A model generated the notes under the pieces. It did not search any database. It was not told the DNA's origin and was given only the letters and a program-made list of their open reading frames with translations. Positions 1 to 64,000 of a stretch of 64,000 nt of DNA are shown here, piece by piece. The position numbers were made by a program, and so were the translations under genes. This stretch comes from Linnemannia elongata. Taxonomy: Eukaryota; Mortierellomycota; Mortierellomycetes; Mortierellales; Mortierellaceae. Each line of letters opens with the position of its first letter. Position 1 is the stretch's first letter. The stretch lies in contig JAXBDG010000008.1 of the NCBI GenBank assembly GCA_036320915.1, positions 1-64,000 on the forward strand, read 5' to 3'.

Positions 1-355
1 CTAAAAAAACCCTAAAAAACCCTAAAAAACCCTAAAAAACCCTAAAAAACCCTAAAAAACCCTAAAAAACCCTAAAAAACCCTAAAAAACCCTAAAAACC
101 CTAAAAAACCCTAAAAAAACCCTAAAAAACCCTAAAAAACCCTAAAAACCCTAAAAAACCCTAAAAAACCCTAAAAAACCCTAAAAAACCCTAAAAAACC
201 CTAAAAAACCCTAAAAAACCCTAAAAAACCCTAAAAACCCTAAAAAACCCTAAAAAACCCTAAAAAACCCTAAAAAACCCTAAAAAACCCTAAAAAACCC
301 TAAAAAACCCTAAAAAACCCTAAAAAACCCTAAAAAAACCCTAAAAAACCCTAAA
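1..355. repeat. Telomeric repeat array, CCCTAAAAAA units
   Basis: About 35 tandem copies of CCCTAAAAAA (G-strand TTTTTTAGGG) run from the first base to about 355, with a few 9-bp and 11-bp length variants that differ only in the A-run. The C-rich strand reads inward, as expected for the left end of a chromosome. The unit is longer than the TTAGGG used by most fungi. The array ends abruptly in non-repeat sequence and no degenerate telomere tracts follow. Confidence 0.95.
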
Positions 356-496
356 CATCCTTAGAAAAACTCTACAACCCCACAAGTTCTTTATGCTCTA
401 CACCTCTGGAAGGGTGCTTACAGTCTTCACCCGAAGGTAAGGTTGTTTTTCAAGGTCCGACACTTCATAAATTATCTATTCCCTAATATGGACATG
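356..496. other. Telomere-proximal spacer
   Basis: About 140 bp between the telomere array and the first transposon fragment. I see no open frame, no repeat of other sequence in the window and no obvious signal. Confidence 0.5.
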
Positions 497-931
497 GGCA
501 ATCGTCCACATCCCTAATACATGAGGAAGCACCAAAGGAGTGGTCGATCGTGTATAATATCAGGCAACTTTTAAAAACCATGGATACAGGAGGCAGAGGA
601 TTTGTATAGATGGTAGTGGTGGGTAAGAGGAGGTGGATAATATGGGTGGTGGTGCAAAGGATAGGCAAATGGTGGTTTGGGGGGGGGTGTAGTTTTCCAC
701 TGGCCGATGCTTACACCCCCCCTTTGGTCCATTCGAGGTGTATTTGGAGATGTCTCTTGGCTATGCAGTGCAGTCTCTGAGCACCTCCCCTGACATGTAT
801 TGGAACTAGCTTTTGCTGGTATCATAGGCCCATCTTGAATGCTCTCGGTATGGCAGGTTGTGCGGGGCCTTCCTTCAACATACCCAATGTCCGAGCCCAA
901 ATTCCCAAAGAAGCTCAACGCCTGCCTGAAT
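497..931. mobile_element. Family A element fragment (A0)
   Basis: Starts with the family A terminus GGCAATCGTCC and matches the 345-bp A TIR closely, then continues into the first 15 codons of an A-type DDE transposase (ATG at 887, plus strand). It stops at 931, where the terminus of a family B element (GGGAGTCATCC) begins. It is therefore one end of an A copy in the opposite orientation to A1, cut by insertion or recombination. The rest of this copy is not contiguous in the window. Confidence 0.8.
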
Positions 932-1285
932 GGGAGTCATCCGGGACTAGTATAGATAGGCGCTTCAAGGTGTGTGAGAGTATGCTGCATAGATGACCAT
1001 ATGTTTTAAAAAGGGGAATATTTTAGGCTAGCTCATACTATTGCATATCTTGTATATTTTTAAAAACATCAAGGTCATCAACAAGCAGGATTCATGGTGG
1101 AATCAAGTCATGGTGAGCAGGTATACTATAGCAATCCCTGTTGAGACTAGATGATGTCCACACGAAATCTCTGTTCGTTCTCCATGTTATCACAGTGGAG
1201 GGCATCGTGGACTGTCGGTGGAAAGATCACGGGTGGTCTACATCTTGTGTGTAGCCTTCAAGAGTATGAAGCAACATTTATTTCT

Positions 1286-1632
1286 GGCAATCGTCCACAT
1301 CCCTAATACATGAGGAAGCACCATAGGAGTGGTCGATCGTGTATAATATCAGGCAACTTTTAAAAAGCATGGATACAGGAGGCAGAGGATTTGTATAGAT
1401 GGTAGTGGTGGGTAAGAGGAGGTGGATAATATGGGTGGTGGTGCAAAGGATAGGCAAATGGTGGTTTGGGGGGGGGTGTAGTTTTCCACTGGCCGATGCT
1501 TACACCCCCCTTTGGTCCATTCGAGGTGTATTTGGAGATGTCTCTTGGCTATGCAGTGCTGTCTCTGAGCACCTCCCCTGACATGTATTGGAACTAGCTT
1601 TTGCTGGTATCATAGGCCCATCTTGAATGCTC
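1286..1632 (+). repeat. Left TIR of element A1
   Basis: About 345 bp, nearly identical to the reverse complement of 5519-5863. It contains a G-run followed by a tract shared with B-family TIRs only in layout, and a TTTTAAAA palindrome near the outer end. ORF calls inside it are compositional artefacts that recur in every TIR copy. Confidence 0.85.
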
Positions 1633-1678
1633 TGCGTTGGCGGGTTGTGGACGTCGCACTGGTACCCAATATATCATC

Positions 1679-1948
1679 ATGCCTGTTTCCCATGAAAAGT
1701 CTTTCCAGCAGGATGTTGTCGCCGAATTTGTAGATGATCATCGTCTTGAGTACTGTATGTTTGTTTACCTCGATGCATTCCTCGATACCCATCGCGCTAA
1801 GTATCCTGACCTTGTGGACAGATGGGATCCCTATGCTATGTATGAGATGTTAGAGCAGGTTTACAAAGGTATCCGCCTAGAGCTCCTAAAACACGGACTT
1901 CTTACAAATAAGGCAGCTGGTGAGTATGTGATGAAACGATCCCAGTGA
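1679..1948 (+). CDS. Family A ORF1, small accessory protein
   Basis: 89 residues starting MPVSHEKSFQQDV, encoded just inside the left TIR. A homologue sits at the same place in family B (7359-7640), with a clearly alignable core: QQDVVAEF, a cysteine-containing YVYLDAF-like stretch and a LLTN-AAGEY end. Conservation of this short frame between two diverged families argues that it is a real gene. I recognise no domain; it looks like a compact helical protein and could be a DNA-binding or regulatory partner of the transposase, which is inference only. The next gene starts about 50 bp downstream, after a TTTTTAAAAA palindrome. The ATG chosen matches the family B start; a longer upstream frame would run into the TIR. 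Confidence 0.65.
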   Translation: MPVSHEKSFQQDVVAEFVDDHRLEYCMFVYLDAFLDTHRAKYPDLVDRWDPYAMYEMLEQVYKGIRLELLKHGLLTNKAAGEYVMKRSQ

Positions 1949-1968
1949 GCCATGGTTGGCTTGAGTGG

Positions 1969-1978
1969 TTTTTAAAAA
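1969..1978. promoter_or_regulatory. TTTTTAAAAA palindrome before the A1 Rep-like gene
   Basis: Perfect 10-bp palindrome between ORF1 and the Rep-like gene, ending 22 bases before the ATG at 2001. The same motif lies at nearly the same distance in B1 (7646-7655), B2 (14281-14290) and fragment A3 (15077-15086). Further copies lie between the convergent genes (4213-4222, 4252-4261). The function is unknown; promoter or transcript-end signal is inference. Confidence 0.45.
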
Positions 1979-2000
1979 TTTGCCCAAACACACTTCAACC

Positions 2001-4191
2001 ATGACAAGATCAAACGAGTCCATTATCAACGAGGTTTTTAAGAAGTACAGCGGTAATTTGGCTGACTTTGGTAGGCAGTCCTGTACCCGCAGAGAGAGTA
2101 GACAGGGCTTTGCAAAGTTTTCCAAGATGTTTTGCGACAGCTTGGTTATGTGGGGACTTTACAATACCTTGTCTGAGGACACCAAGGGAGTAACCATTGG
2201 GAAGTACATGGGCGACCATCCAAGCATAAGATATACAGCATAGACTTTTAAAAAACAAGGAATATACCTTGCGCAATAGCTTCCACTTGTATTTATCGCC
2301 TGGTTCTAATCTCCAAGTACAAGTTACATGCAGAGCACCTGCACCAAACTTTTATACTCTAGCCTGTCGATGATATTACATTGCGAATAATCTGCTCATG
2401 TTTCGTTGCTTCACGTCTTGAATGTCAGCAATTAGAAATAAATGTTGCTTCATACTCTTGAAGGCTACACACAAGATGTAGACCACCCGTGATCTTTCCC
2501 TCCACAGTCCACGATGCCCTCCACTGTGATAACACGGAGAGCGAACAGAGATTTCGTGTGGACATCATCTAGTCTCAACAGGGATTGCTATAGTATACCT
2601 GCTCACCATGACTTGATTCCACCATGAATCCTGCTTGTTGATGACCTTGATGTTTTTAAAAATATACAAGATATGCAATAGTATGAGCTAGCCTAAAATA
2701 TTCCCCATGGCAGAGTTGCGTGAGCTTTGTAGTAGGCACTCCTTGCCCTGTGACTCTATTAAGATGGTTACTACGGGTACAAATATCGGCGAGGAGTATT
2801 TCTCAGAGGACATGAAGGAAGCGTACGCCGCAGAGTTTGCTGGACAGTCCCTCCACATGGGGTACATTGCCATTAAGATGTCCCTGAAACAGTGCCGAGC
2901 AAAGAGGGCTGTGTTGGCACTGTCACCCATGCTGGAGACCCTCAGAAGCAAGCATATGGTGCTTCATGACATAGACATGACCCGCGACTGCCGATATGTC
3001 ACAGAACGTCGTCTTGTTGAGCAACATCTGTTGCGGAATGGTATCACCAAGGTCATCAAGGACCGTAGTCGTGTGGGTGACCATTGTATCTCCTGGATGG
3101 GCAGTTCAGATGACACCAAGAACATCCGCTACAAGGTCTACAACAAGTTTGTACAGATCCTAGAGAGCGCTGAGGTCCGTAAGAGTCTTGGGTCAAGGAT
3201 GGAGGGTCTTGTAGCTGATGATGACGAAAGGTTCATGGCAAGGCTGCTTCGCCACAAGGACCATGGGATGTCCCGTCTGGAGCTGACATTCTATGGTAGT
3301 ACCTTGTTGTCTTTGGACGAGTACCTGGCCCACTTGGATGATGCAAGGGCCCTGCTGAGCACTTGTCGTGTCTATGACTACAGCTATGAGGAGATGTGGA
3401 AAGAAAGGGCCAACTACATCGAGTCCATGGTCGCAGTGCATATACCTGCCAAGAAGGTCTTTGCCTACTGCCATTGGTGGAACTCGGTGACCTCCAAAAA
3501 GTATGGATACATGTGGAAGAACGTTGGATCCAAACTTGTTCCCCTGCTGCTGGCCAACTACTCTTTCAACGACAGGCCTATCCATTACATCAAGGTCAAG
3601 GTGGATGACGCTGGAGTGGTGGAGATTATCAGCGAGAAGGTCTACGAGAGGGAATCTGGATGCACAGCCATGACATTGGTGGCTGGCAAGACCAAAGGCA
3701 TGTTTCCCTCTCGAGACACCTGTGAGGGACTTGTCTACGAGTTCTCGGAGGTTGGCATTGTGGAGCATAAGAATATCTCCATTGGATGGCCCGAGAAGAA
3801 GCATAGCAAGAAGAGCAGGCCATTAGCAGTCCTTGTTGAGAAGCCTACATCCGATAGCCATGAGGGATATGTCCGGTGGATGAAGAAGCCACACTCCACC
3901 TTGTTTACCGCCGATTACAACATCCTTGTCCCAGGCACAGAATATACCGTTGTTGCCGCAGGGTTGGCAGATTTCCGGGGAAACAGCTACTGGCATTTGG
4001 TCACCGAATGTGGCCTCAAGGTCAAGGCTGGAAAGTCCCTTGAAGGCATCTGGGAACGATGGAGAGGCCAATACAGAGGAAACCATGGCGGGGTTCTCAT
4101 CCACAAAATCCCCAAGATGAGGTTTTTGGCAGAGAGAAAGGTTAAAATCAGAGGTATGTCTGTCGTGAAGTGCGTCTTGGTGAGGACTTAG
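2001..4191 (+). pseudogene. Family A Rep-like protein gene, disrupted by M1
   Basis: Starts MTRSNESIINE at 2001 and is open to 2210. The 495-bp M1 element then interrupts it, and the frame resumes at 2710 and runs to 4191. Removing M1 and one CATG restores continuity with the intact family B protein of 565 residues (7675-9372) and with fragment A3, which shows the empty site. Motifs kept are a HDIDMT box, a K-V-Y-N-K box and an SRLELTFYG box. As read, translation from 2001 stops about 10 codons into M1, so this copy cannot make a full protein unless M1 is removed. The downstream part alone (ATG at 2707) could still give a 494-aa product, but it lacks the conserved N-terminus. Confidence 0.8.
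2211..2705 (+). mobile_element. M-family element M1, 495 bp
   Basis: Begins GGCGACCATCC and ends AATATTCCC. It is flanked by CATG at 2207-2210 and 2706-2709, and the unoccupied site is seen in fragment A3 near 15319. It has no long TIRs and no plausible gene, only two T/A palindromes of the TTTTAAAA type. It is the same length and sequence as M2 (6503-6997) apart from point changes. It is a non-autonomous element of unknown class; the terminal GGC/GGG match is only two to three bases. Confidence 0.9.
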
Positions 4192-4212
4192 ATGGTGGTA
4201 GCGTGGCATAGG

Positions 4213-4261
4213 TTTTTAAAAACTTGGACGTAGGTCGTAGCATGGCACAGGTTTTTAAAAA
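4213..4261. promoter_or_regulatory. Paired TTTTTAAAAA motifs between convergent genes of A1
   Basis: Two copies (4213-4222 and 4252-4261), each embedded in a similar 40-bp unit, separate the stop of the Rep-like gene (4191) from the stop of the DDE transposase (4268). Being palindromic, the motif reads the same for both converging transcripts. A shared transcript-end signal is the simplest guess. Confidence 0.4.
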
Positions 4262-4267
4262 CTTGGC

Positions 4268-5473
4268 TCAGATCATCTCATCCTCATCTGACAGATCCAT
4301 CCCAAGGAATTCTTCCTGTAGTCGCAACAGCTCTGCACCGCTCTCCAGTCTGTTTTGCACCGTGGCTACCTGGGACTGCACCAAGACAGACTGCTTACGT
4401 GGATAGTCAAACCCATCCTCTGCCCATGCCATATGGTGGGGTTGTACCTCAAGGTTAAGAGCATTGGACATATTACGGACATTCATCAGCAGGAAACATA
4501 GCCGCATCATCATGTTAACCTCCTTCTTGTCTGTAGTACGTATGGACTCCTTGTTGTTGAACTTTCTAAATGTACGCCCAAGATCCCCAAATGTGGCCTC
4601 GATCATGGACCTAAAGCCAGCGAACTCGGAGTTAAATAAGGCCTCATGCTCGTCCAAGTCCTGTCCCGGTTTCTTGCGGATAGGGAAGCAAAAGTTCCTT
4701 ACATCCAGAGAGTCCTCACGTTCAAGCAGGGTAGGGATATGCTGTGTATATCCGCCATCAACACCTACACAGTCCATCTCATGGATCTTGTTTGCAAGGC
4801 CCATTTCTACCATCATGCTGCCGTCGTTGTTGTCTTTACATGGAGCGGACTTGGAGACAAAGAGTACCATGTGGTTGATGTCTATGCACACCTGGGTCCT
4901 GAGGCCAGACTTCTTAAGCTTGTATGAGTACATCTTGGCCTTGGTTTCGCGATATGTTGCCCGGGTATCATGACCATCCAGCAGCAGGGTAATATGCCTG
5001 AACATCCGTGGGTTAGTCCATACGGCAGACCTCATGCGGATTTCAGGCGTGGAAAACATGTTGGCAAAACATCTCGTCATCTCCTTCTCAAACAGCCTCT
5101 TCTCGGTCTTGAAGAAAGTTCTGTAGATCTCATAGAAGCTAGACCTAGGCAAAAACACAGACATGGCCTCCATAGAATCGCCTGAAACAAGATAGTACAG
5201 GAGGGCAATACCTTTCTCCACTGCTTTGTATGGACCTGGGAAATACACCTTGTTCCAAAGGGTTGTGAGAAAGAAGAACACACCAATGGCTCCTATCTTG
5301 CCTATGACCTCCTCCTTCATGTGGTGCATGTTGTTAATTGGCTTGAGCTCGGATCGGTGGAACTTTCTGGTGGTAGGGTACAATGGCCATGGATTGTCAA
5401 GAAAACCCCACTCCTCCGCGAGTATTGCATTCAGGCAGGCGTTGAGCTTCTTTGGGATTTTGGGCTCGGACAT
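4268..5473 (-). CDS. Family A DDE transposase (Harbinger/DDE_4-like)
   Basis: 401 residues from the MSEPKIPKK start; an in-frame upstream ATG at 5521 lies in the TIR and is not conserved in sequence. The likely catalytic triad is D166 or D169 (in LLLDGHDTRA), D239 (in GVDGGY) and E292 (in FRSMIEATFG), an order and spacing expected for a DDE_Tnp_4 / PIF-Harbinger RNase-H-fold transposase. It would cut and rejoin the element ends in the nucleus. The C-terminus is acidic (DLSDEDE), as in the B copies. It is convergent with the Rep-like gene, intronless and uninterrupted, so this copy could be active. Family placement is by motif reading, not by a search. Confidence 0.75.
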   Translation of the reverse strand: MSEPKIPKKLNACLNAILAEEWGFLDNPWPLYPTTRKFHRSELKPINNMHHMKEEVIGKIGAIGVFFFLTTLWNKVYFPGPYKAVEKGIALLYYLVSGDSMEAMSVFLPRSSFYEIYRTFFKTEKRLFEKEMTRCFANMFSTPEIRMRSAVWTNPRMFRHITLLLDGHDTRATYRETKAKMYSYKLKKSGLRTQVCIDINHMVLFVSKSAPCKDNNDGSMMVEMGLANKIHEMDCVGVDGGYTQHIPTLLEREDSLDVRNFCFPIRKKPGQDLDEHEALFNSEFAGFRSMIEATFGDLGRTFRKFNNKESIRTTDKKEVNMMMRLCFLLMNVRNMSNALNLEVQPHHMAWAEDGFDYPRKQSVLVQSQVATVQNRLESGAELLRLQEEFLGMDLSDEDEMI

Positions 5474-5518
5474 TGGGTATGTTGAAGGAAGGCCCCGCAC
5501 AACCTGCCATACCCAGAG

Positions 5519-5863
5519 CATTCAAGATGGGCCTATGATACCAGCAAAAGCTAGTTCCAATACATGTCAGGGGAGGTGCTCAGAGACTGCACTGCATAGC
5601 CAAGAGACATCTCCAAATACACCTCGAATGGACCAAAGGGGGGGTGTAAGCATCGGCCAGTGGAAAACTACACCCCCCCCCAAACCACCATTTGCCTATC
5701 CTTTGCACCACCACCCATATTATCCACCTCCTCTTACCCACCACTACCATCTATACAAATCCTCTGCCTCCTGTATCCATGCTTTTTAAAAGTTGCCTGA
5801 TATTATACACGATCGACCACTCCTATGGTGCTTCCTCATGTATTAGGGATGTGGACGATTGCC
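5519..5863 (-). repeat. Right TIR of element A1
   Basis: Reverse complement of 1286-1632 with few differences. Its outer end (5863) is not the true element end. Two further copies of the outer 258 bp follow before the TCT duplication. Confidence 0.85.
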
Positions 5864-6379
5864 TAGGTGGGGGGTTATAGGTGGAATCTCTCAAGGGGGG
5901 GTGTGCGCCCTCGGCCAGTGGAAAACTACACCCCCCCCCAAACCACCATTTGCCTATCCTTTGCACCACCACCCATATTATCCACCTCCTCTTACCCACC
6001 ACTACCATCTATACAAATCCTCTGCCTCCTGTATCCATGCTTTTTAAAAGTTGCCTGATATTATACACGATCGACCACTCCTATGGTGCTTCCTCATGTA
6101 TTAGGGATGTGGACGATTGCCTAGGTGGGGGGTTATAGGTGGAATCTCTCAAGGGGGGGTGTGCGCCCTCGGCCAGTGGAAAACTACACCCCCCCCCAAA
6201 CCACCATTTGCCTATCCTTTGCACCACCACCCATATTATCCACCTCCTCTTACCCACCACTACCATCTATACAAATCCTCTGCCTCCTGTATCCATGCTT
6301 TTTAAAAGTTGCCTGATATTATACACGATCGACCACTCCTATGGTGCTTCCTCATGTATTAGGGATGTGGACGATTGCC
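5864..6379. repeat. Two tandem 258-bp copies of the TIR end
   Basis: Units 5864-6121 and 6122-6379 are virtually identical to each other. Each repeats the outer part of the A TIR preceded by a short linker containing a G-run. The third terminus, at 6379, is the one that abuts the TCT target duplication. The element was therefore inserted with, or later expanded to, a triplicated right end. Confidence 0.85.
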
Positions 6380-6502
6380 TCTAATTGCTGACATTCAAGA
6401 CGTGAAGCAACGAAACGTGAGCAGATTATTTGCAATGTAATATCATCGACAGGCTAGAGTATAAAAGTTTGGTGCAGGTGCTCTGCATGTAACTTGTACT
6501 TG

Positions 6503-6997
6503 GGCGACCATCCAAGCATAAGATATACAGCATAGACTTTTAAAAAACAAGGAATATACCTTGCGCATTAGCTTCCACTTGTATTTATCACCTGGTTCTA
6601 ATCTCCAAGTACAAGTTACATGCAGAGCACCTGCACCAAACTTTTATACTCTAGCCTGTCGATGATATTACATTGCGAATAATCTGCTCACGTTTCGTTG
6701 CTTCACGTCTTGAATGTCAGCAATTAGAAATAAATGTTGCTTCATACTCTTGAAGGCTACACACAAGATGTAGACCACCCGTGATCTTTCCCTCCACAGT
6801 CCACGATGCCCTCCACTGTGATAACACGGAGAGCGAACAGAGATTTCGTGTGGACATCATCTAGTCTCAACAGGGATTGCTATAGTATACCTGCTCACCA
6901 TGACTTGATTCCACCATGAATCCTGCTTGTTGATGACCTTGATGTTTTTAAAAATATACAAGATATGCAATAGTATGAGCTAGCCTAAAATATTCCC
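6503..6997 (+). mobile_element. M-family element M2, 495 bp
   Basis: Same length and ends as M1. It is flanked by CTTG at 6499-6502 and 6998-7001. The target is element M3 itself, and the unbroken site can be read inside M1 and M2. Because M3 is on the opposite strand, M2 plus the M3 remainder forms imperfect inverted repeats of about 100 bp on each side; these are a by-product of self-insertion and not TIRs. Confidence 0.9.
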
Positions 6998-7358
6998 CTT
7001 GGAGATTAGAACCAGGTGATAAATACAAGTGGAAGCTAATGCGCAAGGTATATTCCTTGTTTTTTAAAAGTCTATGCTGTATATCTTATGCTTGGATGGT
7101 CGCCAAAGGCGGTACCGGGGATGGATGAGTTTAGGATAGAGGGGAGCGTACAGTAGTTCTAGGTAAAAGAAGTAGGCTCTGGGAGGTTGTGCTGCATGAA
7201 AGACCTCGAAGGGGGGGTTGTAGCTTTACTCTGGCTGAAGGGTCTCAACCCCCCTTTGGTGTTATCCATTGCCGATGACCTACGGTATATGCATGATGTA
7301 AAGGTAACGAATGACAAATCGGCGGTATGGTAGACAAGGTGCCCCAAAGACAACAACA

Positions 7359-7640
7359 ATGCCTATTCCGCTTACACATAAATCTTTGCAACAGGATGTC
7401 GTCGCGGAATTTATTACGGACCATCGCTTAGAGACCTGTATGTATGTGTACCTTGATGCATTCGTGGATATTCACCACGCTAAATCTCCTGACTTTGGTG
7501 AAACCTGGTGTCCACATACTATCTACTCGATGTTGGAAAAGGTATACAAGGGTATCCGACGTGAACTCTCTGAGAAAGGACTGTTGACCAACGAAGCTGC
7601 TGGTGAGTACCTTATGCGCACTGAGTTGAAGGCCACCTAA
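7359..7640 (+). CDS. Family B ORF1, small accessory protein
   Basis: 93 residues starting MPIPLTHKSLQQDV, directly inside the left TIR of B1. Homologous over its whole length to ORF1 of family A (1679-1948) and identical in position. B2 carries an almost identical copy on minus (14296-14577). It has no recognisable domain. It stops 5 bp before the TTTTTAAAAA motif that precedes the Rep-like gene. A longer frame upstream (from 7311) reads through the TIR and is less likely. Confidence 0.65.
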   Translation: MPIPLTHKSLQQDVVAEFITDHRLETCMYVYLDAFVDIHHAKSPDFGETWCPHTIYSMLEKVYKGIRRELSEKGLLTNEAAGEYLMRTELKAT

Positions 7641-7645
7641 GGGAG

Positions 7646-7655
7646 TTTTTAAAAA
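7646..7655. promoter_or_regulatory. TTTTTAAAAA palindrome before the B1 Rep-like gene
   Basis: Lies 5 bp after the ORF1 stop and 19 bp before the Rep-like ATG at 7675. Same placement in A1 and A3. A candidate core promoter or RNA-processing signal used by the element, by inference. Confidence 0.45.
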
Positions 7656-7674
7656 GCAAGAATCTATTAACAAC

Positions 7675-9372
7675 ATGTCACGGTCAAAGGAAGCTATCAT
7701 CAACGAGATCCTCAATAAGTACACGCACAACCTTGCCGACGTTGGCAAATGTGTACATCCCCTTGGTCGTCTTGGAGGTACCAAACGCAAGGGGTTCACA
7801 CGGTTCTCCAAGATGTTCTGTGACAGTATGGTCTTTTGGGCTCCGGTCAACTATGCCGATGAAAAGGTCAAGGGCAAGTCCATTGGCAAATACATGGCTG
7901 ACTTACGTAAAGCATTTGGCAAGGCGGATCTACCTTACGATTCCATCAAGTCGCTGCATAGTGGCACTCTGTTGGACGAAGAGTATATCCCTGCTGACAT
8001 CCAAACCGCACATGCACAAGAGCACAGCAATGGACCATACTCTGCCGGATTTGTCTCTATCAAGGTGTCTCTATACCACTGCCGTGCCAAAAAGGTGGTA
8101 ATGGCCATGGCTGCCATCCTGCCTATCCTTCGGAAGCGGTACCTTGTCCTGCATGACATCGACATGACTCATGACTGCAGGTATGTATCAACCCGGACCT
8201 ATTTGGAGAGGCACTTGAAGGCTAAGGGCATTTCAACGATAGTCAACGATCGCGGACGGGTGGGTGACCACTGTGTGACCTGGTTTGCATCTGCAGACAA
8301 TGCCCAAAATATCAGGTGCAAGGTCTATAACAAGCTGGTCCAGATGCTCGAAAGCGCGGATGTGCGAAAGAGTCTCGGTTCAAGGATGGAGGATATAGTT
8401 GCCAATCCAGATGAGAAGTTCACCAGGACTCTATTGCGCCATAGGGATCATGGCCTTTCACGGCTGGAGCTAACCTTTTATGGCTCAAGGCTGCACCCTT
8501 TGGCGGTATACCAAGATAGGATGGATGATGCGCGTAGGCTTTTGGGCGGCTGCACCACGTTTGACTACAGCTATGAACAGCACTGGATAGAACGTGCTGA
8601 GCTTATAAAGGCCATGGTCGCGGTGTATATCCCTGGAAGCAAGGTCTTTGCATACTGCCACTGGTGGAACTCTACAACCCGCAAGAAGTACGGTTATATG
8701 TGGTCCAAAGTTTCAGCACCGCTTGCCATGCACCTGGTTGCCAACTACTCGTTCAACGACCGTCCCATCTACTATGTGGAGGCCAAAGTTAGCGAGAATG
8801 GTACAGTGGAGGTCACCAAGGAGAAGATGTATGAGAGAGAGCCAGGCTGCAAGGCCAAAACATTGGTACCAGGTGGTTCCAAGGGTATGTTCCCCTCATA
8901 CGCACTGTTCGACCGCGAAGTATATAAGTTTGCCGACATGGGTATTGTATCTGTGGACAACATCCGCATTGGATGGCCAAAGAGGCGACACCACAAGGAG
9001 AGTGCACCGTTAGCTGTCCTTGTGGAGCGCAGATCCGATGATGGGCAGTATGTTAAGCATATGCAGAGTATACATTCATCCGCCTTTGGAACCGGCTACA
9101 ATGTGCTTGAGCCAGGTCGCATATATACCATTGCAGCAGCAGGCTTAAAGAAGTTTCGCGGGACTTTGTACTGGCATATAATTATGGACTGTGGGACCAG
9201 AGTTAGAGCCGGTAAGTCCCTCTGTAACCTGTGGGAAACGTGGCGGAGAAAATATAGGGGAACGAATGGCCAAGTAAGAATCCACCATGTGCCAAAGATG
9301 ACCTTCCTTGCAGAACGCATAGTCCGCTCCAAAGGCACGAACGACATGAAGTGTAAGCTGGTCCAGGAGTAA
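7675..9372 (+). CDS. Family B Rep-like protein
   Basis: 565 residues, intact and intronless. Conserved boxes shared with family A are a HDIDMT box around residues 160-165, a cationic segment with K-V-Y-N-K around 216-220, and SRLELTFYG around 262-270. An acidic D-x-D strand, then an (R)xYxK helix, then an RxE strand resembles the order seen in Rep_trans/replication-initiation-factor (HUH-like) proteins. I offer this only as a hypothesis, because the diagnostic histidine pair is not obvious. The C-terminal half (CHWWNS, a NDRP box) matches nothing I know. Its constant pairing with a DDE transposase suggests a role in transposition or element replication. The B2 copy differs at five residues. 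Confidence 0.7.
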   Translation: MSRSKEAIINEILNKYTHNLADVGKCVHPLGRLGGTKRKGFTRFSKMFCDSMVFWAPVNYADEKVKGKSIGKYMADLRKAFGKADLPYDSIKSLHSGTLLDEEYIPADIQTAHAQEHSNGPYSAGFVSIKVSLYHCRAKKVVMAMAAILPILRKRYLVLHDIDMTHDCRYVSTRTYLERHLKAKGISTIVNDRGRVGDHCVTWFASADNAQNIRCKVYNKLVQMLESADVRKSLGSRMEDIVANPDEKFTRTLLRHRDHGLSRLELTFYGSRLHPLAVYQDRMDDARRLLGGCTTFDYSYEQHWIERAELIKAMVAVYIPGSKVFAYCHWWNSTTRKKYGYMWSKVSAPLAMHLVANYSFNDRPIYYVEAKVSENGTVEVTKEKMYEREPGCKAKTLVPGGSKGMFPSYALFDREVYKFADMGIVSVDNIRIGWPKRRHHKESAPLAVLVERRSDDGQYVKHMQSIHSSAFGTGYNVLEPGRIYTIAAAGLKKFRGTLYWHIIMDCGTRVRAGKSLCNLWETWRRKYRGTNGQVRIHHVPKMTFLAERIVRSKGTNDMKCKLVQE

Positions 9373-9384
9373 CGTAAGGTAAGG

Positions 9385-9394
9385 TTTTTAAAAA
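9385..9394. promoter_or_regulatory. TTTTTAAAAA palindrome between convergent genes of B1
   Basis: Lies 13 bp after the Rep-like stop and 31 bp before the end of the DDE gene on the other strand. B2 has the mirror copy at 12542-12551. Position equivalent to the paired motifs of A1. Confidence 0.4.
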
Positions 9395-9424
9395 CTTGGT
9401 ACATGCTGCCACAAAAATCAGGCC

Positions 9425-10633
9425 CTACAGTTCCTCGTCATCCTCCGACATGTCCATTCCCAAGAACGCGTTCTGGAGTTCCTGTAGTTCAGATCCATTC
9501 TGTAGCCTATTTTGGACAGTCTCTACTTCGGAGTTCTGCAGGACAGGCTTATTGGTGGTTGGATAGTCGAATCCATCCTCTATCCATTCCATATGGTGGG
9601 GTAGTATATCCAGGCTGAGGTTGTTGGACATATTACGTACATTTAGCAGCAGAAAGCACAACCGCAACATCATGTTAACCTCCCTCTTGTCGGTGGTACG
9701 GATGGCGTCTTTATGGTTGAACTTGGCAAAGGTGGATCCGAGCTCACCAAAGGTATTTTCAACCATAGACCTGAATCCTCCGAACATCGTATTAAAGGTA
9801 GCCTCATCCTCATCCAAGGGCTTTCCATTGCGCTTACGTATGGGAAAACAAAAGTTGCGAATATCCAGGGTGTCCTCTTTCTCCAGGAGCTTGGGTGTAT
9901 GCTGTGGGTATCCACCATCAAGGCCAATGCAGTCCACCTCATGAATCCTTTTGGCCACACCCATGTCAACCAGCATGGTACCATCGTTGTGTTTCTTACA
10001 TGACTCGGACTTGGACACAAAGACCACCATGTTGTTGACGTCTATGCATACTTGTGTGCGTAGGCCTGACTTCCTGAACTTAAAGCTGTACATCTCCGAC
10101 TTTAACTCCCCGTAGGTTGCCCGTGTGTCATGGCCATCCAGCAGCAGTGTTACATGCTTGAACATCTTTGGGTTACTCCATCTGGCCGATCGCATGCGTA
10201 TCTCTGGAGTGGAAAACATGGTTGAGAAGCACCTTGCCATTTCCTTGTTGAACAGGCTCCTTTCCTCCTTGAAGAACGTGCGGAAGATCTCGTAGAAGGA
10301 TGACCGGGGCATGAACACCGACATGGACTCCATGGATTCTCCAGAGACAAAAAAGTATAAGAAGGCAATACCCTTTTCAAGTGCCTTATACGGACCGGGG
10401 AAGTATACTTTACTCCACAGGACCGTCAGGAAGAAGTACACCGCAACAGCCCCCAGCTTGGACATAACCGCTAATTTCATGTGACGCATACCCTTGATGA
10501 CCTTGAACTCAGACCGGTGTGCCCTACGAGTTTTTGGGTACATTGGCCAGGGATCATCCAAGAAGGTCCACTCCTCCTGAATAATCGCCCTGAACAAATC
10601 TTGAAGTTTTTCAGGAACGTTGCCGCTTGACAT
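9425..10633 (-). CDS. Family B DDE transposase (Harbinger/DDE_4-like)
   Basis: 402 residues from MSSGNVPEK, chosen because it aligns with the family A start; an upstream in-frame ATG at 10678 lies within the TIR. Alignable with the A transposase along its entire length, with the same triad: D in LLLDGHDTRA, D in GLDGGY and E in FRSMVENTFG. Acidic tail (DMSEDDEEL). Expected to bind the TIRs and cut at both ends. The frame is uninterrupted, so B1 encodes a full gene set. Family assignment rests on the motif pattern. Confidence 0.75.
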   Translation of the reverse strand: MSSGNVPEKLQDLFRAIIQEEWTFLDDPWPMYPKTRRAHRSEFKVIKGMRHMKLAVMSKLGAVAVYFFLTVLWSKVYFPGPYKALEKGIAFLYFFVSGESMESMSVFMPRSSFYEIFRTFFKEERSLFNKEMARCFSTMFSTPEIRMRSARWSNPKMFKHVTLLLDGHDTRATYGELKSEMYSFKFRKSGLRTQVCIDVNNMVVFVSKSESCKKHNDGTMLVDMGVAKRIHEVDCIGLDGGYPQHTPKLLEKEDTLDIRNFCFPIRKRNGKPLDEDEATFNTMFGGFRSMVENTFGELGSTFAKFNHKDAIRTTDKREVNMMLRLCFLLLNVRNMSNNLSLDILPHHMEWIEDGFDYPTTNKPVLQNSEVETVQNRLQNGSELQELQNAFLGMDMSEDDEEL

Positions 10634-10653
10634 ATTTGTTTTGTATATCCTGT

Positions 10654-10968
10654 ACTCACCTGGTCTACCATACCGCATTTGTCATTCGTTACCTTTACAT
10701 CATGCATATACCGTAGGTCATCGGCAATGGATAACACCAAAGGGGGGTTGAGGGCATCAGCCAGAGTAAAGCTACAACCCCCCCTTCGAGGTCTTTCATG
10801 CAGCACAACCTCCCAGAGCCTACTTCTTTTACCTAGAACTACTGTACGCTCCCCTCTATCCTAAACTCATCCATCCCCGGTACCGCCTTTTTAAAACATA
10901 TGGTAATCTATGCAGCATACTCTCACACACCTTGAAGCGCCTATCTATACTAGTCCCGGATGACTCCC
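10654..10968 (-). repeat. Right TIR of element B1
   Basis: About 315 bp, the reverse complement of 932-1013 joined to 7109-7341. It contains the uninterrupted M3 target (a T-run followed by AAAAAGGCGGTACC on the complementary strand), which proves the M3 insertion. Confidence 0.85.
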
Positions 10969-11228
10969 TAGTAGAGGGTAGAGGAGCAAATCCTTTGGCA
11001 GGGGGTTGAGACCCTTCAGCCAGAGTAAAGCTACAACCCCCCCTTCGAGGTCTTTCATGCAGCACAACCTCCCAGAGCCTACTTCTTTTACCTAGAACTA
11101 CTGTACGCTCCCCTCTATCCTAAACTCATCCATCCCCGGTACCGCCTTTTTAAAACATATGGTAATCTATGCAGCATACTCTCACACACCTTGAAGCGCC
11201 TATCTATAGTAGTCCCGGATGACTCCCT
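10969..11228. repeat. Linker and extra B TIR end between B1 and B2
   Basis: 36 bp of unique sequence (10969-11004) followed by a second copy of the outer B TIR (about 11005-11228), in the same orientation as the right TIR of B1. It joins B2 at a CCC microhomology, so B2 lacks a proper left terminus here. This looks like an end-joining junction formed when the palindrome arose. Confidence 0.7.
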
Positions 11229-11303
11229 TTGGTGTTATCCATTGCCGATGACCTACAAATGCGGTATGGTAGACCAGGTAAGTACAGGATATACAAAACA
11301 AAT

Positions 11304-12511
11304 ATGTCAAGCGGCAACGTTCCCGAAAAACTTCAAGATTTGTTCAGGGTGATTATTCAGGAGGAGTGGACCTTCTTGGATGATCCCTGGCCAATGTACC
11401 CAAAAACTCGTAGGGCACACCGGTCTGAGTTCAAGGTCATCAAGGGTATGCGTCATATGAAATTAGCGGTTATGTCCAAGCTGGGGGCTGTTGCGGTGTA
11501 CTTCTTCCTGACGGTCCTGTGGAATAAAGTATACTTCCCCGGTCCGTATAAGGCACTTGAAAAGGGTATTGCCTTCTTATACTTTTTTGTCTCTGGAGAA
11601 TCCATGGAGTCCATGTCGGTGTTCATGCCCCGGTCATCCTTCTACGAGATCTTTCGCACGTTCTTCAAGGAGGAAAGGAGCCTGTTCAACAAGGAAATGG
11701 CAAGGTGCTTCTCAACCATGTTTCCACCCCAGAGATACGCATGCGATCGGCCAGATGGAGTAACCCAAAGATGTTCAAGCATGTAACACTGCTGCTGGAT
11801 GGCCATGACACACGGGCAACCTACGGGGAGTTAAAGCCGGAGATGTACAGCTTTAAGTTCAGGAAGTCAGGCCTCCGCACACAAGTATGCATAGACGTCA
11901 ACAACATGGTGGTCTTTGTGTCCAAGTCCGAGTCATGTAAGAAACACAACGATGGTACCATGCTGGTTGACATGGGTGTGGCCAAAAGGATTCATGAGGT
12001 GGACTGCATTGGCCTTGATGGTGGATACCCACAGCATACACCCAAGCTCCTGGAGAAAGAGGACACCCTGGATATTCGCAACTTTTGTTTTCCCATACGT
12101 AAGCGCAATGGAAAGCCCTTGGATGAGGATGAGGCTACCTTTAATACGATGTTCGGAGGATTCAGGTCTATGGTTGAAAATACCTTTGGTGAGCTCGGAT
12201 CCACCTTTGCCAAGTTCAACCATAAAGACGCCATCCGTACCACCGACAAGAGGGAGGTTAACATGATGTTGCGGTTGTGCTTTCTGCTGCTAAATGTACG
12301 TAATATGTCCAACAACCTCAGCCTGGACATACTACCCCACCATATGGAATGGATAGAGGATGGATTCGACTATCCAACCACCAATAAGCCTGTCCTGCAG
12401 AACTCCGAGGTAGAGACTGTCCAAAATAGGCTACAGAATGGATCTGAACTACAGGAACTCCAGAACGCGTTCTTGGGAATGGACATGTCGGAGGATGACG
12501 AGGAACTGTAG
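11304..12511 (+). pseudogene. B2 DDE transposase, frameshifted
   Basis: Near-identical to the B1 transposase, but one T is missing from a T-run near 11722, with a T-to-C change a few bases later. The frame breaks after the CFSTMF residues. The first part is open from the ATG at 11304 to 11786, and the second part (in another frame) runs to 12511 and contains the whole DDE triad. The other two genes of B2 are intact, so this copy would depend on a transposase made elsewhere. Confidence 0.85.
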
Positions 12512-12563
12512 GGCCTGATTTTTGTGGCAGCATGTACCAAGTTTTTAAAAACCTTACCTTACG

Positions 12564-14261
12564 TTACTCCTGGACCAGCTTACACTTCATGTCGTTCGTG
12601 CCTTTGGAGCGGACTATGCGTTCTGCAAGGAAGGTCATCTTTGGCACATGGTGGATTCTTACTTGGCCATTCGTTCCCCTATATTTTCTCCGCCACGTTT
12701 CCCACAGGTTACAGAGGGACTTACCGGCTCTAACTCTGGTCCCACAGTCCATAATTATATGCCAGTACAAAGTCCCGCGAAACTTCTTTAAGCCTGCTGC
12801 TGCAATGGTATATATGCGACCTGGCTCAAGCACATTGTAGCCGGTTCCAAAGGCGGATGAATGTATACTCTGCATATGCTTAACATACTGCCCATCATCG
12901 GATCTGCGCTCCACAAGGACAGCTAACGGTGCACTCTCCTTGTGGTGTCGCCTCTTTGGCCATCCAATGCGGATGTTGTCCACAGATACAATACCCATGT
13001 CGGCAAACTTATATACTTCGCGGTCGAACAGTGCGTATGAGGGGAACATACCCTTGGAACCACCTGGTACCAATGTTTTGGCCTTGCAGCCTGGCTCTCT
13101 CTCATACATCTTCTCCTTGGTGACCTCCACTGTACCATTCTCGCTAACTTTGGCCTCCACATAGTAGATGGGACGGTCGTTGAACGAGTAGTTGGCAACC
13201 AGGTGCATGGCAAGCGGTGCTGAAACTTTGGACCACATATAACCGTACTTCTTGCGGGTTGTAGAGCTCCACCAGTGGCAGTATGCAAAGACCTTGCTTC
13301 CAGGGATATACACCGCGACCATGGCCTTTATAAGCTCAGCACGTTCTATCCAGTGCTGTTCATAGCTGTAGTCAAACGTGGTGCAGCCGTCCAAAAGCCT
13401 ACGCGCATCATCCATCCTATCTTGGTATACCGCCAAAGGGTGCAGCCTTGAGCCATAAAAGGTTAGCTCCAGCCGTGAAAGGCCATGATCCCTATGGCGC
13501 AATAGAGTCCTGGCGAACTTCTCATCTGGATTGGCAACTATATCCTCCATCCTTGAACCGAGACTCTTTCGCACATCCGCGCTTTCGAGCATCTGGACCA
13601 GCTTGTTATAGACCTTGCACCTGATATTTTGGGCATTGTCTGCAGATGCAAACCAGGTCACACAGTGGTCACCCACCCGTCCGCGATCGTTGACTATCGT
13701 TGAAATGCCCTTAGCCTTCAAGTGCCTCTCCAAATAGGTCCGAGTTGATACATACCTGCAGTCATGGGTCATGTCGATGTCATGCAGGACAAGGTACCGC
13801 TTCCGAAGGATAGGCAGGATGACAGCCATGGCCATTACCACCTTTTTGGCACGGCAGTGGTATAGAGACACCTTGATAGAGACAAATCCGGCAGAGTATG
13901 GTCCATTGCTGTGCTCTTGTGCATGTGCGGTTTGGATGTCAGCAGGGATATACTCTTCGTCCAACAGAGTGCCACTATGCAGCGACTTGATGGAATCGTA
14001 AGGTAGATCCGCCTTGCCAAATGCCTCACGTAAGTCAGCCATATATTTGCCAATGGACTTGCCCTTGACCTTTTCATCGGCATAGTTGACCGGAGCCCAA
14101 AAGACCATACTGTCACAGAACATCTTGGAGAACCGTGTGAACCCCTTGCGTTTGGTACCTCCAAGACGACCAAGGGGATGTACACATTTGCCAACGTCGG
14201 CAAGGTTGTGCGTGTACTTATTGAGGATCTCGTTGATGATAGCTTCCTTTGACCGTGACAT
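12564..14261 (-). CDS. B2 Rep-like protein
   Basis: 565 residues, five substitutions relative to the B1 protein (7675-9372); all recognisable boxes are unchanged. An uninterrupted frame next to a broken transposase shows that the duplication is recent. Separated from ORF1 (minus) by the TTTTTAAAAA motif at 14281-14290. Confidence 0.7.
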   Translation of the reverse strand: MSRSKEAIINEILNKYTHNLADVGKCVHPLGRLGGTKRKGFTRFSKMFCDSMVFWAPVNYADEKVKGKSIGKYMADLREAFGKADLPYDSIKSLHSGTLLDEEYIPADIQTAHAQEHSNGPYSAGFVSIKVSLYHCRAKKVVMAMAVILPILRKRYLVLHDIDMTHDCRYVSTRTYLERHLKAKGISTIVNDRGRVGDHCVTWFASADNAQNIRCKVYNKLVQMLESADVRKSLGSRMEDIVANPDEKFARTLLRHRDHGLSRLELTFYGSRLHPLAVYQDRMDDARRLLDGCTTFDYSYEQHWIERAELIKAMVAVYIPGSKVFAYCHWWSSTTRKKYGYMWSKVSAPLAMHLVANYSFNDRPIYYVEAKVSENGTVEVTKEKMYEREPGCKAKTLVPGGSKGMFPSYALFDREVYKFADMGIVSVDNIRIGWPKRRHHKESAPLAVLVERRSDDGQYVKHMQSIHSSAFGTGYNVLEPGRIYTIAAAGLKKFRGTLYWHIIMDCGTRVRAGKSLCNLWETWRRKYRGTNGQVRIHHVPKMTFLAERIVRSKGTNDMKCKLVQE

Positions 14262-14295
14262 GTTGTTAATAGATTCTTGCTTTTTAAAAACTCCC

Positions 14296-14577
14296 TTAGG
14301 TGGCCTTCAACTCAGTGCGCATAAGGTACTCACCAGCAGCTTCGTTGGTCAACAGTCCTTTCTCAGAGAGTTCACGTCGGATACCCTTGTATACCTTTTC
14401 CAACATCGAGTAGATAGTATGTGGACACCAGGTTTCACCAAAGTCAGGAGATTTAGCGCGGTGAATATCCACGAATGCATCAAGGTACACATACATACAG
14501 GTCTCTAAGCGATGGTCCGTAATAAATTTAGCGACGACATCCTGTTGCAAAGATTTATGTGTAAGCGGAATAGGCAT
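14296..14577 (-). CDS. B2 ORF1, small accessory protein
   Basis: 93 residues, differing from B1 ORF1 by about two residues (E to K near the AEF motif, H to R). Same position relative to the TIR and the Rep-like gene as in B1. Function unknown. Confidence 0.6.
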   Translation of the reverse strand: MPIPLTHKSLQQDVVAKFITDHRLETCMYVYLDAFVDIHRAKSPDFGETWCPHTIYSMLEKVYKGIRRELSEKGLLTNEAAGEYLMRTELKAT

Positions 14578-14908
14578 TGTTGTTGTCTTTGGGGCACCTT
14601 GTCTACCATACCGCCGATTTGTCATTCGTTACCTTTACATCATGCATATACCGTAGGTCATCGGCAATGGATAACACCAAAGGGGGGTTGAGGGCATCAG
14701 CCAGAGTAAAGCTACAACCCCCCCTTCGAGGTCTTTCATGCAGCACAACCTCCCAGAGCCTACTTCTTTTACCTAGAACTACTGTACGCTCCCCTCTATC
14801 CTAAACTCATCCATCCCCGGTACCTACTTTTTAAAACATATGGTAATCTATGCAGCATACTCTCACACACCTTGAAGCGCCTATCTATACTAGTCCCGGA
14901 TGACTCCC

Positions 14909-15532
14909 GTATCCTGACCTTGTGGACAGAGGGGATTTCTATGCTTTGTATGAGATGTTAGAGCAGGTTTACAAAGGTATCCGCCTAGAGCTCTTAAGTC
15001 ATGGACTTCTTACAAATAAGGCAGCTGGTGAGTATGTGATGAAACGATCCCAGTGAGCCATGGTTGGCCTGAGTGGTTTTTAAAAATTTTCCCAAACACA
15101 CAAGCCAACATGACAAGATCAAACGAGTCCATTATCAACGAGGTTTTTAAGAAGTTCACCGGTAATTTGGCTGACTTTGGTAGGCCGTCCTGTTCCCGCA
15201 GAGAGAGTAGACAAGGCTTTGCAAAGTTTTCCAAGATGTTTTGCGACAGCTTGGTTATGTGGGGACTCTACAATACCTTGTCTGAGGACACCAAGGGAGT
15301 AACCATTGGGAAGTACATGGCAGAGTTGCGTGAGCTTTGTAGTAGGCACTCCTTGCCCTGTGACTCCATTAAGGTGGTTACTACGGGTACGAATATCGGC
15401 GAGGAGTATTTCTCAGAGGACATGAAGGAAGCGTACGCTGCAGAGTTTGCTGGACAGTCCCTCCACATGGGGTACATTGCCATTAAGATGTCCCTGAAAC
15501 AGTGCCGAGCAAAGAGGGCTGTGTTGGCATTG
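14909..15532 (+). mobile_element. Family A fragment A3, cut by LTR element
   Basis: Begins inside ORF1 of family A exactly where B2 ends and stops inside the Rep-like gene exactly where the LTR begins. It holds the last 49 codons or so of ORF1 (stop at 15054-15056), the TTTTTAAAAA motif, and the first 141 codons of the Rep-like gene from ATG 15110. It preserves the M1 empty site. Both edges are junctions with other elements. Confidence 0.85.
15110..15532 (+). pseudogene. Family A Rep-like gene, 3'-truncated
   Basis: Starts MTRSNESIINE and follows the A1 protein closely until the LTR at 15533, after which a few LTR-encoded residues and a stop follow. The HDIDMT and later boxes are lost, so this fragment cannot be functional as a Rep-like protein. 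Confidence 0.85.
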
Positions 15533-15631
15533 TGCAACAGTTGGAACCCCGATTAGAGTAACTTAGATAAATAGACAACCAATACCAAAATACATAATCA
15601 TCTCTTCCTTCCACTCCTTACAAAAGTTGCA
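15533..15631 (+). repeat. 5' LTR, 99 bp
   Basis: Starts TGCAACAG and ends GTTGCA, giving 6-bp terminal inverted repeats. It matches 20638-20736 except for about one substitution near its middle. Very short for a Ty3 LTR. The gag ATG is formed across its last base and the primer-binding site. Confidence 0.92.
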
Positions 15632-16776
15632 TGGTAGCAAAGGTTCACCAATCCACTGACCAGACCCCAGACCCCCTAGAACAAACCCCAGACCCCTCCA
15701 GCTCCCCAGAAACCTCTCCCAGTACCCCCTCCATCCCCTCTCCCTGTCTACCACCAATCGACTCGTCTTTCATCACTGAACTCTTATCGGAACTCACCAT
15801 TATGACCAACGACAACCTCGCCACCATCATAGAACTCGACACCACCTCCAAACCCGCCAAGTACGACGGCACTCGCGACGGTTTCAAATGCCTTGCGTGG
15901 CTAAAGGAAGTGCAACGCTACTTCACTATGAAGAACGTGCCAGACGGCAAACGCACCATCCATGCCGTTAACCTTCTCAACCAGACCTCCCTTCTGTGGT
16001 GGGAGTCACTCAACATTGATGACAGCTGCGACTACTCCACCTTTAAAACGTTGTTCAAGAAGGTATACATGCCGGACGGATTTCTTGAACACGTTCGCGG
16101 CCTCCTCCTCAACGCCAAACTTACTACCAACCTCGCCGAATACCTCACCCGCATCCGCCTATACATGAACATTTTACTCGCAGAAGACCCCACAGGCCGC
16201 GTCTTTCTGGAAACCACCGTCAGAGTTGTTTTCCTCCAGGGCTGCCCCGACGACCTAAGGCAACTACTCCAGACTGATCAGGTATCCAACCCCAACAACA
16301 CCTTTTTTGACATGTGCTCCAAGGCTGAAGGATTCGATACCATCTACGCTTTCGGCCCCAGAGGAGCCACCAAAGGCATGTTCGCCAAGGCTATGAATAG
16401 CATGCGCTCACAGACTTCAACTCCAACCCCAACCCCCGCTTTCGACCCAATGGCAATGGAAATCAACAACATCAGCATCGACCCCACCACCCGCGCTCTC
16501 ATGTCCTCGGTCCAGTCTCTCACTATTGCTGTCAACGCCATGGCAACCCGGTTCAACAACCAACAACAGCAACAAAACCGCCCACGCCTCGCCCGCCTCA
16601 CCGACGGAGAAAGAAAATACTTGGAGGACAACAACGGCTGTTTCAAGTGCCGCCGCCCCAACGCGGGACATTACTCCTGGAACTGTAACCAGCCCCCCAG
16701 ACCCCAGACTGTTAACAACATTGCTATCGCGGGCAACCCCCCAACAAACCAGTCGGGAAATGCCTCCAGCAACTAG
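15631..16776 (+). CDS. Retrotransposon Gag
   Basis: 381 residues: a P/T/S-rich N-terminus, a Ty3-type capsid region starting around [14 protein letters not shown] (about residue 73), and a zinc knuckle near residue 338 with spacing C-x2-C-x6-H-x4-C, two longer than the usual x4. It binds and packages the element RNA into cytoplasmic particles. The ATG straddles the LTR/PBS boundary; a downstream methionine at about residue 58 is an alternative start. The frame is intact. Pol lies in the -1 frame and overlaps the end of gag. Confidence 0.85.
15632..15643 (+). promoter_or_regulatory. Primer-binding site for initiator tRNA-Met
   Basis: TGGTAGCAAAGG immediately follows the LTR. TGGTAGC is the complement expected for the 3' end of a fungal initiator methionine tRNA, the usual minus-strand primer of Ty elements. 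The tRNA itself is not in the window, so the match is by family knowledge. Confidence 0.65.
16737..16743 (+). other. Candidate -1 frameshift site between gag and pol
   Basis: C CCC CCA in the gag frame fits the X XXY YYZ pattern. The pol frame is open from here onward, while an earlier C-run (16693-16698) cannot serve because a stop at 16713 follows in the pol frame. The distance to the gag stop is about 30 nt. I did not identify a downstream pseudoknot. Confidence 0.4.
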
Positions 16777-19700
16777 GTACAGTCCAGGACCCAGTTGCTG
16801 AAACCCCCTCTCTTTGCCCCAGCGGTGAAGGGAGTGCTCACACTCCAGAGTTAAGTAAAAAAGAAAAAGGCAAAATAAAGTTGTCAGATCGCTCAGTTGA
16901 TAAGATTAGCAACCAAACTCAGATTACAAACTCAAACTGTGATGCTCACTCCCCCCCCACCCTGGCACCTTCACTGGACCAGATCCCAACCTTTGACTCG
17001 TCCCACCTTGTGTCTAGAACTTCAGATGAACCAGACCTGGACCTGGATGCCCCTGTTGTATCGACCACACCGCCTACAAAGCGACAGTTGAGAAGACGGA
17101 GACAAAAGCAATTGCGTCTCTGTTCATTTTCTATCGCTGAGGCTGAGCGTCAACTGCTCACTTTCAATTGCCTTGTCAGTGGCTTCCCGGCTCGCGTGTT
17201 GATTGATGGCGGTGCTGAAGGTAATGTAATCAGCACATCATTTCAAAAGAAAAACAACTTGCCTCGAACCGTCATCAACCCCATCCCTGTTCTTCTTCCC
17301 GACGGCTCATCCTCCATCACCAAGCACACCGTCAACATCACCATCGAACGCAACGGCTACACCGACTCTCTCGACCCCATCCTCTACCCACTCAAGAAAT
17401 ACGACCTGATCTTGGGAAAACCATGGCTCACACATATCAACCCTCAAATCAACTGGCGCACAAACGCTCTCCATTTCACACACAACAATACAGCCATTGA
17501 ATGGGACTGCACTGGATTCAAATCAAAAAGTATTCAGACCCGCACCAAAGGCCTCCTCCTTACCCACATACATTTTCACACCATGGCCACCCTCCCCGGC
17601 TCGGATATATTTTTGGCCCTGGTCAAGTCCTCGAAGGATCTGCAGAAGGATAAGGACAACAGCGGCAAGGACTCACCTCCACCACCCAAACGCCCCTGTA
17701 TGACACCCGAGATCAGGACAATTGTCGAAGATGAGTTCAAGGACGTTTTCCCCGACACACTCCCCAGCGGCCTCCCACCAGACAGAGGCGACGCCATGAA
17801 GATTGAGACGGACCCCACAGCAGACCCACCCTACAAGCCAGTCATTCGCCTCTCCATCGCAGAACTCGACGAACTTAGGAAACAGCTGGATGAGTTACTC
17901 GCCAAAAAATTCATCAAGCCCAGTACATCACCTTACGGCGCCCCAGTACTCTTTGTTCGGAAGAAGGACGGCACCTTGCGAATGTGCGTAGACTATCGAG
18001 CTTTGAACGGGATCACCAAGAAGAATCGACACCCACTTCCCAGGATCGATGAGCTGATCGACCGTTTCCGTGGCGCACGCTATTTCAGCAAGCTGGATCT
18101 ACTCTCGGGATACCACCAACAGAGGATCTACGAACCACACACGCACAAAACGGCATTCTGATGCAGATATGGACATTTTGAGTTTAACGTCGTTCCATTC
18201 GGCCTTACCAATGCACCGGCCTCCTTTTCCAACATGATGCTTAGGGTGCTCGACCCGGTTCTAGATAAATGGGTTGTTGTCTATCTAGACGATATTCTCA
18301 TATACTCCAAGACCAAGGCCGAGCATCTGAAGCACCTCCGCAGCGTCCTCGCCCTCCTTTGACAACACGGTCTTTACGCCAAACTCAGCAAGTGCTCGTT
18401 CATGCAAGAAGAAACTGAGTTTCTTGGACACACCATCTCCAAGGACGGGATCTCTACTTCGGCGGGACTTGTCAAAGCTATCCGGGAATGGCCTCGCCCC
18501 ACCAGCATCAAAGACGTACAACAGTTTCTTGGCCTTACACAGTTCTACCAGAGTTACATCGACAAATTCGCCCTCATCGCCCTACCTCTCTCCCAGCTTC
18601 TAGCCGGCGGCGCGACCTTTTCATGGGATAACGACAAGGAGCAGGCATTCCTCACCCTCAAAACCGCCATCAGCTCTGCCCCGGTCCTACGCATATTCGA
18701 CCCCGACTTGCTAACAACCGTCGAGACCGATGCATCGGGATTTGCACTCGGCGCTGTCCTCTTTCAGACAGATGCTTCAGGAGTATCTCGACCTGTTGCT
18801 TTCACGTCACGGAAACTTCAACCAGCAGAGAGAAACTATCCAACCCATGAGCAGGAACTACTGGCAGTTGTGCATGCCCTCAGGACGTGGCGATACTACC
18901 TGGATGGATCCCACTTTATCGTGTATACAGATCATGCAACCCTCCGCCATTTTCCAACACAACCAAAACTCACCCGCCGCCAGGCTCGATGGATGGAGCT
19001 GCTTCAGGAATATGACTTCGACTTCAAGTACAAACGCGGAGCCGACAACATAGTACCCGACGCCCTGTCCCGTCGACCCGACCACCGTTTGGAAGACCCT
19101 ATCAGCCCAACAACAGACCCAGTCGAGATCCATTCAATCGATATTCAACTTGAACCAGGTGTGAGGCAGCGCCTGATAGAAGACTACCAGAGTAGCCGCA
19201 GACTCAGTCTCGTCTACAAAAGCTGCCTCGAGGGAAGTGCTCCCTCCGGCTACTCTTTCCATAATGGCCTTCTATACTACGACCGCCGTGGCACCGTTGT
19301 CCTTGCCATACCACAGAAAGCTGACATTTGCCGCTCTCTTTTACATGACTGCCATGATACCCCCATAGCTGGTCACTTTGGGTTCAGAAAGACATACGAC
19401 AAACTGCGTCGGATAGCATACTGGCCCAACATGGCCAAGGAGACCCAACTCTACGTCGACTCATGCGAGAAGTGTCAACGCAACAAGCCAAGTCAGGAGC
19501 GACCTGCAGGACTCCTTCAACCTCTCCCCATCCCCGCTAGTCGCTGGGAGGTCGTAACCATGGACTTTATGACCCACCTACCCAAGACACCTCGCAACCA
19601 CGATGCCATCACCGTCTTTGTCGACAAGTTATCCAAGCATGTCCACTTTGTTCCCAGCACCACCACCGCCACCGCTACCGACGTTGCTCGCCAATTTTTA

Positions 19701-20627
19701 GACAATGTGTTCCGCCACCATGGAATGCCAACAACAATCATCTCTAATCGCGACAGTAAATTCACAAGTCACTTTTGGCAGGAGCTCCACAGGCTCATGG
19801 ACGTCAAGCTTGCAATGTCAACAGCATACCACCCACAGACGGACGGACAGACGGAGGTCATGAACAAGACACTGGGAATCATGCTACGCGCCTTCATCGA
19901 TGAGAAGCAGACTAACTGGGATATTCTCCTCCCGGCCGCAGAATTCGCCTACAACAACTCCGTCCACCACTCAACCGGTCACTCGCCTTTCTTCCTCAAC
20001 ACTGGCCAACACCCTCGCATTCCTGCCACCCTCCTCTCCCACACCGACAGCAACGTTCCCAGTGTCCACGACTACCTGGACCAGCAGTCCACAGCACTAA
20101 TCTTTGCCCAGGATGCACTGCAGCGAGCCCAGGATCATCAAAAGGAACAAGCCGACAAGAGACGACGCGACCATGACTACAAGGTCGGCGACAAGATCCT
20201 TCTTAGAGCAGAGAACATCACTATGCCAGCCGACAGTGGACTTAGCTCGGATAAACTTAAGCCTCGCTTTATTGGACCATTCACCTTGCTGGAGCAACGA
20301 TCACCAGTCACCTTTCTAGTCGACCTACCCCCTTCCTACAACATTCACAACATCTTTCACGTCGACCTCTTCCGTCACTACACTGAGTCACCACTTACAT
20401 TTGGCCGCCGAACACCAGCACCAGCACCGCCTGTAGTCATCGAAGGCAGTGAACAGTACGAGGTGGAGTCCATTTTGCGCTACAGGAAGTACCGACGACA
20501 GTATCAGTTTCTTGTTTCCTGGAAAGGATACGGACGTGAGGACCAGACCTGGGAACCCGTTGCCAATCTAGAGAACTGCCGCGACCTGGTAGATGCGTTC
20601 AAAAAGGACCAGGGGATCGTTTTTTAA
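16743..20627 (+). pseudogene. Retrotransposon Pol (PR-RT-RH-IN-chromodomain), two stops
   Basis: One frame of about 1295 codons with TGA at 18159-18161 and 18360-18362, both where related Pol proteins have arginine. The order is protease ([12 protein letters not shown], a DGG in place of D-S/T-G), reverse transcriptase (VVYLDD box near 18282), RNase H (VETDASGFALG), integrase with HHCC zinc residues, then a C-terminal chromodomain (about 20457-20560) of the chromovirus type. The integrase box normally S-D-R-D reads S-N-R-D (codon 19746-19748), which removes a catalytic aspartate. This copy should be inactive. All three damaging changes fit C-to-T (or G-to-A) transitions. Confidence 0.9.
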
Positions 20628-20637
20628 AAGGGGAAGG
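20626..20637 (+). promoter_or_regulatory. Polypurine tract
   Basis: AAAAGGGGAAGG directly abuts the 3' LTR, as expected for the plus-strand primer. It overlaps the pol stop codon. Confidence 0.8.
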
Positions 20638-20736
20638 TGCAACAGTTGGAACCCCGATTAGAGTAACTTAGATAAATAGACAACCAATACCAAAATACAT
20701 AATGATCTCTTCCTTCCACTCCTTACAAAAGTTGCA
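20638..20736 (+). repeat. 3' LTR, 99 bp
   Basis: Near-identical partner of 15533-15631. It is followed directly by coding-like sequence of a Fanzor pseudogene without any target duplication. Confidence 0.92.
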
Positions 20737-23729
20737 CCTAGCCGAGAAGCCTTATGTCGTGTTCAAGCGTTATAATACTGTCGATCGCCCACCAGAGCAG
20801 CGTCCACGCCCCCACAAGTCCGGAAGGAACTTCAAGTACCGTCAACGCTATGCGATCAAAACTCGCATCCATCTCCAAGAACATGAAGCACCCGAGTCTA
20901 TGAAGCAATACAAGTTGAAGCCATGGAAGCCGCCACCCGAATCTCCTTTGGACCCTTAAAGCAACAAAAATGAGCCCCGCCCCTTACCGAAAGTCCGCGA
21001 TGTCACGAACATGGTCAAGAAGGATCTGGTTGACGCAATGGCATGGGATCATCCCACCCGGACCCTCGAGCTAGGAACCATCAACCCGAACGTCACTCGC
21101 GCCCTAAATAAGGACCATTCCCAGCCTGAGCCTTCCGTCCTTTTACCAAGAATCAATTCATGCCTCAGTCGTGTTGTCCGTCTGTCCTCGAAAGTTAAGA
21201 GGACCTGCCAGATTGCGATAGGGTTGTACATCGAACAACTGGCTTTACATCACATTCAAGAAGACGAACGGAGAAAGGAGGACAACAAGGAGAACGGTGA
21301 GACGGAGGACGATGGGAAGGAAGACGATGGGAAGAAGGAGAAGGAGGGGCAGGAGGTAGCCGATGAGAAGGATGGCGAGAAAAAGAAAAAGGTTCTTGAT
21401 CCAAAAGATCGGAACCTTCTCGATTTACTTTGACCTGGGTTTTCCTAGAAGGATCTGGCCAACTTCAGCAAGGGCGAGACAGAACGGGAACCAACTACAC
21501 AAGAAGGTCTGGAGGATGTTGATGACAGTGGCGACAAGAGGAATATACAGCTCCAGTTCCTTTCCTGTTTGCTCACTGCTATCTACACCGCCAAACGCCC
21601 CAGCGTCAAGGAGAAGGAAGTTGCCGGAAAAGCGACTATCGTCCCCGGGATGCCCGCCAACGTTTGCAGCTTTATTGACTGAGCCCATGACTTTTTGCCG
21701 GAGATGACAAAGTAGGGAATCGAGGTGGAGTATCCAGGATCCAGTTTCCTGAGATCTGCTGCTGTGTAACTTTGTGTCGAACTCAGAAGCATTACAAGAA
21801 TGGAACGATCGATCTTTGTAAAAAGGTAACAAAAAACGACAAACCCTTAGGCTTTGTTTATTCTACCACTGATTGCAAGAGAATGAAAACTAATGTTATC
21901 ACTTTATCTATTTTTATAAAGATTGAAGTCCTCAAAGCCAAAGGCCATTTGCCCTCCGGAGTGAGAGGCTTCATTGACCCCAAGAAATCAGCAATAGAGA
22001 ACTTCATTCTCTTGAACCGAGCTTGCGGAAGTCGGCGTTCATTGGTGCCAGTATCGTCTTTTGATGACAAGTTCGTGACCCTGTCTGAGCTCGATCTGTC
22101 GAGGATCTTTTGGCGAGACCCGTTCTTGACGTGCCGGATTCAGTCACTTGCCGTGGAGTATTTTGACGCCATACAGTATGCCGACCAAGTTTCCCAGGCA
22201 GATGTTGCTGATTGGCTAACCGGAGCCACACCTGGTGAGTTTATTACCAAGCTGCTCACCGACATTGGTGGATATTCACAGGAGGAACGGAGGAGGTTGA
22301 GGAACTATTCAAGGACCACGTTTCTGATGCCGATTGAGGAGATGAGGGCCCATCTTTACCACATCCGAGCCGATTCCTTCCAACCCGCTACTTATGCTGG
22401 GAGAGGATATGTCTTGCGCGGGTCGATTCGTACGGACGGTTTCCGTCTTCAGGCGATTGCGTTCAAGTTGAATGAGCTTCACTGTGTCAAGTACAGACGG
22501 CTACACCCTGACAGGCTATTAACTGGAGCTACTCGACTGCAGTCAGCTCTCGGCGGCACAGACTACTTCCTGACGGAGATCAGGAACGTGCTCGAGACCA
22601 AACAGGATGTCGAGGGCCTTTGGGGTTGTGATCCTCGTCTCATCAAGGTCCTTGGTATTGATTTGGGCCAAGCCTTCGTTGTTGGAGCCAGCGCAATCTT
22701 GCCTCCTTCTGAACAGCCTAGCGTTGAAATCGGACAAGAGTCGGACGATGCCATCATGGAGCCATCATCACCAACCATCGAGGAAGTAGGGGGGAGCGGA
22801 GTGTCCGAGACTGAGAGGCCACCAGCCAAATATTTCAACCTGGCCTGCAAACAAAAGGCTGTTTATCAACCAACTTTCAAACACAGGCGTTGGTTGGAAC
22901 AAAGGAAGGGGCAGTCAACAGAAGGAGGAGAGTCCATCAGTCATATTGAGACCAGCCTTCCTACTCGACGTGGACCTGAGGCGAGCATCAAGGACTATGC
23001 AGCGAGAGTGGAGGAGGTGAAGGATGATCTCGATTCATTCTATGGCAGCGTAGTCCTGAAGAAGCACAGCTGGAATGCCAGGAAAGCTCGAGCGGAAGAG
23101 TACAGGCTGATCGCCAACCGCCTTTTACAACTTGTGGGAGGGTCATTGGGGGCCAGGAGAGAGGTCAAGAACAAAGTCATTATTGGTGTCGGTCTCGGGC
23201 AGTTTTCTAGCAAGACCACGCTGTCGTCGTTGTATGAGTCTTTCCAATCGAACTTTGTGCAGAAAGCGACCAAATCTGCGCCTTGTATTCACTAATTTTC
23301 TAACCATGCCAAACAATGCAATCGTGGCTAATTTATATTTGTTGCTTTTATCATTCTTTCTGAGCGCGTTCCCTCGGTTACATCGTTGTTGGTGTCAATG
23401 AATACTACACGTCAAAGAAATGCCTAACGTGCACAGAGTTTGTTGGTCAAGTTGACATCCGTCGCCTCTATTGTACAAAGTGTCAGAAATACATGCACCG
23501 CGACATCATGGCTGGCCACAACATTGCTAATGCCATTCAAGGACACCTCCTCAACCAACAACGACCTGAATACCTCCAGCCCGTGGACTCCGATGGAGAC
23601 TATCCCTGGAAGAAAGACAGACGCGGCTTTGCGCCTCGTTTTGGAGGGTCTGGTGGAATTAGGGGAGTCAAACGAAAAGCGGATGAGAGGACAGAGTCAA
23701 GTCAGTTACAAAAAGTAGCCATAGCATAG
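20737..23729 (+). pseudogene. Fanzor nuclease, 5'-truncated and broken copy
   Basis: Homologous to exons 3-5 of the gene at 24921-29372; everything upstream, including any XPG-like part, is lost at the LTR. Coding blocks lie at about 20737-21433, 21455-21687, 21905-23270 and 23375-23729. The first blocks contain stops TAA (20957), TGA (21431), TAG (21713) and TAA (21767) plus at least one frameshift near 21770; some gaps may be introns. Retained features are the RuvC-I aspartate in VLGIDLG (22660), a CX2C...CX2C zinc ribbon, and the RuvC-III aspartate in HRDIMAGHN (23502). The long 3' half (about 21905-23270) is still open. At 21767 the intact paralogue has CAA for the stop, a C-to-T change. 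Confidence 0.8.
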
Positions 23730-23764
23730 TTTTTTTCCTATTTTAGTATTTTGGTCCATATTTG

Positions 23765-23845
23765 TGTATTAGCCAATACATGGGCCAAGTTTGGGGTCTA
23801 GGAGGGCGCGCGATTTACTCACTTCGGTGACGTAATTTATGCGCC
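23765..23845 (+). ncRNA. Candidate Fanzor omega-RNA 3' scaffold (locus 1)
   Basis: Starts 36 nt after the stop codon. A perfect 6-bp hairpin (TGTATT/AATACA, 23765-23780) is followed by a 41-nt nested stem (23805-23845): GGCGC/GCGCC outer stem, TTAC/GTAA, a single bulged C, TCAC/GTGA and a UUCG loop. The same 41-nt layout lies after the second Fanzor gene (29488-29528), with neighbouring sequence unrelated. In TnpB/Fanzor systems the guide RNA scaffold overlaps or follows the 3' end of the gene; that role is inferred here. Confidence 0.55.
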
Positions 23846-23993
23846 TGGGTACAGGACAATGGACGCCATAATTCTCTTATTGGCTGAAGCTAACCATGAA
23901 ATCTTTCCTAATATGGATTAATTTTTACAGTCAATTGACACCATAATACAATGAAAATAGGCACAATGAGATCATTTGACACAATACATTTAT

Positions 23994-24269
23994 TCACTGG
24001 CATTTTCGCAAAGCACTGCTCTCATTCGGGCCTTTGACTTGAAGATAGGCGCTGTGTAGCAAAGCTACTGTTTCTTGGAGGTACTGTAACGAGCACTTTC
24101 GTTTCTTTTTGGCCTCGAGCGCATGGTACATATTCTCAAGAAGAGTCATTAACTCTGTCTCGCCGTCCCCAAATGCTTGGGCATTCTCGCGCTCCTTCAC
24201 CAATAAATCAGCCTGTCTCTTTTCAGCCCTCTGAAAAATAGTTCTTGACAACTCATTTGATGGACTCAA
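23994..24269 (-). CDS. Hypothetical small charged protein
   Basis: 91 residues, rich in E, K, R and Q, predicted largely helical (EKRQADLLVKEREN region), with no domain I know. Support is weak but positive: a decayed copy with alignable residues (REVANTLAFE, then KREVYLQYM) can be read on the same strand at about 24440-24650. It lies between the two Fanzor loci and is transcribed away from the intact one. Confidence 0.3.
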   Translation of the reverse strand: MSPSNELSRTIFQRAEKRQADLLVKERENAQAFGDGETELMTLLENMYHALEAKKKRKCSLQYLQETVALLHSAYLQVKGPNESSALRKCQ

Positions 24270-24439
24270 GTTTTCGGTTGATTTGACATATTTTATATCG
24301 CTCTATTCACTAATATATACGGCCGGCAGCCACTGCGTTGAGACCTTTGACTCCAAGCTGTTAAGTGGGAGTGCGGGGAGTAACGAAAAGAATGAGTTGA
24401 CTTTATTCATATCACACGAAGGATGAAAGCTATAAAAAT

Positions 24440-24650
24440 AGCACCTGATCCGTGCTCAAGTCCTGTCACCACGGTTTACATGTATTGGAGGTACACTTCT
24501 CTTTTTTCGGGCTCTTATCTCATGGAATACTTCGACAGTGATCAGCGCTTGTTCTCGCTAGCCTCGAACGCCAAGGTGTTTGCGACCTCCCGTTCTGACT
24601 TCTCTCGTTCTCATTCTTCTGCCCGATGCTTTTTGAAGGTGAAGACGGAT
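24440..24650 (-). pseudogene. Decayed copy of the 23994-24269 gene
   Basis: Minus-strand translation gives fragments alignable with the neighbouring 91-aa protein, in the same order but with several stops. Too degraded for exact ends. If correct, this was a tandem duplication. Confidence 0.3.
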
Positions 24651-24920
24651 ATGCGGTGAAATACTATTCTCCACAGTCAATTAGATTGATATCACAACTG
24701 GTTAACTCTTGCACGAGAGTAAAGTCTCCACAAAAGCAAACTTCCATGCACAGTTACATAAGCTTCCGTTATCTGGCCTATAACGCTTTTCTCGCCGTCG
24801 CGGCCCCTTAAACGCATGATCCTCACTCAATCACCCTTGTCCCAACAGCTTCACCCATCGTTCCCCTCTTCTCAATTCCTCACATCACCCCCACTCTCAT
24901 CTCATCCGCCACTAGCCAAT

Positions 24921-27900
24921 ATGGGACTGAAGGGGTTCTATCCTTGGCTCCGCAAGAAGAAAGGCTACCATCCCACGCTTCGTCACCCCATGCACCACCA
25001 CCTGCCTGACGACGCCATTATTCGCGTGGATGTTTTGTCTTTCTTTACCAAAATTCGCGGAATCTACACCAAGCATGCAGACGACAAAACAAAGGCGCAA
25101 GCTATCCTATTCGAGCATCTCAAGAAATACGGCGACCCCTCCCACATGGTGTTCTATGTCGACGGCGCCCCTGCTCTCGAGAAGAAGGAGACTCACCGTG
25201 AGCGAAACGAGAAGCGAGCTAAGGCCCTCAAGAATGCCAAGGTTGCCATTGAGACGCTCGGGAACCGCATCAATCAAGGCAAACCGCCCACCAAGCAGAT
25301 GTTCAAGAATGTAGAGAGGAGTCTCCGTGGAGGATTCAAGTGGTCTCTTCAAGATCGGGAAGACTTCGTCCATTTTCTGCAGGCTCAAGAGCTCGATGCG
25401 CACCTTTGCAGGACCGAGGCCGACATTGATATCGCTGCAGAGTGCCAACCCAAAGACGTTGTTCTGACTCAAGACTCGGACTTTTTCGCTTACGATTCAG
25501 TTACAACGATCTGGCGTCCTGTGGGCAAGTGGGACGACGTCAAGGTCTTAGAATATAGTAGAGAGGCGGTGCTGGCCCAGATACGACTGTCAACCACCAA
25601 GCTTACTGCACTGGCATGCGTCTCGAGTAACGACCAGAACAAGAACATTCCATCGATGGGGATTGCCACCAACTACAGCATTATAAAGGATCTACCCGAT
25701 ACAGGTAAGAACAAATAATTTGCCAGCATGCCCATACCGCCTCTATTCTTTGTGGATATGGCCAGACTCATCATGACTCCTTTGGACCCTTTCTCTATCA
25801 GACGTGCCATCCCTGGTGAAGGAGTATCTCGAGAGCCCACGCGTGGTCTGCCGCGGTCAGGAAGGAATCGATTTCACGGCCTCTATTCTCGTGTTTACCA
25901 CAATGACCCAGGAGATTGCTGCTCCAGCGGGCGTATCCTCTGTTCCGTCGCCGTCGTCACAGTCAGTGACGCCTTTGACGGCCTCTGCTGCATCCATCTT
26001 ATCGTACGAACTGCTCTGTCATCAGTACAAGGTGATCAAGGACCAGCATGCCAGAGCCAAGGAACAGAAGCGCCAAGGGAACTCGAGCAGCAAGAGGTAA
26101 CACATTAAGTGATATGTGATTCTCTCACATGACCCTTGATATGGCTTTCCCATCACTTGCGATCAGTCTAACATGCTGTTTGCCTATTACCGCACTCTTC
26201 GACATGCTCTAGCAACTCTAAACCCAATCGGCAGGGCAAGCATAGGGAATTTAGAAGGCATCGCGTGATCGATCGGCCTGCTCACCAGCCTCGAGTCTCG
26301 CAACAGGTGCACCGGCCGCGGCATTCGTACAAGTCACGCGCAGAACCACAGCAACACGAACAGCCATCGATCTGTAAGCAATATGAACGAAAGCCCTACA
26401 CGGCGGAGCAAGAGGCACGGTACCGGGAGTCGACAGCTGAGGCCAGGGGAAAGAAGGCGAAGAAGAAGCGACATCGTGAGACTCAGCGACTCAAAAAGGA
26501 AAAGGAGGTAGCCAAGAAGCCGCCGCCCAAGATCGACGAGATGAACAAGGCTCAGCTGATCAACGCTATGATGTACGAGCATCCCCTTGTTTCCCTTCAA
26601 GTCGGCACAGTCAATGCCAACAGTAAGCGGGCAGCGGCAGCAACAACCACCAACGCCAATCAACTCCCATCGTCTGAACAACAAAAGCAACAACAGCAAC
26701 AAGAGGTTTCTGCCTGCATTTTGGACATTGTTGGGCAAGTTCGCGCGACGAAGAGACATGCACAAGAGTTTTTGGGCACGTTCATCGAGACCGTCTTTGA
26801 GAGCGGTCTGACCGAGAATGACCGTATCATTCTGTACTCTTTGTGTCCCGTCGTCGAGTCCAAAATCCGTATGGTGCCTCAACCCAAGCAGGATTCTCAG
26901 GCACGCAGCAGCAGTTCCGCTGGCACTCCCACGAAGGTTGAAGGCAACAAAGACACGGAGGATGAAGGCGACGAGGATGCGGAGGATGAAGGCGACGAGG
27001 ATGCGGAGAATGAAGGCGACGAGGATGCCGAGCCGTCTGCAATGGACAAACCCTTCTTTGCCTTTTACCAGATCCTTCTGGCGCATATCTACTCCCGCAA
27101 GATCAAGTTCAAGACGGTTGCCGAGCGGCAAGTTGGCCAGCTGCTTACACGTGCCACCTCATTGGGCATCACTTTGCCCTCTGTTCCTCCACGCGACATC
27201 TCCTACCAAACCAACGGGTTGCTCGAGTCGACCACCAAGCAACTTTATTGCTCCATCAAGAAGATGTATCGCAACGGCTCGGTCGCTCTTGAAAAGAAGG
27301 TAATGTGAAAGTTGTCAGTCAAAGCTTTGTCACAGACGAAATACAAAGAGAATAGCATTCATCAAAACATATTCCAAAACTAACGCTTTTCTTTCCCTCT
27401 ACATTAGATCAACTCACAAGCGGATGTCCAACCTGGCACGGTACTTCCCAATATCGACCCCAAGCTACCTGCCATTGAGAACTACCTACTTTTGAACAAG
27501 GCCACCGGCGGATCGAGGCGTATTGCGCCTCTCTCACCCCTGGCGCCTCGCTACGTTAGCTTCTCTGAGCGGCAGTTGCTTCCACTGTTCTGGTCTTGGC
27601 CAACCCTCAAGGACAAGATCCGACGGATGATGAACGAGGATCGCTACTTTCAGGATCCGGCCATAGTTCCCTCGCAGGCTGACGCTTTGGACTGGCTAGC
27701 CAGGACGACGCCTGGTCGCCTTATAACCTCTTTCCTGTCGGATGTCGGTCTCCCGCCAGACAAGCACGACAAGGGCTATCGCAAAACAACAACTGTCATG
27801 GACATGGACGGCAAGGGCGGCAAGGAAGGGCTTCGGGAACACCTCAAATGTCTGCGGGCTGAGACGTTTAACCCCAGGGATTGGCACAACAAGGTTTATG

Positions 27901-29372
27901 TCCTGAAGGGCTCGATCCGGACAAATGGACGTCTGCTGCAGCTGCTGGCCTACAAGCTGAAGGAACTCCAGTCTGTTCGGTACCGTCGTATTCCCGAGAA
28001 CAAGGCCCCAAACCCACTTCTTACGACCATTGGTGGTATAAACCGTTATCTGACCGAAGCTCGAAATGTCTTCTTCTCAGCTGCTGATGTGGAGAATCTG
28101 TTGGCTACTGATCCCAGTCAGGTCACGGTGTTGTCACTTGATTTGGGTACCTCCTGCATCGTTGGTGCCACCGCTTCGTTCCCACCTGGCCAAAGCCCTA
28201 CCACGTTGGCGCGTCCCCTGTGTCAGGATGGCGGCCAAAAGAAGAGGAAGAAGAAGGGAAGGCGTGCCAAGCTGAAGCCTGGTGATAGAAAGCGGCAGAG
28301 GAAGAGGCAGAAGGCGCGCAAGCTGGGCGGGCGGTCTCTGGCGATTCGGTGCTTTGATCTGGTGGTCAAGCGAAAGGCCGTGTCGCGGCCCACAGACAGC
28401 TTTTCCAACTGGCTCGAGGACCGGCGGGAGAACACCATTGGACCATCTACCGGCAGAACTATTCAGAAGATTGAAACCGCCCTACCGCCTCTCAAGGGAG
28501 AGGGTGCCTCGTTTTGCGAGTATGTAGCAATGCGTCGAGCGTCGGAGGAAGACCTGGACACCTTTTACAACAACACCAACTTCTGGAAGCACAAATGGGA
28601 TTCCAACATTTGCCGAAAGGAAGAGTACTACAAGGTTGCTGAGGGTTTGCTAAACATGATTGGTGGATCTGTCGGTAGGCCGAGATTGCCACACCAAAAC
28701 GTCGTGATCGCGATTGGGCTAGCCAAGTTCACTGCTGTTCATGGCCCACCAGCCCTCGATGGCACGTTCCAGGCGTTTTTCATCAGTCTGGTAGGGCATA
28801 CTGTTGCAACGACTGTTCAGCAAGGTCATTTCTTTACAGGGACATGCTAATGTTGCTTTTATTTTTTTTTTGTCTTGACTTAGGCTCGTTCGTTGGGCTA
28901 CCTTGTGGTTGGAATCAACGAATATTATTCCTCCAAACGATGCCCTCGCTGCCATGCATTTGTCTGTGCGACGTCGGACTGGCGGACCCTTTATTGCACA
29001 ACTTGCAAACGGTTCCTTCAGCGAGATGTTATGGCCTCCGAAAACATGAACAATGCAATCAAGGGTCACCTGATCCACCAGCAGCGGCCGCACTACCTTC
29101 AGCCTCGGCGTCAAGACGGATCTTACCCGTGGATGGATGTTGCTGCTGGTGACGGTAGTGGGGGTGGAGGAGGAGAAGCAGCTGGACCATCGGCTGTGGC
29201 CATGGACAGCAATGGAGACGAAGCAGGTGGTGGTGGTGGCGGAGGGGCAGTAACAGCCAGAAAGAGGCGCGCCGCTTCGATCGTCTCAGTCGAGGTCCCC
29301 GACACCGGCATCTATCCCATGACTGACGCCCTCAGTTCTTCGTCCAGCCACATGGGGAAAAAAGCGAAATGA
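24921..29372 (+). CDS. XPG/FEN1-like nuclease fused to Fanzor (TnpB-like) nuclease
   Basis: Five exons, 24921-25704, 25802-26096, 26213-27299, 27408-28790 and 28884-29372. Every intron is GT-AG and every phase closes, giving 1345 residues. Residues 1 to about 300 form a FEN1/XPG-type flap-nuclease domain with all seven acidic positions visible: D37, D81, E166, D168, D185, D187 and D238. From about 370 a basic N-region, an acidic repeat (EDEGDED) and the Fanzor core follow: RuvC-I D967 (LSLDLG), zinc ribbon C1203/C1206/C1221/C1224, and RuvC-III D1231 (QRDVMASEN). The middle RuvC glutamate cannot be assigned by eye. Fanzors are RNA-guided DNA nucleases; the flap-nuclease partner is unusual. Start chosen at MGLKGFYPWL, the canonical XPG N-terminus. 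Two separate genes remain possible if intron 2 is not spliced. Confidence 0.8.
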
Positions 29373-29423
29373 CCACAGCAGTTTCACAATGTAGGATGCT
29401 CCATAGCGTCTGTAGTTAGATAT

Positions 29424-29528
29424 ACATGCCTGTATGCATGTTCCATAGTGTAGGGTCACGTGAGCTCGGCTACTTCATCGTGGCCGAGGCGCAGCGATTA
29501 CTCACCTCGGTGACGTAATTTAAGCGCC
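29424..29528 (+). ncRNA. Candidate Fanzor omega-RNA 3' scaffold (locus 2)
   Basis: Begins 52 nt after the stop of the fusion gene. Hairpin ACATGC/GCATGT (29424-29441), then the conserved 41-nt nested stem (29488-29528): GGCGC/GCGCC, TTAC/GTAA, bulged C, TCAC/GTGA, loop CUCG in place of UUCG. Stem arms are unchanged from locus 1 while loop, spacers and flanks vary, the pattern expected of a selected RNA structure. Sequence after GCGCC differs completely between the loci and could be the guide/target side. Confidence 0.55.
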
Positions 29529-29662
29529 AATTGTTCTGTGACCATGCGCCTATTTCATCACGACATATATCCCACCCTCTTTTCCACCCACCACAGTCAT
29601 CGTTGTCCTTCCTATTCCCTTTGTTATCATTCTCCTCTGCTTTGCTGCCCTTTACTCCCATC

Positions 29663-29783
29663 CAGGGCTCTGACCGCCTTCTATGTTTTATGGCTAGACC
29701 TTGTCAATTACATGTGGATTGTATAACAAAATTCTCATAATTGACAAGGTCTAACCATATATATAAAGGCGGTCAGAGCCCTG
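29663..29783. mobile_element. hAT-type MITE, 121 bp
   Basis: Terminal inverted repeats of about 47 bp begin CAGGGCTCTGACC, a typical hAT start. A perfect 8-bp duplication, CTCCCATC, flanks it (29655-29662 and 29784-29791), the length made by hAT transposases. It has no coding capacity. It lies in a CT-rich, promoter-like region. Confidence 0.88.
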
Positions 29784-30008
29784 CTCCCATCACCTCTCTT
29801 TCTCGCTCCATCCTTCCCTCTTCTCTTACACACATACACACCTCCACTCTCTCTCGCTCTCTCGCCTTGTGTCCATCTTTCTTTCTCTGTCACTAGTCAC
29901 AGCACTACATTCTAGCTACTCCATCTTCATTGTTCTCTCCGAAAGTCACGTCAGCGGGCTATACAATAGGTAATGATGTCATTTCATTCTGTCCCTCTCC
30001 CTCTCTCT

Positions 30009-30366
30009 GCCTGCCCTCCTCTGCCTCCTGGCTTCCTTTGGTTCACAACCAAACGAAGGGCCTCAGGTCTGTGGAGATTGGGTTAGTTTTCGCGATCATT
30101 GCCGGCCATGTGGCATGCTCTTTACCAAAGCCTCCTACTTGGCAGCCAATGATCCTGACGTTTGCTCATTTGCACATCGCAGTCGCGACTGGCGAAGAGG
30201 GAGATATCTTTGTTCTCGTCTTGCCTGCCTTCCTCTGCCTCCTGGCTTCCTTTGGTTCACAACCAAACGAAGGGCCTCAGGTCTGTGGAGATTGGGTTAG
30301 TTTTCGCGATCATTGCCGGCCATGTGGCATGCTCTTCACCAGGGCCTCCTGCCTGGCAGCCAGTGA
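30009..30366 (+). repeat. 144-bp direct repeat (two copies)
   Basis: 30009-30152 and 30223-30366 are about 95% identical, separated by 70 bp. Each holds a short inverted motif (GGTTCACAACCAAACG area) and can be read as a cysteine-containing peptide in one frame, but no start or conserved domain supports a gene. It could be the 5' UTR or first exon of the gene at 30512. Confidence 0.7.
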
Positions 30367-30511
30367 TTGCGACTGGCCATGAGAGAACGCACACATGCCT
30401 CATTGGCGGTTTTTTGCTGTGTGTCGTTTTATATGTATGATCGCATTGGGTATGCATTTCCAATTTGTCTAAGTCATCTTCTTGACTGTATTTCTTAGTG
30501 TCTGAGCCGAA

Positions 30512-33051
30512 ATGTCTACTTCAGTAGGCTGGCACTCTGAGATTATTGATCAGCGGAAGGGAGCAGGCTATTTTCTGTCACAAACAGGACACCCATGCTT
30601 CAAACCCGTTGATTACATTAAATACCGCGCGTTACAGCGAGATCGGTCCTCAGCTCTGATCGATGAATGGAACCGATGGCTGTTAGACCTCAAGAGGAGT
30701 TCACATGAAGCCGTTCGGAGGGCTGCTGTTACCGCATCGGCACTCACCCAAGATGACATAGATGAGTATTACCGTGATCGAGTCTCTGTTGACCGCGAAC
30801 ACGATGCCCTTGAATCTTCAAGAAAACAGCTTCGAGTGACGGACCAACAGCTTACGTTGCGTATGGAGAAACGCCAGGGTGAGCCAAATGGATACATGGA
30901 TGCCTGTTAGGAATGTGTTTACTTAGATGTACAATGCTAAATCAATGCTACGTTACTTATAGTGGAGTCTACTCATTCCATGTCCTCTCCCAAGGATGAC
31001 AGGATCCAAGAAATTGCACGGCCAATCCAAGGTAAGCAAACTTGCATATACCGATTGGTGCGGAGACTCATACATTCCTTATGCATCGACTTCTTAGGCA
31101 CCTTTTGTCACCATGCGATCCCTGGGACGAACTGGATGAGGCATCACTTAAAACACCTCGTAATGAATCGGTCTCCCCCTTAACTTCAACGTTAATAGCT
31201 GCGAACTCAACAACGTCAACCGCAGGTACTTCAGCGACCGGCATGAGTGCAGAAAAAGCAGGACCCTCCGGCGCAAATACTGCATTGCGGCAGCTCCCAA
31301 ATGCTTCAACCACCCCTCCCGGAACGCCATCATCGCTTGCTGCTTCATCCTCGCACCTGGAATACCTTCCTCCCTATTCTGGAGCTGCCATGGACTCATA
31401 CCCCTCAGCCAACACAGTAACGTTTGACAACATCGCAACCATTACAGGATCAGCAGCTGATTTGAACGCTTCGGCCGCAGTTCCGGGACTGGCATCAGAA
31501 TGGAGCACTTCAGTAAGAGATCTGGGACCCATTACTGACTCGAACTCAGCTCCTTCATCAGCAACCACAGATGCACTCCCTACTGCTCATACAAACCGGA
31601 CCGTGATTAGCGCGTCAGGTATGCTTCCAGGATCCCCCGAAACGTTTCTAGCCGTACCCCCATCAGATGAACAATCAACAGCTATCGATGCAGATGAACA
31701 AGCAATTCTCCTATCACAAATCGAGGAGATTACGCATACATGTGCACCACAGGAAGGCAAGGCATGCTCAACTTGTCTCTTCAAGAACTACCAGCGGCTC
31801 AGTGTGGATGCCCTTGTGAAAAATCAGCTAAAGATTACGGAGATTGCAGACGTGGTATCTTTGATGGGGGTATTCGTGCCCTCAAGACCAACCGAAAGGA
31901 TGAAATCCGTTTTTTCAGATGATATTCTTCAAGCGTTCATCAAATCGGGCGAAGTCACACATGCGGAGTGGGACTCGGTTGAGTTTAACGATAGTTTGGC
32001 AATGAAAGCTGTTAAGGTACGTACATCAATTGCCTGGCTCGCGCTCATTTTTATTGATAGCCACTAACGTCCCCCCCTCCCTTTTTTTGCAGCTTTGCTT
32101 ACAGGACCGAAAGGATGATGTGGCGGCGACTCTTGTCCCTATGAACAAGGACCACAGACATATTCGCATCATGCTTGAAACACTGTAAGACTCGTTGTTG
32201 CAAAGTGTATAATGCTATTGATGCTGTCAACTCAATTTAATTTTCTTTTTGTCTCCTTTTTTCTTAGGCTGGAATATCTTCCGAAGGATGAAGACCGTTC
32301 GATTTCTGAGTATGAGTATACCGTCAAGCATATTGGGCCAGTTATGCAGGCATTTTTTGAATCGAAGAATGTCACCAGCCACTTGTAAGCATGAAAGCGC
32401 TGCAAATTTGTTGTTGGCGTTTGGTGGAATTGCTTCTAAGTAATTTTTTTATTATTGACAAATAGCCCAAACAAAGACTCATCAACGCAAAAGAAACTAG
32501 GGCTGAAGCCCGATCGACCCGATTTTACGGCCGCTGCTGGCAAAATAGAAATCGCATGGGGCGAGTTTTCTGGTCCAGCTCATGAGAACGATGAGTGGAA
32601 GAACCTTTGGGATTTCTTCCGTAATGTTCGCTATGGCAAGGCCTTCTTGGACTCTGGATTTGAGATGGCACCTCTCTTTCATATCATCTACGAGATTGGA
32701 AACTACATGCGACTAAGGACTGAATCCCGAGGGATGTATGTCCTTTATGAAGTGGGCAAGTTCACCATCCCAACTACAACTGCCAGGGTTGCCTCTCTGA
32801 TCGCAACTTTCTCCACTCTATTGATCGCAAAGGTATGTATTTTAGCTGAGTTGAGGTTTTTTTTAGTTATTCTCATATTGAGGTTTTGCAAGTTATTGTC
32901 ATTGAGATTTTTTATTTCTCTTTTGTAAAAAGACATTGAGGATATTGCAAAGGGCTCATTCAATGTTCTTAAGAGATCTTGGGGCTACAAAGACCTTGAA
33001 GAATCCAAGAAAGCTCGCGTTCAACGACCTAATCGCGGTCAAAAAAAGTAA
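30512..33051 (+). CDS. Hypothetical multi-exon protein, possible PD-(D/E)XK-like core
   Basis: Likely exons 30512-30878, 30963-31031, about 31098-32016, 32093-32184, 32268-32384, 32466-32832 and 32941-33051. All joins from exon 3 on close in phase; the second intron does not close with canonical sites, so a small exon, unusual site or frameshift is involved. The N-terminus is charged and helical, residues about 150-460 are S/T-rich and probably disordered, and the C-terminal 200 residues are conserved-looking. The segment RPDFTAA...IEIAWGEFSGP has the D-x(n)-E-x-G-E/K feel of PD-(D/E)XK nuclease folds; this is a weak inference. The product ends in a basic tail. I do not recognise a named family. 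Confidence 0.55.
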
Positions 33052-33375
33052 GAAGATTTTTAATATTTAATAACGAGAGGTTAAGGATTGAAGACTAAGC
33101 TGACATTGGTCATTTTCTTCTCGTCTTTGTCCGAAAAAGCCCTATCACTTCTGATTAAACCCTCTGCACACATGCTATCAAGGAAAACGGTTGCTTACTC
33201 TCAAGGTCGAAAAACAACATCATCAATGCTCATCTTTCCCTTTCTTTCTGTACACACCATTCAGATAATAAAAAACATTAAGGTTAGCTTTAGCGCACCA
33301 TCTACCAGCGACATAAAGGGAAACTGAGAGGGGGGGATGTTAAAAGAGGAGCGAGCAGAATTCATTTTTTTTGTC

Positions 33376-33452
33376 AGTTATCAGTCATTTGTATAGCAAG
33401 TTTTCTGTTATTGACAAAAATAAGCCACTTGCTACACAAATGACTGATAACT
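33376..33452. repeat. Inverted repeat, 26-bp arms
   Basis: AGTTATCAGTCATTTG... at 33376-33401 pairs with 33427-33452 with one mismatch around a 25-bp loop. No target duplication is visible. It could be a MITE remnant or transcript-end hairpin for the upstream gene. Confidence 0.6.
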
Positions 33453-34577
33453 CTAGAGTCTTGAGGTAGAAGCAGATGTATTGGTTAGGGATGCTGCTAG
33501 GTAGGTACAGTACGATCTTTATATATCAGTGAAGTCTGGACATAAAACAAACAAAACAATCCGGCGGTTATTGTCAATGGAGGGACAGAAGAAAAGATGG
33601 TAGAGGGACAGAATAAGAAAGGAGAGATGCTTGAAGAGAGATGCTGCTTGAAAAAGAGATGCTGCTTGAAAAAGCAGGGGCAGGGAAAAGCAAGGAAAGG
33701 AAAAGGCAAAAAGGGGAAAGCAAGGCAGGAAAGAAAGAGCAGTGAGAAGAAAGGACAACACCAAAGCGAGCTTCGAAAAGAAGATGGCTGAAGAGAGTGG
33801 GTGCAGGCAAGAATAAGGGCAAGGAATAGCCAGGTACAAACCAGAGACAACACCAGTGGATAACGCCGGTAGAAAACAGCAAGGAATGTAAACGTCAGGA
33901 ATAGGGAAAAGAAAGGGCGGGGAAAAGCAAGAACAGGGAAAAGAAGGGACACCCGCACCTTGTTGCTTTTATTTATTTGGAAGTGTGAAGTGAAGATGTT
34001 TTAAATAAAGAACTATTTGCAACAAGACCAGCTACTCTTTCATACTACTTTTGCTATGTCGTGTAAAGGCCTCCGCAGATGAGGCATTTTCTGATTAGCT
34101 TGGACCATTGGACACATTGGACAATGCCAATGGACAACACTGATAGGCACCAATATGAAAAGGCAACATCTAACAACCGAGTAAAAAGAGATAGGCAAAT
34201 ATAAGATCCCATGGGAGGGATAGAAAAAAAGACGTCAGGGAAGGAACGAAAAAATAGATGTCAGAGGAGGAAAAGAAAAAGGGGGTAGGGGAAGAGAAAA
34301 TGGGACTCAGGGGGAGGTCTAAAAAAAGGGATTAAAGGGGAGGGACAGAAAAAAAATGTCAGGGGAAGGATAATGAAATTAGGTTCAAGAGAGAAAAAAG
34401 CCTAGGAGTGAGAGATATGGTAACTCTAAGGGGTGGCCTTTAGTTCAACCTGGGTGTAAAAAAAATTGGTGACAATGTTTATGCTTGCAAACCATAAGGC
34501 AAATTCTTGGTCCCACCGGGACAGCAGCAAACAAAGGGGAGCACAGTTTACTGTGCCAGCCAAAAACACAGTAAATC

Positions 34578-34645
34578 AACACAGCAAAACACAACGAAAA
34601 ACACATTATCAACACAGCAAAAACACAACGAAAAACACATTATCA
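34578..34645 (+). repeat. 33-bp direct repeat, two copies
   Basis: Adjacent copies of an A/C-rich unit beginning AACACAGCAAAA, differing by one extra A. Simple slippage or duplication product. Confidence 0.7.
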
Positions 34646-35065
34646 ACAGTCTGAAGAGACTACCGTACAACGGCTGATTGTTCACCATTCAAATCTTATC
34701 TGTCAGCACCATATTTCTTCAATAATAGGTGCACTAGAGCGAAAGTCCTAGACATGTGATACGATAGTATAACAATACCGGATGTAGCAGTGAGAATGAA
34801 TAGGTGGACGATTGAAGAGATGTGGTTGATAGAGGCATGTCGAGAAATAAACTTGCCTGGCAATTTGACTGGCAAACCTTGCTTGTCAACGTTATCCTCC
34901 TATAGAGATCATAGACGTCATCATGGAAATACAGGGAACTTTCATCCTTGCGACTAGGTACTGAATTCTGCGCCGTAGTTATCCCCTCTCATGCCTTGGC
35001 AGCAACGTCCAATGGAAGCGGCAGTCGATATTGGCATTAAAAAGGTCCGAACTATCATCAAAGGG

Positions 35066-35400
35066 TAGCCGAGAGATTGCACAGCGAAGAGCCCATCTTT
35101 TCTTCTGTGCCTCAACTTGAATCCGCCCTTCCCGTTTCCCGTTGAGTCTACAGTATTGTCTCTTGGGGGGGAGGAGGGGATCATTGAAAGTTAGCCGAGA
35201 TTGCACAGCAGAGAGGCCCATTCCTTCCCTCCCCTAAAATCTTTTCTTCTGCACCTCCCCTTGAGTCCGCCCTTCCCGTTTCCCGTTGAGTCTACAGTAT
35301 TATCTCTTGGGGGGGGGGGGAGAAGGGGATCATCGAAAGTTAGCCGAGAGATTGCACAGCAGATAGGCCCATTCCTTCCCTACCCTAACATCTTTTTTTT
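35066..35400 (+). repeat. Three tandem units upstream of the reductase gene
   Basis: Units start at 35066, 35192 and 35341, each beginning TAGCCGAGA(GA)TTGCACAGC and carrying CCGTTTCCCGTTGAG and a G-run (the first two in full, the third partial). They sit 270-600 bp upstream of the fatty acyl-CoA reductase ATG and may repeat regulatory sites. Confidence 0.7.
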
Positions 35401-35665
35401 CTATCTCATCCCCTTTAGTCTATGTCTCTGCCCCTTTCTGATTCTTAAATAGAATACCGCTCTCGAGGTTCTCCATCATCCTACTCACAGATGAGGACAC
35501 AGGAGTCATGACATACAGCCTTCATAAAAGGACGCTTGTCCTCCGCTTTTTGCTTTTGACAACATCCTGTCCTCGTCCCACCGACCATCTACCTATTTTC
35601 TTCACTTTTCACACCAACTTCTTTCACCACTTGTGGCTTTCCCTTTTCTTCTCTTCCCTGCAGCC

Positions 35666-37542
35666 ATGTCGACCGATCCGCTAAGGGCGCTAGAGTTCTA
35701 TGCGCAAAATAATGTTCTTTTGCTCACAGGGTGCACTGGCTTTGTCGGAAAAGTCATTCTCGAGAAAGTCCTGCGCTCGTTGCCACAGGTCAAAAAGTAA
35801 GATGCTGCTATACTGTCAATTCGATACGGGAGGAATTGTAATGTACATCAGACCTTGCACACAGATTTCCTTTCGCAGTTCGATCTTCGTTGCACGATAT
35901 TTGCTTTTGGCGTTCCGCATAACTCAATTAAACCTCACAAAAGAATCTACGTTCTAGTGCGGGGCTCGTCCAAGGGCGCGGCGCAGTACCGCGTTGAGAA
36001 TGAAATCTTCGGGTCGCGGATCTGGGAGACACTGCGAGCACAGTTCCCGGACGAAGCACAGTTCAGGACAGAGGTCATGAGTAAAGTTGTTGCTATTCAG
36101 GGTGACATGAGCATTGACAGACTCGGACTGTCGGAGGAGGATCGAGCGACGATTCAAAAGGACACGACTGTGTTCATCAATAGCGCAGCCTCGATCACCT
36201 TTGATGGTCCTTTGAAGAGTGCGTTCAATGTACGTTTAAAAGACAAGATTGTTTGCGTCAGTGCAGCGATCGTGAAGAAATGATCATCTGTACGGTTGTC
36301 ATGATGTACATTCGCTGTTGGGCGTAGTTGACACAATGAGCTTCTCCACTTACCTCGATTTTGCTAGTTGAACACTAAAGGACCCTTGCGAGCGTGCGAG
36401 ATCATGAAGGAGATGCCGCACTTGAAGGCAGTTGTCCAGATCTCAACCTCATATGTCAACGCGTACTTGCAACCCCAGCATGTCGACGAGAAAATATACT
36501 CACACCCATTTGGCAACCCTGAGGACGTCTACAAGAAGATTCAAGCCATGTCTGATGACGAGATCAATGATTACGAGCGGGATTGTGTCCTGAAGACATA
36601 CCCAAACACCTACACCTTTACGAAATCGCTGGCAGAGCACTTACTTCAGAGCAGGTACAGCGCCTTGCAACTACCCCTCGTCATAGTAAGGCCATCCGTG
36701 ATTGGTGCAGCGATCTCTGAGCCTGTTCCTTCCTGGGTCGAGGGAATTGGGGCCTTTACTGGAATTTTTGTAGCAACTGGGCTAGGCGTCGTGCAGGAAT
36801 GGGTAGCTGACGAGGTATGCAACTCCGCAACAATAAGTGGTGAATTATTCCTGCTTGTTTTCCTTGTTGACTAACGCGCTTAATCCCCTCCCCCCTCCCA
36901 AACTCACGCAACAACTAGACTAAAGTGGTGTGCATGATTCCAGTAGATATATTTGCGAAGGTCACTCTCATGGCTGCTGTAGCAATCGCTGCTGGTTACC
37001 TGCAGACTGGATCAGATGTGCCCATCGTTCAAGTTGGAACTAGTTCCCACTGTCCCATCACCTTTGGACAAATGTTCCGGCCCTCACTTGAATACTGGCG
37101 TGTGGCCCGAGCACCGGCAGGTCGCATCTCTGACGACATCCGCGTGCATCTCTACTCTGTAGAGGATTTCCCTCGCCGGTTCCAGCAACGGTTCCGCAAA
37201 GAACTCGCCCACGTCGCCGAGTCTGAGGAGGGCAAGAGAAAGTACCAGAAGCTACTCAAAAGGGCGTGGGAAATCCCAGCGTCGAAGGGATGGGCCACTA
37301 CGTCCACTTGGGTCTTTGAGACAAAAAAGGCGTTTGAGATGGATCGGATGGCACCAAAGGAGTTGCAGACAGGGCTGGAGAAGGGAGTGGATTGGGAGAT
37401 ATATACAAAGAATTACCTACTGGGGACCCATGAGTTCGTGCTTGGCGAGGAGGTGGATCGGTCGATTGCAATGGACTTTAAGGTGAAGTCAATGCAACGT
37501 GTTTATGTACCTGATGAGGAGAAAACTCGTTCGCGTTTGTAG
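35666..37542 (+). CDS. Fatty acyl-CoA reductase
   Basis: Exons 35666-35796, 35944-36229, 36368-36814 and 36919-37542 join in phase to 495 residues, the usual length. The N-terminal Rossmann domain starts with TGCTGFVG (GxxGxxG NADPH site). The catalytic pair is the Y and K of YTFTK, with STSYVN upstream, as in the male-sterility/FAR extended SDR family. The C-terminal sterile (FAR_C) domain runs from about residue 360 (HLYSVEDFP...). It reduces long-chain acyl-CoA to fatty alcohol with NADPH, probably at the endoplasmic reticulum or peroxisome membrane. ATG chosen as the first in a CT-rich leader. Introns are 104-147 bp. Confidence 0.88.
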
Positions 37543-38255
37543 ATGTTACGATCAAATAAATATAACAAAGATGATACTCACAGCCATGGCTAAAAAACAG
37601 GCGCAGCGTCTTCACGGCTCTATTTTGGTAGACGTAAAAACAAATAATTGGGCACACATATGGTCGAAGATGCACCTGTCAAAGACAAAGGCAGATAAGA
37701 GAGAGAGAGAGGAAGGATACACGCTGGATATTGCAAGATGAAGCTCTATGAAGTCTATCTGTAGATACTATTTCTTACGAATATTCGCTATTTGCATTCG
37801 ATTCGCATTCGATGCGCATATTGTAAATGCGGATATAAGTCCCATTCGCCTCAGTTCAATAGCTAAAGCAGAATACGTAAGACAGGAGGTGGATGAATGT
37901 TACAAGGTCTATCAGACGCCATGTTACACGATACACGTACAAACATATAGACACACTTTTTCCAGAAGCGCACTAGCTAACGTCCCCCAGGCTTCCACGA
38001 TGCTGCTTCACCGTTTCTTCGTAGCCCTAGAAGGTGTTGGTGTCACTGAGACGCCTGTCAATGGTTTTGCTACTGCAGAAGTGGACGTCGAAGGTGCTGC
38101 TGTTGCGGAGACGCCCGTTACTCGTGTTGTGGTTGTTGGAGGCTCAATTGTTGCCCTGGTGTATATTTCCAATGCTGCTGTTCATGAACAAATACGAGAT
38201 AGTCGATGTTAGTCTTCAGAGCTCGATTGTGCATGTCGTTAAATACTCAGAAAAA
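37543..38255. other. Intergenic region, no supported gene
   Basis: A 154-codon frame at 37748-38212 contains an internal near-repeat (EGVGVTETPV / EGAAVAETPV) and a hydrophobic stretch, but has no clear start context, introns or homologue. I cannot support it. The rest is AT-rich. Confidence 0.4.
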
Positions 38256-39077
38256 CTAAATAACTACAGTGAACAAACCTTCGTTTTGCAGGCCATGCTC
38301 CAGTTCCCCGCGGGCACTTGATAGAAAGTCGTCGAATGTACCTGAGGAAGTCACTTCCCCGACCTCATGTACTCTGAGATTTGTGCGATTAGCTACTACC
38401 CCAGTATGGAAGTCTGGCCCGCGTCTCGTCCAGAATCTGTCCTCCTTGTGTTTACGAAGATCATCGAGCGATGTCTTGAGAACTTATCGTCTTTTTGTTC
38501 GAATGGCGCTACTCTCCAGTATTGCGCAGTATGCTTCTGTCGCCAACTTCCGGTCACTCAGGTCGAACTTGTGAACGAACGCTGGAAACGAAACATTCTC
38601 CACCGGGTCTGTCCATGTTGCCTATTCCGGGGGGGGGGGGGGGGGGGGAGGGGAGTGGTCAGTAAGTGGACTTTCGTATAAGTAAAAACAGCGAAGGTAA
38701 ACAGGCACAAAAGACCGGGATAATTGACTGTCATTCAATGGCGAACTATTACATATGCGAAAGTCTACTTACTGACCACCTTCCTGGTGCTCCTTGGGTA
38801 TAGTCGACGTAGTTATACAACGTGGAGCCACTAAAAGAAACCTCAGAAAGAAAAAGGTGAATAAGATAATAAGTGCCCTGCCTGCTGTACAAAATGACTT
38901 TTGGACGTATGTGCGGAACGAAAAATAATTTCGACCTCTCTCCTTCCCACAGCAGGGGATGCAAGTTTTTAGATGCGATTGTGGTTGACGATTTCGCATC
39001 TAAACCAAGACTAGGAGCGGATTCAACGATGTCGGTTACATTAGCAACGTTTTCATTTGAGGGAGTAATCAGATCCA
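38256..39077 (-). pseudogene. Decayed hypothetical gene with MITE in its intron
   Basis: Minus-strand coding-like blocks: about 39077-38950 (DLITPSNENVANV...), 38835-38780 (a GSTLYNYVDY peptide) and 38621-38256 (about 120 codons, including DFHTGVVANR). The last block carries one in-frame TAA (38484-38486), probably CAA originally, in otherwise clean coding sequence. An intron between the last two blocks contains a MITE and a G/C homopolymer of about 20 bases. The segment R-G-P-D-F...H-E-V-G-E-V loosely recalls the gene at 30512. Family unknown; upstream exons not resolved. Confidence 0.45.
38655..38779. mobile_element. MITE-like inverted repeat, 125 bp
   Basis: Ends GTGGTCAGTAAGT... in inverted orientation with about 25-bp arms (two or three mismatches). 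On the minus strand its first bases coincide with an exon end, and the arm contains CAGTAAGT, a consensus splice donor. I see no target duplication; one side is a long homopolymer. Confidence 0.6.
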
Positions 39078-39159
39078 CTTCCAGCCATTCTCATCGTACT
39101 GTGTGCCTATGCACCCTCTCAAAATTGACTGAGTGGTGTCACTTTGAGTGAGCATTCAT

Positions 39160-39355
39160 TTCCCAGCACAGGGTGTTAGACCACATGCTGCATCTTTGAG
39201 TCTATCAATCCTCAGCATTCGCTTTTTTAAGCATGAGTCGTGGTGTTTGTACGCAGCAAGAAAGGCGTATGCCAGCAGTGCTAAAATACCTCCTATTGGA
39301 AGTTTGTATTTCTGTCGTTCAGCGACATTATGTATGCTTAGAAAGGTATCGGAAC
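39160..39355 (-). other. Possible exon with one membrane helix
   Basis: A minus-strand frame after an AG acceptor reads a roughly 60-residue peptide with a hydrophobic helix (GGILALLAYAFLAAY) followed by a basic, cysteine-containing tail ending CAGK and a stop. Composition is coding-like, but no upstream exon is secure. Confidence 0.25.
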
Positions 39356-39359
39356 GACA

Positions 39360-40167
39360 AAGGACTGGTCCTTGCAGTTATGTTGAAAAGTAGAAGGTGC
39401 ATGAGGACATGTGTGTGCTTTGAGTCGGTTTCTATGGTGATGGTTTCCCTTGAGGAGCTTGACTGGCATTAGGAGAAAATCCAGCCTGGCAGTTAGTCGC
39501 CGAAGACTGATGGGAGATGCGATGATGAAATATAGGCGATAATGGCTGGGGTGAGTTGTTCTGTTCAAGCAAGGTGTTGTCGCCTGCATGTCAAATATGA
39601 CTGTAGGATCCTGTCTGCGTATTTTGTCAAGTATCGTTAGCTGTATTGCTCTGCTATCCGTTTGACTGTCCTCTTTTCTTCGTTTTTGTACTGTTGTTGT
39701 CTCCTAAGTGAACACTGGAGATAACTTTGGGTGAGGGTGATGAGAGAGAGAAGAAGGGAGTGACCAAGCTGATTGATGAAACAAACGAAGAGTGGGAATG
39801 TTGTTGTAGATAGGAGGAGTGAAATAGAGCTGATTGATGGCTGAATTAAAACAGGGCCTCGGTAGGGCAAGGTCATCAAAGAAGTCCCACATTTATTCAC
39901 AAGTTCTGTGTGGGCGAAGTTCGACAAAATAGAAAAGGGTTAGATTGAGTTTGCATGGTGTGTTCTCCCACGTTTACTTGGCGGCTGAACGCCGGCCTTC
40001 CACGGACCATATATATCCTGCACATGTTGAGGTGCTGAAATAACAAAGAAGGTTGCCGGTCATTCATTCACCATCAAGCGTACGCACCCACACCTTGGTT
40101 GCCACCTGCCGCCAGTATCATCTCGTCCTTGCAGTGATATCAAGTTGCGCGATCCAAAGATCGTTTA
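39360..40167. other. Intergenic region
   Basis: 3' side of the GCP2 gene. AT-rich with scattered frames lacking support. I see no repeat or RNA gene. Confidence 0.5.
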
Positions 40168-43100
40168 TTACGAGGAGGAATTTCCCGCGAGATGCTGACT
40201 TGTTGTTGTCTGATTCGCGTAGAACTGGTTGTAATCCAGCCTGACAACAAGGCACAGATACTGGACAGTCTCTGTGGCACTGTAAAAGTTGAGCGCCTCG
40301 ATCAACAGTTTGATGTGGTAGATAAACCCGTCCTCAAACTCGTTCAATCGCTTCATGGCCTGTTCGATCTGCTGTACTTGGTTGGAAGGCGCCATAGCGG
40401 CTGTCTCTTCGTCCAGTTGGTTCTCCATCGCCATTAGTGCCCGAGTGAACCGGTCCGTGTAATTTGTAAACTTGATACACGTCGACATGAGCTTGGAGTA
40501 GATCTGTTATTATGGAAACATTGAAACAACCGCAGAGTTAGTACACTTCTCCATCAGCATACTGGAGACAACATACCGACCTTGACAAAAGCATATCAAC
40601 ATACCCGAAGGAGCTTGGAGTTTGTCAACATGCATTCGTTGAGACAGGTATCCAAGAAATCAGAGTGAATCTGGAGAACCTGGTCGACCGTCGAAACCTT
40701 GGAGAGTTTGGAGGCCAGCTCTCTCCAGTTCGGCTCCAAAACCTCGGAACAGACGTAGTACGCAAACTGTTGAACAAAGGTCAACATTCTCCCCCGCAGA
40801 CTGTACACCCGTCCTCGCCACTGCTTTAGCTCGGGTGACGTATTCTTCCAGACAATGGATTTTGCATGTTCTGTCCACGTGGCGCAGAGAACTTGCTCGC
40901 CGTGCTTGAGGTACAAAAGGTGTCGGAAGAGGAGTTGGTATTTGGTGAGCGCCTTGCGCGATATAACAAGCGACAGCGGGAATTTGACAGAATAGTCGAG
41001 CGTGAGGGCGTCAATTCCTAGAGTTATGCCATGCATAAATAACAGTTTGTAAATAATTTTGCATCGACGAAACTAGCAGTGATTGAGATGAACTTCACCC
41101 GATATAATCGTAGCTTACCGGCGAGCGGTCCTCTGCTTTGTGTTGGTAGCTCTGCAGTCGACATCATAATACCGTCCATTGAAGACAAGCCTCCGGTGGA
41201 AATCCCGCTCTTGGTACCATTGTCGCGACCTTCCACAACATTTTCGTCGTGCCAAGAGTCATTTGATCCTTGCTGCTGATGGATGCCACTGCCAGCCCTG
41301 CTGTGGCTCCTGATTTTATAGCTGGAGGCTCGCGAGTCCACTCTTTCATTTCCTAGTATCTGTCCTTGTCCTTGATCCTGGAGCGCTTGTCCCTGTCCAA
41401 GCCCACCAACATGTATGATTCGGAGTAGTTGGTCGACCAGGCTGAGATGGCTGAGGTCAACCTTGAGGTCCTCTTTAAAAATATCATTGACTGTAACAGA
41501 CGATGGGTTGCGAAGGGCCAAATCCATGAGAGACTGTAGCTTGTTCAGAGAAACTTCTTTGGACGGCCGCTTCAGCTCTGCGGAGGCCAGATCCAGAAAG
41601 TGCGTAAAGTAGTCGGATTGATCCAAGAAAAAGTATCGCTTCATCGACCTAACGAGAATCAGGAGTTGTATATTAGCATAGTGTATAGTTGCTAATGGCA
41701 AGAAGTTAGCTTGACGATTAGCCGTGACATTGCAGATCATATTATCCATACCGAAGTCTTCCAAGAAGCTGCTTGTCCTTCAAAAGCAAGTCCAACAGTT
41801 TTTTGTTTGCGTACTGATAGGCGTCCTCAATGGTATCCACGAGACGCCCGCCACTCAAAGCAGCCAGGATATCGTTGCGCTCCAGAACATTAGTCGACGC
41901 AGATGGGTGTACTGTGGCTGACGCGCTCCTGTCGGCCTGAGATAGGTGAATGCCGCACTCTCTGATAACGTTCAGGTACTTTCCCGCCAAAAGAATTTTA
42001 CTCTTCAGGGGAACCAAGAAGGAAGGCACATAGTTCTCCCGTATAGTGTATCGTTGTTCCCAATAGGCATCATTGAAGTCCTCCTTGATGTTCTCCTTGC
42101 TGACCTTGCGACTTTTCACAATCATGAACTCCTCGTAAGGATCTCGGATCTCTCCCTTATGGATCCATGATTCCAGCATATTGATGTAAGGTACCGATGC
42201 CTTGTTGAGCAGGAATCCATAAAGCTTTTTTGTCACGGGATCGCTATGGAGAGTAATCATTCATCACTTGCCAGGGTTAGTGATGTATCAAAATGTACAT
42301 AAGACCGTACGAATTGTGCATCGAAGGTGTACATACCCGCTCATGTTGAACATGCCAGCGGCAATTATGGCAAGAATGCTCCCGCCCTTGCACTCTAATG
42401 GGATGCCCTCCTTAGGATTTAGCAGTGCCTCGATTTCGTCATCGGGCTCCGTCTTCTTGCCAGCTTCTCGAATTACGCCTACAAGGATATCAAGTGAGCT
42501 CAACGTCTGCATGGTTGGTTGGATGTAGTACCACAATTTTTGAAGAGTAAAGTCTGGAGACGATCGGAACTGGTTTTCCAATTGCGCTATCAAGATCAAG
42601 TACTCCTAAGATTTTCACAAGGATAGCAACGTTGTCAGTCTCACTTGCTCCCAGTTAAGCACTAGCACATTCCCTTGAAAACTCTTGTCAACATGCATGT
42701 ACCTTGAGCAGGTTCCTGATGGCTGCACACAGTGCATGGCTGACATATCCGTACTCAAAGCGTGAGTGCAGTTCCACAAACGCCTCCAATGATAGGTAGA
42801 TGGATGCTAGTGGTAGTATCCGTGAGACCAAATCCCGTAATGATGGGTCTATTGACGATTGTGCAAATGAGCATTGTTAGTACATATGTGCAAGACAAAC
42901 CGATCTCATCATTAATGGCAGGGTCGATCACATAAGACTACGACATACCAAGGCTTTCATCTGTTTTGAATTCCTTGTGAATATACTCCATGTCCAAATC
43001 CTGAGGTGCGGTTGAAGGCGTGACAATGCTGATATATGTTCCTTCAATGCCCTACATAGAGGTAAATGTAGAAGGCAAAAGTAAGTACCAACTCTTGCGC

Positions 43101-43964
43101 AACTACGTGTATACATGGCTGCAGTAATGCATTCATTTGCCGCAATAAAATTGGGCGCAATGTTCTATACCATCATGGTGAACAAGATATCTTCAATAAT
43201 GGCGCTCTCCTGCAGTTTCAGACTCATAGTTCCTGCCATAGGTGCATCCTTGGGCTTAGTGCTCTATAAACACCATATTGTACACAACTGGTTAATATTG
43301 GAGACAATTAAACTTACTACGACACCTTATTCCTGTTGCAAGCAAGGGTAGAATTGGTACCTGATCAATGTCCATGTGCGATTTGGAGGCCATCCTGGAA
43401 TTCAGTGGCGCGCGGAGGTGACTATTCTCGTCATAAAGTGTCTCGCTCCGTGCTATCGTTTTTCCATAAGAAGGGCGGTGTAAGGCTATTGAAATGGTAT
43501 TTTTTCTTTCTTTTTTTTGGATTAACTAGCCTTAACAGCAGCTGTTAAACGAGCCGACTCACCGGGAGCAGCCGCCGTCATCTGTGTAGTAATCTTTCGC
43601 AAAACGTCATCTGCGAATACGTCCGACATCTCCCTATTCCTGATTGGTAATGAATCTGCCCGTGTCCTGGCACTGGTTACCCCTAGTGTTCCTGCATTCA
43701 ACCTCGCCTGTGGTTGGAAGCAGGGTATGAGTGCGGCAGATCATTTGTTAGTCGTACTGAAAAGGTGTAAATATTGCGGATCGTTGAATTCTTGAAATAT
43801 GGTGATTAAAGTACCTGTGATTCGCTGGGGACGCCTTTGGAATGTCTTTTGAAGAGTCCTGGATTAGACTGGTTGTTTGCGTTTGCTGTGGTATTTGCTC
43901 CTGAGGAGGAGGAGTGCTCCTGGAGTGTTGCTGGTCGTTGTGGTCTTTGAGGACGATTCGACAT
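40168..43964 (-). CDS. GCP2: Gamma-tubulin complex component 2 (Spc97/GCP2)
   Basis: Eleven exons on minus: 43964-43815, 43707-43563, 43452-43361, 43263-43171, 43051-42949, 42848-42703, 42605-42337, 42243-41752, 41648-41119, 41017-40605 and 40503-40168. All phases close, giving 922 residues. Family landmarks: LQESAIIEDIL...GIEGTYI (GRIP1 start), NMSG near the end of exon 7, MKRYFFLDQSDYFTHFLDLA, LTLDYSVKFPLSLVIS, and HSDFLDTCLNECML near the C-terminus (GRIP2). It binds gamma-tubulin with GCP3 in the gamma-tubulin small complex at spindle pole bodies and nucleates microtubules. A disordered insert of about 80 residues (glutamine/glycine, then serine) lies in exon 9. Shares a 570-bp upstream region with the divergent AFG3 gene. 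Confidence 0.93.
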
Positions 43965-44534
43965 GAGTGAGACCTTTGTTGGGTTTCTATGTTTGAGTCC
44001 GTGTCTGTTTATGTTCGATGGTTTTGAGTGGGAAAACTAGTTTCCCTTCGGCTTCAGTATTGTTGGTATGTTTCTATTTGGTTCTTATCGGCTGCAGGCG
44101 GTATTGTTGTTGTCGTTAGATTAATTAGATTGTGCGCGTTATGGATGAGAGAGTGTGAAGAAAGAGAACAAATGATTCTTAGTCGCGTTTTTTTGGGTTC
44201 AAAATAGAGAGTGAAGACAAAGAGGAGCCAGTTACAAAGGTAAGTGGCGGTGGCTGAGGCAATCAAAAAAGAATTGATGTCTTCCGATCGCAGAGCACCA
44301 AATGGGTTCCCGGGCAACAGTATGCCTTTACCCCTGGAATGATGGAAATTCCCTTTTTCGGCCACCAACAGAGACCCAGGCACAACCCACAACAGCACCT
44401 TCTTCTTCTCTCCTCTCTTGTCAACCGTTTTCCTCCTTCCTCCTCCTCCCTCCCCCCTCACCCATCCTTGTCTTTAGTTTCTTTCCGACCTCGATCTTTT
44501 TCTCCTTGAACTCTCCTCATCAAAAAAGACACTC
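43965..44534. promoter_or_regulatory. Shared divergent promoter region of GCP2 and AFG3
   Basis: 570 bp between two start codons facing away from each other. The AFG3 side is strongly CT-rich for about 130 bp before the ATG, a common fungal leader composition. No specific site was recognised. Confidence 0.45.
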
Positions 44535-47071
44535 ATGAGCGCATTCCTTAGTCGGGCTGCCCTGGCAAGAAACTCTCCCGCCTGCATACGCTCATCCGCC
44601 CTCGCTCGCTTCACCACTGCCTCCTCAAGGACGCACGTTGCATCCAATGGAACCCGCCAGCAGATTCGCACCAGATTCTACTCCTCCGAGAAGCAGACTC
44701 CCCCACCTTCCAACAAGAACAACAACAACAACAACAGCAACAACAACAACAACGGCGACAAGAGCCCTACCCCCCAGTCATTCGAGGCATATCTGACCAA
44801 CCTGCTGCGCGATGCCATGAAAAAGACAGAGGGAAGCAACGGACAGGCTCCCAAGAATAATGGCCAAGGTGGAAACCGCAACACTAACAGCAACAACAAC
44901 AATGGCGGCAATCGTAATAACAACAGCAACAGCAATCCCCGCAAACCCACACCGGCGCCTGAGGGTGGGAACAACAATAACAACAACCAACCTTTCTACA
45001 GTATGACGCTCAACCCCGGCACGGTCTTGCCCCTGGCCTTCACCACCTACGTCCTCTACAAGGCCATGTCACCCTCGGACAACACCCGAGAGATCACCTG
45101 GCAGGATTTCCGGTCGACCTTCTTGGACCGCGGATTGGTCGATCGCCTCGTTGTCCTGAACAGGAACAGAGTCAAGGTTTTCCTGAGAAACGATGGGCAG
45201 GCAGGTTCCATCCCTGGAACATTGGGCCAGTCCTACGGAACGACATACACTTTCTCAATTGGTTCGGTCGAGGCCTTCGAACGCAAGCTCGACGAGGCTC
45301 AGTCGGAACTCGGCATCCCCGGATCGGAACGGATCCCCGTCTCGTATAGAGACGAGGTCAACGTTCTCGGAACTTTGATTCACTTTGCGCCCACCCTGAT
45401 CTTGGTTGGAGTGTTGGTCTTTATGGCCAAGAAGGGTGGCGGTGGCGCTGGACAGGGTATCTTTGGAGTGGGCAAGTCCAAGGCAAAGCTGTTCAATCAG
45501 GAGACAGATATCGCCGTCAAGTTCAAGGATGTCGCAGGAATGGACGAGGCCAAGGTTGAGATCATGGAATTTGTCAAGTTCTTGAAGAATCCGGCAGCTT
45601 ATGAAAAGTTGGGTGCCAAGATCCCCAAAGGTGCCATCCTCAGCGGACCCCCTGGTACCGGAAAGACCTTACTGGCCAAGGCGACTGCTGGAGAGGCAGG
45701 AGTTCCATTCTTGAGCGTCTCGGGATCTGAGTTTGTGGAGATGTTTGTTGGAGTTGGAGCTTCGCGTGTACGGGATCTCTTTGCCAGTGCTAAGAAGCAC
45801 TCGCCTTGCATCATCTTTGTTGATGAGATTGATGCCATCGGAAAGGCTCGTGGCAAGGGAGGTCAGTTCGGAGGCAACGATGAGCGTGAGAGTACACTGA
45901 ACCAGCTGTTGGTTGAGATGGACGGCTTCGGTTCGAGTGAGCATATTGTCGTGTTAGCAGGAACCAACCGACCGGACGTTCTGGATGATGCCTTGATGCG
46001 ACCTGGACGTTTTGACCGACACATTGCCATTGACCGACCTGACATCAAAGGGCGTAACGATATTTTCCAAGTCCATCTTCGCCCTATCAAAACTGAGGAA
46101 GATCTTGCAAAGTTGGGCCAGAAGCTGGCAGCATTGACCCCGGGATTCTCTGGAGCAGACATCCACAACGTCTGTAACGAGGCCGCTCTGATCGCTGCTA
46201 GACACAACAAAGAAACGGTCGTCGAGGCCGACTTTGAGGCAGCCATCGAGCGTGTGATTGTCGGTCTGGAGAAGAAATCCAAGGTCTTATCGCCTGAGGA
46301 GAAGAAGACGGTTGCGTACCATGAGGCAGGACACGCTGTTGCTGGGTGGTACTTGGAGCACGCCGATCCCCTCTTGAAGGTGTCGATTATCCCTCGTGGC
46401 GTTGGCGCTCTTGGATATGCTCAGTACTTGCCTAAGGACCAGTACCTGTATTCCACCCAACAACTCATGGACCGCATGTGCATGACTCTCGGAGGCCGTG
46501 TCTCTGAGCACATCTTTTTCGGAACTATCACCACTGGTGCCCAGGACGATCTCCAAAAGGTCACCAAGATGGCATACGCCCAAGGTAAAATACTCTCTAT
46601 CCTTTTTTTGTTCATAATTCGGCGCTTTTTCGCGAAAAGGCGATTGATTGCAAACCAACACTGACACGTTGATACCGCTTCACAATGATAGTGGCCACAT
46701 ACGGAATGGACGATGAGTTGGGGCCATTGTCGTACGGCAATCAAGATAACAAGGATCAGTTCACAAAGCCTTACAGTGAAAAGACTGGACAAATCATTGA
46801 CAACCAGGCACGATCGTTAATTGGCAAGGCGTTCCGCAAGACGACCGACTTGTTGACGGAGAAGCGTGCTGATGTGGAGAAGGTGGCCAAGTTGTTGATG
46901 GAGAAAGAGGTCCTGAACCGTGCTGACATGGAGCGTCTTCTGGGCAAGCGTCCTTTCCAGGATAAGTTGCATGAGTTGCTGGGTACCGAGGTCACTCCTC
47001 AGGATGAAAAGTATATCAATCCTTCGGATGCCTCTGCCCCCACTATTCCTGCTACCCCGCCCGCCTTGTAA
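44535..47071 (+). CDS. AFG3: Mitochondrial m-AAA protease (AFG3/YTA10-like)
   Basis: Exons 44535-46584 and 46692-47071 give 809 residues. Basic, serine-rich mitochondrial presequence at the N-terminus; an asparagine-rich linker (about 58-160); two membrane helices (about 158-178 and 285-300); an AAA domain with Walker A GPPGTGKT (371-378) and Walker [12 protein letters not shown]; and the zinc-protease motif HEAGH (H596, E597, H600). An inner-membrane, matrix-facing ATP-dependent protease for quality control and processing of membrane proteins. Length and domain order are as in Afg3/Yta10. The single intron follows YAQ. Start supported by the presequence. Confidence 0.95.
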
Positions 47072-47613
47072 AACAACAAACCACTAGATTTATGACACCA
47101 TTCATTACTAGACTTTCTTTAACGACAATACAAAACTTATTCTTATGTATAACTGATGCTGTGTCATTTACCCTTCATCAAAAACGCGCCTTGAGGTTGT
47201 CGCGGTTGTGGGTCGTCATAGCATCGGTTCAATTGACCAATCACAGTCGATCACCCTTTGCCCTGGCAGTCTCTTCCTGTCCACTCCCTCCCCTTTACTC
47301 TCTCGGTTTTTCATCCTCCTTTAGTCTCTCTGCTTCTCTCTTTCCCCTCTTCCCTCCTCTTTTCCTCCATTCTTTCCACTCTAACGCGCCACTCTTAACC
47401 ATCCAATCGTTCCTCCACTGCCTCCTCAACAACTCTTCCTTCACACATACCTTTTCCTACTTTACCCTCTCCATTATCTGTACCGTCTGTCTATCTCCTC
47501 TCCGTCTCCCTCCTTCTCGCCAGTTATTCCTAGCACCTAACAGCCCATTTACCCGCAACACATATAACAAACACCTAACTCTTTGGTGACACAGGAGAAA
47601 AGAATAACGAATA
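47072..47613. other. Intergenic, CT-rich leader
   Basis: 542 bp. The last 350 are dominated by C and T (fungal promoter/leader style) for the downstream membrane-protein gene. No other feature seen. Confidence 0.45.
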
Positions 47614-48643
47614 ATGCTGAACACGAGCAATGCACGAATCCGGTTGGGGCTGTCACTCGTATGCCTTGCCTTTATATTTATCCTCTCGTTGGTGATCATG
47701 GGCACCGTTGGGGTCAATGGTCATATCACATTCGAGAACTTGAACGATGGTTGCCTCCTCTATATGTCTATCGACGACAATAAGGTTGCTTCTTACAACA
47801 ACGGTAAGCAGAGGGAGTCAGTCAGCCAAGAAGGTGCACTGTGAAGGCAAAAGACGGCTTGCAAAAAAAATAATCGCCGATGTCATTATTATCCTGCGTG
47901 TTTGTGTTTGAGGAATTGTACTAACAAGTAACAACCATTCATTCTGCCTCTTTCCCACTTATTCCTCCGACTCTCTCTGTCTGCTCACCTGCCCTTTAAC
48001 GGCAACCAGGGTACTGTCTGTTTCCTATCATAGGAGGGGCGATAACATGTGTCACCTCACTCTTATTCATGGCATATTGGGTCATGATCCTTCGCCGCAG
48101 GGATGATTTCGCACCCCGCATCGTGTCCATGGCCCTGTTGGCTACCAGTGTCGTCATGGCGCTGTTCTCTTTTGCAATCTGTGGTGAGATTGGGATCGGA
48201 TTGAATAAGGCTTGTGGGGCTCTGGTGCCAGGCCAGAAGTTGGCAGAATGCCGCTCTATCAAGAACTTTGCCGGTAAGTAAGCGCCTTACATATGGTGCG
48301 AACCAAGCAAATACAACGCATGCGGGCCGAAGGAAAGTGAAGAGCAAAGGAGCAGCAAGGACTCAGTGAGCGAGGAAATAATGCATTGCATGGAGTAAAA
48401 GATAGATCAGTTGTGTACTGGGACGATTGATGACCCCTTAGCTAATCATGTTACTGCTTGTCAATTCCCCCCTTTCCTCCGCCGATAGCCTTGTACGCGG
48501 CACAGGTATGTGCCGGTCTGATGGGCGGGTTCTGGCTTGCAGCTTTGGTTGTGGAGTGGATCCAGTATAAGAAGCAGCCTTCAGTTTTGTCAACATCTTC
48601 GGATCCTATTAGCCAAACAACTGTGTTGCCTCACCATCGTTAG
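47614..48643 (+). CDS. Four-helix integral membrane protein, hypothetical
   Basis: Exons 47614-47803, 48010-48273 and 48489-48643 join in phase to 202 residues. Four hydrophobic helices (about 12-34, 70-90, 105-127 and 160-180), with a first extracytoplasmic loop containing GCLLYM and a later conserved-looking GLNKACGAL loop. Tetraspan layout as in claudin/SUR7- or MARVEL-like proteins; no diagnostic motif allows a choice. Probably at the plasma membrane. The short polar C-terminus ends HHR. Introns are 206 and 215 bp, longer than in neighbours. Confidence 0.7.
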
Positions 48644-48879
48644 CTAGTGGGAGCGTTTGCCTCCTTTGAAAGGTCTATGTTAGCCTTTATCTTTAACGCA
48701 CCCTTGACGCCATTTATCCACATTGAAACGAATACATATGTGTTTTGTCGTTATTTGTTCGATGCAAAAATACTAATTGTGTGAGTGTGTAAGCGTGTGT
48801 GTATGTGTGTGTTAGAGAAAATGCGAATGTGTTGGGTCTATCTAAATTGCGCTGTTGGATGCTATACGTAACGGGGCCA

Positions 48880-51800
48880 TCACTTTGATGCATACGACTT
48901 TTGCTGCTGCTGATAATGCTGTAGTTGCTGTTGCCGCTGGCGGGCCCATATGCGACGGAGCTCTCGCTGGATACGGCGACGATCGACCTGTTGCTGAGCC
49001 TTGTACGCCCACCACCGGACTGGATCTGGCACAAACACGGTCCCGATGGCCATGGGTGGTAGTCGCTGTTCCGTATCATCCATTATGGCGTCATTAATCT
49101 TGTTCAGACTAGCGGCGACGCTTGTGTTGGCACCCGTACTAGTACTGCTCCTGCTGTCGCTGCTGGCATGGCTGCTGTGCCCACTGGTGCCGCTGGGACT
49201 TAGGCTGGGAGTGGTGCCTATGCCGGTCCCCTCCATGATGATATTGTTGTTGTACAGTGTATTTTGACTCCGTCTGTCTGCTTCGTCCTCATCAACACTC
49301 CTTGCCATGTTATTACCGACATAGTCCTCCTCTTCCTCGGATCTCATTCTGAGAACTTCTCGTGTTCCAGCATCTCCGGGGAACACGATCAAGACATTTA
49401 AGGCCAGTAACGGGCCTGCCTCGTACTCTTGAGGGCCTCTTGTCCAGAAAGGACCCTCACGTTCGTCAGATAATCCCGCAGCGCCTGCGTTTGACGTCGT
49501 AGAATCGTCGTCTTTATCCTGCCAACGACCGTCGGCGTTTTCTTGATTGTTGTTGTTGTTGTTGTTGTTGTTGGACGATCCTCCAAGAGGTACCATCTCT
49601 AACACCGTTCCTGGAGTTGCCGAGCCCCCTGCGGAGCGTAGCGCTGTCCTAGAAGCAGCCTTATGAGCCTCCTTCAAAGAACCCCGAGACCGAGTCGAAA
49701 GACTAGACTGTAACTCGTTCCTCCTCGAAAACGACCTTGCGACCGAGAATGACGGTCTTGAGGACGATCCTGAGCGTGATACCGGGATCCTTGATTGTTG
49801 GCGTTGTTGCGCTTGATGTTCTTGTGCCTGTTTATCCCGCTGCTGTCGTCGTTGGAGCGAGCGTCGGTATCGTCGGTACTGTTGACGGGTGTTGGGAACA
49901 AGTCCTCCATGGAAGGGAACTGGCTCTACCGAAATGGGCTGAACCATGATTGGATTCCGGACTCGGCGTCTTGGAAGAAAGCCATTGGGAACGAGCGATA
50001 TTGGCAGATCCGAATCTGTTCTCACCATACTATTCCGCTGTGATCCATGACGGTGTAGACTCGACAAGGGCAATTGTTCGAACTCGCTTCCCAAAAACAC
50101 ATCTCCAGAACTATGCTCCGCAGCCTTCTGAGATACCTGTGTCAGAGCCTCCTTCTCCTCTGGCCGAATTCGAGAGTGGTCCAAAAACCGTCTCAACGAT
50201 GCTGAACCCTTCAATCGTCCGCCTAGCGACAGTCCTCGCTGCAAACCCGACAAAGTTCCACTGCCACCGCTGCTACCAGTATCGTCGCTTTGATTGAGTG
50301 GCTCTGTCCGCACCCTCTCACTACTCGTGTGCCGCCTTTGGATCCCGTTGATGAGTGGCTCACTAAAAATTGCAGGTGGGATGCCAAGGAACCGGTGAGG
50401 GCCGCCTGATCTAGGTGGTGAAGATCCAAGATCGCGGATGAAATCTGATTTCCTGCGGGCCCCTGCTTGGGCGTCAAAAACGTCCTCATCGTCGCCGCCA
50501 TGAGAGGGGATTCCTGTCTGCGAGGTAGTTGCTTGGCATGCAGTGAAATCCGGTCGAGCGAGCGGAGAGGACTCGTTCTTGCGCACAGGACGTTGCCTTA
50601 GAGTACTTGGAACAGACCCTGGAGGCATCAAGACTCGCCAGAGCGCATCCTTTTCCTCTTGGACGCCCACAACAATTCGGTACATGGGCTTTTTCTCGAC
50701 CCCGTCCTGATCTGCTCCATCTCGGCCACCACCTAGGGTGATATTCGTCTGGGATCCAAGTGCTCCTCGCCTCTCGTCCTCGGCCGCCTCTTCCTCCTGC
50801 ATCCTTAGCTCTGCAGCCGCCCACTGCGCCTCATCTCGCTCAGCGATCACCCTTCGCAGCTTACGGCCCAAGATAATGAGCAAGAAAACGCCGAAGATAA
50901 ATCCAACCATAAAGAAACCCAATGTCGCCAGATCGAGTTGGGATCCCTTGTCGTCACTCCTGACCTCAGGAATATTTAAAAGGTTGACTGTCAAGGTCAT
51001 CGTGATTGGGATGTCGGTTGGGTTCGTGATTGAATAGACATAGTATCCCGAAAACCGTCGTGGATCTCCTGCGAGAAAGTAAATCCCCTGAGTTGATAAC
51101 CCCTGCAGGGCTGACTGGGATGGTGATCCGTCGAGTCCAGAGTACTTTGTCCAGCGGCGCATCAGCTCTGTGACATTCATGATCCCCGAGGTAGTGAGAA
51201 CTGGCCGGTCCCAATCAAGGGAGTTCTTGTTGGCTGGGAGGTCATCGGGAGGAATGGTCGATGCTTGTTCAGAGTCGTCCCAGGTGCTGTCCGAAAGGCT
51301 GTGGTCGGCTCGCCAGTACATATTCATAAACCCCTCCCAAACATTGAGCGACCGGAAGACAAGCGCCTCGTTCGGGTTGGTGTTGATATCAAACTGAATG
51401 TCGCGATCCGGCTCGTCAATGTATGTCTTGAAATACAGCGTGTTCCCCGCAGCAATGATTCCTGGGTACGGGGTCATTGTGTTGACGCCAATGCGAGAGG
51501 GGCAATCTTCGACTTTGACGACTTGGGATTTGAGGTCAGGTCGTTGAGTTAACAGGCCCTGCAGGGTGCCATTTACAGGTACGTCGTCGGACCCTCCAAG
51601 AAGAATGGGTGTTGCTGAGGATACAGGTTTCTTGGCTTTGTCGGTGTCGAAGAGACAGAGTCCGTTGATGTAAGAGCAGTAGTGTGGGTTGCAGTTCTGG
51701 CAGTCGTCGTATTTGCTGCACCAATTCAATGCTGTCAATAATGCATTGGAACAAAAAGATAAAATACAGGTAAGACATGAGCCTTGTGGTGGCGTGAAAC

Positions 51801-54733
51801 CTTTTAAAAATAGATATACACAATGAAAGAAAACGACAGAGTGGAACAAACCAAAGGCTAAAGACAACTCTAAAATAACAATTACCTCGACAACGGTTGA
51901 CATCGGCAGCAGCGGGAGGATAGATATTGATGGTAATGTTGACCATGTCGTTATGTTCATAGCCATCGAATCCGCCAAAGATGTACGCAGTGTAGGAGGT
52001 CTTGCTTGCGCCTGCAGCTCCTGGAGGCCTCAGCACCATCGTATGGTTGACTCTTGTCTTGACAAAGTCGTAAGCATCCGATATGTCATACGATGCCCAC
52101 TTCTGGCAAGCTGTTGTGAATAATGAACCAAGTGTCAAATTAGCCGCCAATGTTCAATCTGCCAACGATGATGCGTGGTTATAACAATAAAACGTCTGCA
52201 AGTCAGTACTTACAAATGTCATAGAGGTACATGGTTCTGATTAAGCAGGATGCTTCCTTCGTGGTTCCGAGTCCAAAAGGCCGCATGCCACCGTACATGA
52301 CAACCATGTCACTGCCCGCGAGCCCAACTGACGCCCAGACTCCAGAAATAGCATCATACATTGCAGGATTCTGCAAGTCCCTGGTTGTGCTATTGTACGA
52401 TCCGTCGCCTTTAGGATCATCAAGGTTGTTGTCTACTCCATCGCTACTTGTGGGTATATACATCGTTCCGTTCCAGCCAACGGGCCTCGAATCCAAAGGG
52501 TCAAATCTGGGTGCATGTGCAAACCAGAGTTCCTGATCGAGCGAGTACTGGTAGGGGATGGTGTTGCGGATAGTCTGGTTGATCATCCCGCTAAAGTAGT
52601 AGATCGAGTTTGTCGCTTCATGATAGACCGCAGAGGCGCCAGATAGTCCGACAGAGTTTTGGTGATCCGCCAAAGACCATTGACGGGTTTCGATGTCGTA
52701 ATAGTGCAGTTCCCGCATTGTGACGCCCTCTCTAGTCATCCCACCAAAGACTGACAGCCGCGTTTGATTGTTGTTCGTGAGGAAGACACAGGCTGGTCCG
52801 ATAAGGCCCGTGGGTATCTTTTCCAAATTAATAGGCAGTTGTCTCGTCCAGGTCTTTGTGTCGTACATCCAGACCTCTGCCGACGGGCCCCATTGGGTCA
52901 TGCCACCGTATATGTACAGATTGCCTTTGTGCACAAACGAAAAGTGTCCGTATCGAGGGTCTGGCGACTTGATTGCGGTGAGACTGGCCCATTTGTTGGT
53001 TGCTAGTTATTGGGGGAGTGGAAGGGCGGAAACAGCGAGCACCTAAAGTTATTAATAAACCAGCGGGCCACTTAAGCTGACAAGACTAAATGGACCGCGT
53101 CGTACGACATGGTCTCTTCTTTTGATACATAAAACCAGCTGTAAATAAAAAAGACGAACCGAGCGAGGTCCAAATCGACATACCAAAACTAAACGTGAGC
53201 AGGTCCCACATCCATCGACTGCGGCTGCTGGACCCTCCAGTAATGTAGACCATGTCCTTGGCAGAGTCGTACGCCATCGAATGCTGCGAGCGTGGAGTAA
53301 ACCCCTCGAACCCTGTCGTTTCTACAGGGCACATGGTCATTTTGGAGGGGATGTTGGTAAACATTAATATGGCGTAGATTGTTGTAAATATGTATCGGGT
53401 GAAGATACATCCGATTCATATGATCTACCCATTTCAATCGAATAGGCCATCGTTACCTTTCTGACAGACAGACCCAGTGTATTTTGAATTACAGTCACAG
53501 GTACCAGCTTTGCAGGTGCCTTTGCCAGAGTTCAGGCAGATGTTACAGGGCGGCACGGTTGACCAGGAGCCAGTGAAACCCGGCGCTGACGGGGAGTCGG
53601 CCGACTTTGTAAAGACGACAGTTAATTGAGAACCTGACGAATACAATAACGGGAGGTTGTTCAACCAATAGTTCCCGCAGAGATTGGCAAGCAGTGGTGA
53701 GGTTGTGTCTGGTCCATCGTAGATCGCCAACGAGTCCTTCCTGTTTGTTGTTTTCACGCGTTTGCAAACAGAAAGTACCAATGTCAATGTATCAACAAAA
53801 GTAATTGAGTACGGAAAAAGGTTATTTGTTAGGAATGTGTGTAAAGGGTATCATGGAGCGCAAAAAAAAAGCGTAGGACCTCGATGCCGACATATATGTA
53901 TCTCGCTTAGCGGAACCATAGCGGAAAGTAAAAGGGTGTCAAGGAACATAAGGAACATGATGAACAAGAGACCTCGAAGCCGATGTGCATCTCTCTCTGC
54001 GAGTAGTATAATAAAAAAAAAAAAAGGCAAAATAAGGGTGTAAGTGAAAGAGAAGAACATACCCACAGGCGAGCATGATCACGCTCCAGAAGGACAGCTG
54101 AATGATAGAAGGCCCCGTCGTCGAAGTTCCATCCCCCGGAATAGTTATCTTCCAGGTACACGTCCGGGCCCCTACTGGGTCGACACCATCCCCCGAGGTG
54201 GACGAAAACGTGCCGTTCCATGCCATGTACTCTTCGGGATTGTCTTCATTGCACAGGTGGGTGGCCACCTTGGGTTCCTGTTGAATGGCGACGCGGTCAT
54301 AGATGACAGGGTGAGGTTGTGGGTAGTAATCTGATGGGGGAATGTCCTGGCCATTGACAGGTCCTCTTTCAGAGGGTGATGTCCGTGAAGGACGGGATCT
54401 TGTTGCATTGGAGTCGTCAGCTGGTCGCGCGACCGGTTCCGATCGGGGTCCTATTGATGCTAGCCGAGTGTTTGTGCGGGTGTTGATGTTGTGCCTTGCT
54501 ATTGCATGGTCGTGAAGTAGTAGTAGTTGCTGTTGTGGCTGTTGTAGTTGTTGTGGTTGTAGTTGTTGCTGTTGTTGTTGTGCCGGAAAGGGAGGGGGTG
54601 CAGGTACGGCGTTGACGACGAGTGAGGGCGAAGAGGACAAGGAGGACTCGAGGGTGGATTGGAGGAGTATGATGGCGAGGAGGAGGAGGAGGAAGAGCGA
54701 CAGCCAGCGAGGCTGCGGCTGGTTCAGAGGCAT
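48880..54733 (-). CDS. Attractin-like CUB/EGF/kelch membrane protein
   Basis: Six exons: 54733-54063, 53740-53457, 53321-53184, 53002-52214, 52110-51886 and 51731-48880, in phase, 1652 residues. Signal-anchor helix at about 10-25, Q-rich tract (about 50-72), CUB domain (TCTWKITIP to about 290), EGF-like cysteines (CNICLNSGKGTC...CDCNSKYTGSVC), six or so kelch repeats (about 325-690), a cysteine cluster like PSI (WCSKYDDCQNCNPHYCSY, about 705), a single membrane helix (about 970-992) and a cytoplasmic tail of about 660 disordered residues. Likely a surface receptor or adhesion protein, by analogy with attractin; function unknown in fungi. First exon start is the only ATG before the signal helix. 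Confidence 0.85.
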
Positions 54734-55313
54734 CTAGACCGGAGAGAGTATCTAGCAACGAAGTGTCGTGCCTTGGAACAACTGATAACGGTCGATGATG
54801 AGGGTAGGTGATGATGAAAGGAAGAAGGCGAGAGAGACTGATAAAGTTGTAAATTCAGGGACCACAAGAAAAGGGGGGCGGGGAAGGGAAGTCGCCTTTT
54901 TTGGTGGCAAAGAAATGGGTTGAGTGAGCGAGTGAATGTGAATGGAAGGGAAGGGATGGGAAGAGCGTTGATGATGGCAAAAGGTGAATGAATGGAGGAG
55001 TGAATAAGAAATAGGGGAGGAAGGAGAGGAAGAAGGAAATTATTACAGCGAGGAACAATGAAGACATTAAAATAGATGAAATAGTTATGCGGTCGAGCGA
55101 AACGATATTTCGTTCTTTCCGTGGAATCGAATCGAGGGAAGGAACAAACATCGGATCAGGGATGGATAAGTTGTCAAGCAGGGCAAGGGAGGGATTGATT
55201 GGGAGTAACACAGTAACACACTTGAGCAGGGGTCAACTATGCATTTTTACACAGGACGCAACAAACATGGACACCAAACATAACGCAACAATGTCGATGT
55301 ATTAATACTGTTC

Positions 55314-55350
<37 letters not shown>

Positions 55351-55938
55351 GGTTTTTTGTTCTAGTTGTTCTTGTTGTTGCTCACACACTCACACTCATT
55401 CAATGGCTCTCACGTCTTTCCTTCCTTCCTTCATCTTTCAACTGAAATGTTTTTATGTCTGTTGTGCTGTAGACATATCTTCCTCTTGCTCTTGCTCTTG
55501 CAAAAGTAATTTGCTCGCGTGAGTTCAGTCCATTTTTTATTTTGCTTCTTAATCTGTCAAACAACATCGTGGAGGAGCAGGGGGGGGGGACAGGATACAC
55601 AATGCACGTATGATCCAGGTAGACCAAATATTACCCGCCTGCAAGTCTTTCCTCGTCTTCTGGAAAGAAGGAAACAAAAGTGTACATGAACAAAGAAAGA
55701 AAGGATAGGAGGATTTTTCCCAGTACCATCCTCCTCGTGGAGCAATTGATTGGCTGTCAAACCATGCATTATACCAACTCTTCGTTTCCCATCCATCCAC
55801 ATCCACCCCTTTTCTTTTGTGCAAGAAAAATATCTTCAAAAAAATCGTTCTTAGAATGAGCGACAACCTTTAGAGGGAAACAAGCAAAAAAAAAACTTTA
55901 ATAGAACGGGGCATAAAAAAAAGGGGTGGCGCTATTGT
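54734..55938. other. Intergenic region between two minus-strand genes
   Basis: Promoter of the attractin-like gene and 3' region of the calcium pump. It contains a (TTG)n microsatellite (about 55312-55350) and purine-rich tracts. No gene supported. Confidence 0.5.
55312..55350. repeat. (TTG)n microsatellite
   Basis: About 13 trinucleotide units, no frame of interest across it. Confidence 0.9.
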
Positions 55939-58900
55939 CTAGTACGAACGACCAGGCTGGTTGCCAGAGCCCTGCCGAGAGCCGACCATACTCAATCGGG
56001 GACTACTACTACCCAGATCAGTCTGATTCAACGGACTCGGCCGGGGTGCCCATCCCGCACCGACAGAGGTAGCCACTAACGAAGGAACCATTGCACCAGC
56101 GTGCAGCACATGCCTTTCACTCTCCCCAGAGAGTCGTCCACCACGGATAGACTTGAAGACAGAGAGATCAGACCGAACTTTCGTAATCGCAGAGTTCCAG
56201 ATGAGACCGTCGCGGCCGGGTGCTCCATAGGAGCCGTTCATCATCGATCCTGTGCGGTTCGAGTGGATCGAGACTGGAGTCGAGTTGACACGGTTCATTT
56301 CTCCCATAGAGCCGCCTCCACCGATACCTGAGCCCGATCCCACAGCATAGTTGTCAAAGGCAGGGACACTGCTACGAGGCGGACCTGGGTGGTTGACCCA
56401 TCGCTTGAGACCTCCAAACAACTCCTCGGGGATGAGGCGAATGATGACTCCGACCGGGATAGAGAGAAGCCCGAGGAGGATACAGATCAACCATTGGATG
56501 CCATTCAGCTTTTCGGTATCAAAGGCAGCGCCACCAAACTGGACAATAATGACCTGGAAGATGACCATGATGAAGAAGATGACGATAAAGTAGGTGTTCC
56601 TATGGATACCTGAAAAGATGTTGAGGTGGTTATCCAAGCGACGACAGTTGACTTCATTGAAGATCTGCAGGAAGACAAAGGTGTTGAAGACCATGGTGTC
56701 GAGCTCTTGACGCTTGAATTGGGTGTAGGCCTTGGTGATGCTGTCAAGGCTCTCCTGTTGTTTGACTGGATCGGGACTACTGGCTCGGGCCCGGTCTTGA
56801 AGGTATCCGGGGAGCTCATCGTAGTTAAGAATGTTCATACCGGCGTATTCGAGCACAAACGTTATGGCGAGCTGAAGGATGGCCTCACCGAGAATCATCT
56901 TCCACATTGTAAAGTTGATCAGTGGCGCAGTACGGGGTTCGGGTTGACGATCCAGCAAATCCATTGTTGGAGGGTCGGTCGCAAGAGCCAAAGCCGCCAA
57001 GGTATCCATAATCAAGTTGACCCACAACAACTGGACGGCTGACATGACGGGCTTTTGCTTGTCCGAGACCACAGCGGTGACCAAAGTAAGGATGACGGCC
57101 GTAACGTTGACTGTCAGCTGGAACTGGAGGAACTTCTTCACGGCATCGTTGACGGCACGACCCCAGAGAATGGCCTTGACGATGCTGGAAAAGTTGTCAT
57201 CCATCAGAATAATGGCCGAAGCTTCCTTGGCGACTTCGGTACCAGCAATACCCATCGAGAATCCAACATCAGACATCTTGAGAGCAGGACCATCATTCGT
57301 ACCGTCTCCTGTTACAGCAACAATCTCGCCCATAGCCTTCAGACGACCGACCAAAATCTTCTTGTCTTCAGGACTGGATCGGGCCAGGACTTGGAGACGG
57401 GGAATAACAGCATCCATCTCTTCTCCACTGAGGACTCGGAACTTGGGACCCTCCATGATAATTCCTCCCTGGGTGTAGATGCCGCACTGTGTGGCGATCG
57501 ATTTAGCGGTGAGGATGTTGTCTCCTGTGACCATGCGGACAAATACACCTGCACGCTGACAGGCTTGGACAGCCTCAGGAACTCCATCACGAAGGGGATC
57601 CTCGATACCGACCACTCCAATCAAGGTCAAGTTGTTCTCGGCTACGGCAGCAAAGGGCACTTCGCCGTCCTGGTTGAGCTCCACACCGACTGGGGGCCAG
57701 GAATCGAAATCACGGTAAGCAATACCGATGGTGCGGAGGGACTGAGTGGCATAGGAGATGATAGTCTTGTGGACCTGGGTCTGCAGATCTCCCTCCAAGG
57801 GCAGTTCAGTGACTTCGGCCATACGATCCTTCTCTGACATGGAGGCCTCTCCATGGTCAGGGGTGCTGGAGATTTGAAGAACACGGGTACAACGTTTCAT
57901 GATAATCTCGGATGCACCCTTGGCATGGAGGCGGAACCGGTTGGGTGCCATTTGGACAATCGTGGCCATAGACTTGCGCTCAGACGAAAAGGGGTACAGA
58001 TGGACCACAGGCGTAGCCTCTCGCAGTTGACGGTAATCGGCGCCACCAATTTTTTTGGAGAAGTCGAGCAGGGCGACCTCAGTCTTGGATCCAATGAACG
58101 AAAGATTGCCCTTGTCGTCCTCGCTCTCAAAGGCTGAGGAGTTGATGGCAATGGCCTCGTGCATCAAGGTTGTTACGGCGTTAGGGAGATGGCTGACGAG
58201 TTGACTCATAGGAACAGCGTTGCGGTTGATGGGGACTTGGGAGCGGGCATTGATCTCCCCTTGAGGCACATCCGCAATAAAGCGAGTGTTCAATCCAAGC
58301 GTACCTGCAACAATGGTCATCCTAAGATCCAACAGATATGAAGACGAGAATGACGTCAGAAAACAACGGCATTGTGGAAGAGCATCGGAGAGCAGGAACT
58401 GGGCATAACTTACCTGTTTTGAGTCAGGGTACCGGTTTTATCGGAACAAACGGTTGTAGCGTTACCCATTGTCTCACAGGCAGCGAGGACACGGACCAAG
58501 TTATTATCCTTCAACATGCGAGTGGTAGCAAAGGCCAGGGCCAGGGTGACAGCCAAAGGAAGACCCTCGGGAACAGCGACGACGACGACAGTAACGGCAG
58601 CAATGACAATATCGACCAAACTTTTGACAATGTTGGCAGCAGCGGGGACGCCCATGGTCTTGAAACTGACAAAGTACCGGATCATAAGCACAATCAGCAT
58701 GAGCAAGGCAGCTAAACTTCCTAGCTTTGCAATCCTCTCAGCCAAATGGTTCAGCTTCACCTGGAGTGGTGTGTCCTCGATCTCGGTACGGAGCGACATC
58801 ATTGTCTTTCCATGGAAACTATTCTGGCCAACTCCTGTAACGACATAGAGACCAACACCTTCTAGGACTTTGGATCCTGAGATGATAAAGGGGTCAACGC

Positions 58901-61180
58901 CATGGAGTCCACGGTGAACCTGGGTAATGACTTCGATTCCCTCGTGGTTTGACTCAATTTTGCCCTCAGTTTGGCTGCTAGCTTCGGCTTCCTCCAGCTT
59001 TTTGTACTCTTCAAAGGTGATTTTCTTGACTGCGTCAGACTCTCCAGTCATGGCCGACTCGTCGCACTTGAGGTTATGTCCTCCCAAGAAGACCCCGTCA
59101 GCTGAAATCACATCACCGGGCTCCAAGTGGAGAATATCTCCGACAAGGATGTCAAAGACCGACAGTAACACCGTCTCGCCGTTTCGAAGGACCTAATAGA
59201 GCATTTGTTCCCATCGTTCCAGAAAGATCATTGTATGAGGATCACGAAAAAGATATGAAAAAGGGTGGGGGATTGAGTGAGTGCAACCTTGAGAGTCAAT
59301 TCATTCCCGATTCCACATTGAACCTTTGGTCGTCATTGACATGGGTTACGATGTTTTGTTCTTTTTCTCCTTCTACAGCAGATTTAAGTCCAGAGTATGC
59401 GTGTTGCTTGCAGCTTTGACAATAAACAGCAACAGCGAATCAATGTACCTTGACTTCACGGTCTTCCTTCTTGGCGTTCAATTTGCGGAACTGGGCTTCC
59501 TTTTGATAATCGTTGATAGATCCGACGAGGACGACGATGACGACGGCAGCCAGGATGGCGACACCCTCGACCCAGGAAATCTTGGGGTCAGTAGCGTAGT
59601 AGGAAGTGTAGTCGCGGTTGTATCTTTGTGTGGGTTCATGCTTCATTCCGTAGTCCTCGTAGATTCCCAGAGCGATCGAGACAATAGCAGCAATCAGCAA
59701 CAGGATCTGTAGCAAGTCAGGCAGGCAACAAAAATAAAAATAAAAAAAAAGGAATGGAGTTAGCGGTATGGAGAATGCATATATGGGTGTGAGAATGGAT
59801 GGTGCTTGCTAACAGAATATCAATATGGAAGGAGATCCATGCTGATGGCATTGGTCATCCATGGCGACCATGGGTGGATGAGTCCTGTTTGCGCCCCCCT
59901 TGGTCAGCTAGGCAGCCAAAGTGGCATCGCCCTGTGATGAGTATTGAGCGAGGACAAGAATGCACACCCGGTTGTCTGAGAGTGCCCCGTGCGCTCCTCA
60001 TCTCCTTCGTCTTACCCTCCCCATCCCGCTCAAAAAAAAATACCCTTTAATCGTCTTCATGCTCCCCTTCCTTCCCGTTTCCCATTCTTCCATAATAACA
60101 GCCAAAACCACATGAAGCGATAAAACGGCTCACACAACAACACCCCCACCGCATTGTCCTTGGAAAAAAAAAAAAAAAAAAAAAAAAAAGGCAATTGCTC
60201 TTCACACTCACCAGAATCTTTTCCTGAAGAGCAATCCACATCAGCTGAAAGATCGACTTGGGCTTCCGCTTTGGCAGCACATTCTTTCCAAAGAACTCCT
60301 CGCGATCTGCAAACGTGGCCGCCGTGGTGTCGACATGCCCCATCTGGTACCCTGAAGACACTGTTGTCGCTTTCTCACCATTGGTATTCGTTGTCACATG
60401 GTCAAGTGATTTCCCGCCTGCAGCAGTAGCCAGACCTTTGACGGGGTCGGCATGAAGACCCCGGAGGATACCCTCTATACCGCCATAAGATTCGAGTTTC
60501 TCTGGTGCCTTGGGGTCAATGAGGTCCATGAGCTCTTCTGGGGTGAACGAGAATGGCCCGTTGTTGTTGGGTCGGTCTACTATAGGAGCAGTGGAGTGAG
60601 GTGCTGTATAGGATTGTTGTTGTGGCTGCTGTTGTAGTTGCTGTTGTGGTTGAATCTCATATTTCTGCTGTTGCTGAGGTTGGGTCATCTGTGTTGGCTG
60701 GGGTTGCTGCTGCTGGTCAAACTGAGGTTGAAGAGAGGTATCCTGTGGCAATTGCTGCTGCTGTTGTTGTTGATCTTGACCGTCAACCTGCGGCTGCACC
60801 GACTGCAGTGCGTGTTGGTGTTGGGTCATGGTTGATTGCTGATCGGGGGATGACTGGAAGGTCTGATTTGAGTCATTATATGGGCTGGAGACAGCTTGCT
60901 GATACGTCTGTAAGGACTCGCTCTGGTGTTCGGTTGCAGGCGGAGGGTAATGCTCAGGTTGGGCATATGTCACCTGTGGCGGTGGTTGCTGCCGGTATTG
61001 GTCCTGGTGTTCTAGTTGCTGCTGCTGCTCTTGTTGTTGATGTTGATGTTCTTGATATGCGACATTAGGGTCACGGTAGGTGGATTCAAAGGCTGGTGGA
61101 GGTGCACTGTTGCTGGCAGAGTTGTCGTAGACCATGTCGTTGGGGGTTTCCCCCTTTGGGCTATTGTTGTTGTTATCCAT
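55939..61180 (-). CDS. PMC1: PMCA-type calcium-transporting P-type ATPase (PMC1-like)
   Basis: Exons 61180-60212, 59706-59449, 59192-58414 and 58321-55939 join in phase to 1462 residues. The N-terminal about 210 residues are dominated by Q, P, H and N. The P2B pump core follows: actuator motif MTGES, phosphorylation site CSDKTGTLT (D660), hinge TGDGTNDGPAL (glycine where alanine is usual) and about ten membrane helices. The C-terminal tail of about 110 residues is G/S-rich. It exports Ca2+ into the vacuole or out of the cell, at ATP cost. No clear calmodulin site recognised. The first intron (505 bp) carries an A26 run. The yeast Pmc1 start region is not conserved, so the first ATG was used. 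Confidence 0.93.
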
Positions 61181-61706
61181 ATTACCGTAGGAGAGGAGCG
61201 CAAAGTGGAGCCGTGTTCATGGAGCTGATATGAGTATATTTGTGAAAGGTAGCGAACAGAGGAAGGGCGAGAGGAGGAGAGGCAGGCAGGGGAAGAAGAA
61301 AGAATGGTTGAGCAAGTGAGTAGGGAAGAGGGGAAAGGAAGGAGGAAGGAAGGAAGAAAGATTGGATTGCGGAATGAGGTAAGGAGAGAGTCAGAGTAGA
61401 GAGGTGGACGCATGCAGTTAGACGACGTGATTCTTATAACAAAGCAGTAAATCGTCAGCGCAAAACAAAGAAAAAAGAAATTTTTGGTGTGGTCAAATCG
61501 CAGCAAGGTAAAAAGGAAGGGTAGGGGAGGGTAGTGAGCTCAAAGTGAAAAAAGAACACGAGTAAGAAAGAGCGAAATGAAAAGCATCAGACAAAGCAAC
61601 TTAGGCGGCGAGGTCATTTGTAGGGTTGGTTTGGAATGACTGTCGTTCTAGATATTTGGAGGTAGAGTTGTTCTGTGGCATATGGAAGAAGAGGAGTGAA
61701 ATAGGT

Positions 61707-61709
<3 letters not shown>

Positions 61710-61740
<31 letters not shown>
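61710..61740. repeat. T31 homopolymer
   Basis: Uninterrupted run of 31 T. Nucleosome-excluding tracts of this kind are common in fungal promoters; it may also be a sequencing-sensitive site. Confidence 0.9.
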
Positions 61741-63383
61741 CGAGTGCCGACGACCGTTCGTGGCGAAGCAGCTGGGCTCTTCGTGTACCTTTACAGGGTC
61801 CTGTTGTTGTTTGTTTGTTCAAAATTGAATTGGCGGAGAGGAGAGGAAAGAACAGAGACGGCGTGGAAGAGGGAGAGCAGTGAGAGAGAGGACGGCGTTA
61901 GGTGCGTTCAAGATGGCGGTAATATTGCAGGGAAAGGGATGAGTGATGGCCAAGCCCATATAAGGAGGGTGCGTCAGGCGAAAAAGGATGGAAGAGAAGA
62001 GCAAAAACCAAGTAGTGAAAAGAAAGAAAAGGAAAGAAAAGCACAAGAGAACAAGAGAAAGGGAAAGAAGGGTTATTGCTGGTGTGGATTAAGATGCCGA
62101 ATGAACAAGAATAAAAGAGTGGGAAACAGAGGGATATGAGAGAGAAGAGAAGTAGGAAGGGCCCTGGAGAAAAATCGCTATAAATGACAGGAAGAAAAGA
62201 GTTGCACAAGTGCGGGTATGCGGGAAGAAAGCCGAGACAAAAAATGCCTGTCTTGCGTTTTGTTTTTTGCGGTCTTCACGATGGCGGTGAATCCGCTTTT
62301 TTTTCTTCCTCCTGTAAAACAAAGACAAGTGGCGAAATGCGACTCCAAAAATGAACAAAAGTAAACCGACGGTAGTCGACTCAAACAATCCCAGGTTCTT
62401 TGGCGTGCTCGGCCAAGGCTTCTTACTCCTTGTAGACACTTTGGCAGGTGGCAAGAAGGCAAGGGCAGATGCAGGACATGGGAGACGGTCAACAAGGGGA
62501 AAAAAAATAGAAGGGTTAGGTCCATTCCACTGCATTGGCACATATCATACTTTGTTTGCTCTGGAATAGAAGGCTACAACAAAGAATAAACATCAAGATA
62601 TTTTATTACTACTGCTTGCTGCCCTTTCTTCCGAGAATCGCAAGGGGTGGCAACTCGATCTTTATCCCCACTGTCGGAAGAGAGGATGGCGAGTAACAAG
62701 GGAGAGAAATAGAGAAATATGATCATGTAAACAAAAAGACTGGAACGAAAGAGTGCCCAGGATTGGATCAGGTCACCGTTACTTTGCCAAGTCTATTCGA
62801 TGTCGCTGATTGTGCAATGGCCAACAGGCGAACAGGCGAAAGGAAGGACAAGATGCGAGCTGTTAGATGTCGGTTGATCATCGTTACTAACTTACGTGCG
62901 TACTGTTGTTTATTTTGTTTGCTTGCGTGTTTGTTGACGAACATGTAGGCGTCTCAAATGACTTTTTTGTTATTAGCGAAACGTGTTGGCAGGTGACAGT
63001 GATGATTCGAAGCAACCTTTTTTATCATTCATGCAAGACGGGCAGTTGGGACGAGGATATTGTTATCGCAATTTTTTTGTTCGCCTTCTTCTTTGGTTGT
63101 TCTGGTTTAGTCTCGAAGAAGCGATGCTGTGTCTACATGAGGACCTTGTAGACATTATGACCTCATGGACGCGTCTTTTGATGGAGCTTCTGGACAAATA
63201 GTGCAGTGCACCCAGGCAGTGAAGAAGGGCTTGTTTAATCATACATCTACGTTAAAAGGTACCTAGTTCCGTAGAATGCGCGATGGTCTTTTTGAACTGT
63301 ACGTGTCGCTGAACAGTTATACGAGTTCGCTGATGTTTGATAGATATTTTGATATTGGATACTTTATATGTAATATGTAATAT

Positions 63384-63435
63384 GATATTTCATATTTGAT
63401 ATTTGATATTTGATATTTGATATTTGATATTTGAT
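63384..63435. repeat. GATATTT minisatellite
   Basis: About seven tandem 7-bp units with slight variation at the left edge. Confidence 0.85.
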
Positions 63436-64000
63436 GGTTGCTGACTGATGGATGATAGCTGACGGCTAATGTTTATTAACTTAATGGTTAAAGTGTTGCT
63501 CGAGGGGATAAACGTTGAACGTGTCAGTAATTCTTCTCCTCCTCCTTCTCCTCCTCCTCTTCCTTATCTCGTCCTTTTCATCCACCAACAATCAAAATCA
63601 TGCAACTTGAGTTGGTCAAAGTCGAGTCTAAGAAAGGGGTCCAAGCAAAACGCTACACATGGGCCCTTGTTGCTTCCTCCTCTTCTCTGCAGTGCGCAAT
63701 TCGCTCTTGAATTGCTGTTATGGTACATCGTATTTGGATTGTTCCTCGATCGTTATATTCCAACGGACATTATCGTAAGAAAATAACAAACCCCATAAAC
63801 AAATAAATAGACAAGGCAAATAACGTGGTAATGCCCTGATCCTTATGTGCTCCCTTCTACAAGGGTGCTTCCTGCCATGTGTGCACAACAATAGCTCCCT
63901 TCACTTTCTCTCAGGAAGGAAGAAAAATGAGTTCTATTTGTCCGTTCTGATGGCCATCTTTCCCTCACTCCTCTTATTTGTGTTCCCATTCGTCACCATT

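Follow-up and report, generated by a model that had tools for sequence, protein, structure and literature searches.

A putative DNA transposon of Mortierellaceae carries a gene predicted to fuse an XPG/FEN1-family nuclease to a Fanzor1 nuclease

Results

The fusion gene and its two nuclease domains

Our analysis of a 64-kb stretch of Linnemannia elongata DNA (the whole of which we call the window) identified a single open frame, assembled from five exons and closed by one stop, that encodes a predicted protein of 1345 aa (24921..29372, forward strand). A sequence-only reading of this DNA had proposed five exons in phase at four GT-AG introns; the joined frame bears this out, and we regard the predicted gene model as confirmed.

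24921..25704, + strand: exon 1, XPG/FEN1-family nuclease domain (residues 1-261) with an MGxxG start and seven acidic residues
25802..26096, + strand: exon 2, last part of the nuclease region, then the first part of the linker
26213..27299, + strand: exon 3, linker, then the Fanzor part from about residue 472 (placed by the match in P0001)
27408..28790, + strand: exon 4, core of Fanzor, including RuvC-I D967
28884..29372, + strand: exon 5, four-cysteine zinc ribbon, RuvC-III D1231, then a basic tail
25705-25801, 26097-26212, 27300-27407 and 28791-28883, + strand: introns, GT-AG in all four

The boundary of intron 4 is the least certain part of the model, since donors at 28803 and 28815 likewise preserve the frame. 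The GenBank model of the locus, P0001 ('hypothetical protein F5H01DRAFT_405658 [Linnemannia elongata]', 1334 aa, 97% identical over the whole query), differs from ours in starting 35 aa upstream and in using another intron-4 acceptor, with which the zinc ribbon is spliced out. The five-exon model suits the relatives better, because several of them have MGxxG at the same start and because the ribbon is kept (both cysteine pairs are retained in P0002, P0004, P0014 and P0025); judged from these alignments, the deposited model is probably wrong at both its start and intron 4. Moreover, intron 1 is conserved in the seven copies shown, which come from two subfamilies, and two family-B copies have open frames interrupted in a pattern similar to that of the window gene. 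Together with the prediction of the same fusion in other species, this suggests that the fusion is more than a product of chance.

The seven acidic residues of the N-terminal domain (D37, D81, E166, D168, D185, D187 and D238) are all present, as had been claimed, and show no variation among six divergent members when these are aligned; by sequence alignment, we take these positions to be equivalent to the active-site residues of FEN1. By sequence, the domain is nearest to RAD2/XPG (E 1.2e-12), followed by archaeal FEN1 (2e-7) and human FEN1 (about 1e-5), and a fold test places it in the XPG/FEN1 family, a fold that ties FEN1 and EXO1 together. The Pfam XPG_I profile gives window exon 1 alone 17.5 bits against a cut-off of 24.9 (E 0.0057), and matches 10 of 17 relatives at E 0.01 or better.

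The C-terminal part has the expected marks of TnpB/Fanzor, namely RuvC-I D967, zinc-ribbon cysteines 1203/1206/1221/1224 and RuvC-III D1231, again in agreement with the sequence-only reading, and its zinc-ribbon part in exon 5 matches Pfam PF07282 (E 2.1e-9). The Fanzor1 motif, given in PMC3627910 as D-X(125,275)-[TS][TS]XX-[C4]-X(5,50)-RD, can be followed here as D967, 231 residues, SSKR, the four cysteines, five residues, and R1230 D1231. E1196 is a candidate RuvC-II glutamate in an alternative place. Structure comparison used a model of the relative P0020 (mean pLDDT 60; the annotated part of P0020 lacks FEN1), to which the nearest solved structures are Fanzor1 (Foldseek ranks 1-6; VIA ranks 1-5), with Cas12f and CasPhi chains ranking after Fanzor1 by at most 1.5 Z units. 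A PDB search with the sequence and profile of the Fanzor part matched no Fanzor chain. Sequence and structure comparison thus support both proposed domain identities, and we consider these identities, and the predicted fusion of the two domains, nearly certain.

A transposon with a target-site motif

By its ends and copies, the fusion gene is to be read as cargo of a multicopy DNA transposon, a setting absent from the earlier reading. The window copy is itself inserted in a related copy, copy 1.

20737..23846, + strand: copy 1, a related truncated Fanzor, 37% identical in exon 4
23828..23836, + strand: target-site motif TGACGTAAT, outside the element and inside the copy 1 right end
23839..23846, unstranded: left 8-bp target duplication ATGCGCCT, identical to 29544-29551
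23847..29543, + strand: whole transposon copy, 5,697 bp; identity among near-identical genome copies stops about there
23847..23868, + strand: left terminal inverted repeat, 22 bp, imperfect (15/22 bases by our own count)
29522..29543, - strand: right terminal inverted repeat, 22 bp
29544..29551, unstranded: right 8-bp target duplication ATGCGCCT, doubling as the presumed first bases of the predicted guide

Perfect 8-bp duplications flank 11 of the 15 copies in which both ends could be read (one only after a 1-base shift), the remaining four matching at 7, 5, 4 and 3 of 8 places. The element has both inverted ends and a target duplication of fixed length, as expected of a TIR DNA transposon.

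Left ends were obtained from 19 of 28 sequences examined, and in 13 of these 19 the bases at -18..-11 agree with GACGTCAC in no fewer than 6 of 8 places, so that the motif has a set distance and orientation relative to the left end; the left flank of the window copy scores within this set. The other six flanks score 4, 2, 2, 2, 0 and 0, and in two of the 19 TGACGT is shifted outward by one base. The background rate is 0.4% of window positions, giving a binomial p of about 1e-27 that is indicative only, as the consensus was derived from those very flanks. No comparable clustering of a motif was seen in 21 right flanks. At the same time, TGACGT followed by A or C occurs at a fixed inner distance in the right ends of families A, A2, B1, B2, C and D and of copy 1, the exception being one family C fragment group (the C2 and C4:907 copies, GGTGACCTCA). 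The GACGTCAC-like motif resembles a CRE/ATF site. We rejected the reading of it as a classical TAM, since 2 bp separate it from the duplication and it is not directly beside the predicted guide; for this reason we call it only a target-site motif.

No transposase was seen in the window element, nor was one with the same ends recovered by pattern and DNA searches or at six loci with stray ends (L061-L066), which yielded solo ends, one copy with an internal deletion, the remnant of a Fanzor, and genes that were nested or unrelated. The internally deleted copy, L061 (C9:199700-207800), keeps both ends and an omega-RNA-like right end and has a ghost-like appearance, with nested genes that look to us like pogo-type and hAT-type transposases.

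Copy 1 ends in the same right-end sequence as the window element, and the latter is inserted within it, so that right-end sequence of copy 1 supplies the guide predicted for the window copy. An LTR retrotransposon-like segment (15532-20736) with 100-bp direct repeats (99% identical) adjoins copy 1 on its upstream side and cuts off whatever lay before that Fanzor. Further upstream, the reverse strand has a 580-aa open frame (12564-14306), with a shorter similar frame at 15032-15556 on the forward strand; FSKMFCDS is found in both. Beyond the element, 29663-29783 is hairpin-forming and MITE-like, with 22-bp inverted arms (29689-29710 and 29738-29759), and an identical 122-bp copy of 29662-29783 is present in the element segment at C27:1191879. 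A pair of 146-bp direct repeats, 95% identical and with starts 214 bp apart, occupies 30008-30367.

The right end as a predicted omega RNA

Two hairpins are predicted between the stop of the fusion gene and the right end of the element.

29424..29441, + strand: predicted omega RNA, short hairpin (stem complementarity)
29454..29543, + strand: predicted omega RNA, long hairpin reaching the right end of the element (fold energy z -4.2)

The short stem is exactly complementary in all seven groups compared, with four different sequences (picked by eye). Eight of nine folded right ends show a short hairpin followed by a long one that finishes within 3 bases of the end of the folded sequence. The lowest-energy short hairpin of family B2 is paired in a different way, and a different fold is predicted for the right end of copy 1, which the insertion interrupts. 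Across the nine, fold energies are 1.9 to 5.8 standard deviations below those of shuffles that keep single-base content. Rfam gave no match within the 64-kb window. Trained on four family-B sequences and searched in 29 sources, a covariance model detected the unseen families D (E 7e-4) and E (C8:1214308; E 0.003); three family A/A2 copies were found at E 1.4-4.2 only, other A copies and family C went unmatched in the 29 sources, and the window itself (family A) gave a partial match at E 1-2 with filters off. Taken together, these folds suggest that the right end may be transcribed as an omega RNA, with the adjoining sequence as its guide.

Distribution and selection

In the L. elongata genome, 51 Fanzor-exon matches correspond to 37 loci, and at 30 of these a FEN1-exon match lies 1.57-1.90 kb upstream on the same strand. 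Of the seven without such a match, the four inspected are truncated or fragmentary and the other three are short weak matches. Among the four, C8:1214308 retains the conserved linker, with no FEN1 in a further 3.7 kb upstream; those on C10 and C11 are fragments, and copy 1 (C31:21952) is cut off at the LTR element. Eight of 39 FEN1-exon matches have no downstream Fanzor.

The first two database searches returned 33 proteins, 25 of them with both domains (some labelled partial or with part of a domain), and fusions occur in Linnemannia, Mortierella, Dissophora, Entomortierella, Haplosporangium, Benniella and Actinomortierella, seven genera in all. P0025, from Benniella, has precomputed XPG_I and TNB domains within one protein, and P0014, named 'putative transposase' in the database, is fused and shows about 31% identity across 95% of the query. 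The earlier proposal of one fused gene thus extends to related genomes, by the count of loci and of database proteins alike, and its absence from all relatives is excluded. A Fanzor relative from Linnemannia hyalina, P0029 (1239 aa), has an N-terminal part of some 550 residues without a match to the FEN1 profile or to any Pfam family. When the nuclease domain alone was searched, the named matches carried genus names of Mortierellaceae, the lineage being checked for three taxa; as only relatives sharing short words come within reach of this search, a wider spread is possible.

We rejected an assembly accident as the source of the fusion, the same layout being present at 30 loci across many contigs, and likewise a chance joining of two genes, given these 30 fused loci, the retention of intron 1 and the fused models elsewhere.

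For FEN1 exon 1, dN/dS between subfamilies A and A2 is 0.12, and for Fanzor exon 4 it is 0.18-0.21 (three comparisons each), values that indicate purifying selection on both halves between the subfamilies; deeper comparisons are mostly saturated at silent sites. Close copies give higher values (0.43 and 1.26 in one pair, 0.18 and 0.44 in a second, with few changes each), as would be expected if such copies are decaying.

Discussion

A proposed role for the fused nuclease

We propose that a Fanzor1 nuclease and an N-terminal XPG/FEN1/EXO1-type nuclease, united in one polypeptide, have long been carried by a DNA transposon of Mortierellaceae, and that the Fanzor cut is processed by the fused domain, in line with the cut-and-process or repair-coupled mechanism that the sequence-only reading had suggested; as a whole, we hold this proposal at about even chances. 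The right end would give rise to the omega RNA, with its guide taken from the sequence adjoining the element, and the RNP would cleave the empty donor or sister site, by analogy with TnpB as described in PMC10432273. The fused nuclease would then process the cut by trimming or resecting 5' ends or flaps, and with the ends so prepared, repair by homology could copy the element back into the cut site. Among the separate predictions, RNA-guided cutting by the fusion protein seems rather likely to us, and processing at the Fanzor cut by the N-terminal domain is more tentative, falling slightly short of an even chance.

The XPG domain could instead serve transposition, clearing 5' flaps or overhangs from the 8-nt gaps that integration leaves, the step that gives rise to the target duplication, with the Fanzor half acting on its own. 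Both the perfect duplications in 11 of 15 copies and the fold of the domain fit such a role; host flap nucleases, however, should suffice for integration gaps, the element encodes no transposase for it, and the fusion to Fanzor is left unexplained. We consider this alternative rather unlikely. Alternatively, the fused protein and the right-end RNA might help to choose or make the insertion site, with Fanzor opening the target and XPG processing the ends, which would amount to a eukaryotic system of RNA-guided transposition, with insertion directed by the motif or the RNA. The grounds for this are the failure to find a transposase, the left end lying 10 bp from the GACGTCAC-like motif and the presence of that motif in right ends, and we think it improbable. 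That the XPG-fold domain acts not on DNA but on RNA, trimming for example the omega RNA at its 5' end, appears a little less probable still.

The nested position of the window copy in the right end of copy 1, together with other copies that lie head to head or close together, invites the thought that the fusion targets rival elements, an insertion in their right end providing the guide and the nuclease helping to destroy the cut copy. The other flanks listed, however, look mutually unrelated, and the shared target motif alone may account for the nesting; we give this very little credence. The gene model is a prediction from DNA, the linker shows little conservation and the GenBank models vary in details, so one may also ask whether two neighbouring genes were wrongly joined. 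Against this, fused models occur in several species, P0014 included, intron 1 is conserved, and conservation of a linker block around HRxIDRPAxQP extends across the joint; we regard a false joining as extremely unlikely.

PMC10432273 states that the biological role of Fanzor cutting is unknown. A conserved natural fusion to a repair-type nuclease would be a direct clue that the cut needs processing in a set way. It also offers a testable system, with two separable active sites in one polypeptide and some 30 loci within a single soil fungus whose genome is sequenced, and could lead to an editor that both cuts and processes ends by itself.

Comparison with known systems

The protein is already in GenBank as a hypothetical protein; the Fanzor-FEN1/XPG architecture is undescribed in the open literature searched. 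We found there no paper on a Fanzor fused to FEN1/XPG, in keeping with the sequence-only reading, which knew of no Fanzor with a flap-nuclease partner; one gene-integration review contains the words Fanzor and FEN1. The words XPG and FEN are absent from the text of PMC3627910, and XPG and flap from PMC10711439 and PMC10432273.

With the XPG/RAD2-FEN1-EXO1 nucleases the fusion shares its fold, the MGxxG start, the seven acidic residues and a helix-turn-helix region around D238, but those host repair enzymes are separate proteins, whereas the domain here is a fusion partner encoded by an element. With Fanzor1 (SpuFz1, GtFz1 and the Parasitella PpFz) it shares the motif, the closest structures, the transposon setting and the predicted right-end fold (PMC10432273, PMC3627910, in the parts available), but those parts mention no N-terminal XPG/FEN1 nuclease or long linker, both of which are present here. 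The SpuFz1 omega RNA, with two stems and a linker, resembles the predicted short stem, linker and long stem beside the guide (PMC10432273). Finally, the Mucoromycota elements ROr-4, PBl-3 and MCi-4, described in other fungi by Bao and Jurka (2013; PMC3627910), have terminal inverted repeats, a Fanzor and no transposase, like the element here, but differ from it in their 9-bp duplications and MuDR-like ends, where we find 8 bp and a target motif.
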